Below, piece by piece: positions 1 through 64,000 of a DNA stretch of 64,000 nucleotides (position 1 is the stretch's first letter; each line of letters starts with the position of its first letter). Under the pieces are notes generated by a model. That model was not told the origin of the DNA, made no database searches, and saw only the letters and a program-made list of their open reading frames with translations. This DNA is from a virus. The position numbers and the translations under genes are program-made. The stretch is taken from positions 62,001 through 126,000 of the IMG/VR virus record IMGVR_UViG_3300020188_000808, one strand, 5' to 3'.

Positions 1-1889
1 CCAACTGATGCATCTGTTACAACTGATGATACTTGTGTATCAGTACCTGGTACTTCGTAAATACTTGGATATCCTCTTTGCATAGCAATCGCTTGCCATT
101 TAGTGGGCTGTAACCCGTATTCAAAGTCAGCATCAAGCATAGATACTGAGTTACTAACACGCATACGTTCAATAGCATCTGTACCAAAGTCATGTGGTCT
201 AGTAATAACATCACCTTGATCAATAAAGATTTGAATATCATCTGTATCGTAAAATTGTTTAACTTCTTCTTTGATTGGTAATACATTTAATCCGTTTTCA
301 ATAACGTTTGTAATAACACCAAATAGTTCTGTTACTCTTTGACTAACATTTAATTCACTAATTTGTAAAATAGTATTTTGTGAAATTGCACCTGCACCAA
401 CTTGTTCTGTTGGGTATAGTGTATTTGAAAAAATGTAATTGTTAATTACATCTCTAGCAAAATGTTTTGCTAAAATTTCTGGCATTCTATCGCCGTCAAT
501 TTGTGGCGTAGTTTGTACCCAATACTTACTAGCATTGTAATGTGTTTTTGTATTTCCAGAATATTTAATATCGTGTGTAATTCCTTCAATATTAAATCCC
601 ATATCTCTTTCACACTTAGCAGTATTGTATGTATAGTTGTACCATACATCTGAAATTGCATTAGCTGTTGCTGATACAAATATGTGATCTGAAGTATCAG
701 ATGAAATACCAACATTAATTGTAACTGTGTCTGTAGTAGAACTTTCAATTAAAATTGGTTTATTATAAGTTGGATCTGTTCCTGTATCATTAGGCACACC
801 ACTTGCTCTTGGATATGCATGTTCAGTAGCATGATTATCTTTAGCACAAGTAAATGTTAAACCACCAGGAGCAATTCTAATATAATCTCCTCTATAAAAC
901 GTATGACTAGGAATTGTTAAAACCATTTGGCCACTTGCTGGACTAAATGTTGCCGCAGTTGGAGTAAATCTTGTACTTGCCGCAACTTTACCTGCAATCC
1001 AAGCAACAGTTTCTTTCTTTAAAAACTCTAAGTTTGCTTCTAATAGTGCTACTGCTTTTGGAGAATAAACTCTATTATCTGTATCTTTCTTTAGGTATAC
1101 TGTAGTAACTGTACCAGTTCTTTCAAGGAACTTTGGAAAGTCTTCTTCAATACCTTTAGTTAACTGTGAAGTATCATCTGTTTGGAATGCAGTTGACGCA
1201 CCTAAATCAGGGTCACTAAAGTTATATAAAATTTCGTTGTTTGTTGAATCTGTAATCAACAATAAATCGTTTGCAGGAACACGAGTTTGAATTTTAACAC
1301 TTGAAATTTGTGATCTCTGTAGTGGAGGAATAACATCTAAGCCGCCTGCAATAACAGTTGTAATGATTCCCATTAGTTCTGTTATTCTTGCATCAGTACC
1401 TGTTTCATAGTTACTGCCGTTGTCATAAACTTGCACTTGTGCTGGTGGTTCTGATTGTAAACTTGTGTAAGGAACTTGTGGTAGAATGTAGTTATTAATT
1501 AAACTAACAACAAAGTTCTTAGCCGCAATTTCAGGAGCTCTATCACCATCAATCTGCGGAGTTGAATTAATCCAATACTTACTTGCTAAGAAACGTGCTT
1601 GATAATTTCCGCCATAACGCAAATCCCAAAGTACGCCGGTTGCTCCGTCTGTACCTTCTAAATTGTATCGTGTATCTCGTCTACATAGTACATCATTGTA
1701 TGTGTAGTTGTACCATATTGATCCTGGATTACCTGTATTTGCCGCAACTTGTGCAGTAAGCCATGCTGACAGTTCTTCAACAATAAAGTTAATGTTTGAT
1801 TTTATTAGACTGTATGCATACGGAAATCTATTTTCACTAATAGGAATTCCTGGTTGAAATATATACGAGTCAATTTTTTTCTTTGCCAT
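1..1889 (-). CDS. Virion structural (fibre-like) protein, C-terminus cut by window edge
   Basis: An open frame on the minus strand begins with ATG at 1889, preceded by AGGA about 7 nt upstream, and runs without a stop to base 1, giving about 629 residues. It starts MAKKKIDSYIFQPG. It contains two tandem copies of a module with an NYTYN segment, a Cys-Arg/Glu-Arg-Asp motif, a D-(L/I)-(R/K)-Y-(G/S)-GN motif and a PQIDGDR.PEI.AK segment. A TFTCAKDNHATEH segment of a type seen in marine-phage virion proteins lies between them. The same C-RRD/GGN module occurs in the giant fibre protein at 13609-19731. A structural role in tail or fibre is inferred from context and the shared module. No enzyme signature is visible. 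Confidence 0.75.
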   Translation of the reverse strand, partial: MAKKKIDSYIFQPGIPISENRFPYAYSLIKSNINFIVEELSAWLTAQVAANTGNPGSIWYNYTYNDVLCRRDTRYNLEGTDGATGVLWDLRYGGNYQARFLASKYWINSTPQIDGDRAPEIAAKNFVVSLINNYILPQVPYTSLQSEPPAQVQVYDNGSNYETGTDARITELMGIITTVIAGGLDVIPPLQRSQISSVKIQTRVPANDLLLITDSTNNEILYNFSDPDLGASTAFQTDDTSQLTKGIEEDFPKFLERTGTVTTVYLKKDTDNRVYSPKAVALLEANLEFLKKETVAWIAGKVAASTRFTPTAATFSPASGQMVLTIPSHTFYRGDYIRIAPGGLTFTCAKDNHATEHAYPRASGVPNDTGTDPTYNKPILIESSTTDTVTINVGISSDTSDHIFVSATANAISDVWYNYTYNTAKCERDMGFNIEGITHDIKYSGNTKTHYNASKYWVQTTPQIDGDRMPEILAKHFARDVINNYIFSNTLYPTEQVGAGAISQNTILQISELNVSQRVTELFGVITNVIENGLNVLPIKEEVKQFYDTDDIQIFIDQGDVITRPHDFGTDAIERMRVSNSVSMLDADFEYGLQPTKWQAIAMQRGYPSIYEVPGTDTQVSSVVTDASV

Positions 1890-1897
1890 CTGTTTTC

Positions 1898-2926
1898 CTA
1901 CATTCCGAAAGCAACAGCCATTGCTGATGCCCTACTGTCTACATATTTTTTGTTAGTAACTGTTGTAGCTGTTGTTGGGTTTGCTTGTACTTGTGCCGAA
2001 GCAAACGTTGCATTAGCCGGAGTTACTGCTCCAATTGTAGTGTTATTTATTGTTCCTGCGGTTGCTGTTAGGTTGTTAGTGATAACTGACCCTGGCTTAG
2101 TCGAACCAATACTTACACCATCTATATTGCCGCCACCTGCTGGTGCAATAGTTAATCTACCACTACCTGTTGGGCTTACATTTACATTCGCATTTAAACC
2201 TGTAAAGTTTGCAGTATCTGTTACTGTTAATAAGTTAGCAGTAATATCCATGTTATTAAGTGTTCCACCGTTTGATGGATTTATTACTACTGTTCCTGAA
2301 CTTCCAGTTGGAGATAGTGTAATAACTGCATTCTCACCCTGGGCTGTTAAGTTACCGGTTGTTGTAATTCTACTAAAATTACCAATACCACTAACTAGTG
2401 GATCAATAACTGTAATTTCTACTAAAGGTATTTGGTCACCGTCACCATACCATAATGTTGCTGGTGCATTATCTGGAACTGCAAAGGTTATTTTACCTTC
2501 AAATTTACTTTGTGCATCATTGCCTGTAAGTGTTGTAAGACCGTCTTTAGAAGTATGTGTTAGCCCTGTATTAAAGTTAGAATATACACTACCATCAAAG
2601 CTGAATATATTCATTGTGATGTCACCAGTTATATCACCAGCTTCATTTAATTCTCTTAAAAATAAGTTAAAAACATAACTACTTCCTCGAACAAGCTCAA
2701 TTGGTGGATTTAGTAATAACTCATCTGGTTCGTCTGGATTATATACTTCGTCAATAGTAAATCCGTTACCTGCTTGTCTAAATAAGAAATCGCCAGCTGT
2801 ATCAACAACCTCGTCGACAACGGTATATGTTAATGTGCGTACACTAACATTACCAACTTCGTCAACTTCAAACCCTGGACTAGTAAATCCATACTGTGCT
2901 TGAAAGGGTGATTTAATTACTGCCAT
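1898..2926 (-). CDS. Virion structural protein with fibre-type repeats and degenerate cupredoxin-like domain
   Basis: 342 residues, with start ATG preceded by TTGGAG. Residues ~75-190 hold a beta domain (IELVRGSSYVFNL ... FAVPDNAPATLWYGD) laid out like the cupredoxin-like domain of the upstream gene but without Cys/His/Met ligands. The second half has short repeats ending in GT/GG (GTVVINPSNGG, GRLTIAPAGGG), typical of phage fibre shafts. The C-terminus NKKYVDSRASAMAVAFGM resembles the trimerising ends of fibre proteins. It lies 8 nt before the partial gene at 1-1889 and has its own late-type motif just upstream (2942-2950). The fibre role is inference. Confidence 0.75.
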   Translation of the reverse strand: MAVIKSPFQAQYGFTSPGFEVDEVGNVSVRTLTYTVVDEVVDTAGDFLFRQAGNGFTIDEVYNPDEPDELLLNPPIELVRGSSYVFNLFLRELNEAGDITGDITMNIFSFDGSVYSNFNTGLTHTSKDGLTTLTGNDAQSKFEGKITFAVPDNAPATLWYGDGDQIPLVEITVIDPLVSGIGNFSRITTTGNLTAQGENAVITLSPTGSSGTVVINPSNGGTLNNMDITANLLTVTDTANFTGLNANVNVSPTGSGRLTIAPAGGGNIDGVSIGSTKPGSVITNNLTATAGTINNTTIGAVTPANATFASAQVQANPTTATTVTNKKYVDSRASAMAVAFGM

Positions 2927-2941
2927 TTATGTTCTCCAATA

Positions 2942-2950
2942 GTATTTATC
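2942..2950 (-). promoter_or_regulatory. Late promoter motif GATAAATAC
   Basis: Matches the T4 late promoter TATAAATA at 6 of 8 core positions. It lies 16 nt upstream of the start at 2926 with a GGAG ribosome site between. Confidence 0.6.
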
Positions 2951-2951
2951 A

Positions 2952-4646
2952 CTAGTTTTGTACTACTATTAATCCATGCATTGCACCATGGAATTGACAA
3001 TTATAATGATATGTTCCTGCCGCAGTAGGTTCCCAAACTACATTTCCTGATGTTGAACCTTGGCCTGTAGCCGCTGGTGAAACAACATTGCCAGTACCTG
3101 TTGAGTTTACTGTCTTAATGTAGAACGGATGTCCTGGAGCATTAACAGCAAATGTAAGTGTATCGCCAACACTAACTGTAACTGTTTGATTATTTCCGGA
3201 AACTGCTCCTAATGCGTCTGTGCCTGATAATACATATGCACCTGACCCGTCATTAGTTGTATTAATTGTATAGCTATCTCCTGGTGTTGTACTTGTGTCG
3301 ACAATAGCTAAGTTAAATGTTGATTCGCCATTATCTAATGAAATTACAAATCCTTCATCGCCTTCTGTTGTTGCATCAGCAGTTGCAGTAAATGTTAATG
3401 AGTCTGTTGTACCAACAACAAAGTTACCTGTTAAAGAAGCTCCTGCTAAATCTGCACTAGTAACACCTGTAATTGTATAAGGTAGTACTGTACCATTGTC
3501 AACATTTGAAGTGCTAAGTGTAATTGTAAATGCGTTTCCTTCGTTAACTGTTGTCTGTGTTGATCCTAAAGTATAACTTGGAATTAAAGGACTTAAACTT
3601 GTGTCGCCAAACGCAACTTCAACTGTTGTAGCAGTACCGTCAATTGACATTACAAAAGTTTCGTCGCCGTCAGTATTTAAATCTTCAGCCGCAGTAAACA
3701 CAATAGATTCTGTAGTTCCTACTTCAAAGTTTCCAGATAGATCAGCGCCGCCTATGTCTGAACTGTCAACGCCAGTAATTGTATATCCAACTAAAGTTCC
3801 TTCTTCAACATTTTCTGCTGTTAGAGTAATTGTAAATGATTCACCTTCGTTAACACTTGCCGCTGTTGATGTAAGTCCGTAACTAACAGATGGTGTTGTA
3901 CTTGTATCTTGAATAACAATACTTGTAGTAGCTTGGTTGTTGTCAAGTTTAATTTGCAGTACTTCTTGTCCTTCTGAAGTTGAATCAACAGTAATTGGAA
4001 AACTAAGAATATCAGTAGTACCAACAATAAATGATCCTGTAAGATTAAATCCGCCTATGTCTGCACTTTGTATTCCTGAAATTGTATAAGGTAATACTGT
4101 ACCTGCAAGTACATTTGATGTAACTAATGTTATTGTAACTGTTTGTCCAAGTTCGCCTGTGTTTGTAGTACTTGGGTTAAGTGTATAAACTGGTGCGTCG
4201 GCCGCTCTGCTTGATCCTAACAATGTTGCTGTAGGTTCGTTTTGTGTCGCATAATAATTTGCTGAATAAATTACTTTTGCACCTTGGATAGCTGTTGAGT
4301 CATCTTGTACTCTTGGATATGCTACTAATTTAAAGAATGAATCTGTAACTTCAACTTCTAATTGTATTAGATCGTTTCCTAAATTACTACGTCCATATAC
4401 AACAATATTTGCTTCACTAGTACTAGCAGTTGCTAAACACTTAAGAACTTCTTTGCGTTCACTGTTTACATCACACGCAACAGTATATTCAACACCGAAA
4501 TAACTTCCTACATACCAGCGATCTAATTCTGTTCCTGATTCTACTAGTGTATAACTTGGACCTGCGTAAGACAAGTTGGTTCCGTTACGAAACTCAATTG
4601 TACTGTTTTGTCCACGTCTAAAATATTTGGTGATATCGAAGCTCAT
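2952..4646 (-). CDS. Virion protein: three tandem Calx-beta-like repeats plus C-terminal cupredoxin-like domain
   Basis: 564 residues. After an N-terminal domain (~1-150) come three repeats of about 100 residues (~154-252, 255-353, 357-455). Each has VNEG..F.ITL, NV..GT..YTITGV, L.GNF.VGTT and GDE.F motifs, the pattern of surface beta-sandwich repeats such as Calx-beta. Residues ~457-564 resemble a plastocyanin-type cupredoxin with a full type-1 copper ligand set: His506 (APGHPFYI), Cys550, His553 and Met556 (YNCQFHGAMHG). A blue-copper site is therefore possible but unproven. Similar YHY/C..H..M domains occur in other marine phage virion proteins, to my knowledge without known function. The promoter motif is at 4671-4679. 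Confidence 0.75.
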   Translation of the reverse strand: MSFDITKYFRRGQNSTIEFRNGTNLSYAGPSYTLVESGTELDRWYVGSYFGVEYTVACDVNSERKEVLKCLATASTSEANIVVYGRSNLGNDLIQLEVEVTDSFFKLVAYPRVQDDSTAIQGAKVIYSANYYATQNEPTATLLGSSRAADAPVYTLNPSTTNTGELGQTVTITLVTSNVLAGTVLPYTISGIQSADIGGFNLTGSFIVGTTDILSFPITVDSTSEGQEVLQIKLDNNQATTSIVIQDTSTTPSVSYGLTSTAASVNEGESFTITLTAENVEEGTLVGYTITGVDSSDIGGADLSGNFEVGTTESIVFTAAEDLNTDGDETFVMSIDGTATTVEVAFGDTSLSPLIPSYTLGSTQTTVNEGNAFTITLSTSNVDNGTVLPYTITGVTSADLAGASLTGNFVVGTTDSLTFTATADATTEGDEGFVISLDNGESTFNLAIVDTSTTPGDSYTINTTNDGSGAYVLSGTDALGAVSGNNQTVTVSVGDTLTFAVNAPGHPFYIKTVNSTGTGNVVSPAATGQGSTSGNVVWEPTAAGTYHYNCQFHGAMHGLIVVQN

Positions 4647-4670
4647 TTTACCTTTTACATTCCTCTTTAG

Positions 4671-4679
4671 TATATTTAC
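4671..4679 (-). promoter_or_regulatory. Late promoter motif GTAAATATA
   Basis: A late-type element upstream of the start at 4646, with AGAGGA and AAAGG between motif and ATG. Confidence 0.45.
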
Positions 4680-4746
4680 CTAATTTGCAGACTGTTACGA
4701 GTTATGAGAAATACCTAAATATCGCAGGTCTAATGGGTGTAATTTA

Positions 4747-6558
4747 CTAATTTTTTAATGTTACTAGCTTTTGATATTCAGGTAGATAAAGATATTCGAT
4801 GTCACTATTAGCAAGTGTACGTACTGCATCATCAAGTGTTTCAACTAAAGGCTCGCCACCTAAATTAAAACTTGTATTAAAGATAATACTAATACCTGTG
4901 CGTTCTTTAAATGCTTTAATTACATCATAGTAGTGTTTATTTTGATCTCTATTAACAGTTTGAATACGACATGTTCCGTCAACATGAATAATACTTGGAA
5001 TCTTATCTGCAATGCCGTCTTGGCAGTTTACAGCATACATCATTGTTGGTGAACTTTTCATTCCACGTAGGTCAAACCATTCATGTACATCTTCTTCTAA
5101 AATAGATCCTGCAAACGGACGAAAGTATTCACGTCTTTTAACTTTGTTTACATAATCTTTACCATTAGGATCTGTTGGATCGTACATAATAGTTCTATTA
5201 CCTAATGCACGTGGTCCGTTTTCTGAACGTCCTTGGAATAATGTAACGATTTTTCTATCTACTAATAATTCTACTGCTTTTGCGTTGTCGCAATCTTCAA
5301 CAGTTGCTTCGTATTTTTCTACTACTTTGTTAATATCATCTTCAGAATAACAGTAAGCCGGTCCTTCATATAATGTTTCTTGTTGTTTTTGAACTTTGTT
5401 ACTTTTAGTTAAACGTCTGTGCATTAACATTGCACCGCCCATGGCTGTACCTGCATCGTTACTTACTGGCTCAACATAGATTTCAATTCCGTCATCTTTT
5501 AATGCTTCTAAATAATGATAGTTAGCAACACAGTTAAGTCCATATCCTCCACTAATAACTACTTTATTTTTTCCTGACATTTGAACTGCTTTACGAATTA
5601 ATTTAACAACTTCTTCTTGGCTTTCAGTTTGAATATTATATGCCATGTTGCGTCTATTTTCTAAATAGGTTACGTCTTGCGTTTCTGGATTGTCGCCGTG
5701 GTCAGTTAAGTAAGGGTGCATATTGTAATTAACATGAGCTCCATTAGGATATGTTGGAACAATAACATGTCTATCTGCTTGTGAAGTTAATGTATCATGT
5801 CTAAAGATTTTTGGTGCAGTATCAGCTTTTCCATATGGAAATAGTCCCATAGTCTTGCCTGCTTCAATAAAACTAAATCCACAGTATTCTGTTACTGCCT
5901 CATATGCTTTAACAATTCCAGCATTTTCTGAAATAACTAACTCATGTGTAGCTTCTTTATCTTCGTCATACATTTCACTTGAAAACTCAGGTATCCAAGC
6001 ACCCATTAAAGGACCGTTAGCACCAATGTGCTTGTATAATGTTTTAAAATTGTCAGGATAATTACAATCGTAAATACTTTCAGTTTCCCAAACAGTAGTA
6101 GGTTGCCCGCCAATATCTAATGTAATAAAAGTTCCTGCACCATCTACAATAAGTGCTACTGCATCTTCAAATCCTGAACGATAAAATGCACAAGCCGCAT
6201 GTAACTTGTGATGAATATTTGACATGTCAATTACTTGTGGATGAGATGTACCAGTGTAAGGTAATCTTTTAATTAATCCTAACTTACGTGCAAGACCTGT
6301 ATAAACATCGTCTCCACTAAAGTCTACTTTACCAGCAGTTTGATCTAAATTTTGTGTATGTGCAACAACTAAAAAATCTAATGTATCAGTGTATTCAAGT
6401 ATTTTAACCATACTTGCATATGGCCCGCCATCATACTTTTGTCTAGTTAATCGTTCTTCTTCAATTGAAAAAACAATTTCACCATCTTTTAATAAACATA
6501 CTCCGCCGTTGTGTCCTCTAGCGATTCCTGCAATCCATACTGGCTTTTTAGTTGGCAT
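4747..6558 (-). CDS. Carbamoyltransferase, NodU/CmcH (TobZ) family
   Basis: 603 residues, full length for the family. These enzymes transfer a carbamoyl group from carbamoyl phosphate, through carbamoyl-adenylate, to a hydroxyl of a sugar or antibiotic. Visible signatures are the N-terminal GIARGHNGGVCLLKDG and SIEEERLTRQK, the metal-binding HHKLH at residues 116-120 followed by AACAFYRSGF, the glycine-rich VISGGYGLN, and the C-terminal GRSENGPRALGNRTI and EYFRPFAGSI. All key motifs look intact. The ribosome site is GAGG, and the gene overlaps the upstream gene by 11 nt. It forms an operon with an SGNH-like and a GT9-like protein, so a glycan substrate (host surface or virion sugar) is likely. 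The substrate cannot be read. Confidence 0.92.
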   Translation of the reverse strand: MPTKKPVWIAGIARGHNGGVCLLKDGEIVFSIEEERLTRQKYDGGPYASMVKILEYTDTLDFLVVAHTQNLDQTAGKVDFSGDDVYTGLARKLGLIKRLPYTGTSHPQVIDMSNIHHKLHAACAFYRSGFEDAVALIVDGAGTFITLDIGGQPTTVWETESIYDCNYPDNFKTLYKHIGANGPLMGAWIPEFSSEMYDEDKEATHELVISENAGIVKAYEAVTEYCGFSFIEAGKTMGLFPYGKADTAPKIFRHDTLTSQADRHVIVPTYPNGAHVNYNMHPYLTDHGDNPETQDVTYLENRRNMAYNIQTESQEEVVKLIRKAVQMSGKNKVVISGGYGLNCVANYHYLEALKDDGIEIYVEPVSNDAGTAMGGAMLMHRRLTKSNKVQKQQETLYEGPAYCYSEDDINKVVEKYEATVEDCDNAKAVELLVDRKIVTLFQGRSENGPRALGNRTIMYDPTDPNGKDYVNKVKRREYFRPFAGSILEEDVHEWFDLRGMKSSPTMMYAVNCQDGIADKIPSIIHVDGTCRIQTVNRDQNKHYYDVIKAFKERTGISIIFNTSFNLGGEPLVETLDDAVRTLANSDIEYLYLPEYQKLVTLKN

Positions 6559-7378
6559 CTTTTATTCCTCTGTAACTTCTATCCCAATTTACTAACTTAG
6601 TAATATTTTTAATAGTTTGTTTATAGTCATTAGTTTTACACTCTATAACAGTATCTATCATTTTTTTCGTTGTATCATCTAAGTTCTGGTTTAAATATGA
6701 CTGCACAAAACTTAAATGTTGTGTTGGACTAGGGTGTAACTCTACCCATTTTTCACCGTTTTCTTCAAACCACCAACTGTGTTCTGGACTATTCCAAGCA
6801 TGTAACCCTAAAGGTTCTAACCATTCAGGTCCTTCTAACACATATCTATATTGTTCTAAATTAAATTCTTTAAATGCATCAGCAAGTTCGGGAGTATTTC
6901 TTAAATTTTCTCCATGTCCTTTTTGATGCGGTATATCAGTACCTAACGTTTCTAAGTTACTAATACTTGTAAAATAAAACTTGCAATTAGTATCTTTTAA
7001 TAATCCTTTAGTAAGTATGATGTTATTCATTGTATGTAAAAACAATGCTTTCTCATCATAAAAAGTTTCTATCCATTTATCATCAAATACTTCTTTATTC
7101 TGATAACTGAATATACTACCTTTAGTTTGCCAAGGTTCTTTGTGCTTAAAGTTAAGATAGTCGTAACGTAAATGACTTGACCATTGTACGATTACTGTAT
7201 CGTCTTTGTCAATTTCATTTGTAGCATGGCATTCTGCAACACGTTCAGCAATGGCTCTGTTACCTAAACCTGCGTGTCCCCAGTTTTGATATTCATCGAA
7301 ATCTTGTGCATATATGTCTGCATATGTAGGCCAATTCCATGATGTATAGGAACATCCAAACACAAATAAACGTTTCAT
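6548..7378 (-). CDS. SGNH/GDSL-like hydrolase family protein
   Basis: 276 residues. The N-terminus MKRLFVFGCSYTSWNW carries a G-x-S-x-T block I with the presumed nucleophile Ser. GLGNRAIAERV resembles the G-x-N block, and ELHPSPTQH near the C-terminus could supply the catalytic His. Proteins of this type occur in marine phages and may remove or add acyl groups on glycans. That role is inferred from the flanking carbamoyltransferase and glycosyltransferase. The start ATG follows the stop of the upstream gene after two bases (TAATAATG) with no clear ribosome site, so translational coupling is likely. Confidence 0.6.
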   Translation of the reverse strand: MKRLFVFGCSYTSWNWPTYADIYAQDFDEYQNWGHAGLGNRAIAERVAECHATNEIDKDDTVIVQWSSHLRYDYLNFKHKEPWQTKGSIFSYQNKEVFDDKWIETFYDEKALFLHTMNNIILTKGLLKDTNCKFYFTSISNLETLGTDIPHQKGHGENLRNTPELADAFKEFNLEQYRYVLEGPEWLEPLGLHAWNSPEHSWWFEENGEKWVELHPSPTQHLSFVQSYLNQNLDDTTKKMIDTVIECKTNDYKQTIKNITKLVNWDRSYRGIKDAN

Positions 7379-7380
7379 TA

Positions 7381-8376
7381 TTAAGCAGTTACAGTTGTTT
7401 CTTCAGTAGCTTGGTACTTTTCACCAACTTTTTTCTTATTTCTAATTCCTGCTGTTACTGATTCACAAATGACACTTTCAACTTTTTCGTTCATTGCCAT
7501 AATACCGTCGTTGGTTCTGTCTGCATATTCGTCTGTTGTAACTCTAATAGGTGAATATACTCTAGCACCTTCGCCCATATCTAAAATATCAAAGTTTTTA
7601 TCTTCTGGATATGAAACATTAATTGGAAAAGTTGATCCTATTACTACTGTACACTTCTTATCTAGTGCATGAGCAATATGCTGTCCTACACTATCACACC
7701 CTAAAAAGTAATCTGCGTTTGCAATAATGCCTGCCCAATGTCTTAGGTCTGCACCCATTGGACTTGCTACAGGTTCTTTACAACCGTGTTTTGAAAAATC
7801 AATACCAAATTCTGCCATATGTACTACAGCATATTTCTTTGAAAGTGACTTAACAATGTTGACCGAGTTTTCAGCTTCAAAACTTCTGCCACTCCAGTCA
7901 GTAATAACACCGTTGTCGTGTTGAACTGCTCTTCCAAATGGTTGGAACACAACTACTTTATCTTTTTTAGTTTTTTCTCTAACTTCATCAACTAACTTTT
8001 TACCAAATAGCATTTCTTCTCTTGATAATTTTAAGATAGGTCTTTGTAGTTTACGTAATCCTTTATTATTAATTTGAATATCGTATGCTTCTGCAATACT
8101 ACATTGTTGATTATAGTACTCAAACACCCTGTATGGTTCAGGTGTTAATAAATTCATGTCTTTAAGTTTATCTTGGAAGAGATTCTTGTGCCAGTGATCA
8201 TATGCCTTTGCATGTAGTACTGGATGACCTTTATAAAAGTCAGTACCGCCTTCGCATACAATGATAAAGTTGTCTTCTGGATTTTCTTCTGCAAACTTTT
8301 CAAGTGCTGGAATACTAGCAAGAACTCTGCCAGCACCACCATTGATAAAAATAGCCGTATTTCTTTTATCTGTCAT
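7381..8376 (-). CDS. Glycosyltransferase family 9-like (heptosyltransferase-like) protein
   Basis: 331 residues in a two-Rossmann GT-B layout. The N-terminal half has FINGGAGRVLASIPALEKF. The C-terminal half has VVFQPFG, DWSGRSF, then GADLRHWAGIIANADYFLGCDSVGQHIAHAL, which matches the GT9 nucleotide-sugar site (ADP-heptose:LPS heptosyltransferases). GT9 enzymes normally extend the LPS core, so modification of host surface sugars or virion proteins is plausible. The ribosome site is GAAGGA, and it is the first gene of the three-gene cassette. A weak TTAAATAT element about 35 nt upstream may be its promoter. Confidence 0.7.
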   Translation of the reverse strand: MTDKRNTAIFINGGAGRVLASIPALEKFAEENPEDNFIIVCEGGTDFYKGHPVLHAKAYDHWHKNLFQDKLKDMNLLTPEPYRVFEYYNQQCSIAEAYDIQINNKGLRKLQRPILKLSREEMLFGKKLVDEVREKTKKDKVVVFQPFGRAVQHDNGVITDWSGRSFEAENSVNIVKSLSKKYAVVHMAEFGIDFSKHGCKEPVASPMGADLRHWAGIIANADYFLGCDSVGQHIAHALDKKCTVVIGSTFPINVSYPEDKNFDILDMGEGARVYSPIRVTTDEYADRTNDGIMAMNEKVESVICESVTAGIRNKKKVGEKYQATEETTVTA

Positions 8377-8433
8377 TTTATATCCTTCTACAATTCGTGT
8401 AATTGCTTGTATAGATATTTAATGTAGATCAGT

Positions 8434-9804
8434 TTAGCTTGTTTGTTTTCTGGCTGTAATAGTTCCAGCAATACGTGTATTGCCTCTTGAATCTGTAGGA
8501 GGTGTTGGAAGCCCATCTGCAATGCCATCATCATATGGTGTACCGTCTGTGCTTAGACCTAATCTAGCCAGATCATTTGCCATATAGTTGCCGCCTGATT
8601 CAGGTGGAATAAAGTGTCCAGTTGCAGGATGATATGTATGATCCATTAACCAGCCATCTGCAGGGTTGTTACGATCTTCTTCACTTGTGTAACGTCCTAT
8701 TGCACCCGGGAATTGGTCTCTTTCACCATATACACCTGGTCTAGCCGCGTTTGGACTTTGTGGAAATCTTACCTTCCAAGGATCAATTCTAGCTACTTTA
8801 CTTAGATTAAATGTAGCACCTGAACCAGCATCTGTTGTTGGTGTAGTTGCTACTGCGTCAAGTGTTCTTGCTTCTTTAATATGTCTTGCGTTAAATGCAT
8901 TACGTGTTCTAACACCTGTAATTGCACCATCTGAATCAACTGATGTAACAATAATGTTTACATCTAATGAATCGTTTTCGTTAACAATAGCAGTATCGTC
9001 TTGACCACTAGTTGCCGCTTCAAAATCAAATCCTGGTCTTTTTCCCATTGGTTGACATAAATCGTCTAATGTACCCACGTCTGCATTTGAAAAACCAAAT
9101 ACACTTGCGTCAACATTAAAGTTATCGCCTACTGCGTATCCTGTTCCTGCTGTTGCAATAGTTACTGTCCAAGCCGCACCGTATGTAGCTGGTAAATTTC
9201 TTAAAGTTGTTCTGTAATCTTGCCAAGCAGTTAGTAATGATGCTGGCATATCTTCTGATACATGACCATCAGCCGCCGCTAATTTACCCCAACGTACTCT
9301 TTTAATTGCTTCCCAATCTGTGTGCGGTTTAATAAACGGATATGGTGTATTCCATTGTTGTGCAACCGGATCATAAGTAATTTCATCTCTATCGTATGTA
9401 TGGTCTGGTGTTGGAACTTCAGGCTCAATGTGTACAAATGGATTACCTTCCCAATCATTAATTGGAAGTGTTTCACTTACTTTTGCTCTACCTTCTAAAA
9501 ATAGTGTGTCTTGATCAGTTTCCATTAATTCACATAACAAAGGATTTTCTTCACAGTTAACTTTAACCATGTATTCACCAACGTTTGGCACATAATCATC
9601 TTCAACTTCGTAGCTAAATTTAACTTCGCCTGTACGCTTGTTGTCACGTTTACGTAGGAATACCCACATTTCTCTTGGACCTTGATACGTCCACTGCCCT
9701 ACTTTACCTAATGTTGTAGTCTGATAAAGATATGCATCTGGCATATCATAAGAGAAATCTACATCAATTTCAATAACTCTATTTTGTGCATTTGGATCTA
9801 TCAT
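8434..9804 (-). CDS. Phage tail-assembly-chaperone-like protein with inserted beta module
   Basis: 456 residues. It shares an N-terminal domain (DFSYDMPDAYL ... GPREMWVF) and a later W..I...R...L...D....DMP....W.DYRT.LR.LP segment with the 230-residue protein at 11429-12121. The latter segment resembles the C-terminal motif of phage tail-assembly chaperones (Phage_tail_APC). After LRNLPATYGAAW an insertion of about 120 residues (GTGYAVGDNFNVD ...) interrupts the match, which resumes at KVRFPQSP. The inserted GTGY.VGD module also occurs in the giant fibre proteins. Next to the Cys-rich proteins it could be their folding partner or a fibre itself. The ribosome site is AGGA. Confidence 0.7.
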   Translation of the reverse strand: MIDPNAQNRVIEIDVDFSYDMPDAYLYQTTTLGKVGQWTYQGPREMWVFLRKRDNKRTGEVKFSYEVEDDYVPNVGEYMVKVNCEENPLLCELMETDQDTLFLEGRAKVSETLPINDWEGNPFVHIEPEVPTPDHTYDRDEITYDPVAQQWNTPYPFIKPHTDWEAIKRVRWGKLAAADGHVSEDMPASLLTAWQDYRTTLRNLPATYGAAWTVTIATAGTGYAVGDNFNVDASVFGFSNADVGTLDDLCQPMGKRPGFDFEAATSGQDDTAIVNENDSLDVNIIVTSVDSDGAITGVRTRNAFNARHIKEARTLDAVATTPTTDAGSGATFNLSKVARIDPWKVRFPQSPNAARPGVYGERDQFPGAIGRYTSEEDRNNPADGWLMDHTYHPATGHFIPPESGGNYMANDLARLGLSTDGTPYDDGIADGLPTPPTDSRGNTRIAGTITARKQTS

Positions 9805-9826
9805 ATTCTTTTCCTAATTGTTACCT

Positions 9827-10633
9827 TTAATAATATACCACATATACTGCGCCTTCAGCACCTGGTGAACCACAACAGCATCCGCCGCCCATAGTTTGAC
9901 CTGCTTCGCCTGCGCCGCCTGGCCATGCACCAAATCCTTGACACTCACCGCCTCTTGCACAACAACCATTTGGTCCAATCTTTGGTCCTGCTTGTGCCAT
10001 TGGAGCAGTAGGAACAAATTGTAGTCCTCTATCGCCACAATGCTGTGATCTTTGTGCAGATCCAGTCATACTTGCAATACCAAAGTCAACGTTATTAGGT
10101 TGAATTTGACAGTTATAACAGTTCATACAACATCCGTAACAGTTAAAAAATCCATGACAATGTGTACAGTTACTACAGTAACCGCCACAAGCTACAGCAC
10201 AAAAACATGAGCCGCCTGTTGGTGTTCCAAATACAAAACTATTATGTCCTGCGTAGTTATTACCTGCATATAAACAACAGCCCGAACGTCCTGCACAAAT
10301 TGTGAATTGATCACCACCTGCTACGTTAGCTGATTTAATTGCATATCCTCCTGAATCCGATGGATATCCCTGCATACAGCAACATCCGCCTGTTCCTGAG
10401 CCACCACCGCCCCACATTTCCCATACAGCAAATGTAGCACCTTGTGGTACTGTCCAACGACAACATTTACCACCATTGTTGTTACAATAATATCTTGATT
10501 CTGGTGGAACTCCGTAAGCTGTTGCTGGCCACGCTTCGTTGTGATCTGCGTTCCAAGCATAACTTACAGTAAACGACTTTGGAGCAATAACTCCTACATC
10601 GTAACCTGGTAAATAATCTCTTAAACTTGACAT
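9827..10633 (-). CDS. Gly/Cys-rich putative adhesin, paralog A
   Basis: 268 residues with 27 cysteines by my count, many as CC or CCC. A W-T-V-P...W.MWGGGGSGTGGCCC block, then DQFTICAGRSGCC, then a very Cys-rich middle (GGYCSNCTHCHGFFNCYGCC) and a C-terminal GGGCCCGSPGAEGAVYVVYY. The frame of VP...W..G..G.GG and a glycine-rich tail resembles the Gly_rich domain of phage tail-fibre tips, with cysteine replacing many glycines. It is paralogous to 10646-11416 and 12151-12891. The ribosome site is GGGAG. Host-recognition tip is the favoured role (inference); metal binding or disulphide cross-linking are alternatives. Confidence 0.75.
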   Translation of the reverse strand: MSSLRDYLPGYDVGVIAPKSFTVSYAWNADHNEAWPATAYGVPPESRYYCNNNGGKCCRWTVPQGATFAVWEMWGGGGSGTGGCCCMQGYPSDSGGYAIKSANVAGGDQFTICAGRSGCCLYAGNNYAGHNSFVFGTPTGGSCFCAVACGGYCSNCTHCHGFFNCYGCCMNCYNCQIQPNNVDFGIASMTGSAQRSQHCGDRGLQFVPTAPMAQAGPKIGPNGCCARGGECQGFGAWPGGAGEAGQTMGGGCCCGSPGAEGAVYVVYY

Positions 10634-10645
10634 ATTCTATACTCC

Positions 10646-11416
10646 CTACGCTATATCCGATTGATAATAAACTACTACTAATCCGCCAGCGCCTGGTCCA
10701 CCGCAGTAACAAGTACCATTGTGAGTATGTAGCGTACCACCGCCTCCGCCTGGGAAGTCAGCTGGTCCGTCTGCATCTCTACCGTGTGTTTTATAACAGT
10801 TATCTCTTGACATTCTAGCTTGTTGTCCACCGTATGGTGCTGACGTCATGTTTTCCCATGATGAACTAGCACACATTGCTGTACCTGCTCCACCACCGTT
10901 AAATCCGCACATACTAAAGTCTGCGCCTTTTACACAACCGCACATTCTATTTGGACATCCGCAATGTCCGCCCCATGCACTACCAAATCCGCAAGTTGCA
11001 CAGCCATATCCGCCGCCACTTGAGCATAAGCACATGTAACCGCCTGAACAACAGCCGTTGCTTGAACACGCATAACTACCACATCCTGGACAGCCCATAA
11101 CTGGTCTACAGCAACCTGCCGCTCCTGCACATAATGTAAATGATGCCGCATTATTAATTTCTACAATTTTTCTACCGTATGATCCACTTCCACCAGGAAA
11201 GCCAGCCATACAACAACAGCCACCGCCGCCGTCACCGCCTGCACCCCACGTTTCAAAAGCGGCCCATGTTACATCGTCACTTGGGTTCCAATTACAACAG
11301 CATCCTGGGTTACTATTTCTAGTATTATCAAAAGAACTATGATAAACATAAATTGTTCTTAATGCTGGAGTACCTGTTGCAGTTCCAAGTTGTAGTAATG
11401 ATCTTAATGCAGACAT
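10646..11416 (-). CDS. Gly/Cys-rich putative adhesin, paralog B
   Basis: 256 residues and 27 cysteines by my count. It has the same plan as its neighbours: a short N-terminus (MSALRSLLQLG), a PGCCCNW segment, WGAGGDGGGGCCCMAGFPGGSG, SFTLCAGAAGCC, a Cys/Gly-rich middle (CGCPNRMCGC) and a C-terminal GTCYCGGPGAGGLVVVYY. It is preceded by AAGGAG and sits 12 nt from paralog A and 12 nt from the chaperone-like gene 11429-12121. Secreted signals are absent, as expected for a virion protein. Cysteines in an intracellular phage protein would be reduced until virions are released, so disulphides could form afterwards (inference). Confidence 0.75.
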   Translation of the reverse strand: MSALRSLLQLGTATGTPALRTIYVYHSSFDNTRNSNPGCCCNWNPSDDVTWAAFETWGAGGDGGGGCCCMAGFPGGSGSYGRKIVEINNAASFTLCAGAAGCCRPVMGCPGCGSYACSSNGCCSGGYMCLCSSGGGYGCATCGFGSAWGGHCGCPNRMCGCVKGADFSMCGFNGGGAGTAMCASSSWENMTSAPYGGQQARMSRDNCYKTHGRDADGPADFPGGGGGTLHTHNGTCYCGGPGAGGLVVVYYQSDIA

Positions 11417-11428
11417 TTATATTTCTCC

Positions 11429-12121
11429 TTAACCTATTCCTACGCCATCAGTTGACGGTGGTTCAGCATATCCGCCTACAGTTGGTTCTTCTGGGAACTT
11501 AACCATATGTGCTGGATATTCATCACTCTCGCCACGTTTGAACGTAACCGGTAATTCTCTTAATTTTGTTCTGAAATCAATCCATGGTTGCTTAACACTA
11601 TCAGGCATATCTGCCGCAACTCTGTGATCTGTTGCATCTAATCTATCATTTCTTAGTTGAGTTAGTGTTTCCCAAGTTTGCCAAGGTTGTTTCCAAGTTA
11701 GTGTCCAATTATTACTATCTTCATCATGTACACATAAATCTCTTTCGTAAGCATGATCTGGCATTGGAGGCCATTGAGTTGAGTAATTTCCATAACCTTC
11801 TGGTAATGCTGTTACTACTTCTGATTGTGATAGTGTTACTGTATGTGGTAGGAAGATAGAACACATTAATGTGTCTTCTCCAGCACAATCTAAAGTAACT
11901 AATCTTTCACCTTCTGGTGTAGTATCAGTTGTTGGATTGTAAATAAAATCTTCATCTGGTGCGTTTTGACTCAGTGTGTTTTTTCCTGTAGTAGCATCAA
12001 CAAATACGTATAGTCTGTCTGGACCTGTATAACTTGCTGTTGCTGTGTCCCCATCCGAGTTTGATTGACTCAAATATTCATTGGGGATATCATATGTAAA
12101 GTTTTTTGTAATTTCAGCCAT
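11429..12121 (-). CDS. Phage tail-assembly-chaperone-like protein
   Basis: 230 residues. It has an N-terminal NFTYDIPNEYL...GPDRLYVFVD domain, then W.TLTQLRNDRLDATDHRVAADMPDS....W.DFRTKLRELP, which fits the tail-assembly-chaperone pattern (D..ADMP...W..(Y/F)R..LR.LP). The C-terminus is short and Pro/Gly-rich (YAEPPSTDGVGIG). It is the short form of 8434-9804. It lies between Cys-rich paralogs B and C, so the order adhesin-chaperone-adhesin-adhesin-chaperone suggests cognate pairs. The ribosome site is AAGGA, and a late motif is directly upstream. Confidence 0.7.
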   Translation of the reverse strand: MAEITKNFTYDIPNEYLSQSNSDGDTATASYTGPDRLYVFVDATTGKNTLSQNAPDEDFIYNPTTDTTPEGERLVTLDCAGEDTLMCSIFLPHTVTLSQSEVVTALPEGYGNYSTQWPPMPDHAYERDLCVHDEDSNNWTLTWKQPWQTWETLTQLRNDRLDATDHRVAADMPDSVKQPWIDFRTKLRELPVTFKRGESDEYPAHMVKFPEEPTVGGYAEPPSTDGVGIG

Positions 12122-12137
12122 TTTGTTTCCTTCGTTT

Positions 12138-12147
12138 GTATTTAGTC
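12138..12147 (-). promoter_or_regulatory. Late promoter motif GACTAAATAC
   Basis: It sits between the end of 12151-12891 and the start at 12121, with GAAGGAAAC before the ATG. The identical 10-mer occurs at 31741-31750 and 34527-34536. Confidence 0.6.
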
Positions 12148-12150
12148 ATA

Positions 12151-12891
12151 TTAACTGTACGATACTTTAACCATTCCGCCTGAGCCCCAATGGCCCCAAC
12201 AGCATGGTCCGCCACATGCAGTACCATTATATCCAGCGTCCCCTGGGTAAGGTTGAGCACAACCCCATCCGCAACCTGAACAAGTCATTGGATTACCGCA
12301 ATAATCTCGACCTTTTCTAGTATTTGCACCTTTTGGTGGTCCACTTACGTAGTCCCACATTTGATTGTGACAATATTGTGTAGCCATAGGATTATTTCTA
12401 CTATGACCTAATCTTAAATCGCCCTGCGTACCGCCCGAAATTTGTGAACATCCAAAGCAACAGTTATATGCATAATGTGCATGACAGTTTGTTCTACCTG
12501 TACATCCACCTCTAGCACACGTAGTTGCAATACCAGATCCTGATACAAAACTAGTTGAACCATCAATGCCTAAGCAATCTCTTTCACAACATGCTCCGTT
12601 ACCAGCCGCACAAATTGTGTATTGGCAACCAGCTATTGTGTTTACTGATCTAATTGCGTATGATCCGCCGCCTGCGTTCTGTGAACTAAACTGACAGCAA
12701 CATCCTCCTGCTCCTGCGGCTCCTGCACCCCATAGCTCAAATGTTACGTTAACAATGTCTGCTGGTACTGTCCAAAGACAACAGCAACCGCCATTATTAA
12801 TACCCCTATTATTGTTGTACACATAGAAGAACTTTGTAGGAGCCGAAGTTCCCGAAGTAGTATCTCCTAAAAGTGTTCTCAGGTCTGCCAT
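12151..12891 (-). CDS. Gly/Cys-rich putative adhesin, paralog C
   Basis: 246 residues and 25 cysteines by my count. The best-preserved glycine-rich frame of the three: GGCCCLWTVPADIVNVTFELWGAG, then AGAGGCCCQF, GGGSYAIRSVN, YTICAAGNGACC, and a C-terminal TACGGPCCWGHWGSGGMVKVSYS. The order W-T-V-P, W-G-A-G, G-G-G-S-Y and the closing V-K-V-S-Y are typical of phage Gly_rich fibre-tip domains. The ribosome site is AGAGGA. It is probably the founder-like copy from which the locus was duplicated (inference from its regular motif spacing). Confidence 0.75.
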   Translation of the reverse strand: MADLRTLLGDTTSGTSAPTKFFYVYNNNRGINNGGCCCLWTVPADIVNVTFELWGAGAAGAGGCCCQFSSQNAGGGSYAIRSVNTIAGCQYTICAAGNGACCERDCLGIDGSTSFVSGSGIATTCARGGCTGRTNCHAHYAYNCCFGCSQISGGTQGDLRLGHSRNNPMATQYCHNQMWDYVSGPPKGANTRKGRDYCGNPMTCSGCGWGCAQPYPGDAGYNGTACGGPCCWGHWGSGGMVKVSYS

Positions 12892-12909
12892 AGTTAGTAT
12901 CCTCTCTTC

Positions 12910-13242
12910 TTACGTTCCTGACATAATCCAGCCGTATGTGGACCCGGAATAAATCAATGTAATAGCTACGTTATTAATGTCTAAAGTTAAGTCTTCTGAT
13001 AAATTCTGGATTTTTGAACCGTTTCTACCAAGTGTTACATTGTTAGTATTAAAACTACCTGTAACATCAATGATTGAAATAGTATCGTTTACAATTAAAC
13101 TAGCGTTAGCTGGTAAAGTAATTGTGAATCCACCACCATTTGAATTAGCTAAAATACGATCGTTAACTACAGCTTGATACGTGCTACTAACTTCACGAAT
13201 GACGCTACTTGCAGTTCCTGTTGTTGATATATATCTTCCCAT
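12910..13242 (-). CDS. Small beta-structured virion protein (fibre-domain-like)
   Basis: 110 residues. The pattern STYQAVVNDRILANS..GGFTITLPANASLIVNDTISIID...FNTNNVTLGRNGSKI is a beta domain found within many tail fibres, here as a stand-alone protein ending YSGSTYGWIMSGT. The ribosome site is AAAGGA, with late motif 13265-13274 upstream. It probably decorates or caps a fibre. The exact role is unknown. Confidence 0.7.
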   Translation of the reverse strand: MGRYISTTGTASSVIREVSSTYQAVVNDRILANSNGGGFTITLPANASLIVNDTISIIDVTGSFNTNNVTLGRNGSKIQNLSEDLTLDINNVAITLIYSGSTYGWIMSGT

Positions 13243-13264
13243 TTTAGTGTTTCCTTTTTATTAC

Positions 13265-13274
13265 TATATTTATC
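13265..13274 (-). promoter_or_regulatory. Late promoter motif GATAAATATA
   Basis: It lies in the gap between the end of 13276-13596 and the start at 13242, with a ribosome site following. Confidence 0.6.
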
Positions 13275-13275
13275 A

Positions 13276-13596
13276 TTATGCTGTAGATGTCTCAATACCC
13301 ATTGCTACTGCACTGACATTTGCGGCACTACTATAAACTACCAGAATTTGCCCTGCCGCCATTGCAATACCTGATCTTTCTAACACACCTTTAGCTAAAA
13401 TTTCAACATCATATTCAATGTATTCACTTGCTAGTGGTGTACCAGCTGATGCGACAGCAACTCTTACCGAAATTGCACTATTTCCTCTATTACAAATCGA
13501 TAGCGTTACAATCCCGAAGGTGTTTGCAGGTACCGTGTAAAGAGAAGTGTTAGTGCCAGCGGCTAAGTCTGCGTGTCCTAATCTTCCTGTGGCCAT
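13276..13596 (-). CDS. Small beta-sandwich virion protein
   Basis: 106 residues. The pattern TSLYTVPANTFGIVTLSICNRGNSAISVRVAVA ... EYDVEILAKGVLERSGIAMAAGQ.L.V.SS is shared with the small proteins at 25495-25824 and 29440-29772 (VP......T.....N......S....V ... G....L..GD.V.V). Proteins of this kind are common in marine T4-like structural clusters, with no specific role known to me. The ribosome site is AAGGAG. Confidence 0.7.
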   Translation of the reverse strand: MATGRLGHADLAAGTNTSLYTVPANTFGIVTLSICNRGNSAISVRVAVASAGTPLASEYIEYDVEILAKGVLERSGIAMAAGQILVVYSSAANVSAVAMGIETSTA

Positions 13597-13608
13597 ATTG
13601 TTTCTCCT

Positions 13609-16600
13609 TTAACTCAATATAAATTGTTGCATTGCAACTGGTGATCCGCTTACGCCACCTGTGAAATGCATCTGTGCTGTTGTATTTATTAATACTCCGG
13701 TAGTTGTTGTAATTGTATTACCTTGAATATTAATTACTCCAGCTGTTACACTATTTACGTTCAATTCTGACGCTCCTCCACCAATTTGGCTAGTAATATA
13801 TGTCTTAATAGCTTTTTGTGTAGGAACAATACTGTCACTATTTGCTGTAAATGTTCCGTCTGTACTAAACTCATTAACTGTTGCACCAGCACCGCCAAGT
13901 GCTACTGCTCCAAGTTGTAGTTCTTGTAGTCCTGATATACTAAATGCATCAGCATTTAGGGTTGCAATACCAGTTGCTTGTTCAACACTAAACAAGTCGC
14001 CAACTCTAAAGTTACCGTCTTGGTCTGTACTTGTGAAGAACACTCTTCCTCCACCGCCTTCAACAGCTTCATCATTTGGATCAGCTGGTGTAGTTGGTGT
14101 GCCTGGATAGTTAGTAGTAGTAAATCCACCAGTACCAATATCCAAATAATCGTGACCTGTAAGTCTACATTGTGAGTATCTAATTCTCATCTCTATGTTA
14201 TCACCATGTATTGGAGCATCATCTAATGCCATATTTGGTGATATTTGTAACAATGCTGAGTAAGGTGAACTACCTGTTAACTGTGTAACACTAACTAGTT
14301 TAAAGAATGTTCCTGGTAAACTAGCAAACTCAACGTTTGCGCCAGCTTGTGGAATACTTTCCATTCCTTCGACTTGGATATACTTGCCATCTTGTTTAGC
14401 ATCTCTATATCCTGCTCCGTAAGCAATAGTACCGTTAACAATGTATGGACTACCAAGTGTAAGTACTGCTGGAAATAGTCTATAAACATCTAAGTAAAGT
14501 TGTAATGTGTCGCCATCAATAACTTTTACATAATAACTATTACCATTAAGTTGAGTAGTACCACCTACACCATTAATTAATACTTTATCTCCGTCTACTA
14601 ATCCGTGTGTAGCAACAGTAATATTTAAAATACCTGTTCCGCCATCTTTTGGTAAACTGTCAAGACCGTTAATTAATCCTTCGTTGATAATGTCAATTAA
14701 CTCGCCAGCTAATGTAATAGCACCTGCTTCTGCATTATTAGCATTTGTAGTTTGTGTAGTTACTACTGGACTTTGTAGAGTTGTATATGTTGTATTAATT
14801 AAAATATAACTGTTTAATAACGTTCTCATAAACTCATAAGCCGCAAGTTTTTGACTTTGTCTTCCTGGTAGTGTAGTGTTAACACCAATCCAATAACTTC
14901 TTGCCGCTTTAATTGATTCTTTAGTTCCACCAAACTTAATGTCATGTGCTAATGCGTCAACATATTCGCCAACATTTGATTCCCATGATGATTTGTCATA
15001 TGTAAATGCATTCCATAATGTAGAACTACCTGCGTTTGCAATTTGGTTATCAATCCAAGCAATAACTTCGTCTTTAATAAATTCTTTGTTGTCAGTAAGC
15101 AATGTATAAGCAAACGGATTAGCAGTAAATGTTACTCCTGTAATATCTTTACTAAACCCTGCATCTGAAACTGTTGCTGTTGCCGCTGTCCAACCTGTTC
15201 CTCTTGAAGCAAATGTTGGTTGTGCAAGTACACCATCAGCAACAAATACTTCTAATGGAGCATCTAATGTATTGTTTGGATCTGTAAATGTTACAGTTGG
15301 AGGTGTTGTATAAGAAGCACCTGGATGGATAATTCTTACTTCACTAATTTTACCATCTGCAACTTTTGCTCTTGCAACTGCTTGAGCCGTTGCTGTTGAT
15401 CCATCATTGCCAGGAGCACTAATGTTAACTCTTGGTTCAATGCTATATTGTGTTGTATTATCTAATTCAGCTTCAACGGCTTGTCCTGGCACAGTAACGT
15501 CCCAACCAGCTGTGTCATCTGAATACTTTTTAATATTAGCAATCTTTGTACCTGCATTATAAGTGTCAATATACCCATACTGTCCAGCACCTGTTCCGCC
15601 TACAAGGAATACTGCCATACCTGTGTATGCCGCACTCAACGAAGCGTCAGTGTTTGAAATTGTAATACTTGTAGTATCACCTGTCTGTGGAGTATTTGTT
15701 GCAGTTTTATAATCTGCACCACCAAATGTATCATCGTCACCTGTTAAACGAATTTGCATAACACCACCAGTTACAACTGTTGGAGTTAATCCTGTAATAC
15801 CAAATCCATCTCCAGAATAACTAAGTGTTGTGTTTGCCGGTACATAATCTCTACCTGCATGAATGTATTCATGGTGTATAATTCCTGCGTTGTCTGTTAC
15901 AACTGCACCAATTACAGCATCAAAACTTCTATTATCTACTGTTGCTTTAATAGCTGTTTCAGTTAAGTCAACACCTTCTGCTACAGTACCAAAGTCACCG
16001 TATGAACTGTTACCGTTAGTAGCACGTATTTTACCACCTGCTTCTGCAAGATAACCAATGTGTCCATAATATGAGAACACGGAAACAAGTTCTGCTCTTC
16101 CTAAGTTAGTTACCCATGCACCAATACCTTCATCAAGTACTTGTGTAAAGTCGTTAGCAACAATTGAATCGTTACCACCGTTGTGAATATCTCCGTCAAC
16201 TTTCATACCAACACATCTTGTACCAAATGTTGTTACGTTTTGTACATATGGTGAACGTGTGTTAATCCACGCATCTTCATCATCTGGTCCCCAACTTGGG
16301 TTAAGTGAACAAAATGCTCCTGCTGTTGGACGTTTAGTTCCGTATGCGTTTGGTGCACTTAATGTACCTGTTAGTCCTTTAACAGTACAGTTTCTTAATC
16401 CTGTGCCGTTTTCTAAATAGAACATGTCTTCTAGTAAACTTCCGTTAACTGCATTACTAAACCATCTAGCTACTAGGGTTGAATAATAATTGCCAAAGTT
16501 TTCTAAATCCCAAAGGACTGCTTTCATGTATTCTTTTAAATCTCTTTTACATTTTGATTGCATACTTGCACTAGCCATTGCTTCTTGGAAGTCTTTTGTG

Positions 16601-19600
16601 TTGTTTGCTTGAATATATTCAAATCCTTCATCAACTAAGAAATCTAAGTTAGCATAAATTTTGCCTCTAGTATCTGTGTATGCCGCATCAACTCTTCTAC
16701 CAACTTGTCCTACAACTGTTGGCTTAGTTCCTGCGCCGTTAACTTCATAATCAATCCAATCATGGATGTCTTGTACTAATAATTCTGCTGTTTCTACAGC
16801 CGCCGCAGTACCTGCTGGAACATTTGTATCTTGTGTACGTGTGTTTCCTGTAGCGATTGTTGCAACATCCATTGTAAATGCCGCTCCGCCGCCGCTACCT
16901 AATGCACTATCTGCAATAGTAATTGTGTCATTAACTGCATGTCCAGAACCTGCTGTAACTACTAGTACGCTTGTTACTGCTCCTGTTCCGTCAACTGCAA
17001 TATCAAAAGTTCCTACTACTCCTGTGCCACTAGATGATCCAGTTACACCTGTGTAGGTTCCTGTTGCTCTACTTGCGTCTGCGGCTCCAAATGTATCCAT
17101 TGTTAAGTGGCCACCTGCTGGTGTTTTAGTAACAGAATTATTTAAAATTGTATCACTAAGTATTGCCTTCATTCTTAAAATAGCAATTTTACTTAAATTT
17201 GCATCGTTAGTATCAGTTGGTCCAGCTGTTGCCGCACTAATTTCAGTACTACGTAATTCATCGCCAACAACTGCTGTATCTGCTGGAACAATAATCGGAA
17301 GTACTTCGTTGTATTGTCCTGTTTTAACAAAAATTGACACGTTTGGTTTAATCTTTTTAGCTAAACTATTTGTATTACCTGCTGTAATTGTATCTGTAAT
17401 TAATATTGTTAGTGCGTTAGCTGTTGTTTCAATGTTTGGTTCAGCAGTTTTAGTAGAATCAGTAATTTGTAAAACTGGTGTTGCTACGCTGTTTAATGTT
17501 GCGTAGTTTACTGCTGGCGCTAAGTTAGTAATAATGCTTGGTATTAAACTCATTGCATAATTAATTGCCGCATTGGTTTCGTCTTCTTGTCCTGATACAT
17601 AGTTTGCACCTGCAGGTGAAATATAAGATAACGCCGCTTCACGCATTCTTACGTTTCCGCCGTGTCTTAAATCCCATAGTAATGCATCTAAAATAATTCC
17701 AATGTCTCTACGACACTTAACTGCATCGTATGTAAATCCACTTGTAAACGGAGCAGTATTATTTGCAATACTGTGTGTAATAAACTCCATTGTTTGTTCT
17801 TGAATAAACTGTTTATTTCTTTCAATTAGATATGTTGCTTCAGGATTACGCGGACCTCTACGTACTTGTTCAGCCGCCCATCTTGTTGAAAAGAAAGGCT
17901 TATCAATTGTTACACCGTATGCTGGTGCAAATCCGTCTGTTCCGTTTGTACCAACATAATAAACTTGATCTAGTTGTCCAAAGTATGCCCATTCTGGAGC
18001 ATTTTCAGCTTCATTAACTTTTAATACTTGTCCTGCTTTACCAATTGGTAATCTAGTTGGACCTGCTCCACCATAGTAAACCAAATCACCAAGTGTTGTT
18101 AAGTTTCCTGATTCAACTCCACCGGATAATAAGTTCCAATATGCTCCAGCTACATCTTGATCTGGTCTGTTTTGTACTGATACTTCATCTGATGTGTGTG
18201 CTTGTACACAAATATAAGAGTTAACATTATTAATACCTCTAACAGTATCACCTAAATCATAGTATGTTGCGTCAGCCCATGCATCTTTCCAAGACATACC
18301 TTCATTAAGTCTATCCCAGTAAGTTACATTTGGTGGTCTATTTCCTGTTGTATCTTGAATACTAATATATGTGTAGCCACCTACACGTACAACATCACCT
18401 ACTTTATAAGCAGTTGCGTTGTTATAGTCGCCTTTTAAACTAAATCCTGTTGTAAATAAATCCCACGTTGCCGCATTGCCAAATGGAACAACGTTAGTGT
18501 TATTTGCTGTTGCAATATATGAGTAACCACCATAAGTTACAAAGTCACCAATTTGGTATGCAGTTGCATTTGACCAACTGTCTTCAAATTCTAATCCTGG
18601 TACAAATGTTTGCCACTGTGTTACTGTTTCAATAGTAGCAACATTAAATGTAAATCCTGTTCCTGCGCCGCCAATTGATCCTGGACCAACTGTGATTGTA
18701 TCGCCTGGAGCATGTCCTGCGCCACCTTTAACTACTACAAGTGTTACTGCACCTGTTCCGTCAACTGTTGCGTTAACTCTGTGTCCAGTACCAGTACCAC
18801 TAGTGGTACCTGTAATGTCATTGTATGTTCCTGCTATTCTGTCTGGATCAGCGGCACTAATTGTATCAACTGTTACAATATGTCCTGCGGCTGATACGTC
18901 ATCAGTTAAACTTGTTGCACTTGATGTATGTTCGTGTGTGTTAATCCAAAGACCGCCACCATACTTAACAACATCATTAAGTTTATATCTTGTATTAATT
19001 GCGTGTACTGATTTATATTCAATACCATTGTGTACAATATCCCATTTAGTTTGGTCTGACTCTAAACCATTAGAGGCTGTTGCCGCACTTTGGTGTCCTT
19101 CGTTACAAATATATAATTTGCCGCCATACTTAACAGTATCAGAAACTTTATACCTAGTTGCTACAGACCAATCTGTTTTCCAGTCCATACCTTTTGAGAA
19201 AATATCCCATTTCTCTATATCGGCTTCTAATCCGTCAGTGTCTGAATTTTGTGAGCTTGCCCCTGTATGTGCAGTATTACAAAGATATAAGTTGCCACCG
19301 TACTTAACAATATCGTTAACTTTATAAACTGTAGAAATAGTCCATACATTTTTCCAATTAAATCCTTCTGCGAATAAATCCCATTTAGCTTGATCAGTTT
19401 CTAAAATTCCAGCTAGACCAATTTCTATAGACCCGTCTGCAGATGAAGTATGTGCTGTATTACAAATATAGATATAACCGCCGTACTTGACAATATCATT
19501 CTGTTTATAATTATATCCAGAATTCCAATCACCTTGCCATTGAACGCCGTCAGTAAATAAGTTCCACTTTGTTGATTCGTCAGTAGTAAAATCAGCTGAG

Positions 19601-19731
19601 GCAGTATGCCCAACATTACAGAAGTAAGTTCTTCCGCCTTGTCTTACAATATCGTCTTTATAGTATAAAGCACCAGTTGTCCAAGTGCCTTTCCATACAA
19701 ATCTAATTCTACCTAGTTTAAATTCAGCCAT
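13609..19731 (-). CDS. Giant fibre-like virion protein (2040 aa) with eight carbohydrate-binding-type repeats and beta-helix
   Basis: It starts MAEFKLGRIRFVWKGTW. Residues ~1-560 carry eight repeats of W....Y..GD.V.YGG..Y.C...H, which resemble chitin-binding type 3/CBM5-12 modules and suggest glycan binding. A right-handed beta-helix of pectate-lyase-like type follows (VFVKTGQYNEVLPIIVPADTAVVGDELRST; NCTVKGLTGTL; GNDSIVANDFTQV). Modules with C-RRD...DLLWDL..GGN and GSGHAVNDTITI motifs are interspersed. The C-terminus has FTANSDSIVPTQKAIKTYI and MHFTGG, shared with the paralog 19773-25097. It is probably a tail fibre or spike. The ribosome site is AGGAAG, with a late motif at 19758-19766. Confidence 0.85.
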   Translation of the reverse strand: MAEFKLGRIRFVWKGTWTTGALYYKDDIVRQGGRTYFCNVGHTASADFTTDESTKWNLFTDGVQWQGDWNSGYNYKQNDIVKYGGYIYICNTAHTSSADGSIEIGLAGILETDQAKWDLFAEGFNWKNVWTISTVYKVNDIVKYGGNLYLCNTAHTGASSQNSDTDGLEADIEKWDIFSKGMDWKTDWSVATRYKVSDTVKYGGKLYICNEGHQSAATASNGLESDQTKWDIVHNGIEYKSVHAINTRYKLNDVVKYGGGLWINTHEHTSSATSLTDDVSAAGHIVTVDTISAADPDRIAGTYNDITGTTSGTGTGHRVNATVDGTGAVTLVVVKGGAGHAPGDTITVGPGSIGGAGTGFTFNVATIETVTQWQTFVPGLEFEDSWSNATAYQIGDFVTYGGYSYIATANNTNVVPFGNAATWDLFTTGFSLKGDYNNATAYKVGDVVRVGGYTYISIQDTTGNRPPNVTYWDRLNEGMSWKDAWADATYYDLGDTVRGINNVNSYICVQAHTSDEVSVQNRPDQDVAGAYWNLLSGGVESGNLTTLGDLVYYGGAGPTRLPIGKAGQVLKVNEAENAPEWAYFGQLDQVYYVGTNGTDGFAPAYGVTIDKPFFSTRWAAEQVRRGPRNPEATYLIERNKQFIQEQTMEFITHSIANNTAPFTSGFTYDAVKCRRDIGIILDALLWDLRHGGNVRMREAALSYISPAGANYVSGQEDETNAAINYAMSLIPSIITNLAPAVNYATLNSVATPVLQITDSTKTAEPNIETTANALTILITDTITAGNTNSLAKKIKPNVSIFVKTGQYNEVLPIIVPADTAVVGDELRSTEISAATAGPTDTNDANLSKIAILRMKAILSDTILNNSVTKTPAGGHLTMDTFGAADASRATGTYTGVTGSSSGTGVVGTFDIAVDGTGAVTSVLVVTAGSGHAVNDTITIADSALGSGGGAAFTMDVATIATGNTRTQDTNVPAGTAAAVETAELLVQDIHDWIDYEVNGAGTKPTVVGQVGRRVDAAYTDTRGKIYANLDFLVDEGFEYIQANNTKDFQEAMASASMQSKCKRDLKEYMKAVLWDLENFGNYYSTLVARWFSNAVNGSLLEDMFYLENGTGLRNCTVKGLTGTLSAPNAYGTKRPTAGAFCSLNPSWGPDDEDAWINTRSPYVQNVTTFGTRCVGMKVDGDIHNGGNDSIVANDFTQVLDEGIGAWVTNLGRAELVSVFSYYGHIGYLAEAGGKIRATNGNSSYGDFGTVAEGVDLTETAIKATVDNRSFDAVIGAVVTDNAGIIHHEYIHAGRDYVPANTTLSYSGDGFGITGLTPTVVTGGVMQIRLTGDDDTFGGADYKTATNTPQTGDTTSITISNTDASLSAAYTGMAVFLVGGTGAGQYGYIDTYNAGTKIANIKKYSDDTAGWDVTVPGQAVEAELDNTTQYSIEPRVNISAPGNDGSTATAQAVARAKVADGKISEVRIIHPGASYTTPPTVTFTDPNNTLDAPLEVFVADGVLAQPTFASRGTGWTAATATVSDAGFSKDITGVTFTANPFAYTLLTDNKEFIKDEVIAWIDNQIANAGSSTLWNAFTYDKSSWESNVGEYVDALAHDIKFGGTKESIKAARSYWIGVNTTLPGRQSQKLAAYEFMRTLLNSYILINTTYTTLQSPVVTTQTTNANNAEAGAITLAGELIDIINEGLINGLDSLPKDGGTGILNITVATHGLVDGDKVLINGVGGTTQLNGNSYYVKVIDGDTLQLYLDVYRLFPAVLTLGSPYIVNGTIAYGAGYRDAKQDGKYIQVEGMESIPQAGANVEFASLPGTFFKLVSVTQLTGSSPYSALLQISPNMALDDAPIHGDNIEMRIRYSQCRLTGHDYLDIGTGGFTTTNYPGTPTTPADPNDEAVEGGGGRVFFTSTDQDGNFRVGDLFSVEQATGIATLNADAFSISGLQELQLGAVALGGAGATVNEFSTDGTFTANSDSIVPTQKAIKTYITSQIGGGASELNVNSVTAGVINIQGNTITTTTGVLINTTAQMHFTGGVSGSPVAMQQFILS

Positions 19732-19757
19732 TTTTTCTTCCTACATGCATGTTATAT

Positions 19758-19766
19758 GTATTTATC
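19758..19766 (-). promoter_or_regulatory. Late promoter motif GATAAATAC
   Basis: Located between the two giant fibre genes, 26 nt upstream of the start at 19731. Confidence 0.6.
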
Positions 19767-19772
19767 ATTTGT

Positions 19773-22700
19773 TTATATTCCCCCCGGACCGTAGCCATTT
19801 TCGCCACCATCATAGAAGCCATCACTTCCTTCAAAGTCGTCTTGACTTTCAGTTAGCATCATTGTATCCATATTGCCGTTAAAGTATGCTTGTGCCATCA
19901 TCATACCACTTGGTATCTTAGTAAAGTGCATAGGTACCGGAATATTAATAGCTAATCCACCTGTATTTGATATGTGATTTAAATCACTAAATTTACAAGT
20001 ACCTGCTGTAACTGCGTTTGCCGCTACGTTTGAACCACCACCACTAATTCTACTCTGTAAATAAGCCGCAATAGCCTTCTGTGTTGGTACAATGTTATTA
20101 CTATTAGCAACAAATGTTTGTTCTTTTGAGAATTCTCTAATTACAGCATTTGTTCCACCTAATATAAACGCACCAAGTCTAAGTTCGTCTAGTCCTTCTA
20201 GGTTAAACTGTGAAGCATTAATAGTAACAATACCTGTACTTTGCTCAACTTTAAATAATTCGCCAACTCTAAAGTTACCATCTTGGTCTGTAGAAGCGTA
20301 GAATACTCTACCACCGTTGTACTCTTGAGCTTCATATGATTGCTCTGGTGGATTAATATTACCATACCCGTCTGTATATAACAATGGATATGCAGTATCT
20401 GCAAAGTTACCTGTACCAATGTCTAAGAAATCATGGAATGTTAATCGTACCTGACTATAGTTCTGTCTAATATTTGCCGGAGTAGCATGTTCTGGTGATT
20501 CTTGCACTCCCATATTAGGACTAATTGTAAGTTTTGCAACTGCATTAGGAGCCGCACCTGACAATATTGTAGCAGTACCAACTTTATAAATTACATCATT
20601 AATACCATCAACTCTAAAGTTATCACCCGGACTTGGAATTAGTGTTAAATCACTAACAATAATTTCTCCGCCAATTTGGAATAAATCTGCATAGCCGTCA
20701 CCGGTAATTGTTACTTGGTTAAATTTAGTATACAATGCACCTCTGTTTGTAAAGTTAGGTTGTCCTAACACTCTATTTTTAATTCTAACTTGATACGTTA
20801 CTTCTGTAGTTTTTTGTGTATCATGAATATGCAATGAGGGTGGTACCCCTACATTATAACCACTACCTGGATCAGTCATTGTAAATGATTCAATGCGTCC
20901 TGTTGTTACAGGGAACGCTCTCATTTTTGCTTTAGCACCATATTTAATTGCCGCTAAGTTTGCTGTTGCCGTTGCAGGACTAATCATAAATCTTGGTCCA
21001 CTTGTTAGTGTCATTGGACTAATCTTTGGTCTATAGTTTTGTGCATTTAATAAAGGTATAGCAGGTTTACTATTCCAAACATGACCACCATCACCGTATA
21101 AAATATCTCCTTGCACACTGATTGCCATAAACAATCCATCACTATATGCAAGACCAAATACTCGTGTTCCAATAAAGTTTGGATCTGAAACAATTAACCA
21201 TTCTGAGTTTAATGCTCCAGTGTCTTTGGCTGTAAAGCTAATGTAGAATGTACTGTTTAATCCAAACGAAGCACTAGTAGTACCTGCTACGGAATTAATC
21301 ATTGTAGTTGAAGGATCAAATACAAATGTAGCAGTTCCGTTTGGTTGACATGCCGCTACAAATCTTCCATTACCAAATGCAAACCCTGTTACGTTATATG
21401 TTGTTGGACAAACTCTAGTTGCAGTAGTCCAACTTTGGCCATCGTTAATACTTTCAATAGCGGTTCCGTCTTCTTTGACAATCATCCATTTACCATTTCC
21501 GTAAGCTAAGAATTTTTGTCCTGTTCCAAATCCTGTATTAGTATAAGTCCAAGCAGTTCCGTCTGTTGTAGTAATTGCAATTTCATCACTATCGTCTGCT
21601 ATTGCTATAACTGTGTGCGAAGTTGTTGAATATGATCCTTCAACTATACTTACATAGTTGTGTGCATTAATAGAGTATGCTGTTGAACCCCATGCTGTAC
21701 CAGCAGTTGACAAGTTAGCTTTGCTACCATTGCCTAGTGCAATAAAGTATTTTAATTTACCTTTACATTTGACAATACAATTTGGTCTTACAAAGTCAGC
21801 ATCAATGATCGCCGCTGTCCATTGATCGCCTGCTTCGTTACTGTAAATAGCTTTGTCATCTCCTGTTGAAGGAAATGCAACCATTGTTGTTCCTGTTGCT
21901 GAGAAACAATCCTGCCAAGCAGTTGCTCCGTATCCTGTAGCAAAACCTTCTTCTGCATATGGAGGAGCTTCAACTTCCATTCTTGATTCAATTCTATAAG
22001 TTGTTGATCCGTCTAGTGTTGTTGTAATTGGCCAACCTGGAACTAAATGGTCCCAACCACGTTTGCCATCTGACTCGCGTAGTACATTAATCTTTTTAGT
22101 TGTAGTAAAGTATTCGTCAATTATTCCAAACTGTCCAACGCCTTCACCTTCTTCAATGATAATCTTCATTGATTCGCTAATTGCGTTTACTTGAAAAGTT
22201 AAGTTTCCGCCGCCAAAATTACCAATGTCACTATCAAGTATAGTAATAGTGTCGCCAACTCTATGACTGTGGCCACCGTTTGTAATTGTAACAGTTGGAG
22301 TTCCTGTACCGTCAATAGTAATTGTAAACGTACCTACAGTATCTTTTGCAAACGGGTTATCTGATGTTGCAGTAACTCCTGTATATGTGTACGGAGCATC
22401 AAGAACGTTACCAACCCAACCTGGATTTGCACCCGGTAATCCTGTAATCGCTGTTATTGCTCTACCAACATAATATTCTGGTCCGTTGTTATCTGACTGT
22501 GCAATAGTAATTGAAATACTATCACCGCCTTGTGCAGAGTTTCTTATACCTGTAATATGTCCTCTACCACCTGGTGTACTTGAATCACCTGGATCAAGTA
22601 ATCTAACTTCACTAATTGCACCGTTTCTTACATCTGTTGATGTATTATCAACTCCAACACCACTACCTGAACCTGTAATTGCAAAGTTTGCATTAGTATA

Positions 22701-25097
22701 TTCTTCACCTGCGTGTGTAAATCCTAGTGCAAAAATTTGGTTAGCGTTACTGTAAACTGTTGGTGCTTTTGCATTATAATATCTGTTGTTAATAGTTGCT
22801 GTAATTGGAGTTTCACTTACTAATTCTCCTTCAGCAAACGATCCATATTTTCCGTATGAGTTGTTACCATTAGTAGCACGTAGCTTTCCACCTGCTGTAC
22901 AATAATAACCAATATGACAATAATATGTAAACACAGATACAAGCTCTGCTCTACCGTCTTTGTTAGCCCATACACCAATACCATCACTAATAACTTGTGT
23001 AAAGTCGTTAGCAACAATTGATTTGTTTCCGCTGTTGTGCAAAGCACCGTCAATTTTTAATCCAACACAAGCAGTACCAATAGTTGTTACGTTTTGTACA
23101 TATGTTGATTTAGATGTAATCCACACACTTGAGTCGCCTGGTCCTGAACCTGGATCAAGTGCAACAAATGCTCCACTTGCTGGAACTTGTGCTCCATAAG
23201 TATCTGGAGTTCCTAGTGTACCTGTTAGTCCTTCAAGAGTCATATTTCTAATTCCACAACCATTTCTAACTTGGAACATATCTTGACTTTCAGAACCTTC
23301 TTTTGGTCTAACTGTAGTACTTCTTAATTCGTCGCCAACAACAGCAACGCCTGCTGGAACTTTAATAGGAAGAACTTCTTCGTAAATCCCTGTGCTAACA
23401 AAAATTGTTGCTGGTGCTCTATTAGCTTGATCTGCTAAAATATATTGTGTGGCATATTTAATTGTTCTAAACGGACTTGTTGGTGCTAATCCAGCACCAG
23501 ACACATCATGGCCCGAAGTTGCAACATAGAATACTTTAGCTACTTGTCCTAATGCTTCCCATTGTGCGGAATCGTCAATAACTTTTATTGCATCTCCACT
23601 ATTACCAATAGCAAGTCTTTCGTGAGTAGTTCCGTTGTGTGTTCTAAGATCACCTCTGTATTCCATTACGTTGCCAGGAGCACCTTGAATATGTTTAACC
23701 CAGTAACTATTTGTAGAATCTAGTGCTGGTTCAACCAATGATGAATCGTCAGCTTCGTGTGCTTGAATACATTTCCAAGTAGTACCTGCTTGAACTACAA
23801 TATCACCTAATACATAATCAGCTGTTTCAATCCATTCACCTCTGTATGCTACTCCAGTTATTACTAACTGCCAATACATTGAAACACTACCGTTTAAACT
23901 TCTAGTCTCACCTGGATCGTAGTATCCTTCGCTTTCAGGATCTAATGCATCTGGTTTTTGGTTAAGACTGTCTTGTACAGCAATATAAACAAAGCCACCG
24001 TTTCTAACTACTTCACCTGTTTTGTATGCTGTTGAAGCTGACCATTCGCCCTTCATTGCATAACCGGTAATTACTAATTCCCAATCATATAATCCTTGTA
24101 AACTTTCACCTTCGTAGAAAACACCAGTTACACTTGGAGGACTACCTAAGTTGTTTGTCATTGATGTATAGGTATATCCACCATAACGTACAATGTCACC
24201 TGGTTGGTAACTTGTAGAATTACTCCACTCTGCTTCAAATCCTAATCCTGGTAACCAAAGATCAAATTTACTTTCGTCAAATGTTGCTAATGATGCATGA
24301 AATTCTTTACATCTCCACATTGATGGTCCGTATCTAACTAAATCACCAACTTTATATCTTGTTCCTGAAGAGTCGCCGTTGTCTTGCCAAAACCCTGTGT
24401 ACTCAATTCCGTGTAGTACAACGTCCCATTTAGTAAGATCGTCTTCTAATCCTAAAAGTGCAGTTTCTGCAGAGGTATGTCCTTCATTACATCTATAAAC
24501 AATAGCACCATATTTTACAACATCGTCATCTTTGTATCTTGTATTAGGAGCCCAGTCAATTCTATAATTATTACCTTGAAATACAGTTTCCCATTTGTCT
24601 TGGTCTTGTTCAAGTCCAGCAATAGTAGAACTAGAAGTATGTTCTTGAATAGCTTTGTAAACAATTCCACCGTAACGTACAACGTCACCAATTCTATATC
24701 TTGTTAATGCTGACCATTGTGCGGACCAATTAGGCGTTGATGCATATGCTAAAAGTTTATCAACATCATCTGTAATACCATCTGTAGCACTACTTCCTGA
24801 AACGTGTTCGTCAGTTACACGATAAATTACACCATTATATTTGACTAAATCGTTAATTCTATATCTAGTTTCAATTTGCCAATTGCCTCTCCATTGGCGA
24901 CCGTCTGCCATCAGCAACCATTTAGGTGTTGCCGCAGTTAAATCTGTTTCAAAACTAGTTTGATCTGATAAGTGACCAACCATACAAACATAAACGTTAC
25001 CGCCATGTCTAATAATATCATCTTTGATATATGTTGCGCCTGCAAGCCAAACGTTTTTCCAAGTATATCTTATTCGTGCTAGATTAAATTCAGCCAT
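19773..25097 (-). CDS. Giant fibre-like virion protein (1774 aa), paralog with Asp-box segment
   Basis: It starts MAEFNLARIRYTWKNVW. Eight W...Y..GD.V.YGG..Y repeats fill residues ~1-480, then a beta-helix closely similar to that of 13609-19731 (VSTGIYEEVLPIKVPAGVAVVGDELRST; NMTLEGLTGTLG; NKSIVANDFTQV). Unlike the paralog it contains a stretch with four Asp-box-like motifs (SNEAGDQWT, TTTDGTAWT, SINDGQSWT, YGDGGHVWN) between repeats such as AYGNGKWMIV. This looks like a BNR/sialidase-type propeller. It ends with VPTQKAIAAYL, PMHFTKIPSG and an acidic/Gly tail. It overlaps the upstream gene (TAATG). It is probably a second fibre with different binding specificity. Confidence 0.85.
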   Translation of the reverse strand: MAEFNLARIRYTWKNVWLAGATYIKDDIIRHGGNVYVCMVGHLSDQTSFETDLTAATPKWLLMADGRQWRGNWQIETRYRINDLVKYNGVIYRVTDEHVSGSSATDGITDDVDKLLAYASTPNWSAQWSALTRYRIGDVVRYGGIVYKAIQEHTSSSTIAGLEQDQDKWETVFQGNNYRIDWAPNTRYKDDDVVKYGAIVYRCNEGHTSAETALLGLEDDLTKWDVVLHGIEYTGFWQDNGDSSGTRYKVGDLVRYGPSMWRCKEFHASLATFDESKFDLWLPGLGFEAEWSNSTSYQPGDIVRYGGYTYTSMTNNLGSPPSVTGVFYEGESLQGLYDWELVITGYAMKGEWSASTAYKTGEVVRNGGFVYIAVQDSLNQKPDALDPESEGYYDPGETRSLNGSVSMYWQLVITGVAYRGEWIETADYVLGDIVVQAGTTWKCIQAHEADDSSLVEPALDSTNSYWVKHIQGAPGNVMEYRGDLRTHNGTTHERLAIGNSGDAIKVIDDSAQWEALGQVAKVFYVATSGHDVSGAGLAPTSPFRTIKYATQYILADQANRAPATIFVSTGIYEEVLPIKVPAGVAVVGDELRSTTVRPKEGSESQDMFQVRNGCGIRNMTLEGLTGTLGTPDTYGAQVPASGAFVALDPGSGPGDSSVWITSKSTYVQNVTTIGTACVGLKIDGALHNSGNKSIVANDFTQVISDGIGVWANKDGRAELVSVFTYYCHIGYYCTAGGKLRATNGNNSYGKYGSFAEGELVSETPITATINNRYYNAKAPTVYSNANQIFALGFTHAGEEYTNANFAITGSGSGVGVDNTSTDVRNGAISEVRLLDPGDSSTPGGRGHITGIRNSAQGGDSISITIAQSDNNGPEYYVGRAITAITGLPGANPGWVGNVLDAPYTYTGVTATSDNPFAKDTVGTFTITIDGTGTPTVTITNGGHSHRVGDTITILDSDIGNFGGGNLTFQVNAISESMKIIIEEGEGVGQFGIIDEYFTTTKKINVLRESDGKRGWDHLVPGWPITTTLDGSTTYRIESRMEVEAPPYAEEGFATGYGATAWQDCFSATGTTMVAFPSTGDDKAIYSNEAGDQWTAAIIDADFVRPNCIVKCKGKLKYFIALGNGSKANLSTAGTAWGSTAYSINAHNYVSIVEGSYSTTSHTVIAIADDSDEIAITTTDGTAWTYTNTGFGTGQKFLAYGNGKWMIVKEDGTAIESINDGQSWTTATRVCPTTYNVTGFAFGNGRFVAACQPNGTATFVFDPSTTMINSVAGTTSASFGLNSTFYISFTAKDTGALNSEWLIVSDPNFIGTRVFGLAYSDGLFMAISVQGDILYGDGGHVWNSKPAIPLLNAQNYRPKISPMTLTSGPRFMISPATATANLAAIKYGAKAKMRAFPVTTGRIESFTMTDPGSGYNVGVPPSLHIHDTQKTTEVTYQVRIKNRVLGQPNFTNRGALYTKFNQVTITGDGYADLFQIGGEIIVSDLTLIPSPGDNFRVDGINDVIYKVGTATILSGAAPNAVAKLTISPNMGVQESPEHATPANIRQNYSQVRLTFHDFLDIGTGNFADTAYPLLYTDGYGNINPPEQSYEAQEYNGGRVFYASTDQDGNFRVGELFKVEQSTGIVTINASQFNLEGLDELRLGAFILGGTNAVIREFSKEQTFVANSNNIVPTQKAIAAYLQSRISGGGSNVAANAVTAGTCKFSDLNHISNTGGLAINIPVPMHFTKIPSGMMMAQAYFNGNMDTMMLTESQDDFEGSDGFYDGGENGYGPGGI

Positions 25098-25495
25098 TAT
25101 CCTGAGTATCCTGTCGGGTTAGTTCCAAACGGTAAATGATCAGCTGATGCATTTTCATCGTATGTATATTTTGTATTAATTCTTAGGACTAATTCACCTT
25201 CTTCATTAACATAATAATAAATGTTTTTTTCGTCCCATCTCATTTGCTCATATACTAAGTTATCAAAAACTAGTACATGATTAGGATTTCTTCCTTCAAA
25301 GAAATCTTCGCCAGTTTGGAAGTCAGCAAAGTTACCGTCTGGTCCACCTGGTCTGTTCATTTGGATTGAATCTGATGGACTAGCAACGTCAACCTTAGCA
25401 ACAAACAATGCACCATCGTCATCTCTACGAAGTGCGTAAAAATATCTATCTCCTGTTTGTCCTTCTAAAGGTGCTTGACCTACATACTGTACCAT
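25097..25495 (-). CDS. Conserved small virion-cluster protein
   Basis: 132 residues. MVQYVGQAPLEGQTGDRYFYALRRDDDGALFVAKVD..., with acidic and aromatic segments (EKNIYYYVNEEGELVLRIN). No signature recognised. Its stop overlaps the start of the giant fibre gene, and its start overlaps the stop of 25495-25824 (TAATG coupling), so it is translated with the fibre operon. A virion or assembly role is inferred from context only. Confidence 0.7.
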   Translation of the reverse strand: MVQYVGQAPLEGQTGDRYFYALRRDDDGALFVAKVDVASPSDSIQMNRPGGPDGNFADFQTGEDFFEGRNPNHVLVFDNLVYEQMRWDEKNIYYYVNEEGELVLRINTKYTYDENASADHLPFGTNPTGYSG

Positions 25496-25824
25496 TATAC
25501 AATCTCCACGTAACTTAAAATTACATCAACAGCATCATCTTGATCTGCTGTTATTACAACTTCGTTATTTCCTGGCAGTACTAATTTTTCACCGCCGTTA
25601 ATTGCACGTAATGATGCGTTTGGTGCAATCATTACATCTTTAATATAATATCCTAATACACTAGTATCATCTTTTACTTGAATACTAATTCTAGTGTTAC
25701 CGTCTAGCAAGTTTGCAATACTCAGTCCAATAGCAGTAACTTTACTTGCCGGTGGAACTGTTAGTATTGTGATAGGTTGTGTTCCTACACTTTTTTCTAC
25801 TTTATTTTTAAAAAACGTTGCCAT
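25495..25824 (-). CDS. Small beta-sandwich virion protein
   Basis: 109 residues. ITILTVPPASKVTAIGLSIANLLDGNTRISIQVKD ... LRAINGGEKLVLPGNNEVVI. It has the same length and pattern as 13276-13596 and 29440-29772. The ribosome site is weak. It lies 11 nt after the fibre gene 25836-27311. Confidence 0.7.
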   Translation of the reverse strand: MATFFKNKVEKSVGTQPITILTVPPASKVTAIGLSIANLLDGNTRISIQVKDDTSVLGYYIKDVMIAPNASLRAINGGEKLVLPGNNEVVITADQDDAVDVILSYVEIV

Positions 25825-25835
25825 AACTTATATCT

Positions 25836-27311
25836 TTATCCCATACTCAAAACTAATTCTAATGCAATATTTTGTGCGTCTGTTTGCGAAACTGATCCTG
25901 AACTACCTGCTACTGAATCCCACTGAGTGCCATCGTATATTTCTAAACGTCCATCAGTTGTATTCCATCTCATCATACCAATTACTGGACTAGGGTGTCT
26001 TTGTGATCCTGTTCCAACTGGTACAACAAATCCGTCTGTGCCTGCAATTTCAAAGTAGCCAGTTCCTGTGCTACTAAACGTTGTTACTGCATCTGTACTA
26101 GTGTTATTTATTGTACTTCCACTGATATTAATATTGTCTATTTGTACACCACCAGTGCCGTTTGGTGCTAAAATAAGGTCAGTATCAGGTGTTGTTGTAC
26201 TAATTGTTTGTCCGTCAATGCTAATACTATCAATTTGTAGTTTAGCAACATTAAATTCTGTTTGTGTAATACTAGCAATTTCTGTTCCACCAGCATAAAA
26301 ACGTATAGTATCGTCATTTGCTCCTGGAGTTAATTCAGCTGTAATATATGTATCTGCGTCTAAGTCATATACACCAGTTAACACTACCCAGTTACCATCG
26401 TAACCTTCAAACTTTGAAGTAGTTGTATTATAGCGTATCATACCTACAGCCGGTACGCTTGGTCTTTGTGCAGTTGTACCTGCTGGTATTCTAATAGATC
26501 CTGTGCCGTCAATGTCAACAACACCTGTTGATGGTGCAAGTGTGATATCATTTATTGAACTAATTCTGCTACCTTTAAGTACAAAATCGTCAATAATAAC
26601 ACTACCGTTACCAGCATATCTTAATTCTAAATCAGCATTTGAAACTGTGTTTTGAATAACACCAGTATCAATTTGTATATCATCTATGTATGCACTTGTA
26701 GCGTGTATACTGTTCCATGTTTCAGCTGTGGTTCCTAAATTGTATGTTGCTGTCTGTGATGGTAATAAATCACTTGTAATACCTGCAACAATATTAATAG
26801 TATCATTTTCGTCATCACCAATAGTAACATTACCGCCAATGGTAATATCACCTGTTGCTGAAACATTGCCTGTAACATCTAAATTACCTGTAACTAATGC
26901 ATCGCCTGTAACGTTTACTTTACCAGTTCCGTCTGGAATGATATCTATATCTGCGTTTGAAACTGTTGTGCTGATTACATTGGTGTCAAAGCGTAAATCA
27001 TCAACATCAAATGTTTTTAATGCTGTTACCTTGTCAGATCCAACTGTAGTAAGATTAAGTGTATTTGCAATAGTACTGATTGTATTGCCATTAATTCTAA
27101 CATCACCTACATATGCTGTACCTGATGAAATTAAATCTATTGATCTTGCTGTTCCGTTAATATCTAAATCGTATTGAGGAGATGCAGTCTTAATGCCGAC
27201 TCGACTGTTGTTAACATCCAAATAAAGTAAATCCGTTTCAAAAGCTAAGTCTACTCCATTACGAAGAAGATTTGACTTCAAAAGCGGACCAGTAATACGA
27301 CCTACAGCCAC
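25836..27311 (-). CDS. Fibre-like virion protein, GTG start
   Basis: 491 residues beginning at GTG 27311 with AGGAGAAAAAG before it; the preceding in-frame sequence offers no better start. The N-terminus (AVGRITGPLLKSNLLRNGVDLAFETDLL....SRVGI) is shared with 27454-28905. The body has repeats of the form NADI.I.P.GTG.V.V and GDITIGGNVTIGD, typical of trimeric fibre shafts. Two R.P...A.GM.R(Y/W)NT....EGYDG-W segments are typical of fibre and neck-whisker proteins. A 110-nt leader with possible structure precedes it. Confidence 0.8.
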   Translation of the reverse strand: MAVGRITGPLLKSNLLRNGVDLAFETDLLYLDVNNSRVGIKTASPQYDLDINGTARSIDLISSGTAYVGDVRINGNTISTIANTLNLTTVGSDKVTALKTFDVDDLRFDTNVISTTVSNADIDIIPDGTGKVNVTGDALVTGNLDVTGNVSATGDITIGGNVTIGDDENDTINIVAGITSDLLPSQTATYNLGTTAETWNSIHATSAYIDDIQIDTGVIQNTVSNADLELRYAGNGSVIIDDFVLKGSRISSINDITLAPSTGVVDIDGTGSIRIPAGTTAQRPSVPAVGMIRYNTTTSKFEGYDGNWVVLTGVYDLDADTYITAELTPGANDDTIRFYAGGTEIASITQTEFNVAKLQIDSISIDGQTISTTTPDTDLILAPNGTGGVQIDNINISGSTINNTSTDAVTTFSSTGTGYFEIAGTDGFVVPVGTGSQRHPSPVIGMMRWNTTDGRLEIYDGTQWDSVAGSSGSVSQTDAQNIALELVLSMG

Positions 27312-27434
27312 CTTTTTCTCCTAATACGGGGATCCTGTCCCTCCAACCACCTTACTTTGCGGGTTGACCACAGTAATGTCCCACAGCACGGTGATCGGTA
27401 TCTCTCCTCTCACTGGTCTTGTACTATGTTATAT
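27312..27434 (-). promoter_or_regulatory. Long, relatively GC-rich 5' leader of the 25836-27311 gene
   Basis: Unlike other gaps here, the sequence between the late motif (27435-27443) and the GTG start is long and GC-richer, with local complementarity (GACCA near the 5' end, TGGTC downstream; CTGTGG twice). No small ORF is evident. It could be a structured leader that controls translation. No known riboswitch class was recognised. Confidence 0.35.
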
Positions 27435-27443
27435 GTATTTATC
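27435..27443 (-). promoter_or_regulatory. Late promoter motif GATAAATAC
   Basis: Motif upstream of the leader and gene 25836-27311. Confidence 0.55.
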
Positions 27444-27453
27444 GATTTTGGAA

Positions 27454-28905
27454 TTAACCGAGTGCTAACGTATAGATAAACCCTAATTCTTCCATAAAGT
27501 CTGTAGTAATTGCATCACCTGCTCCTGACACGTTAGCCCATTGTGTTCCGTCCCAAGTTTCTAAATATGACAGTCCAGTATTGAATCGTGTGGTACCTAA
27601 TGCTTGTCCAGCAGGTCTAGCGGCTGTTGATCCATATGGTATTCTTAGTCCATATGTGTCATCAAACTCAATATATCCGTATATTCCTGTCTTACTAAGT
27701 ATTAAGTTGTTAGTTGGGTGTGTATTAGTAATAGTATTACCGGTTAGTTTAAAGTTTCCTGCAATAACACTACCTGTACCATTTGCTGTTAAGTTGATTG
27801 CATCATTAGTTCCTGCTGAACTAATTGTTCCATTGTCAATTGTAATGCTGTCTTGTGATACAAGTTTATGTGCAGTTAATCCATCAACGCCCATGTTAAC
27901 ATTTGTTACACCATTAGTATAAAAATCAAATCTATTACTGCTGTCTGCTAATACATAAGTTTGTCTATCTTCACTCCATATACCTTTTAGTGGAGTATAT
28001 GCATTTGAAAATAACTCAAAGAAATTAGTTGTTGTATTATATCTAACATCTCTATAAGTGTTTGGGCGTTCTGCCTCTGTACCATGAGGAACATTTAACG
28101 CTCCAGCGGCACTAATTCCAATACTTGTATCTGGATCAATTACTAAATCGCCCGATGTTGTTGAAAGAACGCCACCGGAAACTCTTATATTATCAATAAC
28201 AACTGCGCCTGTACCACTAGCACGAATAATCAAATTGTTACCTGAGCTTCTAGTTGTAATTACGCCTGTATCAATTTCAATATCGCCAAATACTGCTTTA
28301 CCAGCAGTAACATTGTTCCACATTTTAGTAGGACTACCTAAGTTTAATAAGTCCTCAGTTCTTCTAGGATTTATATCTTGACTAAAGTCTACACTACCAA
28401 AATTAAGGGTATCACTTGCTTCATCACCAAAGTTAAAAGTTCCACCTGTGCTAACATTGCCACTAATAGTAATATTGCCATTGGCATGCATATTACCTAG
28501 TTGTACAACACTTTTTAAAAAATGTGTGCGGCCTGAACCATTAGGGTCAAACGTAATATCGCTGTTTGACAAACTAGTAATTAGATTGTCGTTGAATCTT
28601 AAATTTTCAGTTCTAAGTTCTTCAGCACGAATGTTTGCTTGTGAGTCTAAATTAATATCACCTACAACTGCTCTAGCACCTAATGTATTAATTTCAATAT
28701 TGCCGCCAGTTATGCGTGTTGCATATGGATCAATAATTTTTATTTGTCCGTTAATTTGTAATAAATCTGTAGGGGAATCTGTTCTAACACCAATACGATT
28801 GTTACTAGAACCAATAGATAATAGGTCAGTTTCAAATTTAAGATCGGATTGTGTACGTACTAAGTTTGATGCTAGTAACGGACCGGATATTCTCGCAATG
28901 GCCAT
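27454..28905 (-). CDS. Fibre-like virion protein
   Basis: 483 residues, paralogous to 25836-27311. It shares the N-terminal ARISGPLLASNLVR..SDLKFETDLLS...NRIGV, NSDITFDPNGSGR, GNITISGNVSTGG, a central RP...RYNTTTNFFELF and a C-terminal RPAGQALGTTRFNT..SYLETWDGTQW, ending FIYTLALG. The two genes are adjacent, each with its own late motif, which suggests tandem duplication. The ribosome site is GGAGG. Confidence 0.8.
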   Translation of the reverse strand: MAIARISGPLLASNLVRTQSDLKFETDLLSIGSSNNRIGVRTDSPTDLLQINGQIKIIDPYATRITGGNIEINTLGARAVVGDINLDSQANIRAEELRTENLRFNDNLITSLSNSDITFDPNGSGRTHFLKSVVQLGNMHANGNITISGNVSTGGTFNFGDEASDTLNFGSVDFSQDINPRRTEDLLNLGSPTKMWNNVTAGKAVFGDIEIDTGVITTRSSGNNLIIRASGTGAVVIDNIRVSGGVLSTTSGDLVIDPDTSIGISAAGALNVPHGTEAERPNTYRDVRYNTTTNFFELFSNAYTPLKGIWSEDRQTYVLADSSNRFDFYTNGVTNVNMGVDGLTAHKLVSQDSITIDNGTISSAGTNDAINLTANGTGSVIAGNFKLTGNTITNTHPTNNLILSKTGIYGYIEFDDTYGLRIPYGSTAARPAGQALGTTRFNTGLSYLETWDGTQWANVSGAGDAITTDFMEELGFIYTLALG

Positions 28906-28920
28906 TATGCCCTCCTATAC

Positions 28921-28930
28921 TATATTTATA
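28921..28930 (-). promoter_or_regulatory. Late promoter motif TATAAATATA
   Basis: Exact T4 late consensus TATAAATA, followed by TAGGAGGG and the start at 28905. Confidence 0.7.
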
Positions 28931-28934
28931 GGAT

Positions 28935-29438
28935 TTACTTGTCGAAGTTGTGGAAGATTGTTACTGGTTTTCCTGTTGGTACTGGTGTGCCAAATACTAC
29001 ATACCATCCTGCGGCATAACCACTTGGATTTTGTTCTAATGTATAGTTAGTTGTAGGTATTTGTAAAACGTTTTCTACCATTACAAGAATGTTTTGTGCG
29101 GCCGCTGGCGCTGGATTATAACTGTCGCCGTTGTTTAGTGGACCAAATTTTGTTTCTACATCGTTGCCATTACCTGCGGATTGTACGACAATATTAGCTG
29201 GAGCAAATCTTCTTACAGGTGCCCAAGACCCTGCTTCATAATTTTCAAACACATTAGTTGTAGTGTTGTAACGCATCATTCCATTAGTTGGATTTAAAGG
29301 TTGTTGAGCTGTAGTACCAACTGGTATCATTACAGCATTGTTACTATCTAAAGTAACTAATCCGTTGATGTCTCTACGAATATCTTTATTACCGTAGATT
29401 CCTCTAGCATTTGTACTTTGTGCTTTTAAAAAACGCAT
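28935..29438 (-). CDS. Virion structural protein
   Basis: 167 residues. The N-terminal half has RRDINGLVTLDSNNAVMIPVGTTAQQPLNPTNGMMRYNTTTNVFE, the same segment used in the fibre proteins at 25836 and 27454. The C-terminal half is distinct (MVENVLQIPTTNYTLEQNPSGYAAGWYVVFG). The start follows the stop of 29440-29772 after one base, so coupling is likely. A tail or fibre-associated role is inferred. Confidence 0.75.
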   Translation of the reverse strand: MRFLKAQSTNARGIYGNKDIRRDINGLVTLDSNNAVMIPVGTTAQQPLNPTNGMMRYNTTTNVFENYEAGSWAPVRRFAPANIVVQSAGNGNDVETKFGPLNNGDSYNPAPAAAQNILVMVENVLQIPTTNYTLEQNPSGYAAGWYVVFGTPVPTGKPVTIFHNFDK

Positions 29439-29439
29439 A

Positions 29440-29772
29440 TTAAACTTCCAAATAACTAACTGTTACACTTAAATTTAAAGGTGCTTGACTTAGTACAGTT
29501 ACTGAATCTCCTGCTGATAAAATAACTTTTTCACTATCAAATGTAAAAGTTTCTCCACCTGGTACAGGCATCTCTTTAACAACCATATTAGTATTACTCT
29601 TAGGTTGTGATTGCTGTACAAAATGTAAATCAAAAGAAGTATCATTAGTGCCTGCCGCATCATATGCCGCTGTATTACACACCATAATAGTTGTAATAGC
29701 ATATGATTTATTCGCTGGTACTGTTAGTACTACTGTGTCTGTTGCGCCTATTGTTGTTTGTGCTATTGCCAT
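29440..29772 (-). CDS. Small beta-sandwich virion protein
   Basis: 110 residues. TVVLTVPANKSYAITTIMVCNTA ... SFDLHFV ... VPGGETFTFDSEKVILSAGDSVTVLS ... VSYLEV. Third member of the family at 13276 and 25495, and the one with the clearest motif. The ribosome site is AAGGA. Confidence 0.75.
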   Translation of the reverse strand: MAIAQTTIGATDTVVLTVPANKSYAITTIMVCNTAAYDAAGTNDTSFDLHFVQQSQPKSNTNMVVKEMPVPGGETFTFDSEKVILSAGDSVTVLSQAPLNLSVTVSYLEV

Positions 29773-29784
29773 ATTGTTGCTTCC

Positions 29785-30753
29785 TTAAAAAATCATACTT
29801 AAAAGTAATGATCTATTTTTACTTACTAATTCGTCGTTTACATTACTACTATTTACATAATATATTCCTGTTTTTCCCACTCCTGGTGCTTTAACATAAA
29901 TCTTTGCTCCATCTGTTGGTGCTGTAGGATCAACATTTGCATCGTCTGGACTAGGTGTTGCTAGTATATGTAATTGATCATCAACTACTACTGAACCTGC
30001 TCCTGGCGCTGATAAAACAAGATCTGCTCCACTTACTGTAGTACTAATTGTTGACTCTTGTATTCTTAAATCGTGTAACTCTGATCTATTTTTAAAAAAT
30101 GTATTATTAGTTGTACCATCAACCGTAATTATAAACTTACTAGTTGTTCCAGTTTCTTCAAAATCTTCAACTATAATTTCTGTAGGACTAGAAGTTCCAG
30201 ATTTTAGTTTTTTAAAGTTTGCCGCGGCAACCTGTGTTGCAACTGCACCGTCAACGTATGCTTTGTTTGGAATATGATCATCATCTGTAATTTGATCTTC
30301 ATAATTGTTAGTACCACTAACACTAATGACGCCTGTGCCTGCATTGATTAAGTATAAATCGCCGCCGCCTGTTGAAATACTTCTAACATTTAAGCCAATG
30401 TTGCCACCACTTTCATCAATTAGTGTAAATGCACCTGTCTTAATTGTTTGCGTAACTGGATCATTCCAAGTAATAGTTTCGTCGAATAAAATTTGTGTAT
30501 CAGGTAAACTACCTCTTTCAATTCTAACACCAGATTGATTAAGAGTTACTCCTGCACCTTGCTCGCCTGCATTGAGTACAATAATGTTATCATTAATGTT
30601 TAAATCTGTACTTGTGACATTAGTTTGTTGGCCATTAACAACTAAATCTCCTGTGAGATATAATTGACCAATTTGATTACCGGTATCAATAGTAACGGTT
30701 CCGCCACTTTGTACCTTTACTGTATAATCACCATCTGTTACTAATTGTCTCAT
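29785..30753 (-). CDS. Fibre-like virion protein
   Basis: 322 residues. MRQLVTDGDYTVKVQSGGTVTIDTGNQIGQLYLTGDLVVNG is a fibre-shaft start. It contains NINDNIIVLNAGE, IPNKAYVDGAV (a common fibre motif) and TISTTVSGADLVLSAPGAGSVVVDD, as in its neighbours. The ribosome site is AAGGA. Confidence 0.8.
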   Translation of the reverse strand: MRQLVTDGDYTVKVQSGGTVTIDTGNQIGQLYLTGDLVVNGQQTNVTSTDLNINDNIIVLNAGEQGAGVTLNQSGVRIERGSLPDTQILFDETITWNDPVTQTIKTGAFTLIDESGGNIGLNVRSISTGGGDLYLINAGTGVISVSGTNNYEDQITDDDHIPNKAYVDGAVATQVAAANFKKLKSGTSSPTEIIVEDFEETGTTSKFIITVDGTTNNTFFKNRSELHDLRIQESTISTTVSGADLVLSAPGAGSVVVDDQLHILATPSPDDANVDPTAPTDGAKIYVKAPGVGKTGIYYVNSSNVNDELVSKNRSLLLSMIF

Positions 30754-30771
30754 TTATTGTTCCTTAATAAA

Positions 30772-30791
30772 GTGGGGGATTGCTCCCCCAC
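30772..30791 (-). terminator. Hairpin terminator
   Basis: An 8-bp perfect stem GTGGGGGA/TCCCCCAC with a 4-nt loop, just after the stop of 30805-31230, followed on the minus strand by CTTTATT. The U-tract is short, so read-through into 29785-30753 is possible. Confidence 0.6.
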
Positions 30792-30804
30792 ATAATTACC
30801 TACT

Positions 30805-31230
30805 TTAGTCTGCTGGATCGTCTGACTCAAAGTCATCAGCATCTGGTGCGCCATCAACGTTGTCGATAACAGCATCATCACCTGCTTCTTCCATTTCAAC
30901 AGTAGCACCTGTACCAGTGAAGTCCCATTTGATCTTATCGCCTGCTCCTTCAAGTTGTACCAAGTGTGCAGTAATCTTAGTTACTTGCTTTGGAGTTGCT
31001 CCGTCTAAGACTGTAATAGTCATTTCGCCTGCCGCAACTGCCGCACTTGCTTTATTAACTAAGAAACAATCTTTTGTAGCTGTACCGTCTGTGCAACGGA
31101 ATTTTTTACTTCCAAGTTGCTTAACAATCCAGCCGTTTACTGATCCAGTTCCATTGTGAAACTGTACTTTAATTTCGTCACCGCCTGCTGTAGGTGGGCC
31201 AAAATATCTTTTGTTTAGTGGTCTTCCCAT
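30805..31230 (-). CDS. Virion structural protein of marine T4-like phages
   Basis: 141 residues. MGRPLNKRYFGPPTAGGDEIKVQFHNG is a start I recognise from marine T4-like phage clusters. It has a beta-rich middle (KKFRCTDGTATKDCFLVNK) and an acidic C-terminal tail (DDAVIDNVDGAPDADDFESDDPAD). The ribosome site is AAGGAG, and its late promoter lies ~87 nt upstream with a CCGCA-TGT-TGCGG hairpin in the leader. It is a separate transcription unit ending at the 30772-30791 hairpin. Function unknown. Confidence 0.8.
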   Translation of the reverse strand: MGRPLNKRYFGPPTAGGDEIKVQFHNGTGSVNGWIVKQLGSKKFRCTDGTATKDCFLVNKASAAVAAGEMTITVLDGATPKQVTKITAHLVQLEGAGDKIKWDFTGTGATVEMEEAGDDAVIDNVDGAPDADDFESDDPAD

Positions 31231-31316
31231 TTGTTTTCTCCTTTAAAACGTTCTAGGTTTACGCAGTGGGTCAGTTCTGCATAAGTCCGCAACATGCGGC
31301 ACGATTATTGACACAA

Positions 31317-31325
31317 GTATTTATC
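31317..31325 (-). promoter_or_regulatory. Late promoter motif GATAAATAC
   Basis: Motif for the unit 30805-31230, with an 85-nt leader that includes a small hairpin. Confidence 0.55.
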
Positions 31326-31328
31326 TGA

Positions 31329-31736
31329 TTAATCAATTCGTACGGTTAATGAAATAAAATCCCTTACAAAATCAAATTGTGTTTCTAATACTTCAAACAG
31401 ATGGCCGTTTAAACTTGTTTTAACTAGGCTGTAGCTGTTCTTTCCTATGTTGCTATAGTAATGCTTGTCTAAGCCGTATCGACGTCCGTAAGACGGAAAT
31501 ACGCTTGTTACAAATAGGCATGTGTCACCTAATTCTTTAGCTGTTAATCTATAAGGTTGTTTTAGTGCAAGGTAAGATTGTGCAAAACTTTCAACGGGAA
31601 GGAAATTTGGTTTATCTATTTTAGATGCAAGAAGCATTACTACATATGCTTCAACTTCTACCGGAAGTTCGTATCCTGTAGTCGACTGTGTCTCTTGGAC
31701 AAGGTCGTAAAAGACTGTGGTGTACTCGTCCTTCAT
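31329..31736 (-). CDS. Conserved protein of unknown function, apparently leaderless
   Basis: 135 residues, MKDEYTTVFYDLVQETQSTTGYELPVEVEAYVVMLLASKID.... It is mixed helix and strand, ending FDFVRDFISLTVRID, with no motif recognised. No ribosome site precedes the ATG. Instead GACTAAATAC ends 4 nt before it, which would place transcription start at or near the A of the ATG. Its position just ahead of the structural cluster suggests a late function. Confidence 0.75.
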   Translation of the reverse strand: MKDEYTTVFYDLVQETQSTTGYELPVEVEAYVVMLLASKIDKPNFLPVESFAQSYLALKQPYRLTAKELGDTCLFVTSVFPSYGRRYGLDKHYYSNIGKNSYSLVKTSLNGHLFEVLETQFDFVRDFISLTVRID

Positions 31737-31740
31737 ACAA

Positions 31741-31750
31741 GTATTTAGTC
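31741..31750 (-). promoter_or_regulatory. Late promoter motif GACTAAATAC, 4 nt before ATG
   Basis: Fused to the downstream end of the terminator 31756-31780 and ending 4 nt before the start at 31736. Confidence 0.65.
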
Positions 31751-31755
31751 ATAAA

Positions 31756-31780
31756 AATAGGCCCAATTATTGGGCCTATT
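31756..31780 (-). terminator. Rho-independent terminator of the PiT-like gene
   Basis: A perfect 10-bp stem AATAGGCCCA/TGGGCCTATT with a 5-nt loop, followed on the minus strand by TTTTTA. It lies 6 nt after the stop of 31787-32752. Confidence 0.85.
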
Positions 31781-31786
31781 CTGGTT

Positions 31787-32752
31787 TTACATTCCTATTT
31801 GATTAGGAACAATGATGTAGTGAATAGCAAGTACCACTCCAACTGATGCGCCTAAGCCAATCATCATCTTAAAGAAGTCTTTGGTCACCAACGGAAATAC
31901 TGTCTTAAACTTTTCCTTGCCTGTCATAGTTGCCATAGCAAGTTCACGTCCACATAGTAGTCCTACAAACACCCACGTTGTTGACATAGGTATATCGTTT
32001 AGTTCTTTAAAGAAGAATAAGATCAACCAGTACACACCATCAATGATAGTTGCTGAACGCACATATCTTGTGTTGTGTTTTTCTAGTACAATCTTTTGGA
32101 TCTTACCACCACCCTCTCTAAACATAAATGCTAGTCCTACAACAAACACAACGCTCACTAGGATCATTAGGTCCCATGGAACTTGTCTGGGAAGGAACAC
32201 AGCAATATTTGCCATGTCATGACTTAGCCAAGTAAACCACAGGAAGCCTGTTGTTACCCATTGTGCTATTCGCCACGCTTTCTTATGTTGTTCTTTGACA
32301 GGCTTTGCTTCGTCTAGTAGTTTAGTAACTCCTATCCAAATAATGTATGCCGCGACTGCCGCGACAGCATAGCCCATCATGCTTTTCATAAGCATCTTCT
32401 CTAGTACAAAGGTACTTGCGAAGGCACTTAATACTAAAAAAGAAGTACTAACTGGTACTCCTATTCGTGTAAGTATTAATAATAGTCCTGGTGCCATTGC
32501 GTGATACCATTGTATCTCTTGGAACGGTATTTTGTTTAGTCGTCCATAACTAATATCTCCACCGTTGGTATACCAACCATACCAAAGTGTATACAGTAGA
32601 ACAGCCGAAGCCGCTCCCCACATCGCTTTCCAATTAAATTTTTCGTTATTACTTGCGATCCATGTACCGAGAGTCTGTACACTATCATTTGCGATAACTG
32701 CGTAACCTGCGAACAGGAAACCTACAGCCATCCATAGGGTGAGTGCGTCCAT
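31787..32752 (-). CDS. PiT/PHO4-type inorganic phosphate transporter-like membrane protein
   Basis: 321 residues from the ATG at 32752, chosen because AGAGGAG precedes it by about 8 nt; an upstream in-frame ATG at 32794 lacks a ribosome site. About nine hydrophobic segments are visible. Family signatures occur in both halves: AVIANDSVQTLGT (~19-30) and the related WLSHDMANIAVF (~175-186), plus GVPVSTSFLVL (~98-108) and IPMSTTWVFVGLLCGREL (~254-271). PHO4-family carriers move phosphate (rarely sulphate) with Na+ or H+. Expression would raise phosphate uptake during infection (inference). It has its own promoter region, leader and terminator. Some family residues (GANDVAN) are altered. Confidence 0.75.
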   Translation of the reverse strand: MDALTLWMAVGFLFAGYAVIANDSVQTLGTWIASNNEKFNWKAMWGAASAVLLYTLWYGWYTNGGDISYGRLNKIPFQEIQWYHAMAPGLLLILTRIGVPVSTSFLVLSAFASTFVLEKMLMKSMMGYAVAAVAAYIIWIGVTKLLDEAKPVKEQHKKAWRIAQWVTTGFLWFTWLSHDMANIAVFLPRQVPWDLMILVSVVFVVGLAFMFREGGGKIQKIVLEKHNTRYVRSATIIDGVYWLILFFFKELNDIPMSTTWVFVGLLCGRELAMATMTGKEKFKTVFPLVTKDFFKMMIGLGASVGVVLAIHYIIVPNQIGM

Positions 32753-32844
32753 TATTATTTCTCCTCTGCTTGCCGCTTTTACCACGGCGCTCACATACTA
32801 AGACAAGGCTCAACGTTGCCCTGCTGGAACATTATTGTTCGCAA

Positions 32845-32854
32845 TTATTTAGTG
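32845..32854 (-). promoter_or_regulatory. Late-type motif CACTAAATAA
   Basis: Upstream of a ~85-nt leader to the PiT-like gene. The leader contains GCCG...CGGC and GGC...GCC complementarity. Confidence 0.4.
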
Positions 32855-32883
32855 AATAGAAGATTACAGTTTTGTTACAGTGA

Positions 32884-32912
32884 CAAAAAAAGCACCCGAA
32901 GGTGCTTTTTTT
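32884..32912 (-). terminator. Rho-independent terminator with UUCG loop
   Basis: GCACC/GGTGC stem extended by A and T runs on both sides, so it can work in both directions. On the minus strand the loop reads TTCG. It directly follows the stop of 32915-33226. Confidence 0.85.
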
Positions 32913-32914
32913 GG

Positions 32915-33226
32915 TTACTTCTCTTGTGCTGGGAAGTCTAATGGATTCCTTGGTTTAAACTGAATGTTCATATCGGTTAGATATGGATCGCAACCTTTGT
33001 CTTCTAAACGCATTGCGAGCCACATCTCAAATGACTCCTTGTCTTCAAACGTACGAGTAAACTCGTAACTCTTGAACGGTAATTCCCTATTGAACGTTAC
33101 TACTACTTCGTTCGCGTTTGCGTCTGTAACAAATCCAAACATCACTGTTACAAACATTACAAGTCCTATAAGCATTACACTCAATGCTCCGGGACAATTC
33201 TTTTCATTACAACTTGTACCTATCAT
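32915..33226 (-). CDS. Small membrane-anchored or secreted protein
   Basis: 103 residues from ATG 33226, 6 nt after GGAG. An ATG three bases upstream and a TTG at 33238 are also in frame but closer to or ahead of the ribosome site. After a Cys-containing N-terminus (MIGTSCNEKNCPG) a hydrophobic segment (~14-34, ALSVMLIGLVMFVTVMFGFV) ends in TDANANE, resembling a signal-peptidase site. The mature part is charged (FNRELPFKSYEFTRTFEDKESFEMW) with one Cys. Periplasmic or inner-membrane location is inferred. Function unknown; monocistronic between a strong promoter and a terminator. Confidence 0.65.
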   Translation of the reverse strand: MIGTSCNEKNCPGALSVMLIGLVMFVTVMFGFVTDANANEVVVTFNRELPFKSYEFTRTFEDKESFEMWLAMRLEDKGCDPYLTDMNIQFKPRNPLDFPAQEK

Positions 33227-33247
33227 CATAGTCTCCAAATTTTAGTC

Positions 33248-33332
33248 ATAAAAAAAGGCGACTTGCTGTAGCCTTTAAGCATCGCTACTTGGGTCGCCTT
33301 CCGATTGTGTGTTTACTCTATTAGTAAACAAT
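33248..33332 (-). ncRNA. Candidate ~85-nt small RNA or attenuator leader
   Basis: On the minus strand a near-consensus sigma70 promoter (33339-33366) is followed by a GTTTACT/AGTAAAC hairpin. Next comes an 8-bp AAGGCGAC/GTCGCCTT stem (33255-33262 with 33293-33300) enclosing a GTAGC/GCTAC stem, then seven T. Transcription would end before the ribosome site of 32915-33226. It is therefore either a free small RNA or an attenuator of that gene. No known RNA family recognised. Confidence 0.5.
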
Positions 33333-33338
33333 AATATT

Positions 33339-33366
33339 ATTATACAAGTATTTAGTAATTTGTCAA
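33339..33366 (-). promoter_or_regulatory. Near-consensus sigma70 promoter TTGACA-16-TATAAT
   Basis: -35 TTGACA at 33361-33366 and -10 TATAAT at 33339-33344 with a 16-bp spacer. The spacer also contains CTAAATAC (33348-33355), a late-type motif, so the site may be read both early and late. Confidence 0.75.
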
Positions 33367-33479
33367 CCTAGTTTCGCACTTTTTGACAGAATCTAGCACT
33401 GAATATTTTTATGGGTATATAAAAATAACTAATGACACTATTACTAAAGTAATAAGCCATTTGTGTCCATCGTGGAGTT

Positions 33480-33776
33480 TCACACGCAACCAGTCGGCTT
33501 GGGGAGCCCACCATACTTGGCAATCTGTTTCATTGGACCGGTCTTCCAAGCATCATACAGGCCTTTTGCTTTGCGATCCATGCCCAATGCTTTACCAAAG
33601 TCCTTTACTCGTGGCACCATTGATGTTTCTTCATACATAGAACGTGCTAACATAATGTGGCTTACCTGTTCTTCGGTAAGCGTCTTGTCATCTTCACGAG
33701 CCATAGAGTGCATTACTTCCTCACTCCAATCACTCATTGACACGAGGAATCCGTCACCGTCTCTTTCAATACTCAT
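33480..33776 (-). CDS. TusE/DsrC family sulfur-relay protein
   Basis: 98 residues. Recognisable DsrC/TusE features are GFLVSMSDWSEEVM, the L(T)EEQ helix with ARSMYEE, VPRVKDFGKALGMD and the C-terminal arm GPMKQIAKYGGLPKPTGCV with the penultimate Cys97 that carries sulfur. The second arm cysteine of true DsrC (…ACKIAGLPKP…) is Ala here, which fits TusE-like relay proteins rather than the sulfite-reductase partner. TusE takes sulfur from TusBCD for tRNA 2-thiouridine. A host tRNA- or sulfur-metabolism role in infection is inferred. It overlaps the upstream gene by 4 nt (ATGA). Confidence 0.88.
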   Translation of the reverse strand: MSIERDGDGFLVSMSDWSEEVMHSMAREDDKTLTEEQVSHIMLARSMYEETSMVPRVKDFGKALGMDRKAKGLYDAWKTGPMKQIAKYGGLPKPTGCV

Positions 33777-33955
33777 ACTTCATTTCTCCATAAGTTGTTT
33801 TTTGCAATGTAATCAAAGTTCCAACGCCCTGCGTCAGGTCTCTTGATTATGTCCTCTTTCTTAAACGTGTTGCGAGGGTTAACAACATTATCCTTGTTAC
33901 CGCCAATGGTGTGGTCTAACATCATCTGCTTTCCATACTTGATCCTCTTGATCAT
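33773..33955 (-). CDS. Small conserved-looking protein, 60 aa
   Basis: Start ATG 33955 is chosen because AAGGAGAAAGG sits directly upstream; longer in-frame starts have none. The protein is basic (MIKRIKYGKQMMLDHTIGGN ... FKKEDIIKRPDAGRWNFDYIAKNNLWRNEV) with an Asn/Asp- and Trp-containing C-terminus. It is translationally coupled to the TusE/DsrC gene (ATGA overlap). No family recognised. A partner or regulator of the downstream gene is possible. Confidence 0.6.
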   Translation of the reverse strand: MIKRIKYGKQMMLDHTIGGNKDNVVNPRNTFKKEDIIKRPDAGRWNFDYIAKNNLWRNEV

Positions 33956-34097
33956 CTCCTTTCTCCTTGTTATTTGCAGGGTCACCTGCTTCCAAATTAT
34001 CCAAGTCAGGATTCTTTTTTCCGTGTGGATAACGCTTGCCATCCTTATGGTTACCTGACTCGGTTCCTACTCCACTTATTCTTATCTTTTTCTTCAT
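33897..34097 (-). CDS. Small hydrophilic protein, 66 aa (tentative)
   Basis: It is highly charged (MKKKIRISGVGTESGNHKDGKRYPHGKK ... DDVRPHHWR). It overlaps 33773-33955 by 59 nt in another frame, which lowers confidence. Support comes from a good sigma70 promoter (34107-34134) whose transcription start would fall at or just before its ATG. No ribosome site is seen, so translation would be leaderless. Confidence 0.4.
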   Translation of the reverse strand: MKKKIRISGVGTESGNHKDGKRYPHGKKNPDLDNLEAGDPANNKEKGDDQEDQVWKADDVRPHHWR

Positions 34098-34106
34098 AGT
34101 AATACT

Positions 34107-34134
34107 ATTATACTATCGTAGCAGATAATAACAA
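34107..34134 (-). promoter_or_regulatory. Sigma70 promoter TTGTTA-16-TATAAT
   Basis: -35 at 34129-34134 and perfect -10 at 34107-34112. It should drive the 33480-34097 unit (66-aa, 60-aa and TusE/DsrC genes), which suggests early expression. Confidence 0.65.
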
Positions 34135-34178
34135 CCAGGTAATTTTTATGGGTATATAAGAAAAATTTAGTCAAAAAA

Positions 34179-34206
34179 ATAGGCCCAATGCGAACAGAGG
34201 GCCTAT
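34179..34206 (-). terminator. Rho-independent terminator of the cold-shock gene
   Basis: 8-bp stem ATAGGCCC/GGGCCTAT with a 12-nt loop, then seven T on the minus strand, 13 nt after the csp stop. Confidence 0.8.
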
Positions 34207-34219
34207 AGTTGTAGTTCTA

Positions 34220-34420
34220 CTACTTGACTGATAAGTTTATAGCAGAAGGGCCTTTTGGACCATCCTGTGTTTCAAACTCTACAGTATCGCCTTCATTCAA
34301 CGAGTGTAAGCCTGCGGCTTCTACTGCTGAAATGTGTACGAAGATATCTTTGTCTTCGGTAGCGATAAATCCAAAACCTTTAGTGGCATTGAACCATTTT
34401 ACTTTTCCTTGATTACTCAT
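34220..34420 (-). CDS. Cold-shock domain protein (CspA family)
   Basis: 66 residues, the usual CspA length. It is a single OB-fold with both nucleic-acid motifs: RNP1 KGFGFI (14-19) and RNP2 DIFVHIS (25-31). The remainder also follows the family ([24 protein letters not shown]). Csp proteins melt RNA secondary structure and promote transcription antitermination and translation. In this terminator- and hairpin-rich region a role in phage RNA handling is plausible. Ribosome site AAGGA; a ~105-nt leader follows late motif 34527-34536. Confidence 0.95.
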
Positions 34421-34526
34421 GTTTTTCCTTGTTAGTGTTTATTTTGAGGAAGTTTGTATCTAATATTAGGGCGGGAGGGTTGTTATTTCTACTGCGTCTT
34501 GTTCTTATTACTGTCTTGTCTCAATT

Positions 34527-34536
34527 GTATTTAGTC
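34527..34536 (-). promoter_or_regulatory. Late promoter motif GACTAAATAC for csp
   Basis: It directly follows a terminator (34544-34562) and starts the csp transcription unit. Confidence 0.6.
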
Positions 34537-34543
34537 ACAAAAA

Positions 34544-34562
34544 AAACTGCATAAAGCAGTTT
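34544..34562 (-). terminator. Rho-independent terminator of the candidate ncRNA
   Basis: 7-bp stem AAACTGC/GCAGTTT, 5-nt loop, followed by eight T on the minus strand. Confidence 0.8.
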
Positions 34563-34583
34563 GGTTTTGTTTAGTTGTTATAT

Positions 34584-34592
34584 GTATTTAGC
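34584..34592 (-). promoter_or_regulatory. Late-type motif GCTAAATAC
   Basis: Lies 20 nt before the terminator 34544-34562, so a transcript from it would be very short unless it reads through into csp. Confidence 0.35.
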
Positions 34593-34867
34593 TGGTCGAC
34601 AAAAAAGGTGCTTATAATAGGTCTTTTTGCGAGTCTAAATTTAAGTATAGCAAAATAGGGAGGACTTGGGTACACCTCCAAGTACGGACCGGAATACCAT
34701 TCCTAAACCGTACAACCTATCCCCGCGGGTTAGTGCGATGTGACTCAGCGTATTTCTACTACCAAGCCTGGGTACCACCCCTGGACAGTCAAGTTCGACC
34801 CTTCTGGTAAAGGCCTCTTCCTTGCACTACAAACAAAAGCTAATTACTCTTTTGTTGCTATGTAATT

Positions 34868-34896
34868 AATATAACATTGTTATTAACAAAGAGCAA
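34868..34896 (-). promoter_or_regulatory. Sigma70-like promoter TTGCTC-17-TATATT
   Basis: -35 at 34891-34896 (weak), -10 at 34868-34873, 17-bp spacer. The predicted start is ~34861, at the 5' end of the candidate ncRNA. Confidence 0.45.
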
Positions 34897-34937
34897 TCAC
34901 TTTGTTTACCAAAATATATAAAATGGAATTTTAGTCA

Positions 34938-34965
34938 TAAAAAAGCACTCCGGAGAATGCTTTTT
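34938..34965 (-). terminator. Rho-independent terminator of pqqA
   Basis: Stem AAAAGCA/TGCTTTT extended by CTC/GAG, with a run of T on the minus strand, 24 nt after the pqqA stop. Confidence 0.75.
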
Positions 34966-34988
34966 ATGTTTCAATGTATAAACAAGTA

Positions 34989-35063
34989 TTACTTGTTCAT
35001 TACATACATCGTCACTTCAAATCCAAAACGCATTTCTGTTGCTTGAGGTTTAGTCCATTTCAT
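34989..35063 (-). CDS. pqqA: Phage-encoded PQQ precursor peptide PqqA
   Basis: 24 codons starting at ATG 35063, 7 nt after AGGAG. The peptide begins MKWTKPQATEMRFG and continues FEVTMYVMNK. It matches bacterial PqqA (M.W.KP....(D/E)MR.GFEVTMY..N(R/K)) over its whole length. The conserved Glu16 and Tyr20 in the E-x-x-x-Y spacing are the residues that the radical-SAM enzyme PqqE cross-links (with PqqD) to make pyrroloquinoline quinone. No pqqB-E lies in this window, so the host must supply the pathway. The gene stands alone, between the gp23 terminator and its own terminator. Boosting PQQ-dependent methanol or alcohol dehydrogenases is an inference. Confidence 0.88.
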   Translation of the reverse strand: MKWTKPQATEMRFGFEVTMYVMNK

Positions 35064-35082
35064 AATAATCTCCTAATAATAT

Positions 35083-35095
35083 GTGCAACTTGCAC
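35083..35095. promoter_or_regulatory. Palindrome GTGCAACTTGCAC upstream of pqqA
   Basis: A 13-bp inverted repeat with a single central base, 20 nt upstream of the pqqA ATG and 5 nt downstream of a TTAAATAA motif, so it overlaps the probable transcription start. Operator or leader hairpin. Confidence 0.4.
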
Positions 35096-35099
35096 ACTA

Positions 35100-35107
35100 T
35101 TATTTAA
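35100..35107 (-). promoter_or_regulatory. Late-type motif TTAAATAA of pqqA
   Basis: The same 8-mer precedes the plus-strand gene at 48383. Spacing to the pqqA ribosome site is suitable. Confidence 0.4.
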
Positions 35108-35157
35108 ACATATTACAAAGTAAAAGTCATGCAGATAATCATTAAAAGGTCATAAAA

Positions 35158-35185
35158 AAAGGGCGACAAATAAATGCCGCCCTTT
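35158..35185 (-). terminator. Rho-independent terminator of the head operon
   Basis: 8-bp stem AAAGGGCG/CGCCCTTT with a 12-nt loop followed by seven T on the minus strand, 25 nt after the gp23 stop. Confidence 0.85.
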
Positions 35186-35210
35186 AATCTTATTCCGTTA
35201 AGACTATGTC

Positions 35211-36380
35211 TTAAGAGAAAGTAGGTGTAGATGTAAAGCTAACTGTACCTAAGTAGTCTGCCGCATTACCTAGAGACGATGCTGTGTTTGACAACTCAAC
35301 ATATCCGTATCTAGTCATAAAGCTAACTACTGGCTCAAAGCTATCTGGATCTAACACTACGCCACTGCTCATTAATGGAATGTATGGGCAGTAGAACGCT
35401 GGTGCGTCTGATTCAGAAGAACCTTTGTAACCAACTAGTACCGCTGTGTCATCTGCCGCGTAACTATCAACATAAACTTTCATAGCTGAATTTAATGTTC
35501 CAACCATTTTAGTGTTTGTTGGTGCTTCGAATGAACCTTCAGTTGTTCTTGCGAACGCTGAAGTAGTTGCACTCTGAAGTACAGTTAACGCTTGTGGAGA
35601 TACCACTGCGTAGTTACCAGCACCACGACGTGTACGCTGAGCAATAACGTTAGCAACACGGTTGATCATTACAGCTAAAGCCGCATGTTCGTCACCAACG
35701 AATGTTGCAGTACCGCTAACAGCAGTCTGATCGTAGTTTTGGTTGTTAGTTGATCCAGCTAATGCACGTAAAGAAGCTAATACTTCTTGGTCGATCTCAG
35801 CAGTAATCTCTTGGGCTAGTGCCGCCATGATTTCTGCTTCGATGTCAATGCCTTGCTGTGCTTGAGCATCTTGAGCCGCTTCAAAAGTCCATCTAGCTGA
35901 TAGCTTTCTGGTTTTTGCTTCGACTGTTTGCTTTAAGATCTGAATTGACAATCTCTTGCCTGCCGCACCTTCAAGAGCCGCTGTTGCAGATCCTTTTGGT
36001 GATGCATCAGTAGCGTTACCTGAGTAAGCCGCCGCGATCTTAAATGGTGATAGTGCTTCTTCACCAACTTCGTTACCATCAGATGTATCTGAGTAACGTA
36101 CTCTTAATGTGTGGATTTGACCCACTGGACCTGTCATAGGCTGTACACCGACCAATTCGTTGGCGATAACAGTTGGCATGACACGTCTGATTACTGGTAG
36201 GATAACTCTATTTAGAGTTGCAACATTACCGGCGCTTGTGCTTCCGGCTGTAGCAGTCTCATTCAACCACTTGCGTGTGTTTTCAAGAGTGCTTGCCATG
36301 ATTGCTTTCTTATTGCCTTGAAGGCCTTCTAAAAGTGCAACCTTGGTATCCTGCCAGCGACTTTCTAGTAGTTCTGACAT
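35211..36380 (-). CDS. 23: Major capsid protein gp23
   Basis: 389 residues, somewhat short for T4-like gp23 because T4-specific insertions are absent. Recognisable segments are NRVILPVIRRVMPTVIANELVGVQPMTGPVGQIHTLRVRY and SIQILKQTVEAKTRKLSARWTFEAAQDAQAQQGIDIEAEIMAALAQEITAEIDQEVL, followed by AVMINRVANVIAQRTRRGAGN. It forms the hexamers of the capsid shell. An N-terminal prohead segment would be removed by gp21. Last gene of the portal-protease-scaffold-capsid operon, ended by the terminator at 35158-35185. Ribosome site AAGGAG. Confidence 0.95.
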   Translation of the reverse strand: MSELLESRWQDTKVALLEGLQGNKKAIMASTLENTRKWLNETATAGSTSAGNVATLNRVILPVIRRVMPTVIANELVGVQPMTGPVGQIHTLRVRYSDTSDGNEVGEEALSPFKIAAAYSGNATDASPKGSATAALEGAAGKRLSIQILKQTVEAKTRKLSARWTFEAAQDAQAQQGIDIEAEIMAALAQEITAEIDQEVLASLRALAGSTNNQNYDQTAVSGTATFVGDEHAALAVMINRVANVIAQRTRRGAGNYAVVSPQALTVLQSATTSAFARTTEGSFEAPTNTKMVGTLNSAMKVYVDSYAADDTAVLVGYKGSSESDAPAFYCPYIPLMSSGVVLDPDSFEPVVSFMTRYGYVELSNTASSLGNAADYLGTVSFTSTPTFS

Positions 36381-36390
36381 TATTTTCTCC

Positions 36391-37494
36391 TTATTTCAAT
36401 CCTGCAAGTCGTCTAATGTCAACAATATTATTTGTTGATTCGACGCTTACACTACTAACGTTAGTTTCTTTGTTGCCTGTGATTTCTTTTGCCTCTGACT
36501 CAGTCAATTTAGCCTTTTTCTTTTCCGGAGTCTTCCCGTCAATAACGGCAGTAATATACTTGTCAAACGAACTTTTCAATTTGTCTGTCTGTACACTTTC
36601 CAGTAAGTCATTCATAATCTCACGTTGATCCTTGCTCAAAGGACCAGTTAATTCGTGCATTACTTCTTTTCTCTTAGTCGCTTCTACAAGTTTTGCAATC
36701 TCTGCATCTCTTGTAGCAATGACTTTCTTCGCTTGTTCAGCTACACTTTTTGCTTCTTCAACTGTTTTGTCTTTCAACGCAACAACTTTCATTAGCTTAG
36801 ATGTTTCTGATTTTTCATTTAAGTAACTATTAGTATACTCATTTGCAAACGTTTCGAAAATCTTACGACCAAAATCGTTTTTACGTGCTGAATCAATATC
36901 TTCTTTCAGTGCTGTAATTTCCTTTTTAAGGCCTTTACTTACTGTTTCAGTTACTAACTCTGCACTTCTTTTAACAAAAGTAGTTTTAACTTTTGCTAAG
37001 TGTTCTTTAGCTTCACGTACTAAACGTACTTTCGTTTCAGCTAAATCACGTTTATCTTGATGGAACTCTGCAATTTCTTTTGCTAAAGCTTCTACTACAA
37101 ATTCTTCAAGTTTTCCAAATTTCTCTGATACAACTTTTTGATCTTCATGTAGTTCTCCAACTTCCTTCTTTAGCTGATCAAATACAAAACCTTTTAGCAT
37201 ACCTGCGTTTTCACGCATCGCAACAGCGTATTTTGCTCTTGCTTCTGCTAATGCTTTTCTATCTTCAGCAAATTCAGAAATTTCTTCGCTTAGTTTGTCG
37301 TTAACTAGTGAGTCAACAGCTTCAATCATCTGAGCCTTATCATGCTCATACTTTGAAGCAAACTCTTCGCGAAGTTCAGCGGTTACAGCAAGTTTATTTT
37401 CGTTAACTTGCTTGTCCCATGCCTCTTGGATGTCAGCTTTAATCTCTTCAGAAAGTACATTGTTTTCAAAAAGTGATTTCAGTGCTTCCAACAT
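36391..37494 (-). CDS. 22: Prohead scaffold core protein gp22
   Basis: 367 residues, almost entirely charged alpha-helix and coiled coil (for example EEISEFAEDRKALAEARAKYAVAMRENAG and KTVEEAKSVAEQAKKVIATRDAEIAKLVEATKRKEVM). It ends with an ETNVSSVSVESTNNIVDIRRLAGLK tail. Position between gp21 and gp23 and composition identify the scaffolding protein that builds the prohead core and is later degraded by gp21. Ribosome site AAGGAG. Confidence 0.9.
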   Translation of the reverse strand: MLEALKSLFENNVLSEEIKADIQEAWDKQVNENKLAVTAELREEFASKYEHDKAQMIEAVDSLVNDKLSEEISEFAEDRKALAEARAKYAVAMRENAGMLKGFVFDQLKKEVGELHEDQKVVSEKFGKLEEFVVEALAKEIAEFHQDKRDLAETKVRLVREAKEHLAKVKTTFVKRSAELVTETVSKGLKKEITALKEDIDSARKNDFGRKIFETFANEYTNSYLNEKSETSKLMKVVALKDKTVEEAKSVAEQAKKVIATRDAEIAKLVEATKRKEVMHELTGPLSKDQREIMNDLLESVQTDKLKSSFDKYITAVIDGKTPEKKKAKLTESEAKEITGNKETNVSSVSVESTNNIVDIRRLAGLK

Positions 37495-37507
37495 TATGGT
37501 CTCCTTA

Positions 37508-38140
37508 TTACCTTAGACCCTTGATGATATTCACCAAAGATTCTTTTAAATATTTTTGTGCCTTCGCGTCGCCTTGGACTTCTCGTGCTACATTAAGTGC
37601 CTGATACCCCCCACGGGCGTTTAGTAAATGCTCATATATTGGGGTTGGGTATGCACCCGGAGCACTTGGTTGTGCTACAACATCAACTGTGATGATTTCG
37701 TAGTCACTTACTTCACCGGAACCGTCTTCACTTACGTTTCCGCTACCTCTTGATGAAACACCTAGTTTAACTCCGCTTTCCAGCATTGTTTTAACTAAGG
37801 TGCCCATCGGTGTTGGTAAAACTTTCATTTTGCCATAACCGTTTGGTCCATCCATCCACATATCTGTGATCATATGGCTTACACGGTCTAAGTTTATGTT
37901 AAGTCCTTCTGGGTGATCAACTTCTCCAAGAACACTATATCCTCCTGTGATTTGATCGTTGAGAGTTTTGACAGCTCTACCTATCTCAGTAACAGGGTAA
38001 ACTCGCTGGTTAGCATTTTTTACACCGCCCTGGATACAAATACCTTTAAGATAAAGATCTTTGCCTCCATTCTTGTTTTCAGTAGTCTCGACGACCATAC
38101 CTGCTTGGTCGAATGTCAATGTCTCAGTTAAATTAAACAC
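37508..38140 (-). CDS. 21: Prohead core protease gp21
   Basis: 210 residues. Family features are KGICIQGGVKNANQRVYP, GEVDHPE with the presumed catalytic His76, and GVSSRGSGN with the presumed catalytic Ser near residue 129, followed by DVVAQPSAPGA. The serine protease matures the prohead by cleaving gp22, gp23 and other core proteins. All catalytic residues appear intact. Between the acidic core protein and gp22 in the head operon. Confidence 0.93.
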   Translation of the reverse strand: MFNLTETLTFDQAGMVVETTENKNGGKDLYLKGICIQGGVKNANQRVYPVTEIGRAVKTLNDQITGGYSVLGEVDHPEGLNINLDRVSHMITDMWMDGPNGYGKMKVLPTPMGTLVKTMLESGVKLGVSSRGSGNVSEDGSGEVSDYEIITVDVVAQPSAPGAYPTPIYEHLLNARGGYQALNVAREVQGDAKAQKYLKESLVNIIKGLR

Positions 38141-38158
38141 CTATAAGTTCCTTAACTA

Positions 38159-39118
38159 TTAAGATCCAATAGTACTTTTACTATCAGTTCCTGTTTCGCC
38201 TGCGCCTTTTTTCTCAGCGCCGTGGCCTTTTGAGTTAGCACTCATTGACTTTGAAGCTTTTCCGCCTGGTACGTTAACGTTCCCTGCGTTATCTTCTTTA
38301 GCCGAGTCAGCTTTCCCGCCTTTTTCATCACCACCTTGTGCAATGTTACTAGCAGTTCCACCCATGTCGTTAGCGCCAGCTACTGGAGATTTGGTGTTTG
38401 CACCATTGTCGCCCATATTAGCTGTTACTTTTTCAACATACTCACGCATTTCAGTGTTGGCATCTTTTTTGCCTTCAAATGCTGGTGCTACTTCAAGATC
38501 GGCTTCAGGAGCAAATGCTTCTTCTGCCTCTTCGTCATCACCTTCGTCGTCTCCAGCGTCCATATCCATTTCTGGTTCTGCATCGCCTTCATCTTCGTCA
38601 CCGTCTTTATCAGCCATCATAGCATCAAATTCAGCTTTTAGGTCATCGAATGTGTCTTCTAAATCAGTAACTCTGTCTTCAATTTCTTCTTCGTCGCTAT
38701 CTGATTCATCACCTTCTTCGCTGTCTGCGGCAATATCTGCCATCATGTCATCAGCGGCATCGCCACCCATGTCATCTTCTGCTTCTGGTGTAATTTCGTC
38801 TACAAAGTTTTCGTCAACTTCTTCATCTGAAGATTCATCAACTTCTTCGTCAGTTGCTTCGTTAGTTTCTTCGTCGTCTGAAGATTCATCAACTTCTTCG
38901 TCAGTTGCTTCATTAGTCTCTTCATCATCTGAAGATTCATCAACTTCTTCGTCAGTTGCTTCTTCTACTTCAACTTCTTCTACATCATCTTTTAAAAGAT
39001 TTTCGTAAATATCACGTGATTTTTCAACCACAATTTCGTGAAACAGTTCTTCTGCTCCCGCTTTGTCTTCAGCAATTAGCTTTTCAAGCATTGCTTCAAA
39101 TTTGTTTTGATTAGCCAT
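38159..39118 (-). CDS. Acidic prohead core protein (gp68-like by position)
   Basis: 319 residues, extremely Asp/Glu-rich. The N-terminus (~1-45) is a helix (NKFEAMLEKLIAEDKAGAEELFHEIVVEKSRDIYENLLKDD), as in small core proteins of marine T4-like phages. It is followed by three tandem 17-residue repeats (EATDEEVDESSDDEETN), more acidic runs and a Gly/Lys/Ser tail. Position directly before gp21 suggests a head-core component. The acidic expansion is unusual. Late motif 39161-39168 upstream; ribosome site GGAGGAGAG. Confidence 0.65.
   Translation of the reverse strand: MANQNKFEAMLEKLIAEDKAGAEELFHEIVVEKSRDIYENLLKDDVEEVEVEEATDEEVDESSDDEETNEATDEEVDESSDDEETNEATDEEVDESSDEEVDENFVDEITPEAEDDMGGDAADDMMADIAADSEEGDESDSDEEEIEDRVTDLEDTFDDLKAEFDAMMADKDGDEDEGDAEPEMDMDAGDDEGDDEEAEEAFAPEADLEVAPAFEGKKDANTEMREYVEKVTANMGDNGANTKSPVAGANDMGGTASNIAQGGDEKGGKADSAKEDNAGNVNVPGGKASKSMSANSKGHGAEKKGAGETGTDSKSTIGS
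38829..38968 (-). repeat. 51-bp tandem repeat, nearly three copies
   Basis: Units begin at 38829, 38880 and 38931 and differ at only a few third-codon positions. They encode the 17-residue acidic repeat, so copy number can change without frameshift. Confidence 0.85.
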
Positions 39119-39160
39119 TTTTCTCTCCTCCTGTTGTTTAGATACGATAAGCTGTCAATT

Positions 39161-39168
39161 GTATTTAT
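39161..39168 (-). promoter_or_regulatory. Late promoter motif ATAAATAC
   Basis: 43 nt upstream of the acidic core protein start at 39118. Confidence 0.55.
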
Positions 39169-39219
39169 GGTTTTTCATTAAAAGGGTGGTTAAACCGGGC
39201 AAAACGAGCCGATTTTACA

Positions 39220-39822
39220 TTAAGATTGTAAATTCACGAATTTTTCAATGAATTCACTTACTGTGATGTGTGATAAGTTGCCCAATGGTCTTAAATTATC
39301 AGGGCAATAATCATCTTTGTTCTCTACTACTCTTATATATCTTTTTTGTATATTTTTTTGAATTATGATACCAGTCTGTCGACTCCAATTTCCGTGGTAT
39401 GTAGCACTATCTGTACTTCTTTTATAATTTTGTGTATCTGCAAACAAATTATTAATTTTGCCTTCTAGTCCTTCATAGTCAAAGCCTAGTATGTATATTT
39501 CGTTGTGATCGTGTGCTTTACCATAAGTTGCTAACCATAATGCTGTAGGCCCACTTGACCACCCTTTAGGATCGTCAAAGTAATTAAACTTATGAAATTT
39601 TTCAAATAATTTGTTTGGGTTAGTCCACACTTCGTGTTCTAATTGATATTTTGAATTGTTAATTTCTGTAACCATCTTAGTATCTACAGCAACAAGATAA
39701 TCAGGATTTAATCCTGTTCTATAAACTGCATTACATGCATATAGAGTTCCGTGTGCTTTAAGTGGTTCTAGTTGTATAGGTTTTCTTGAGGTACCATTTC
39801 CAATAACAAATGCTATTGACAT
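39220..39822 (-). CDS. Rossmann-like protein of unknown function in the head cluster
   Basis: 200 residues. MSIAFVIGNGTSRKPIQLEPLKAHGTLYACNAVYRTGLNPDYLVAVDTKMV has a G-N-G-x-S nucleotide-binding-like turn. IYILGFDYEG and a conserved-looking middle follow. The pattern resembles sialyltransferase-like/DUF115-like Rossmann proteins seen between portal and protease genes in marine T4-like phages. An enzymatic role in virion or glycan modification is possible but not shown. The start is 2 nt after the stop of 39825-40070. Confidence 0.6.
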   Translation of the reverse strand: MSIAFVIGNGTSRKPIQLEPLKAHGTLYACNAVYRTGLNPDYLVAVDTKMVTEINNSKYQLEHEVWTNPNKLFEKFHKFNYFDDPKGWSSGPTALWLATYGKAHDHNEIYILGFDYEGLEGKINNLFADTQNYKRSTDSATYHGNWSRQTGIIIQKNIQKRYIRVVENKDDYCPDNLRPLGNLSHITVSEFIEKFVNLQS

Positions 39823-39824
39823 GA

Positions 39825-40070
39825 CTAAACAGCCTGTTCTGCGTTAGCGGCAAGTCCGTACATTTGTCTTACGAAATGTAATTCCTTGTCCTGCTCCTCT
39901 TTGTGTAAATCAGATGCTAATCTCATTTTGTTTATCTGACGTAGGGTTAAACGTGTTTTACGTGTATCGTCTTTTTTCATAATTGAATCGTCTGATTTGG
40001 GATCATAAGAGTTATTCTCAACTGGCTCTAATGTTTCTTTGTCAAAATAAAATAATTCACGTAGTATCAT
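39825..40070 (-). CDS. Small conserved head-cluster protein (gp67 position), apparently leaderless
   Basis: 81 residues, MILRELFYFDKETLEPVENNSYDP...DDTRKTRLTLRQINKMR. The DDTRKTRLTL.QIN.(I/M)R core is one I recognise from marine T4-like phages between portal and protease. No function known; a prohead core role is likely from position. A perfect TATAAATAC ends 4 nt before the ATG, and the only GGAG lies upstream of that motif. Late transcripts should therefore be leaderless. Confidence 0.8.
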   Translation of the reverse strand: MILRELFYFDKETLEPVENNSYDPKSDDSIMKKDDTRKTRLTLRQINKMRLASDLHKEEQDKELHFVRQMYGLAANAEQAV

Positions 40071-40074
40071 GCTA

Positions 40075-40084
40075 GTATTTATAC
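40075..40084 (-). promoter_or_regulatory. Late promoter, exact TATAAATA, 4 nt before ATG
   Basis: Minus strand GTATAAATAC overlapping the end of the portal gene. The best T4-like late promoter in the head operon. Confidence 0.75.
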
Positions 40085-41815
40085 CTCTCCGCCTGGAACA
40101 GGAGCTTCTCCGCCTGTTACGGTTTCTGGTGGTGTTCCATCGCCGCCATCTTCTGGTGCCGGTGCATCTGGATCAACCGTTTCATCTTCCATTCCGCCTA
40201 GGTCTGCTTCCATACCTGCGGCACTAACTCCAGCGCCACGCATTTCGCCTGCGGCGTCTGTTGGTACTGGTGTAATATTTTCATCATTTTCTTGACGCCA
40301 TAACTTTTCGTTATCTGCAACTTCTTCTGCACTTAGTCCTAAGAAACGTTTAAGTGCAAATCTATTTGAAACATAAGGTATAGCCGCCATCTGTGTAAAC
40401 GTTCCAACTCTTGCATTGTCAAGTTCTGACTGTCTGTAACTTGCAAAGTTTTGTGGTGGTTGCATTCTTAGATCAAACATTGCTGTGTCAATGTTAATAC
40501 CTTTTTCTAATAGGTAGCGTTTAAAGTCTTGGTTAAATTGTTCTGTTAAAAGTCCTTGTAGTCTTTCGCAATAGGTGTTGAAGCGTAACTCTTGAATGTA
40601 TGCAGTACCCACTCGCCCATCTTGGAATGCACTAGAGCCATCGTCAGGCCCTGTAGGAAGATAAGAACTAGGAATACGCAAACCGCGTACCAACTTATTA
40701 GTAAAATATCTAAGATCATCAATCTCTCCTAGGTTAGTTCCACCTGGTAATGTTTCAACTTTAGATCCACGTCCTTCTGCTGTTTGCGGAAAGAAGTAAT
40801 CTTCGTTGATACTTAATGGGTTATAGCTAGAGTCAATAACATTATTTCCTCCACCTGTGCTACTTGGAATACGTCTTTGGTGTATGTCTGTTTTTACACG
40901 TTCAACAAATTGCATTGCCAAGTGTGATGGCATATTACCTACGTCAACGTAGAATACTCTACGTTCTGGTGCTCTTTGCACTCTGTAAATAATAATAGCA
41001 TCTTCTAATAATTCTTTTTGTTTGTATACTTTAAATATACTTTCTAATAAACTGTTACCAAATGGAAAGTTGTTATCTAATCCTTCTGATAAACTTAGGT
41101 GTACAATATGTTCTGCATCAACTGCAAACTCTGATTCGCCTTTTGCAAAACGCCCACCTTGTAATGCTTGGTTAGGTGCACCTGTCATTCCACGTGAACC
41201 GCCAGTCATATAACCGTCACCACCACCTGTAACATTACCATTTGTTTGTAATGGTGTAGTTGCTACATTGGAAACAAAGTTTAAGTTTACATTTTTAATA
41301 ACATACTGCTCAGGTTTTTTACCTTCTGATTCGTTAACAATAATCTTTGTAACGTTTGCAGGATCAATGTAGTGCCATTTTTTAGTTTCTGGATCTCTAA
41401 TAAAAAATGCATCGCCATACTTAAAAGTATTACGCAAAATACGGAACATTTTTGTTTCAAAGTTTTGTACTTTACACCACTGTTGTAAGTATAGTTTAAG
41501 TGTTTGTACTTCTGTGTTAGTTGCGTCTGATTTGAAATCCATAATAAATGGACTTCTATTTGAAGTATTTTTTTGTGTTGTAAATTCTGCTAAGATATCT
41601 AATGCGGCATTTACTTCACTATCGTTGTCCATAGTGTTATATTGCCCGTATCTTTCAACACGATTTGGAGAACCTACATATACATCTGGCAAGTAACTTG
41701 AATAATTTGCTTGAGCAGGACCCATACCTTGATTAGAACTTCCGCCTAATGGACTATAACTGCCGTCTCGATTAGACCCCGTTGGTACTGGTGTGAAATA
41801 GCGTTTCCAGCTCAT
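40079..41815 (-). CDS. 20: Portal vertex protein gp20
   Basis: 578 residues, usual length for T4-like portals. Typical segments are SSYLPDVYVGSPNRVERYGQYNTMDNDSEVNAALDILAEFTTQ, DAFFIRDPETKKWHYIDPANVTKI and EDAIIIYRVQRAPERRVFYVDVGNMP. It also has RYFTNKLVRGLRIPSSYLPTG, LRFNTYCERLQ and a Pro/Gly/Asp-rich C-terminus. It forms the dodecameric DNA channel at the head vertex. The start is one base after the stop of the tape-measure gene. Confidence 0.96.
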   Translation of the reverse strand: MSWKRYFTPVPTGSNRDGSYSPLGGSSNQGMGPAQANYSSYLPDVYVGSPNRVERYGQYNTMDNDSEVNAALDILAEFTTQKNTSNRSPFIMDFKSDATNTEVQTLKLYLQQWCKVQNFETKMFRILRNTFKYGDAFFIRDPETKKWHYIDPANVTKIIVNESEGKKPEQYVIKNVNLNFVSNVATTPLQTNGNVTGGGDGYMTGGSRGMTGAPNQALQGGRFAKGESEFAVDAEHIVHLSLSEGLDNNFPFGNSLLESIFKVYKQKELLEDAIIIYRVQRAPERRVFYVDVGNMPSHLAMQFVERVKTDIHQRRIPSSTGGGNNVIDSSYNPLSINEDYFFPQTAEGRGSKVETLPGGTNLGEIDDLRYFTNKLVRGLRIPSSYLPTGPDDGSSAFQDGRVGTAYIQELRFNTYCERLQGLLTEQFNQDFKRYLLEKGINIDTAMFDLRMQPPQNFASYRQSELDNARVGTFTQMAAIPYVSNRFALKRFLGLSAEEVADNEKLWRQENDENITPVPTDAAGEMRGAGVSAAGMEADLGGMEDETVDPDAPAPEDGGDGTPPETVTGGEAPVPGGEV

Positions 41816-41816
41816 A

Positions 41817-44462
41817 TTATGCCGCTCCTCCTAATGCATCATTCATCTGTTTTCCACCTCTAGTTTGTTTTTTAAGTTCTTCTAACATAAGTGCGTTAGT
41901 ACTATTTAACGAAACTAGCATAGAAGCACTTTTATCTTGGCTTTCATTTGATACATTTAATACTTTGGTAAATGATGCTTTGGTTTCTGCGTCCATGTTT
42001 TTGTATTCTTCGTTATATTCGGCTATTTGTTTAATTAATTCTTTAATATTTTTGGTAACTTGTTTTAAATTGGCATCGTCCATAGCTTCAACATATGCCG
42101 CAATACCTTGTAATCCATCTCCAATATTTTTAAGTCCAGCGGCATCAACATCAGCAAAAGCCTCAAGTTTTTTAGCCATAACATCTAAATTGCCATCATT
42201 ACCAAAAAAGCTACTAAAGAATTTACCGGCGCTGTCTAAAAATCCGTTACCTGTAAATGCACTAACACCTTTTTGTAAAGATTGTAATGCTGGGCCTAGG
42301 TCGCTCATAGTTTTTGGATTAATTCCTTCAAACGATTTAACACCATCTGATAATCCTTCTAATGCTCCGTCACTAATAAACGATGCAACAAGTCCGCCTT
42401 TGGCAAGTCCCATCATATTATCAGTTAATGGCCCTAATGATTTACCAACATCAAGTAATTTCTTAGCATCCATGCCTTCAAACTTTTTAACGCCGTCTGC
42501 AAGTGTGCCTACTCCGCTAGTAATCGAATCTATCAATGCGGCAATTCCGTATCCAGCTACTCCAATTCCAGCAAACGCTAGACCAATTGCAAGTACACCT
42601 GGTACTGCTAGGTTAATTGGACCTGCTAGTGCGCCAATAGCCGCCGCAACGCCAAGTAATACAGCCGCGGCACCAATGCCGCCCCACATTAATGCTTTGC
42701 CCCACTCTTCAAATTTTGTAATTATTGGGCCTAATGATTCAAACATTGATCCCATAAGTGTTCCACCTGAGCCACCTGCATCGTCGCCTGCTTCGGCGCC
42801 TGGTGAGCCTGGTGATGCTTTAGTCTTAGGCTTACCTCCAAACAAAAATCTAATTGGATCAATTAAGTATTTTGTTACTAGTTCTCCAATACTAAGTTTG
42901 CCCCAATCATCTTTGAAATTTTGAAACATATTTCCAAGGTTGTCAATTAGTATTCCTAATCGATCTGTAAATCCTTGAATTGATGTTTGTACCTTGTCAC
43001 TCTCAAACCACGTTGTTAGTTTTGACATTGCTGATTGTACTTTAGTAAATACTCCAGAATCAAGTAACGCAACCATAATTTTACTACGTACTTTCTCTAT
43101 TGCACTATCAAAGTTTGTTAGTGTTTTATTTTTAGCTGTGGTTGCATCTAGTTGTTTCTGCTGTGCATCGCTTAGTTTACCACCTACTGTACCAGCTTTT
43201 GCTAAACTAAGTGCGGCGTCATATGCAGTTACACCCATTGCGGCATATGTACCTATATTTTCTTTTTCTTGTTTAACTAACGCCTGTGCTTGAGCTATTT
43301 GCTCGTTTGTTTGTGCGGCAAACTCATCGGCTGTTATTGATCCAGATCGTAATCCTCTAGCCATTTCAGCAAACTGTGGATTTGTACGCAACAAACCTTC
43401 TGTAAATGGAGTAAGAGCTACACCGTTAGTTGCAACTAATTCAGTCATTGCATCTTTCATTTCTGGACTCATATTTTTCATCATTGCCAAAGAATTTTGT
43501 AAATTCGTTTTGACTCCTTCATCCATATTTGAAATTAATGCCTGTAATCTTTTATCAGTTGCTTGTGATTGTAATTCTTCTGCGGCTTGCTTTCTTGTCA
43601 TACCTGTAACTTTAGCAAGTTGATCAAGTTGCATAATATAATTCTGTGTGCCTTTAGCTAACTGTCTGTCAGTCATTGTGCCTAAACGGCCTTGAACTTT
43701 TTGTAATTCAATATAGTCAGCTGTAAATTCAGTTACATCTTCCATTGTCATACCCAATGCTGAAAACTGTGCTTGTGATTGCTGTACATATTTTGAAATT
43801 TTAGAAAATCTATCAGCACCTGTAGTTGCACCGCCAAACGCTAGTGCTAACATTGATGAATTTTCTTGGATTGATCCAGCTAGTGTAGCCATACTTAATC
43901 CTGCTTCAGCGGCACGTCTTTGCATAGAGAATAAATCGTCTCCAAAATCAATACCACCATTTGACAGTGATCTGTACATGTCAATTTGATTGTCAAGGAC
44001 ATTTAACATAGTTTGTCCAAATTGTCCTAAAACACCACCAACTATTGGAAACTGACTTACTAGTCCTGTAACATGCTGTCCAAAATCACTAATTCTGTTG
44101 CCACCGGCTACTAATTCTTTTCCTAGCCCGCCTACCGCTGATATAGTGTTTCCAACACCACTTAATAATCCACCACTATACCTATCTAATGTTTTAGCAA
44201 AGTTTTTAGTTTTTTGGGTAAGACTAGTAGTAGCTTTGGTTTGTTTTTGGGTAGCTTCGGTACCTTCTTGTGTGGCTTTGTTGTCTTTTTGTGCTATTCC
44301 AATACCTTTGGTCTTAACAGCATTGGCCATTTTTTCAGTAGCTGACCCACCGCCAGTACTGCCTTTTTCCATTAGTTGGACTAGTCGTTGGAGAGTAGCT
44401 TCACTAGCCGCATTGCTAGTAACTCCGTCCATTTGACCGCCTCTGTATGTGATTTCTGCCAT
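41817..44462 (-). CDS. Tape-measure protein (gp29 counterpart)
   Basis: 881 residues. Long helical protein with a Gln/Lys/Thr-rich N-terminal coiled region, a central stretch (~180-480) of chaperone-like helices and a hydrophobic Gly/Ala-rich segment (~575-660, GGIGAAAVLLGVAAAIGALAGPINLAVPG), the usual membrane-active part of tape measures. The C-terminal half is repetitive (GMDAKKLLDVGKSLGPL; GINPKTMSDLGPALQSL; DVDAAGLKNIGDGLQGI). It sets tail length and may take part in DNA entry. Divergent from the gp26 gene, with about 75 nt between. gp29 identity is by composition and position, not by sequence. Confidence 0.75.
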   Translation of the reverse strand: MAEITYRGGQMDGVTSNAASEATLQRLVQLMEKGSTGGGSATEKMANAVKTKGIGIAQKDNKATQEGTEATQKQTKATTSLTQKTKNFAKTLDRYSGGLLSGVGNTISAVGGLGKELVAGGNRISDFGQHVTGLVSQFPIVGGVLGQFGQTMLNVLDNQIDMYRSLSNGGIDFGDDLFSMQRRAAEAGLSMATLAGSIQENSSMLALAFGGATTGADRFSKISKYVQQSQAQFSALGMTMEDVTEFTADYIELQKVQGRLGTMTDRQLAKGTQNYIMQLDQLAKVTGMTRKQAAEELQSQATDKRLQALISNMDEGVKTNLQNSLAMMKNMSPEMKDAMTELVATNGVALTPFTEGLLRTNPQFAEMARGLRSGSITADEFAAQTNEQIAQAQALVKQEKENIGTYAAMGVTAYDAALSLAKAGTVGGKLSDAQQKQLDATTAKNKTLTNFDSAIEKVRSKIMVALLDSGVFTKVQSAMSKLTTWFESDKVQTSIQGFTDRLGILIDNLGNMFQNFKDDWGKLSIGELVTKYLIDPIRFLFGGKPKTKASPGSPGAEAGDDAGGSGGTLMGSMFESLGPIITKFEEWGKALMWGGIGAAAVLLGVAAAIGALAGPINLAVPGVLAIGLAFAGIGVAGYGIAALIDSITSGVGTLADGVKKFEGMDAKKLLDVGKSLGPLTDNMMGLAKGGLVASFISDGALEGLSDGVKSFEGINPKTMSDLGPALQSLQKGVSAFTGNGFLDSAGKFFSSFFGNDGNLDVMAKKLEAFADVDAAGLKNIGDGLQGIAAYVEAMDDANLKQVTKNIKELIKQIAEYNEEYKNMDAETKASFTKVLNVSNESQDKSASMLVSLNSTNALMLEELKKQTRGGKQMNDALGGAA

Positions 44463-44490
44463 TTATTAAGTACCTATATAATGGAAGTTC

Positions 44491-44500
44491 ATAAATATAC
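44491..44500 (+). promoter_or_regulatory. Late promoter motif ATAAATATAC
   Basis: Plus-strand motif 38 nt before gp26, inside a TTCATA...TATGAA inverted repeat in the divergent gap to the tape-measure gene. Confidence 0.55.
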
Positions 44501-44538
44501 TATATGAACAACACTTATTATTTATCCGGAGAAAAACC

Positions 44539-45405
44539 ATGCCAGAAATAGAAAGAAGTGGAGCGAATCCACTACAAAAATATTTTAGGCAACCTAAAAT
44601 ATATATCAAATTACCCAGTGGTGGACAATTTTACCCTGAGGGAGCATTAGAACTAACAGAAAACGGTGAGTTGCCTGTTTATGCAATGACAGCAAGAGAT
44701 GAATTATCATTCAAAACTCCTGATGCATTACTTAACGGACAATCAACTGTTGATGTAATTCAAAGTTGCATTCCTAACATTAAGAATGCCTGGGCAATGC
44801 CTACTGTTGATATTGATACAGTACTGGTTGCTATTAGAATTGCTACCTACGGTGAAAAATTAGACCTAACAACTAGAGTTCCAAACACACAAGGGTTAGA
44901 AAGATCATTTGGTCTTGACCTAAGAATGGTGTTAGACAAATTTGCGGCTGTAGAGTTTAATGACACTATCACTATTGACGAGTTTACAATTAAATTGCGT
45001 CCTCAAACTTATAAAGAGTTTACTAGAGTTGCAACAAAAACATTTGAAGAACAACGTATTGCACAAGTAATCCAAGAAGACGATATGGATGAACAAAAGA
45101 AACTAGAAATCTTTAATACTGCATTTGAACGTTTAACTGCTATTACTATTGATATGGTTATTGATGGAGTAGTGTCTGTTCAAGTTGGTGACGATGTAGT
45201 AACTGATAGAAATCATATTGTTCAGTTTATTCAAAACGCAGATAAAAAGTTTTATGCTGGCGTTGTTGAAAATATGGAAACACAAAAAAATAAGTTTAGT
45301 TTAAAACCTATTGAAATTGAATCCACTGAAGAAGAAATTGCGGCAGGTGCTCCTAAAAAATGGGACATGCCTGTAACATTTGATCAATCAAATTTTTTCG
45401 CATAA
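44539..45405 (+). CDS. 26: Baseplate hub assembly protein gp26-like (0-frame product)
   Basis: 288 residues. Typical segments are NPLQKYFRQPKIYIKLPSGGQFYPEG, ELPVYAMTARDEL.FKTPDALLNG and IP.IKNAW.MP..D.D..L.AIRIATYGE. Also present is ITIDEFTIKLRPQTYKEF. This is the T4 gp26/gp51-type baseplate family. These proteins act in hub assembly, analogous to tail-assembly chaperones. Ribosome site GGAGA. The last codons, NFFA before the stop, lie on a slippery A-AAT-TTT-TTC run, and a coding frame continues in -1 for 76 codons (see 45399-45629). So a longer fusion product is likely. Confidence 0.9.
   Translation: MPEIERSGANPLQKYFRQPKIYIKLPSGGQFYPEGALELTENGELPVYAMTARDELSFKTPDALLNGQSTVDVIQSCIPNIKNAWAMPTVDIDTVLVAIRIATYGEKLDLTTRVPNTQGLERSFGLDLRMVLDKFAAVEFNDTITIDEFTIKLRPQTYKEFTRVATKTFEEQRIAQVIQEDDMDEQKKLEIFNTAFERLTAITIDMVIDGVVSVQVGDDVVTDRNHIVQFIQNADKKFYAGVVENMETQKNKFSLKPIEIESTEEEIAAGAPKKWDMPVTFDQSNFFA
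45390..45399 (+). promoter_or_regulatory. Putative -1 frameshift site A AAT TTT TTC
   Basis: In the gp26 frame this reads A-AAT-TTT-TTC, giving two overlapping X-XXY-YYZ heptamers (AAATTTT and TTTTTTC), one codon before the GCA-TAA end of gp26. Slippage by -1 enters the open frame 45399-45629. Confidence 0.6.
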
Positions 45406-45629
45406 GGATAGCTTCTCAGTCTCTGGAGGATATCCTAAAAGAAGTTGACAACTTAGAAAACGAGACCAAAAATTTCAAGATGGAACTATCTCGTATAGTT
45501 TGGTATATGAGAGGTAGCGTTAGTCTTGAGGAGATCTATCAGGTTGGTCCCGAAGATAGAGAAATATTTTCTAAACTTATTAAAGAGAATCTTGAAACTG
45601 CTAAGAAAACTGGTCAACCTTTTTGGTAG
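45399..45629 (+). CDS. -1 frame C-terminal extension of gp26 (frameshift product)
   Basis: 76 sense codons in the -1 frame relative to gp26, RIRIASQSLEDILKEVDNLENE ... MELSRIVWYMRGSVSLEEIYQVGPEDREIFSKLI ... TGQPFW, clearly protein-like. The first ATG in this frame is at 45480 with no ribosome site before it. A GGAGG at 45425-45429 is 50 nt too far upstream. The LSRIVWYMRG..S..E and PEDREI....IKENLE segments are ones I associate with short ORFs after gp26 in marine T4-like phages. Expression as a gp26 fusion by frameshift parallels lambda G/GT. A separate 49-aa protein from ATG 45480 is the alternative. Confidence 0.6.
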   Translation, partial: RIRIASQSLEDILKEVDNLENETKNFKMELSRIVWYMRGSVSLEEIYQVGPEDREIFSKLIKENLETAKKTGQPFW

Positions 45630-45635
45630 GATCTA

Positions 45636-47792
45636 TTACTTTGCTATTAACATTTGACGTACTTGTTTTTGTACGCCTGCTTTACTAATTCTATCTACTA
45701 GATCTGGTAAGTTAACTCCGCTACTCTGTTGTGCAGTTCCTCCACCTAAACTTTGTTTAACACTATCAACATTTACACCAGACTTTTTAATTTTTTGTGC
45801 TAGTGTTGCAACATTGCTTTGTGTTGGTGTAGCTTGTGCTGATCCTTGTTTAGCTTGTGCTTTAGCTTGTGCTGAAGCTGGAACTTTTGGTTTCTTTGCA
45901 TAATCTCCGCCTGTTGCTTTTGCTGGTTTATCTGGAGTACCTGTAGGATAACTTAGGGGAGTTTTGCCCGGAGTAGGTGAGCTAGATGGCTCTTGTTTGT
46001 CATTTTTAGTTGATGCTTGTGCTTGTGTAGCTGTAGCTTTATCACCGCTTGTTGACGCTGTATCTGCGTCTGTGGCACCATCTGTAGGTGCTTTAGTTAC
46101 TTCATCTGGACTAATTGGTGCTTGTGTTGATCCTGCAATACTGCTTATCTGATCATTAGTTAACCCTGCACCTGATAATATATTTACAATGCTACCAGAA
46201 TCAGTTGGTTCGCCCATCTTCTTCCAATCTTTATTAAGTTTGTTAGCAGTAACTTTATTACCTACATCTTTGGCACCTTGCTTAACTGCACCAACTGCAC
46301 TTTTAGCACCTTGAGCAACTGCACCTGCGGCTCTACTTGCAACTTTGCCTACACCACGTTTTAGTTTAGCACCAAGTGTGTTAGGATTGTTTAATGGTAG
46401 TTCACCTTGTGCAGGTTCTGCTTCTTGTAAGTATTCGTTAAATGCAGTTTCATAATCAATTGATTCTGCTTTGTCGCCTACTGCTCCAAAGTCTGAAAGT
46501 TTTTGACTCTTGTCAAAGTTTTTATCTACAGGTGTTGCATCACTTCCGCCTTTAAGATCTAATTCAAGTTGTTTCTTTTCTTCTGGATCAATTGGTTTGA
46601 CTTTGTGCATTTCTTTGTTGTTGTCGTCAACAGTTTGTAGAGCACCTTGTGCCGCCGCACCAATTGCGCCACCGGCGCCACTTAATGTTTCAATTGCTTT
46701 GTCAGCATTGTCAAGCACAGCAATAGCCGCATCCAGTTGATCACCTGTTAGTGCATCTTTAGGAATGTCTGCTATAGTTTTTGCAAGTGCAGTTAGGTCT
46801 GCGTTTGCTTGTTGTGTTGTTGACATAAATCCGTGCAACTTACCTGCCGCTTCGTAATATTCAGGACTAAAAACTTTTGCATTTGATGCCGCATCTGATA
46901 GTGCTTTATATTGTGCAACTTGATCAGCAGTCATAGTTAAATCATAATTGTAAAAGAAGCCGTTGATGTTACCAGACATTTTTAAATTACGTGCACCGTC
47001 AAGTACACCTGCATCAAAACCTGCATCTGCTACTGCACCATCTACTGCCGCAGTAAAGTTGGCTTTTTCAAAAGCATCCATCATAGCGTCTGCTTCTGCT
47101 TCACTGCCCGTTGCAATGTTATCGACCATATTATCAGTTAGCCCTTGAATTGCCAAACCAGCAAGAGCACCATATGCCGCTGTTTTAACTGACTTACCAA
47201 CTGCTGTTGAAAGTTTTTCACCTTGTAATAGATCTTTTGTTGAACGCAGTACTAAACCTGCGGCCGCACCACCTAATGGTCCGCCTGCAAAGGCCGCAAC
47301 AGTTGTTAAAATACCAACTGCTAATGAAGCCTTACCTGGATTTGCTTTTGCCCAATCACTGACAGCTTTTACACCTGCAACAATTTTACCGTCACTTGAT
47401 CCAATTTTCTTTTTAAGTTCTTCAAACTTTGCATCAGCATTTTTAATTGGGCCTGCGTTTTGTGCTAGTTTGCCCAGCTCATTAATCTTTGCATCAACTT
47501 TTTTAGCTAGGTCAACGGGTAATTTAGCCGCCGCTCCAACTGCTGAACCTGCTTTACCAAGTGCAGTTTTGTTATCTCCACTGGCCATTGCTGTTTCTTC
47601 AGCGCCTTTGAAGATTGCTTGTATTTGATCTGATGTTAATTCTGCTTCTGCTAGTTTTGCATAAGACTCAACTAGTGGCCAAAGCTCTAATTCAAAGCGT
47701 GTTAGATAATTTTGTTGTGCTTCGTTTAGATCTTGCCAACCCTCGTTTAAAATTGTTTGGGTTTTGCTTGTAATTACTTCGTTGAGTTTCAT
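45636..47792 (-). CDS. Large Ala-rich protein of unknown function
   Basis: 718 residues. N-terminus MKLNEVITSKTQTILNEGWQDLNE. The ~90-250 region is Ala/Gly-rich with hydrophobic helices (ASLAVGILTTVAAFAGGPLGGAAAGLVL). A helical middle follows, then a low-complexity Gln/Thr/Ala/Lys-rich linker (~530-660). It ends VKQSLGGGTAQQ..., LVDRISKAGVQKQVRQMLIAK. Membrane-interacting internal or tail protein is possible. Ejected internal proteins often look like this (inference). It faces the gp26 extension tail to tail with only 6 nt between. Confidence 0.6.
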   Translation of the reverse strand: MKLNEVITSKTQTILNEGWQDLNEAQQNYLTRFELELWPLVESYAKLAEAELTSDQIQAIFKGAEETAMASGDNKTALGKAGSAVGAAAKLPVDLAKKVDAKINELGKLAQNAGPIKNADAKFEELKKKIGSSDGKIVAGVKAVSDWAKANPGKASLAVGILTTVAAFAGGPLGGAAAGLVLRSTKDLLQGEKLSTAVGKSVKTAAYGALAGLAIQGLTDNMVDNIATGSEAEADAMMDAFEKANFTAAVDGAVADAGFDAGVLDGARNLKMSGNINGFFYNYDLTMTADQVAQYKALSDAASNAKVFSPEYYEAAGKLHGFMSTTQQANADLTALAKTIADIPKDALTGDQLDAAIAVLDNADKAIETLSGAGGAIGAAAQGALQTVDDNNKEMHKVKPIDPEEKKQLELDLKGGSDATPVDKNFDKSQKLSDFGAVGDKAESIDYETAFNEYLQEAEPAQGELPLNNPNTLGAKLKRGVGKVASRAAGAVAQGAKSAVGAVKQGAKDVGNKVTANKLNKDWKKMGEPTDSGSIVNILSGAGLTNDQISSIAGSTQAPISPDEVTKAPTDGATDADTASTSGDKATATQAQASTKNDKQEPSSSPTPGKTPLSYPTGTPDKPAKATGGDYAKKPKVPASAQAKAQAKQGSAQATPTQSNVATLAQKIKKSGVNVDSVKQSLGGGTAQQSSGVNLPDLVDRISKAGVQKQVRQMLIAK

Positions 47793-47802
47793 CAGTCAGT
47801 CC

Positions 47803-48318
47803 TTAGAGTAGTTTTGCTAATTCTGCTTTGTCCTGAGGACTAAGTGCATCAATTTCTTTTTGTAAATCTGCAGGAATTCCTCCTTGGGCACTTGCTGATC
47901 CAAATTTATCACCTAAACTAGCTGGACTACTTGCAGTTGCCGCTTGTCCTGCCGCACCTTTGAAAGAATCTTGTGCAATTCCTTGTAACAAATCGTCTAC
48001 TTGTTTAGGAGTCATTTGTCCTTGTACACCTTGCATACGCTTTGTTGGAAGTTTTTGTTTTTGTAAAAAGTCCATAACTTGATCTGCTGTTGGTTGTTTA
48101 GCATTACCACCAGTTTGACCCATATAGCCTCTATATTGTGTGAATATCTCTTTTGCTCTGGCGTTTTGATCTACTTTACCTGACATGCCAGCCGCTGTGC
48201 CTTTAGCGCCAACGGCGCCCGCTACTTTTGCGCCAGCTTTTCTTGCTAGGTTACCTAGGGCACTTCCGCCAGGAGCCTCAGAGACTGTTGTTTCTGTAAC
48301 TATTTGATTGATTTTCAT
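47803..48318 (-). CDS. Small Ala/Gly-rich protein sharing N-terminus with 45636-47792
   Basis: 171 residues. N-terminus MKINQIVTETTVSEAPGGS resembles MKLNEVITS of the following gene. A Gly/Ala-rich stretch with basic residues follows, then a folded part (IFTQYRGYMGQTGGNAKQPTADQVMDFLQKQKLPTKRMQGVQGQMTPKQVDDLLQGIAQDSF) and a C-terminal IDALSPQDKAELAKLL helix. Co-transcribed with 45636-47792. The shared start may be a head-targeting or cleavage signal (inference). Ribosome site AAGGAG, late motif 48338-48347. Confidence 0.6.
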   Translation of the reverse strand: MKINQIVTETTVSEAPGGSALGNLARKAGAKVAGAVGAKGTAAGMSGKVDQNARAKEIFTQYRGYMGQTGGNAKQPTADQVMDFLQKQKLPTKRMQGVQGQMTPKQVDDLLQGIAQDSFKGAAGQAATASSPASLGDKFGSASAQGGIPADLQKEIDALSPQDKAELAKLL

Positions 48319-48337
48319 AGCAAACTCCTTTGTATAA

Positions 48338-48347
48338 TATATTTATA
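48338..48347 (-). promoter_or_regulatory. Late promoter, exact TATAAATATA
   Basis: Minus-strand exact consensus 20 nt upstream of the 48318 start. Confidence 0.7.
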
Positions 48348-48369
48348 CTTAATTAGTTCTAAATCCTCA

Positions 48370-48377
48370 TTAAATAA
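48370..48377 (+). promoter_or_regulatory. Late-type motif TTAAATAA, 5 nt before ATG
   Basis: Plus strand; back to back with the leftward late promoter at 48338-48347. Confidence 0.45.
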
Positions 48378-48382
48378 ACAAT

Positions 48383-48565
48383 ATGGTTATACGTTATGTT
48401 ATATCGTCTAACGGCGAAGTAGTTGCAACACTTAATAGTATGGATGAAGCAACACAAGCCGTTGAGATGTTTAAACTTCAATCTCCTCATAATACATTCG
48501 AAATCGATACTATCAATGTTAGTCTTGTAAAGTCTGGTTTTGGAAGAGATCCTGATCTACACTAA
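48383..48565 (+). CDS. Small protein, 60 aa, apparently leaderless
   Basis: MVIRYVISSNGEVVATLNSMDEATQAVEMFKLQ ... INVSLVKSGFGRDPDLH. It has the composition of a folded alpha/beta protein (strand, strand, amphipathic helix, strand). No family recognised. No ribosome site; TTAAATAA ends 5 nt before the ATG. A terminator follows at 48648-48668. Confidence 0.65.
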   Translation: MVIRYVISSNGEVVATLNSMDEATQAVEMFKLQSPHNTFEIDTINVSLVKSGFGRDPDLH

Positions 48566-48569
48566 ATAA
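48562..48569 (+). promoter_or_regulatory. Late-type motif CTAAATAA, 5 nt before ATG
   Basis: It overlaps the stop codon of the 48383 gene and stands 5 nt before the 23-codon ORF at 48575. Confidence 0.4.
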
Positions 48570-48574
48570 TCCAC

Positions 48575-48646
48575 ATGTGTTCGCCTATATTTTACTTTGT
48601 GATTTTGACTATTGTGTTATTATGGATACTCTATAAACATAATTAG
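48575..48646 (+). CDS. Candidate 23-aa single-membrane-span peptide
   Basis: MCSPIFYFVILTIVLLWILYKHN: a continuous hydrophobic span with a short polar N-terminus and basic C-terminus. The spacing to a CTAAATAA motif matches that of other leaderless genes, and the stop lies 1 nt before the terminator stem. It could be a chance ORF in AT-rich DNA. Confidence 0.35.
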   Translation: MCSPIFYFVILTIVLLWILYKHN

Positions 48647-48647
48647 G

Positions 48648-48675
48648 AACAAGTACTGCGTACTTGTTGTTTTTC
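48648..48675 (+). terminator. Rho-independent terminator
   Basis: 9-bp perfect stem AACAAGTAC/GTACTTGTT, 3-nt loop, followed by GTTTTT on the plus strand. Confidence 0.8.
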
Positions 48676-49105
48676 GCTATCGCTCAAACACTTATATCTT
48701 TTAATCTTAATAAGGAATAATTATACTTAATAATAAGTGCGAAGCACTTTAGCATTATCTAGATAGTTGAGCCACAATTCGCCCGTTGCCGGACGAATTA
48801 AAAAAAATGACTACTCCTACATTATCTGAGTGAGCATCGCCACAATCTATTAAAGAAGATTGTAATATAATTACACGGAGGCGGCGTACCGCATACCCCC
48901 TACTTCAGCATTCGCATAATACGCGGAAAGCAGTTAATCCCTAATAGTCGAAATTACTTACTTTGTGGTTGTATCTTTTTCACAGAGCCACGATCTTTTA
49001 TACCTAAGTTAGTATTGTCCTTGCAACGCACTAGTCCACCGGTGTATTTCTCACAAGTTCAAAGTGAGTCGAGCTACCTCGACCAAACAATGTTGCTATG
49101 TTTGC
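48676..49105. other. Non-coding stretch with several hairpins
   Basis: No ORF of convincing length on either strand. Inverted repeats include AAGTGC/GCACTT near 48740, ATTCG(C/T)CCG/CGGACGAAT near 48778-48800 (fully paired on the minus strand with a G-U), ACAATCT/AGATTGT near 48850-48871, GCGG/CCGC near 48890 and GTCGAG/CTCGAC near 49067-49083. It may be a structured RNA downstream of the gp46 operon. No known class recognised. Confidence 0.4.
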
Positions 49106-49528
49106 CTATAATTTGCGTAATTCTTCTTTAAGAATCTTTGATCCGCCAACTCTAACATTAATGATTCCGTTGTAGTAATCATCTGTTTCAAGTACTCTGC
49201 GTTCAAACTGCTCTCGTGCCTCTAAGTAACTTGCTAAGCCTCTGCTTTTACAATAATATAATATTTCTCTGGTGAAATTTTTCTGGCCTAATTCTTCAAC
49301 GTCTCTTAATAAGTTATCACTGGAGCCCCAATAGTCTCTCCAATCTGATTCTTTAGTTCCACGTCTTTTGTTTTTTCTGCCTTTGAGCGGTGGCTTAGTT
49401 GTCTTAAACTTAGCTAATTTTTTGCCTATGTACTTACGATTGTTAGTTTTATTAGTGATTAAGTAAACAAATGCTTCGCAATCTGTTGGAAGTTCGTCTA
49501 TTTTTTTACTTTTGTAAGTCCACTGCAT
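49106..49528 (-). CDS. GIY-YIG-like endonuclease family protein
   Basis: 140 residues. FVYLITNKTNNRKYIGKK (20-37) contains the VYL...YIG pair that corresponds to the GIY-YIG core. W.DYWGSSDNLLRDVEELGQKNFTREILYYCKSRGLASYLEAREQF continues the pattern, with a probable catalytic Glu in the last part. Such proteins occur as free-standing nucleases in T4-like phages (homing or DNA-degrading). The lysine-rich KGRKNKRRGTKES loop could bind DNA. No ribosome site; located 28 nt after 49557-49760. Confidence 0.65.
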   Translation of the reverse strand: MQWTYKSKKIDELPTDCEAFVYLITNKTNNRKYIGKKLAKFKTTKPPLKGRKNKRRGTKESDWRDYWGSSDNLLRDVEELGQKNFTREILYYCKSRGLASYLEAREQFERRVLETDDYYNGIINVRVGGSKILKEELRKL

Positions 49529-49556
49529 GAACTTACTTACATTGTGTCTAGGGGTA

Positions 49557-49760
49557 TTACTCTTGATTGTGGTTCTTCTTGTTAGATGTAAAGTCGTCCA
49601 TGATTTCTACTCTGCGTGTAGAGCACAAACGACGAATTTCGCTTAACCACCTACGTGCTTCACGTTTAGTACGTTCGCTTTTGCGAATTTCAAACGCTTC
49701 ATTGGCTTTATAGTATTGCATATAAGCCTTAGTAAGTAAATCATGCGTATCGTCAGTCAT
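49557..49760 (-). CDS. Small conserved protein downstream of gp46
   Basis: 67 residues, mostly charged helix (LTKAYMQYYKANEAFEIRKSERTKREARRWLSEIRRLC). I recognise the AYM.Y...NE..E.R.S.RT...AR..L..IR pattern from marine T4-like phages next to gp46. Function unknown. Its start overlaps the gp46 stop (TAATG), so it is translationally coupled. Confidence 0.75.
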   Translation of the reverse strand: MTDDTHDLLTKAYMQYYKANEAFEIRKSERTKREARRWLSEIRRLCSTRRVEIMDDFTSNKKNHNQE

Positions 49761-51529
49761 TATCGTATTTCTATATCGTTATCATAACTAGTAAAGCCAT
49801 TTTCCTTAACAACTCTAAGTACATTTGTAACTCTACCAATTAGTTCATCTTTGTGTGAGATTAGATAAACGTTTTTACTACGCTCTCTAGCCATTTTCTT
49901 AAGAATACTAATAGAGCTTTCAACACCTGCGGTATCCATACCACTATCAATAAGCTCATCAATGAATAGTAAGTTAATGTTTTGATATAAACTTTCCCAC
50001 ACATCACGGAATGACCAACTCATACCAAGTATAAGTCTGTTACGTTCACCTCTACTCAAGTTATCAAAGTCTAAGTCCTGTCCTAGTTGTTGTATTTCAA
50101 CTGTTAGGTCATTTTTAAACACTACAGTATGTGGTAACCCTATTTTGTCTAAGTAATATGTAAGTCTGTTGTTTAAGTATGCTAAGTTTTGTTCAATAAT
50201 CTTCTTACGAATAAAACTATCTTTGTTTGTTAGTAACTTATATAAAAAGTCTTGATGTTCTTTAGTACTAGTCAATTCATTTACTGTTTCCCAGTTAAGT
50301 TCTTGAATAGCAGTTTCTTTTAAATCATCAATTTGTTCTTGGTAAGGGTCAACTTCATCTTGTTTTGCCTGCAACGTAAGTTTCAAATTTTCAACATTAT
50401 GTTGATGCTCATATGCTTCTTTGGCATTTTCGTAAAATGTGTTAGGCTTACTTTCAACGTCACCAAGGTCTTCAATCTTTTTAACTACCTTTTCAAACTT
50501 TTCAGCAATCTCAATTAGGTATGTGTGTGCATCGCCATAATCGGTTTGCAGTTTATCTTTAAGTTCTTCTAATTTTTCATCATGTAAGTCTTGTCCACAA
50601 GCATAACACTTTGCATGTTCTAAGTCATCTAGTTCTTTACCAGACTTTTTCATGTTCTTGTCAGCTTGTTCTAAAGCACGTTCAATAGTAGCTCGTTCTT
50701 TGATCAAGTTATTGTGTTTAGTTGTTTTCTCTGACCAAGAACTTAACAAGTCATGTGCTTCTAGTTCAGCATCAATATCTAACTTTTCTAATTCTTTAAT
50801 TGCTTTGGCAAGTTTATCACAGTCTTGTTTGTTTTGAGAGATCCATGCTTTACGTCTAGTGTGCAATCTATCAATATTTTCTGTAATTTTTTCGTTACTT
50901 GCTGTTACTGCCGTGAGTCTAGCAGTTTCTTCTGTGAGTTGGTCCTTAACAATCTTAGATTGCTCTCTAAGTTTATCAGCCTTCTCACTTAATATAGTAA
51001 TACCTAATAGTTGTTCAATGATTGCACGTTGATCGTTGCTTTTTAAAGATAAAAACGGTTCAGTATATGTGTTAAGTGCAAGAATATGTTTGAACATCTC
51101 ATGACTCATACCAAGTAGTGTGTTAATATCTTCTTGTGTCTTGCGACTATCACCTTGACTTTCGTCTGTAATCTCTTGATCAGTACCATCAATGCTAAAT
51201 TTTAACAAATTAGGCTTACGTCCACGTTCAATATGATAATTTCTACCATCTTTTTCAAACGTGAGTGTTACTAACATCGCTTTGTTATTAGTTTTGTTAA
51301 CTAAATTATCTTTGCGTATGTTAGTTAGTGCTTGGCCGTACAGGGCGTAGGATAATGCGTTGATTATCGTAGTTTTACCTGTACCGTTACGGGAACCAGA
51401 ATCGTCACCTCCTTGATCTAAGTTTTCACCAAGCACTAACGTTAGTTGTTCTCTATCAAAGTCAACTCCTTGTGTAGAATTACCTACACTCATGAAATTT
51501 TTGACTGTTAATTCTTTAATTTTAATCAT
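49760..51529 (-). CDS. 46: Recombination nuclease subunit gp46 (SbcC/Rad50-like ATPase)
   Basis: 589 residues. Walker A GSRNGTGKT (45-53), long coiled-coil arms, zinc hook CYAC (C308, C311), ABC signature LSRGERNR (~490) and Walker B LLFIDELID. With gp47 it forms the Mre11/Rad50-type complex that resects DNA ends, needed for recombination-dependent replication and host DNA breakdown. All motifs intact. It overlaps gp47 by 8 nt. Confidence 0.97.
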   Translation of the reverse strand: MIKIKELTVKNFMSVGNSTQGVDFDREQLTLVLGENLDQGGDDSGSRNGTGKTTIINALSYALYGQALTNIRKDNLVNKTNNKAMLVTLTFEKDGRNYHIERGRKPNLLKFSIDGTDQEITDESQGDSRKTQEDINTLLGMSHEMFKHILALNTYTEPFLSLKSNDQRAIIEQLLGITILSEKADKLREQSKIVKDQLTEETARLTAVTASNEKITENIDRLHTRRKAWISQNKQDCDKLAKAIKELEKLDIDAELEAHDLLSSWSEKTTKHNNLIKERATIERALEQADKNMKKSGKELDDLEHAKCYACGQDLHDEKLEELKDKLQTDYGDAHTYLIEIAEKFEKVVKKIEDLGDVESKPNTFYENAKEAYEHQHNVENLKLTLQAKQDEVDPYQEQIDDLKETAIQELNWETVNELTSTKEHQDFLYKLLTNKDSFIRKKIIEQNLAYLNNRLTYYLDKIGLPHTVVFKNDLTVEIQQLGQDLDFDNLSRGERNRLILGMSWSFRDVWESLYQNINLLFIDELIDSGMDTAGVESSISILKKMARERSKNVYLISHKDELIGRVTNVLRVVKENGFTSYDNDIEIR

Positions 51530-52538
51530 CTCTACCTAGATCCCTGTATATGTCTAACAGTTTTTTCCTATCAAAATTGTCTGAGTCAATTGCTTCAATC
51601 TCTTTAGCTACAATTTCATCAACACTTTCAAACTGTGCGATGTCAATTTCACTATTCATCTCGTCATCTTTGGTACTAGGAATTAATGTAATTTCTCTAC
51701 ATTCGTATTCTTTAATAAATGTTTCTTTAATAAAACTTGCTTCTTCGTAACTAATAGGTAAGTCTAGTGTAACTCTCAAATACATCTTGGGTTTAATAAG
51801 TGTATCTTTCTCATCTAGTAGTTGGCTAAGTTTAACTGTGCGATACTTAGGACAGTTCCACCAGTTAATATACTGTGGTTCACCGCCATGTTCTAAAATC
51901 ATCATACCACGCTCGTCATCCCATGCATCTGCATAGTTGTGTGGTAAAGCATTTCCAATATAGTGTACAGGCCCTTTTACTTGTCGCTTGTGAAAGTGTC
52001 CACTAAACACATATTCTTGGTGTTGGAAATGTTCTGCTCTAAGTTCTCCGTGGTCTGGCATCTGTACCATAGCATTCATATAGAAACTAGGCAGTTCAAA
52101 GTGTCCAAATATATACTTGCTTTTAATTTTACTAATCTTTTTCCATTCGTCGCCTACTAACCAAGGAACAAGTGTACTATCACCAATGGTCATTATTTCA
52201 TTAACCATTGTAATGCCTTCAATATGCTTACCAAAAGCAACTGAATTTAAATCTCTTTTATCTTTATAATATAAATCGTGGTTACCAGGAAAGAAATAAA
52301 ACTTTTCAAATGCCTTACCAAGTTTTTCCAATGCTCGAAGCGTAGCATCAAGGGTGGTAATATTCAAACTGTTTCTATTATGATGCCAGTCACCCATAAA
52401 GATGCCAGTCTCACAGCCGTTAGCCTGAGCCTGTTCAATGTACCAATCTACAAATTCTTCGCAGTCGTCATTGTGTGTTTTAGAATTGGACTTGAGTCCA
52501 AAGTGTATGTCTGTAAAGACAGCCGCTTTTTTAAACAA
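51522..52538 (-). CDS. 47: Recombination nuclease subunit gp47 (SbcD/Mre11-like), TTG start
   Basis: 338 residues. Metallophosphatase motifs are all present: FTDIHFG (Asp-x-His), GDWHHNR, GNHDLYY and a late GHFH. It is the nuclease partner of gp46. Start is TTG at 52538, with GAGG 7 nt upstream. An in-frame TGA lies just before it, so no longer start is possible. A sigma70 promoter (52564-52592) drives gp47-gp46 and the small gene behind. Confidence 0.96.
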   Translation of the reverse strand: MFKKAAVFTDIHFGLKSNSKTHNDDCEEFVDWYIEQAQANGCETGIFMGDWHHNRNSLNITTLDATLRALEKLGKAFEKFYFFPGNHDLYYKDKRDLNSVAFGKHIEGITMVNEIMTIGDSTLVPWLVGDEWKKISKIKSKYIFGHFELPSFYMNAMVQMPDHGELRAEHFQHQEYVFSGHFHKRQVKGPVHYIGNALPHNYADAWDDERGMMILEHGGEPQYINWWNCPKYRTVKLSQLLDEKDTLIKPKMYLRVTLDLPISYEEASFIKETFIKEYECREITLIPSTKDDEMNSEIDIAQFESVDEIVAKEIEAIDSDNFDRKKLLDIYRDLGRDD

Positions 52539-52563
52539 AATTATACCTCACGATTCATACTTT

Positions 52564-52592
52564 ATTGTACAACATATAGTTTTTACTGTCAA
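52564..52592 (-). promoter_or_regulatory. Sigma70 promoter TTGACA-17-TACAAT of gp47/46
   Basis: -35 at 52587-52592 directly after the gp55 stop, -10 at 52564-52569, 17-bp spacer. Early-type promoter for the recombination genes. Confidence 0.75.
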
Positions 52593-52593
52593 C

Positions 52594-53454
52594 CTATTTT
52601 TTAACGGGTATAGTAGTAACTGTCGAAGACGATGCATACTTTTTATTATGTGCGTCTAATTCGGCTTCCCATTGTCCTTGATTCTGTCTTGTAAAAGATG
52701 GCGTCATGTCGTTCATCTCAAGGATGTCATCTCTTATATTTTGATTACGTTTTTCAATATTAATAATTCTAACAAATGAGTTTGTAACCGCCGCAGTATA
52801 ATAAGCAAATGGATTATTTGATTTTGACTCGTCAAACTGTAAACCAATCTGTGTTAATTGTAGGATTGCCTGTCCTCGCATTTCGTCATTATATGTATAA
52901 CCTCTTACATTACCACGTGTAGCATAACGCTCACATAGCTTCATCCACATCATAGCAAGTTTTCTAGTTGCTTGTCCGCCAGATAAACTAAAATGTCCAT
53001 TCTCCATTCCACCTTCCCAATGACTTTTACCTACAAGCTCTAATTCGTCGTTGTCGTTAAACTTGTAGTGTACAAATGGGGGAAAGTTTAATTTTACCTT
53101 AGTATCTGCTACTGTTTTAGGATTTTTCTTCCTACCTTTTTCTTCTGGAATGTGATCATATGTCATAACACGGAAAATTAGGTCTGTTTTAGCTATTTTT
53201 CGGTAGTCTATTTCAGTATCAGCTTGTTTGACCTTTTCACCAGCCAGCTTTCTTCGAGTATATTCGTCATAACTGATTCGTTTTGCTTGGTTTCTTTTAG
53301 CTTCTGCTATAGTTCTAATATTAATTTTTGCAACATCAGGTAAAATGATGTCAAATTGTGCATAAGCGTCATCTGTAAAACTGCTAAATGTACTTTTAGA
53401 TTTGTGTATTTCTAATAACAAATCTCTGTTGTTTAAATAATTTACTTTTCTCAT
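52594..53454 (-). CDS. 55: Late transcription sigma factor gp55
   Basis: 286 residues, longer than T4 gp55 (185). The C-terminal half has the gp55 core: YTYNDEMRGQAILQLTQIGLQFDESKSNNPFAYYTAAVTNSFVRIINIEKRNQNIRDDILE, corresponding to sigma region 2. The N-terminal ~110 residues, with a charged stretch (KRNQAKRISYDEYTRRK), are additional. It directs host RNA polymerase to TATAAATA-type late promoters. It has a near-consensus sigma70 promoter (early expression). Ribosome site GGAG. Confidence 0.93.
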   Translation of the reverse strand: MRKVNYLNNRDLLLEIHKSKSTFSSFTDDAYAQFDIILPDVAKINIRTIAEAKRNQAKRISYDEYTRRKLAGEKVKQADTEIDYRKIAKTDLIFRVMTYDHIPEEKGRKKNPKTVADTKVKLNFPPFVHYKFNDNDELELVGKSHWEGGMENGHFSLSGGQATRKLAMMWMKLCERYATRGNVRGYTYNDEMRGQAILQLTQIGLQFDESKSNNPFAYYTAAVTNSFVRIINIEKRNQNIRDDILEMNDMTPSFTRQNQGQWEAELDAHNKKYASSSTVTTIPVKK

Positions 53455-53480
53455 GTATGAATTCTCCAGGTTATAGTTCT

Positions 53481-53509
53481 ATTATAAACTACTAACTTAA
53501 TAAAGTCAA
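53481..53509 (-). promoter_or_regulatory. Sigma70 promoter TTGACT-17-TATAAT of gp55
   Basis: -35 at 53504-53509, -10 at 53481-53486, 17-bp spacer. The -35 box abuts the rightward late motif 53510-53517. Confidence 0.78.
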
Positions 53510-53517
53510 CTAAATAC
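53510..53517 (+). promoter_or_regulatory. Late promoter motif CTAAATAC of the baseplate operon
   Basis: Plus strand, followed by TAGGAG and the start at 53536. It touches the gp55 -35 box on the other strand. Confidence 0.6.
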
Positions 53518-53535
53518 TTGTAGGAGATTGCCAAT

Positions 53536-54408
53536 ATGTCAATAGATTTTGCGAAAATAGGAAACAACATCAAAAGTGGTGTCCAAGATGCTACCGCTGA
53601 TTTCACTAAGGGAGTAGCCGACGCGGCAAATGCTATTTCAGAATTTGTCAACGTTGACGGCTTTGCAAAAGCTCTTCGTGGTAAAAATTTACCAGGAAAA
53701 GACAAAGGCCCATTAGGAAATATGGACGGCAACGTTTCGTTTGCCAAACCAACCAACCGTGATTGGCGTGTTAAATTAAGTATGCCTAATCTTGAGTCTT
53801 TCAATAAATCTCCGTTATTGCAACCACTTGCTAAAACAAATGGTTTAGTTTTTCCGTATACGCCTACAATTATTGTAGCACACTCGGCAAACTATAGTGC
53901 AATTACTCCTACACATACTAATTATCCGTATTATGCGTATCAAAACTCACAAGTGGATCAGTTGGTTATCACAGGTGACTTTTTTGTACAAAACGGAATT
54001 GAAGCAAAATATTGGGTTGCGGCATTACACTATCTACGTTCAGTGACTAAAATGTTTTATGGCGGCGAAGGAGATACACTAGGTGCTCCACCTCCAGTTA
54101 TTAAATTAAACGGATACGGAGATTTTATTTTTAACAATGTCCCTTGTGTTGTTACTAACTTCACAGTTGATTTACCACAAGACGTTGATTATATTGCAAC
54201 AGGATTGAATACACCAATTACAACAAAGTCAGATCAAGAAACTGATAAAACTCCAGAGAGTACTAGAGACGGAGTAAGTTGGGCACCAACACAAAGTTTA
54301 ATAACAGTTACAGTACAACCAATTTACAGTAGGCGCGAGATTGAACAGTTTAGTTTACAAAAATATGTCAATGGCGACTATGTTAAAAGTGGTGGAGGAT
54401 TTATTTAA
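53536..54408 (+). CDS. Tail-tube/baseplate junction protein (gp48/gp54-like)
   Basis: 290 residues. An N-terminal amphipathic helix (FAKIGNNIKSGVQDATADFTKGVADAANAISEF) is followed by a beta-rich tail-tube-like fold (NRDWRVKLSMP, VFPYTPTIIVAHSANYSAITPTHTNYPYYAYQNSQVDQLVITGDFFVQN, YWVAALHYLRSVTKMFYGG). These fit T4-like proteins that join tail tube and baseplate; gp48 or gp54 cannot be separated by eye. It overlaps gp53 (TAATG). Confidence 0.65.
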   Translation: MSIDFAKIGNNIKSGVQDATADFTKGVADAANAISEFVNVDGFAKALRGKNLPGKDKGPLGNMDGNVSFAKPTNRDWRVKLSMPNLESFNKSPLLQPLAKTNGLVFPYTPTIIVAHSANYSAITPTHTNYPYYAYQNSQVDQLVITGDFFVQNGIEAKYWVAALHYLRSVTKMFYGGEGDTLGAPPPVIKLNGYGDFIFNNVPCVVTNFTVDLPQDVDYIATGLNTPITTKSDQETDKTPESTRDGVSWAPTQSLITVTVQPIYSRREIEQFSLQKYVNGDYVKSGGGFI

Positions 54409-54713
54409 TGGCAGACTATTCCCAATCTAGTCCATGGTTTGCTACTCCGGAAAACGAAAGCGGTGAGTATATGGACTTACTTAGAGTTCGTACTGTACCG
54501 GCATCATCAGATGACGCCTTATACGAAATTGAACCTCAGTATAATTATAGACCAGATCTACTAGCATATGACTTATATGGAAGTCCAAAGTTATGGTGGG
54601 TGTTTGCCCAACGTAATATGGATACTATTAAAGATCCTGTCTATGACATAAAAGTTGGAACTAAAATTTATCTACCTAACGCTTCTGCACTTTCTGATAG
54701 ACTAGGAGTTTAA
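54408..54713 (+). CDS. 53: Baseplate wedge protein gp53
   Basis: 101 residues, shorter than T4 gp53 (196) but with its core. QYNYRPDLLAYDLYGSPKLWWVFAQRNMDTIKDPVYDIKVGTKIYLP is a LysM-like fold that clamps baseplate wedges. Context (between tube-junction and hub genes) agrees. Confidence 0.88.
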   Translation: MADYSQSSPWFATPENESGEYMDLLRVRTVPASSDDALYEIEPQYNYRPDLLAYDLYGSPKLWWVFAQRNMDTIKDPVYDIKVGTKIYLPNASALSDRLGV

Positions 54714-54714
54714 T

Positions 54715-57045
54715 ATGGCGGACTATCGTGACAAGATATTTAAAGACGCAGAAGCCTTGGAAAAGAAACGAGTTTCCGAAAAAGAAGTTCTTGGCGGCAA
54801 AGTAAGTTCAACAGATAATAAAAAAGAAAAAGAAAAAGAAGAAACCAAAGCACAAAACAATAGTAAAAAACCAAAAAAAGTCCTTACACAAAAAGATCTA
54901 GTACCAAACGAACTTCATGAGTTTAACTCAATGAATTATATGTTTGGACTATATTGTTTAACCACAGATGAAATATTAGATCCAGATAACACATATATGA
55001 AAACTGGCAAAGAGCCTGAAGTTGTTGTTATTAAAAGTGGCGGTGGAACACGAAACGTTGGCAATCGAAAAGCAATGACGTCTTTAGAAAAAGCTGGAGG
55101 TAGAGTTGAATACTTTATTGACAACTTTACTATGAAATCTCTAATAGGATTTAATGCTCAGACTCGTGCAACACAAATGCACAAAGGACAATTTGAAGTT
55201 ACTGAACCTTATAGCATGGGACAATTCTTTGAAACACTTCAAGTTGCGGCACAAATGGCCGGACATATGTCTTATACCTTTGCAACATTTTTAATGACAA
55301 TTGATTTTGTAGGATATACTGCTGACAATCAAATGAAGCGTGTTGCAAAACGTCAAATACCAATAAAGATAACACAATCTACTATGAACGTTACAGCGTC
55401 TGGTACAGTATACGAAGTTACTTGGCTTTCTTCTAATGGAAGTGCTAACACTGATTCAGTACAAAAAATTCCAACAGACATGCAACTTATTGGCGGCAAT
55501 GTACAAGAAATGTTACAAAGCGGCGCACAAAGTTTAACATCGATTATGAATGGTCATTTGCTAAAACGAGAAGAAGGCAATGAAAGCACTTTTGCTGATC
55601 AGTATATTATATTATTTCCACCAGCTAATGCATTAGAAAGTGCAAAGTTAGCAAGATCTAAAGAAACAAATTCAGCAACAGACGATATGACAGCTCAACA
55701 AAAAGTTGAATCTGCAACAGGAAAAAGTCAAAGTTCACAACAAATTGATTATGATGACTTCCTAAAAAGAATTACAGGTGTAACAGTAAAAAGATCTGAT
55801 CTTGGAGAAGCTATCGTATCTCAAAGTTTAGCAGAAGGAAATATTAACCCTATTGGTAAATCAATACTAGTTAAAGATAAATTACAATCCGGATCAACAG
55901 CAAGTGCCGGATTAAATCAAGTTTATTTTCCAGAAAAAAAGGTATGGGAGCAGAGTGCAAACTTTATACCCGAAGACAAACGTGCTTTTAAATTTGAAAA
56001 AGGTACTAAAATTAATAATATTATTGAAGAAGTAGTATTATCAAGTGAGTACGGCAAAGGGTTATTAGATACAAAATTAAAAGACGGATATCGTCCTTGG
56101 TTCAGTATACTACCAATGGTATTTCAAGTTCCTATAAAAGATATAGAACAAAAGAAAGGCCGCCCGCCATTTATATACGTTTTTAAAGTAATACCGTATG
56201 AGGTACATGCTAGTACTTGGATGTCTCCAGGAGACATTGCACCTGAGGTTGCCATAAATGATATTCGAAAAGAATACCATTATTTGTATACAGGTAAAAA
56301 CAAAGATGTATTAGAGTTTGATCTTACATTCAATACACGTTTCTTAACACCTATTCCACGAGATGGCGGAGCAGATACTAGCACCGCACAAAACGATGGA
56401 GACGCGGCAACAGCTAATCAAAAAGATAACACTAAGCCTATAACAGAAGGAGAAGGTAAAAAAGAAAAACCACTTGTTCCTTTAAAGTCAATTGTTGATT
56501 CTGATATTGAAATTATTACTTCAGGAATGAGAGCAGTTCCTACAGACACTAAAGAAGTAATTGCACGAACATTCCATAAAGCACTAGTTTACAGTTCGGT
56601 AGATTTAGCTAAAGTAGAATTAACTATTATGGGAGACCCATATTTTTTAAGTGATAGTGGAACAGGTAATTATATGTCGGCGGCAGGGTCAACTTGGTAT
56701 GCAGACGAAAACGGTCATATTGACCATGTACGATCTCAACAGTTTATACAACTATTTTTTAAAACTCCATATGATTATTCTGCTAACAGCTCAACTATTG
56801 AATTTCCAACAGTTTCAAATGAAAAAAATGGAATTGTAATTAGACAGTTTAGTGGGGTGTATAAAGTTACTCAATGCGACCACAGTTTTCAAAGTGGACA
56901 GTTTAAACAAACACTGACATTGTTAAGATTAAATGCTCAAGCTGAATTAGATTTTAAAAACAAAGACGCAGAAAACAAACCTCCGGTAGAAGCCAGCGAA
57001 ACCAATTCAAAGAATGATCAACCTGGAAATAGTAGGACAGCATGA
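54715..57045 (+). CDS. Large baseplate protein, possible hub component
   Basis: 776 residues. The N-terminus is Lys/Glu-rich coiled coil (~1-70), followed by several beta domains (RVEYFIDNFTMKSLIG; PIKITQSTMNVTASGTVYEVTWLS) with low-complexity linkers. Its C-terminal GIVIRQFSGVYKVTQCDHSFQSGQFKQTLTLLRL segment is typical of phage hub and baseplate proteins that form the ring around the spike. Position directly before gp5 suggests a gp27-type role (inference). Overlaps gp5 by 4 nt (ATGA). Confidence 0.55.
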   Translation: MADYRDKIFKDAEALEKKRVSEKEVLGGKVSSTDNKKEKEKEETKAQNNSKKPKKVLTQKDLVPNELHEFNSMNYMFGLYCLTTDEILDPDNTYMKTGKEPEVVVIKSGGGTRNVGNRKAMTSLEKAGGRVEYFIDNFTMKSLIGFNAQTRATQMHKGQFEVTEPYSMGQFFETLQVAAQMAGHMSYTFATFLMTIDFVGYTADNQMKRVAKRQIPIKITQSTMNVTASGTVYEVTWLSSNGSANTDSVQKIPTDMQLIGGNVQEMLQSGAQSLTSIMNGHLLKREEGNESTFADQYIILFPPANALESAKLARSKETNSATDDMTAQQKVESATGKSQSSQQIDYDDFLKRITGVTVKRSDLGEAIVSQSLAEGNINPIGKSILVKDKLQSGSTASAGLNQVYFPEKKVWEQSANFIPEDKRAFKFEKGTKINNIIEEVVLSSEYGKGLLDTKLKDGYRPWFSILPMVFQVPIKDIEQKKGRPPFIYVFKVIPYEVHASTWMSPGDIAPEVAINDIRKEYHYLYTGKNKDVLEFDLTFNTRFLTPIPRDGGADTSTAQNDGDAATANQKDNTKPITEGEGKKEKPLVPLKSIVDSDIEIITSGMRAVPTDTKEVIARTFHKALVYSSVDLAKVELTIMGDPYFLSDSGTGNYMSAAGSTWYADENGHIDHVRSQQFIQLFFKTPYDYSANSSTIEFPTVSNEKNGIVIRQFSGVYKVTQCDHSFQSGQFKQTLTLLRLNAQAELDFKNKDAENKPPVEASETNSKNDQPGNSRTA

Positions 57046-58604
57046 TAAACAAAAATCCAAATTTAGATCAAGTTTCAAAAGACAACGCTCCGGTAATGTT
57101 TCCAGGGCCTTATCTAGCTAAGGTTGTTAGCTTTGTTGATGCTCACTATATGGGCGGGTTGCAAGTACAATTACTTAAAACAACTACAACAGGTAACCCT
57201 AACTTTTCAGAAGGATCAATGTACCAAGCAAGATACTTGTCACCCTTTTCAGGACAAACTCCAAGAAACGGAGTAACCAAAAATGACAGTTATAAAGATA
57301 CACAACAGTCATATGGTTTTTGGATGATTCCGCCTGATATTGGAACACAAGTTCTTGTAATATTTGCAGAAGGAAATCCTAACCAATGCTTTTGGCTAGG
57401 GTGTGTGCATGACAGCTATATGAACTTTGCTGTTCCAGGAAATGCCGCAACATCATTTACTACTAAAACTGAACCTGAAAAAATGCAGGGAGCAAAGTTA
57501 CCTGTATCTGAATATAACAAAGAAAATGAACCAGGAGTAGGCCAAGACCCAACTAGATTTTTAAAACCGTTCCAAGAAGAAATGACCAACGGGTTAATTA
57601 ACCAAGGATTAATCTTTGACGAATTCCGCGGGATCACATCTTCAAGTGCAAGGAGAGAAATACCAAGTGCAGTATTTGGATTTAACACACCCGGACCAAT
57701 AGATAAAAGACCAGGTGCACCAAAATCAAGAGTTGGCACAAACGAATCGTTTGTTGAAGTTCATAAATCACGACTAGGCGGAACGTCATTAGTAGCAGAC
57801 GACGGTGACGATAAATTTTTAAGAAGAACAGAAGCAAAAGATGGTCCACCAGATTATGCAGACGTAATGCAACACGAGTTAGATGGCAAACCAACAATTC
57901 CACATAACGAATTATTTCGTGTGCGTACAAGAACAGGACATCAAATACTTTTACATAATTCAGAAGATTTAATTTACATAGCTAATGCTAGAGGAACTGC
58001 TTGGGTAGAATTAACTAGTGATGGCAAAATTGACATTTATGCTGAAGATAGTATTAGTATGCATAGTAAAAATGATTTCAACTTTACAGCAAATCGTAAC
58101 ATTACTATTGAAGCAGGTGCAAATCTATACTTAAAAGCAAGTGGCGATCATGATCAAACTTCTAAATCAGCAGTTGGCAAAATACAAATAGAATCTTCTG
58201 CAGATACTAATATTTTAATCGGAGCCAATGGTAAAATTACAACATCAACTAACTTTGATCTAAACACAGGTAGTGCAAACAAATTTACAGCAGGTACAAC
58301 TACTGATATACTCAGTGGAGGAAATCATACAGAAACAGCGGCAATAATCCATATGAATGGTCCAGCCGCCGGAGAAGCCGCTAAAGTTAGTGCGTTGAAT
58401 ACCCACATAGTTCCGGGCGAAACGTTTGGAGTATTAACTCAAAGAGTTCCGCAACACGAACCATGGCCGTGGCACGAAAACTTAAATCCGGTAGCACACC
58501 GACCGTTTGCTACAGATAGAGACAATAATTTTACAACTAAAAATGATGAACCAACCCCAAGATTACCAGATGCCTTTACAAAAGCAAGTAAAGCTGGCGA
58601 TTAA
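57042..58604 (+). CDS. 5: Baseplate central spike gp5-like, no lysozyme domain seen
   Basis: 520 residues. N-terminal OB-fold (~15-130: GPYLAKVVSFVDAHYMGGLQVQLL, YGFWMIPPDIGTQVLVIFAEGNPNQCFWLG), a linker (~150-300), then beta-helix spike repeats (~305-430: GTAWVELTSDGKIDIYAEDSISMHSKNDFNFTANRNITIEAGANL). It ends in a Pro-rich tail. In T4 gp5 a lysozyme domain sits between OB-fold and helix. None of its motifs are visible here, as in other marine T4-like gp5 proteins I know. It punctures the outer membrane. Confidence 0.88.
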   Translation: MINKNPNLDQVSKDNAPVMFPGPYLAKVVSFVDAHYMGGLQVQLLKTTTTGNPNFSEGSMYQARYLSPFSGQTPRNGVTKNDSYKDTQQSYGFWMIPPDIGTQVLVIFAEGNPNQCFWLGCVHDSYMNFAVPGNAATSFTTKTEPEKMQGAKLPVSEYNKENEPGVGQDPTRFLKPFQEEMTNGLINQGLIFDEFRGITSSSARREIPSAVFGFNTPGPIDKRPGAPKSRVGTNESFVEVHKSRLGGTSLVADDGDDKFLRRTEAKDGPPDYADVMQHELDGKPTIPHNELFRVRTRTGHQILLHNSEDLIYIANARGTAWVELTSDGKIDIYAEDSISMHSKNDFNFTANRNITIEAGANLYLKASGDHDQTSKSAVGKIQIESSADTNILIGANGKITTSTNFDLNTGSANKFTAGTTTDILSGGNHTETAAIIHMNGPAAGEAAKVSALNTHIVPGETFGVLTQRVPQHEPWPWHENLNPVAHRPFATDRDNNFTTKNDEPTPRLPDAFTKASKAGD

Positions 58605-58612
58605 AACTTAAG

Positions 58613-58620
58613 GTAAATAG
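58613..58620 (+). promoter_or_regulatory. Late-type motif GTAAATAG, 4 nt before ATG
   Basis: Precedes gp25; the only AAGG is too far upstream to serve as ribosome site. Confidence 0.4.
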
Positions 58621-58624
58621 TGTT

Positions 58625-59062
58625 ATGGCAAGTGAATTATATAAAAATGTAACAGTTAATACAGTAAAAAGTCCTGCAAATCCTACAACCACTAATCGTG
58701 CTTATAGAGGCCTTAGTACTGTTAATCCAGAGAACAACAGTAAAACGTTGTATGACATTGGACTGATTAAACAAGATTTACTTAATCACTTCCATATACG
58801 CCAAGGCGAAAAATTAGAAAATCCCGAGTTTGGAACAATCATTTGGGACGCATTGTTTGAACCGCTAACACCATCAATGGAAGAAGCAATAGCTGAAAAC
58901 GTTAAAAGGATAGTAAATTCGGACCCAAGAGTCATTGTAAATCAAATTGTCATTGACACATACGAAAGTGGTATTATTATAGACTGCGAATTGACATATT
59001 TGCCTTATAATATCAGTGAAAAAATGCGTTTGACATTTGACGAAAACGCGGGAGTGAATTAA
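58625..59062 (+). CDS. 25: Baseplate wedge protein gp25
   Basis: 145 residues. GPW/gp25 family features: LYDIGLIKQDLLNHFHIRQGEKLENPEFGTIIWDALFEPLTPSMEEAIAENVKRIVNSDPRV, followed by an Ile-rich strand region. gp25 joins sheath to baseplate wedge. Translation is probably coupled or leaderless. Confidence 0.95.
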   Translation: MASELYKNVTVNTVKSPANPTTTNRAYRGLSTVNPENNSKTLYDIGLIKQDLLNHFHIRQGEKLENPEFGTIIWDALFEPLTPSMEEAIAENVKRIVNSDPRVIVNQIVIDTYESGIIIDCELTYLPYNISEKMRLTFDENAGVN

Positions 59063-59082
59063 GTACATACTTAACACAATAC

Positions 59083-59091
59083 AATAAATAC
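59083..59091 (+). promoter_or_regulatory. Late promoter motif AATAAATAC
   Basis: 24 nt before the gp6 start, followed by TAAGGAAAG. Confidence 0.6.
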
Positions 59092-59115
59092 TACTATACT
59101 AAGGAAAGCAAATAA

Positions 59116-62100
59116 ATGGCGGCAACAGATAGACAAAATAGGTTATTAATAGCAGAAGATTGGGCCAAGGTGTATCAGTCTTTCCGTAATGCTGAGTTCA
59201 AATCATATGATTTTGACAACTTACGCAGAACAATGATTAACTACCTTAGAGAAAATTATCCTGAGGACTTTAATGATTACATTGAATCAAGCGAATACCT
59301 AGCACTAATTGACCTAATTGCTTTCTTAGGACAAAACCTTGCTTTTAGAGTAGACTTAAATTCAAGAGAAAACTTTTTAGAACTTGCATCACGTAGAGAA
59401 AGTATTCTACGTTTAGCACGTTTACTTTCTTACAATCCTAAACGTAACAAAGCGGCCAACGGATTGCTTAAATTAGAAACTGTATCAACATCAGAAGACA
59501 TTGTTGATAGTAACGGATCAAATTTAGCTAACCAATCAATTATTTGGAACGACCCTAGTAACTCTAATTGGAGAGAACAGTTTGAAAGAGTGTTAAACGC
59601 CGCTCTACCAATAAATTCGCAGATTGGCAAACCAATTAAAAAAGATAGTGTTGAAGGCGTTCCAACAGATCAATACAGATTTAATGCATCAAACACTGAT
59701 GTACCGGTTTATACTTTTAGTAAAAATGTTGATGGTAGAAGTCTACAGTTTCAACTTGTTAGTACAGATGTTAATAACGGAGTTATTTCTGAAGAAGCAC
59801 CGTTTCCAGGAAACAGTTTAGGATTTCTTTATAGAGATGACGGCAGAGGTCCAGGATCAACTAACTCAGGATTTTTTGCACACTTCCGTCAAGGTACACT
59901 TGATAGCGGAACGTTTAATATTGATACTCCAAGTACTAACCAAACAGTAAGTATTGAAGCAACAAATGTTAACAATGACGATGTTTGGTTGTACAAGTTA
60001 AACTCAATTGGAGCAGAGGACGTATTGTGGACAAAAGTTGATGCTGTTGAAGGTAACAATATTGTTTATAATAGTACAAGAAAAGATCAAAGAAACATTT
60101 ATGCTGTGTTAACAAAAACACAAGACTCAATTGACATGATCTTTAGTGACGGAACATTTGGTAACCTTCCTAAAGGCTCGTTTAAAGCCTTTTACAGAAC
60201 TAGTGCAAATGACAGTTTTAATATTGTTCCAAAAGACTTAACAAATATTTCTGTAACAGTTCCTTATATTGCAAAATCAGGAAATGATGCAACATTGAAT
60301 TTAGTATTTTCTTTAAAATACACAGTTGACAACTCAAGCATAAGTGAGTCAAATGCAAGTATTAGAGCAAATGCTCCTTCTACATATTATACACAGAATC
60401 GTATGGTAACAGGAGAAGACTATCAAGTAGCACCATTAGGAATTAGCCAAGAAATTATTAAAGTGAAAACTGTTAATAGATCTGCAAGTGGTATTAGTAG
60501 ATATTACGATCTTTTAGATTCTACAGGAAAATATTCAAATACTAGTTTGTTTGGAACAGATGGATTATTATATAAAGAATTAATTAACAGTAAAGAAGTG
60601 TTTACGTTTAGTACTAGAACTGACGTTGAAGGAACTATTGAAAATGTAGTTACTCCAATACTATCAAAAAATTCAGTTATTAATTATTATCTAGATAATT
60701 TTCCAAAGGTTTTAGTTGCTGATTTACAAGCAAGTTGGTCGCAAGTTTCAAATGCAACAAATTACAGTACAGGCCAGTTTTTAGATTCAGTTGGCTCTAC
60801 ATATCAAGTTGGATCATTTACAGGTAGTGGATTACGTTTTATTGAATCAGGAAGTTTAGTTAAATTTGTTGCACCAACAGGACAGTATTTTGCTAAAGAT
60901 GGAACATTAGGAACCGGCAATGTTTTACCGGCAGGGACAAAGCGTTACATATGGACTAAGGTAGTGAGTGTGTTTGGTGATGGAAGATCTAATCAAACTG
61001 ACGGTAGCGGCCCTATTGTGTTTAATGATGTTATTCCAACAGGAGCAATACTTAACGAAATTAGACCAAAGTTTAGTAAAGCACTTGTTGCTGATGTAAA
61101 AACTCAATTAATTGACCAAGTATTTGCATACAAAACATTTGGTTTAAGATACGATACTAATCTAAGACAATGGCGTTTAATTACAGAAAATAACTTAGAC
61201 ATTACAAGTAACTTTAGTACAGGTAAAACTGGTGATATTACTAACCAACAGTTAGATGCAAGTTGGTTACTATTATTTGAAACAGACGGATCGCAGTATA
61301 CTATTAGTTATAGAGGGCTAAGATATATTTTTGAAAGCAACGAAGAAATTAAATTCTTCTATGACAGCGAACAAAAAATTTACGATAACAAGACAGGACA
61401 AATTGTTAAAGATAAAATTTCAGTGTTATCAATTAATACCACACCAGATGGCGTAACACCATTTACTATTGATTATCCTTGGCAAATTACAAAAGAATAC
61501 AGAGACCCTGAAGGATATATTGACAGTAAAAAAGTTGAAGTAGGATTTTACGACACAGATGATGATTCAGTAGTTGATGATCCTGATACATTTAATGAAT
61601 TAATTGCACCAACTGTTAATGTTAATTCAAAGTTTGTTTTCTTAAAGAAATACGTTACATCAGACAACATTGAAGATTTTAAATATGTTGACAATGACAT
61701 TGAAAATATTAGCGTAGTAACTAATGATAGTTTTATTCAAACTTCAGGAATGCCAAACGGTAAAGTATTTTATGTTGCAAACACAGACGTATTTAAAGTG
61801 TACAACAATGTTACAGGACTATTAACACAAACTACTGATTATAAAGCATTTACAGGTCGTGATAAATTAAAATTCCATTACGTTCATACAGCAGATGATG
61901 ACGCTCGTATTGATCCAAGTAGTACTAATATCAACGATTGCTATTTGTTAACAAAAACATATGACACAGCATTTAGGCAGTATTTAAATGGCGTAACAGC
62001 AACTTTACCACTGCCTCCAAGTAGTGATAACTTGTTTAACAGCTATGGTGGAGAAATTAATAAAATCAAGTCAATTAGTGACGAAGTGATTTATCATCCG

Positions 62101-62556
62101 GTTAAGTACAAAGTACTGTTTGGAACAAAAGCAGAATCAAATATGCAGGCTACATTTAAGATTGTAAAAAACCCAGAACAAGTTGTTAATGACAACGATA
62201 TTAAATCAAAAGTTATTACTGCAATCAATCAATTTTTTGCATTAGAAAATTGGGACTTTGGTGATACATTTTACTTTACAGAATTAAGCACATACGTGAT
62301 GAATCAAGTGTCTCCAGACTTAGTAAGTTTAATTATTGTTCCTAAACAATCGTCACAGACATTTGGTAGTTTGTTTGAAATACGCGGTGAAGCAAATGAA
62401 ATTTTTATTAGTGGAGCAACAGTTGACGATGTACAAGTTATTGACGCAATCACTGCCAGTAGAATACAAGCGACAGGAAATGTTGTAACAGCAACAAATT
62501 CTAACACTACTAACGGAATTACAAGTGGCACTACGTATAGTAGTACATCTTATTAA
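59116..62556 (+). CDS. 6: Baseplate wedge protein gp6
   Basis: 1146 residues, larger than T4 gp6 (660). The N-terminal core is the gp6/gpJ type: FDNLRRTMINYLRENYPEDFNDYIESSEYLALIDLIAFLGQNLAFRVDLNSRENFLELASRRESILRLARLLSYNPKRN. YTQNRMVTGEDYQVAPL and the C-terminal VITAINQFFALENWDFGDTFYFTELSTYVMNQVSPDLV follow the family. The extra middle is beta-rich. Homodimer at the heart of the wedge. Ribosome site AAGGA. Confidence 0.94.
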   Translation: MAATDRQNRLLIAEDWAKVYQSFRNAEFKSYDFDNLRRTMINYLRENYPEDFNDYIESSEYLALIDLIAFLGQNLAFRVDLNSRENFLELASRRESILRLARLLSYNPKRNKAANGLLKLETVSTSEDIVDSNGSNLANQSIIWNDPSNSNWREQFERVLNAALPINSQIGKPIKKDSVEGVPTDQYRFNASNTDVPVYTFSKNVDGRSLQFQLVSTDVNNGVISEEAPFPGNSLGFLYRDDGRGPGSTNSGFFAHFRQGTLDSGTFNIDTPSTNQTVSIEATNVNNDDVWLYKLNSIGAEDVLWTKVDAVEGNNIVYNSTRKDQRNIYAVLTKTQDSIDMIFSDGTFGNLPKGSFKAFYRTSANDSFNIVPKDLTNISVTVPYIAKSGNDATLNLVFSLKYTVDNSSISESNASIRANAPSTYYTQNRMVTGEDYQVAPLGISQEIIKVKTVNRSASGISRYYDLLDSTGKYSNTSLFGTDGLLYKELINSKEVFTFSTRTDVEGTIENVVTPILSKNSVINYYLDNFPKVLVADLQASWSQVSNATNYSTGQFLDSVGSTYQVGSFTGSGLRFIESGSLVKFVAPTGQYFAKDGTLGTGNVLPAGTKRYIWTKVVSVFGDGRSNQTDGSGPIVFNDVIPTGAILNEIRPKFSKALVADVKTQLIDQVFAYKTFGLRYDTNLRQWRLITENNLDITSNFSTGKTGDITNQQLDASWLLLFETDGSQYTISYRGLRYIFESNEEIKFFYDSEQKIYDNKTGQIVKDKISVLSINTTPDGVTPFTIDYPWQITKEYRDPEGYIDSKKVEVGFYDTDDDSVVDDPDTFNELIAPTVNVNSKFVFLKKYVTSDNIEDFKYVDNDIENISVVTNDSFIQTSGMPNGKVFYVANTDVFKVYNNVTGLLTQTTDYKAFTGRDKLKFHYVHTADDDARIDPSSTNINDCYLLTKTYDTAFRQYLNGVTATLPLPPSSDNLFNSYGGEINKIKSISDEVIYHPVKYKVLFGTKAESNMQATFKIVKNPEQVVNDNDIKSKVITAINQFFALENWDFGDTFYFTELSTYVMNQVSPDLVSLIIVPKQSSQTFGSLFEIRGEANEIFISGATVDDVQVIDAITASRIQATGNVVTATNSNTTNGITSGTTYSSTSY

Positions 62557-62569
62557 GGGGATAAGCTAA

Positions 62570-64000
62570 ATGGCTTTTAACGACAATCAATCTGATAATG
62601 CTCTTCCAGTAGGAGCCAATCAGAATAAGAGAGCTAGTGTTGACCACTTACCTAAGTATTTTAGAACCGAATCAAATAAAAAGTTTCTTAGTGCTACACT
62701 TGATCAACTTTTAAATCCAGGAGTTGCTGAAAAGATTTCAGCATACTATGGAAGACGTATTGCAAAAGCTAGAATTGCTTCTGATAATTATGTATCAGAT
62801 ACATCAACTGATAGAGAAAATTATCAATTTGAACCTGCAACACTTATTCAAGACGAATTAGGTAATGTTAATTTTTACAAAGATTATAACGATTTTAAAA
62901 ATCAAATTAAAGCATTTAACGGCACAGTTGATAATGATAGTGTTTTAAATAAACAAGAATATTATGCTTGGAACCCACACATTAATTGGGACAAGTTTAC
63001 TAACTACAGAGAATACTATTGGTTACCAAACGGACCAATCGGCATTGGCATCGTTGGCCAAGTTAAAGATATTACTAGTACGTTTACTGTTACTAGCCAA
63101 GATAATATTGATAACACAGCATATGTATTTTCGCCAGACGGTAAGACACAAAATCCTTCATTAAAATTATATAGAGGACAAACTTACACGTTCGAAATTA
63201 ATACTCCTGGAATGCCTTTAACATTTAGAACTGCAAGAAGTTTAGATGCTGAAGTATTGTATACTACAGGTATTGATGATAGTACACAAACAACTGACGT
63301 TGGTACTGTTACTTTTGAAGTAGACATAAATGCTCCAGACACGCTGTATTATATTAATGGTAACGATATTAATACTAGTGGATTAATTAAGATTTATGAT
63401 ATTGAAGATAACAGTTCAATAGACGTTGAATCCGAAATACTTGGTAAAAAAGAATATGTAATGTCTAATGGGTATTCGTTATCCAATGGAATGAAAGTAT
63501 ACTTCCAAGGCGAAGTAACACCTGCAAAATATGCACAAGGCGAGTGGTATGTTGAAGGTGTTGGAGACAAAATTAAATTAGTTTCAGAAGCGAATGTACA
63601 AATTCCTGGAACATATGCTACAGATAAACCAGTACCATTTGATTCAGAAAATTTTGATAGAGTTCCTTTTAGTAATGCAAACAGTTATGCAGGAACAAAA
63701 GATTACGTTTGTATGAATAGATCAAGTCGTGATTTAAATCCGTGGGCAAGATACAATAGATGGACACATAAAACTGTAATAGAAACTACAGCAACTATCA
63801 ATGGCATTGTTCCAGAAATTGATCAAACAAATAGAGCCAAACGTCCTATTATTGAATTTAATGAAAATATTAAATTACATGAATTTGGTACAGAAGCAAA
63901 AGAAAATGTAGATTTAATTGATACATTTACAACTGACGTCTTTAGTACTATTGAAGGTTCGTTAGGTTATAACATTGACGGTGTTGAAATTGCAGACGGA
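62570..64000 (+). CDS. Large baseplate/virion protein after gp6 (gp7 position), 3' end beyond window
   Basis: At least 477 residues from ATG 62570 (AAGGGGA before it). LPKYFRTESNKKFLSATLDQLLNPGVAEKISAYYGRRIAKA and YYAWNPHINWDKFTNYREYYWLPNGP are segments I recognise from marine T4-like virion proteins beside gp6. Residues ~195-285 (LKLYRGQTYTFEINTPGMPLTFRTAR ... VDINAPDTLYYINGNDINTSGLIKIYD) look like a cupredoxin-like fold without copper ligands. gp7 identity is by position only. Confidence 0.75.
   Translation, partial: MAFNDNQSDNALPVGANQNKRASVDHLPKYFRTESNKKFLSATLDQLLNPGVAEKISAYYGRRIAKARIASDNYVSDTSTDRENYQFEPATLIQDELGNVNFYKDYNDFKNQIKAFNGTVDNDSVLNKQEYYAWNPHINWDKFTNYREYYWLPNGPIGIGIVGQVKDITSTFTVTSQDNIDNTAYVFSPDGKTQNPSLKLYRGQTYTFEINTPGMPLTFRTARSLDAEVLYTTGIDDSTQTTDVGTVTFEVDINAPDTLYYINGNDINTSGLIKIYDIEDNSSIDVESEILGKKEYVMSNGYSLSNGMKVYFQGEVTPAKYAQGEWYVEGVGDKIKLVSEANVQIPGTYATDKPVPFDSENFDRVPFSNANSYAGTKDYVCMNRSSRDLNPWARYNRWTHKTVIETTATINGIVPEIDQTNRAKRPIIEFNENIKLHEFGTEAKENVDLIDTFTTDVFSTIEGSLGYNIDGVEIADG

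Follow-up and report, generated by a model that had tools for sequence, protein, structure and literature searches.

PQQ is made from the peptide PqqA, in which PqqE links Glu16 to Tyr20 and the remainder of which is discarded. Because one PqqA is spent for each PQQ and the pathway enzymes are reusable, PqqA is the only pathway component that has to be resynthesized for every molecule. Cyanophage psbA exemplifies the phage morons and auxiliary metabolic genes, which are host-derived and are predicted to uphold the energy metabolism of the host; the known phage metabolic genes are mostly enzymes or photosynthesis proteins. Methylophilaceae genomes hold 3–12 pqqA genes and typically one set of the other pqq genes (PMC4109929), and in Methylovorus MP688, the availability of PqqA has been reported to be rate-determining (Ge 2015, as cited in PMC11317620). 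A phage-borne PqqA was described in 2020 in the Lake Baikal T4-like phage population VP_266, for which a Methylophilaceae host was predicted and support of methanol oxidation was proposed (PMC7678222), and a reservoir survey listed pqqA, pqqE, and pqqD among virus-encoded genes (PMC13188868). Three papers on the genomes of isolated OM43 phages (PMC9004378, PMC8024684, and PMC10580990) do not mention pqqA. In the literature searched (outside subscription papers and preprints), we found no report of pqqA in cultured methylophages, of the absence of the enzymes, or of a cassette form.

The phage pqqA described here resembles Methylophilaceae PqqA (PF08042/TIGR02107) in its length, its E-x-x-x-Y spacing, and its subtype (ATEMRFGFEVTMYVMNK), and the operon and orphan copies of the host can be identical to viral ones. 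It differs from them in being phage-borne, in standing without pqqB–E, and in having an upstream element not found at the host copies. Like the orphan chromosomal pqqA genes of Methylovorus MP688 and M. extorquens AM1, which are thought to set PqqA dosage, it is a single unit apart from pqqB–E, but it is viral rather than chromosomal. Like the cyanophage psbA type of moron, it is host-derived, has its own control signals, and is variably present in a fixed slot, whereas it supplies a consumed peptide substrate instead of an enzyme or photosystem protein. It shares with VP_266 the predicted Methylophilaceae host and the same metabolic idea; however, VP_266 has one annotated gene together with a phage methanol dehydrogenase, whereas here there is no dehydrogenase and the lone gene recurs across many phage types. 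PqqA in one Lake Baikal phage, with the same idea, is therefore already known, and the breadth, the substrate-only pattern, and the cassette are new. The gene is a member of the PqqA family and has the behavior of a moron or auxiliary metabolic gene.

The window, that is, the whole 64-kb stretch analyzed, comprises bases 62001–126000 of a 267,783-bp virus record (Table 1). The original prediction of a 24-codon gene had the correct coordinates; the ORF runs on the minus strand (35063..34989) and encodes MKWTKPQATEMRFGFEVTMYVMNK in 24 codons plus TAA, and translation of the plus strand revealed no gene there. The peptide scored 43.8 bits against Pfam PF08042 (cut-off 21.1; 19/19 profile positions) and 39.1 bits against the NCBIfam equivalog TIGR02107 (cut-off 20; 21/21 positions), exceeding both curated cut-offs, and the predicted full-length match was thereby borne out. 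Its shape also agreed with that of PqqA (expected length, about 23–24 aa), since both Glu16 and Tyr20, spaced E-x-x-x-Y as predicted, were present in the translation. At the sequence level, these results confirm the ORF as a true pqqA. PHROGs contained no family for the 24-aa peptide, and no solved structure matched it.

Table 1. Features of the pqqA locus and of other regions of the window (positions are those of the window)
Feature	Position	Strand	Evidence or remark
pqqA, 24-aa PQQ precursor peptide	34989..35063 (TAA included)	minus	PF08042, E 2.3e-11; TIGR02107, E 4.4e-10; translation
Shine-Dalgarno AGGAG	35070..35074	minus	sequence; 6 nt ahead of ATG
Promoter-like element ATGACT-N17-TTAAAT (putative)	35102..35130	minus	conservation in related phages' pqqA cassettes
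Intrinsic terminator of pqqA	34937..34967	minus	hairpin and U-run, -14.7 kcal/mol, z -4.05
Terminator of capsid gene	35158..35185	minus	scan; fold -22 kcal/mol with neighboring bases, z -5.5
pqqA cassette, 215 bp, present/absent unit edged by TTTTTTATGAC repeats	34945..35159	minus	alignment with empty site of L313
Major capsid protein gene, 389 aa	35211..36380	minus	tblastn to annotated jumbo-phage capsid proteins, best 70.7%
manA RNA motif RF01745	34649-34854	minus	50.3 bits, E 8e-12; gathering score 55.2
Cold-shock protein	34220-34420	minus	PF00313, 1.2e-24
freshwater-2 RNA motif RF02980	31228-31301	minus	above gathering score
Three related Gly/Cys-rich proteins, 246-268 aa	9827-12891	minus	many GGCCC runs
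NodU-type carbamoyltransferase among tail genes	4747-6558	minus	PF16861, 1.2e-57
Tail-region protein	2952-4646	minus	C terminus HPFYI...YHYNCQFHGAMHG, cupredoxin-like (copper-binding); Pfam match weak, 6e-4

The strong ribosome site and the separate terminator anticipated for the gene were both found, and an SD-like motif preceded all 158 viral pqqA genes with sufficient upstream sequence among the matches listed. The promoter region fared less well. A promoter-like element is conserved among the phages and resembles a sigma-70 promoter, and its TGTTTAAATAATA part occurs only once in the 267,783-bp record, but its score did not reach the sigma-70 scan threshold, and the pqqA promoter is therefore a putative one that rests on conservation. 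A search upstream of host pqqA genes did not recover the element, and derivation of the whole cassette, promoter-like element included, from the host was set aside on this ground.

The absence of pqqB–E, predicted for the window, extended to the whole 267,783-bp record, in which pqqB, pqqC, pqqD, and pqqE were not detected by tblastn (to E 0.01); no PQQ-dependent dehydrogenase domain (PQQ_2) was present in the record either. PqqB–E were found in none of 160 viral loci (among the matches listed; tblastn to E 0.01). When 50 viral records were searched whole, every one had PqqA, in one copy each except for one record with copies at both ends, and none had PqqE above the cut-off. A methanol dehydrogenase occurred in 1 of these 50 pqqA-bearing records (G021/L045), and it was set aside as a phage gene because the record is probably bacterial (CHASE2, guanylate cyclase). 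Among the host pqqA genes retrieved, by contrast, 28 adjoin pqqB, and most of the others are orphans.

With regard to the host, the subtype TEMRFGFEVTMY was searched in 11.3 million genome contigs, and the matches listed came almost entirely from Methylophilaceae or their order. Ten such genomes hold 1–12 pqqA genes, and nine of the ten have PqqE above the cut-off; these genomes represent the likely host family, and the phage itself encodes none of the pathway enzymes. The peptide subtype, together with the isolated methylophages in which this gene also occurs, points to a methylotroph of the family Methylophilaceae as the most likely host of this jumbo phage. The methylotroph-like host originally predicted is thus well supported, although not proven for this phage.

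These observations led us to propose that the phage supplements a host pathway with the substrate that the pathway consumes, so that PQQ stays available to methanol dehydrogenase, a reading to which we assign a probability of about 0.8. Carried as a self-contained cargo unit, pqqA would yield a peptide that enters the infected methylotroph's own PqqD/PqqE–PqqB–PqqC pathway. Phage takeover of transcription and the loss of host DNA would exhaust fresh PqqA before the enzymes, and the phage copy, multiplying with the phage genome, would replenish the limiting input for 215 bp of sequence, so that PQQ, and hence methanol dehydrogenase and the energy supply, would be sustained until lysis. This proposal supposes transcription during infection and processing by the host PqqE, and the gain for the phage, a metabolic boost, would probably be continued methanol oxidation. 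Against it stand the lack of a PQQ-dependent dehydrogenase in the phage, the single, bacterial-looking methanol dehydrogenase record among the 50, and the nearest capsid relatives (93–95%), in which the cassette is missing or the contigs are too short.

It is also possible, although unlikely, that the peptide is made into PQQ but that the phage gains lanthanide handling, defense against oxidative stress, or the activity of another PQQ enzyme rather than methanol energy. The methanol dehydrogenase XoxF4-1 is a lanthanide-type enzyme. Pelagic Methylophilaceae use and rely on XoxF4-1 only (PMC6794327). In M. extorquens, the orphan pqqA genes react to which lanthanide source is supplied, and PqqA has been suggested to take part in lanthanide uptake (PMC11317620). 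All of these points would suit such a gain. However, methanol oxidation is the core energy route of these hosts, and the simpler reading, that of methanol energy, covers the data; nothing separates the two.

Selection on viral pqqA was assessed with each half of the gene in turn. Among the matches listed, Glu and Tyr were kept in 120 of 120 viral genes that had been selected on the front half only, with neither residue demanded, in line with the predicted conservation of E-x-x-x-Y. The back half of this set had a pN of 0.054 and a pS of 0.711, giving a dN/dS of about 0.03, a rough value because dS is near saturation, and for the front half, measured on genes selected by their back half, dN/dS was about 0.2. 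Judged from these substitution patterns, both the cross-linked core (C-terminal half) and the leader (N-terminal half) are held by selection for function, as in an auxiliary metabolic gene. Conservation of both halves is what would be expected of a functional substrate and is evidence against either a decoy or a relic. If the peptide were a decoy, tying up PqqD/PqqE and so blocking PQQ synthesis by the host, the carriage of the substrate alone and never of the enzymes would be accounted for, but a decoy need not retain the cross-linked residues that all 120 genes retain; moreover, many viral peptides are identical to host peptides, the commonest of which recur unchanged on viral contigs. We therefore regard a decoy as very improbable.

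Comparison with related phages showed that the gene is part of a block that is either present or absent. Exactly the 35159..34945 block is lacking in IMG/VR locus L313, which has a capsid protein 95% identical to the one here, and the adjoining 60 bp are 100% identical. The block contains the promoter-like element, the ribosome site, pqqA, and the terminator, and in the alignment to L313, TTTTTTATGAC lies at both edges within the tails of two terminators. The simplest account would be that the cassette was gained or lost, in either direction, by recombination between the terminator tails. Absence of the block from L313, a terminator of its own, and a promoter recognized by conservation only are the features of a moron. 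As predicted, the cassette directly follows the major capsid gene, which lies 148 nt upstream of pqqA and ends in its own terminator. The ORF was expected to be conserved in related phages, and pqqA was found in the same post-capsid slot in six other phage loci (L261, L096, L352, L360, L391/L116, and L392), with reverse orientation in L392; in L104, it follows a capsid gene that is only 33% identical. In the closest relatives by capsid (93–95%), the cassette was absent as far as the contigs reach, some being too short to tell, indicating that this phage group can do without it.

The capsid protein itself was most similar by tblastn to those of Sinorhizobium phage Phosso (71%), Pseudomonas phage PA5oct (67%), and Cronobacter phage GAP32 (66%). 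The phage had been described as marine T4-like; T4 relatedness held, but because its capsid is nearest to this group, it should read jumbo T4-related, and a marine origin is unproven. A host-type gene of the Methylophilaceae subtype is thus present on a 267,783-bp virus record with a T4-like capsid gene, consistent with an auxiliary metabolic gene.

Several other elements were observed in the window and its relatives (Table 1). Just downstream of pqqA, a manA motif precedes the cold-shock protein gene; a similar stretch behind the capsid gene of relative L319 scored 75.4 for this motif, suggesting that the one near pqqA is probably real. No cold-shock gene was seen at the corresponding place in L313, and this gene may be another variable unit of that slot. 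The post-capsid slot of two relatives contains a glutamine riboswitch (RF01739; L315, 5254–5303; L352, 5481–5528). The freshwater-2 motif was also present in L313, L315, and L360. Two of the Gly/Cys-rich proteins were scanned, and no Pfam match was obtained.

To determine the spread of lone pqqA, the 24 residues were searched against 50,697 phage records (tblastn), and 12 records matched. Nine were Methylophilales/Methylophilaceae phage isolates (Venkman, MEP301, MEP401, MEP402, P19250A, and four Melnitz), and one was an environmental phage. Two Acinetobacter "phage" matches under one phage name were judged bacterial, the examined one having a complete pqqABCDE operon. The GenBank record of "Acinetobacter phage MD-2021a" (L003, CAKLQF020000010.1), with its bacterial pqqABCDE operon, is apparently chromosomal sequence. 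All nine methylophage records surfaced by the search, which represent several phage types, carry pqqA; taxonomy names further methylophages, and these, like MEP431-434 and HIM624-A, lay outside the comparison. In none of 10 methylophage or methylophage-like records was pqqA annotated as such, the gene being unannotated or under a hypothetical protein, and in the two records checked, the annotated ORF over pqqA was spurious and on the opposite strand. The gene was missed because it is so short. The pqqA stretch can be the sole DNA in common between such phages.

IMG/VR was further scanned with two degenerate DNA patterns, each of which gave at least 120 loci and which together gave at least 160 different viral loci. 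Essentially every match listed was a PqqA, and 60 different peptides were present among the 159 viral genes read (among the matches listed). Some were of other subtypes that still score as PqqA, suggesting that hosts beyond Methylophilaceae are likely too. The representative records carry several kinds of terminase, portal, or capsid genes (SU10-like, T4-like gp23, and classical portal). Random pickup of host DNA, or misfiling of bacterial contigs as viral, without any functional selection in phages, would be easy to imagine because orphan pqqA genes are abundant in host genomes and a few of the records resemble bacterial sequence (L045/G021, with CHASE2, guanylate cyclase, and methanol dehydrogenase). 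However, pqqA was found in isolated phages, it shares records with terminase, portal, or capsid genes or adjoins them, purifying selection is strong, and the slot behind the capsid gene is recurrent, which leaves this explanation hardly credible. A chance ORF resembling PqqA, to which the length of only 24 codons might point, is refuted by the full-length profile matches, by conservation, and by the loose PqqA motif, which occurred once in the 64-kb window and in 0 of 200 random 64-kb sequences with matched dinucleotide composition.

Taken over the phages compared, we consider it somewhat probable that nearly all methylotroph phages carry a lone, overlooked pqqA and that unrelated types of these phages would take only the consumed substrate and never the enzymes because substrate supply fails first on infection. 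What this phage gene provides is the starting peptide of a ribosomally made cofactor. The idea is open to direct testing in cultured pairs, for example Melnitz or Venkman on OM43 strain H5P1. If it is true, lone pqqA would be a simple marker for phages of such methylotroph hosts, and phages would steer methanol oxidation by abundant aquatic methylotrophs.
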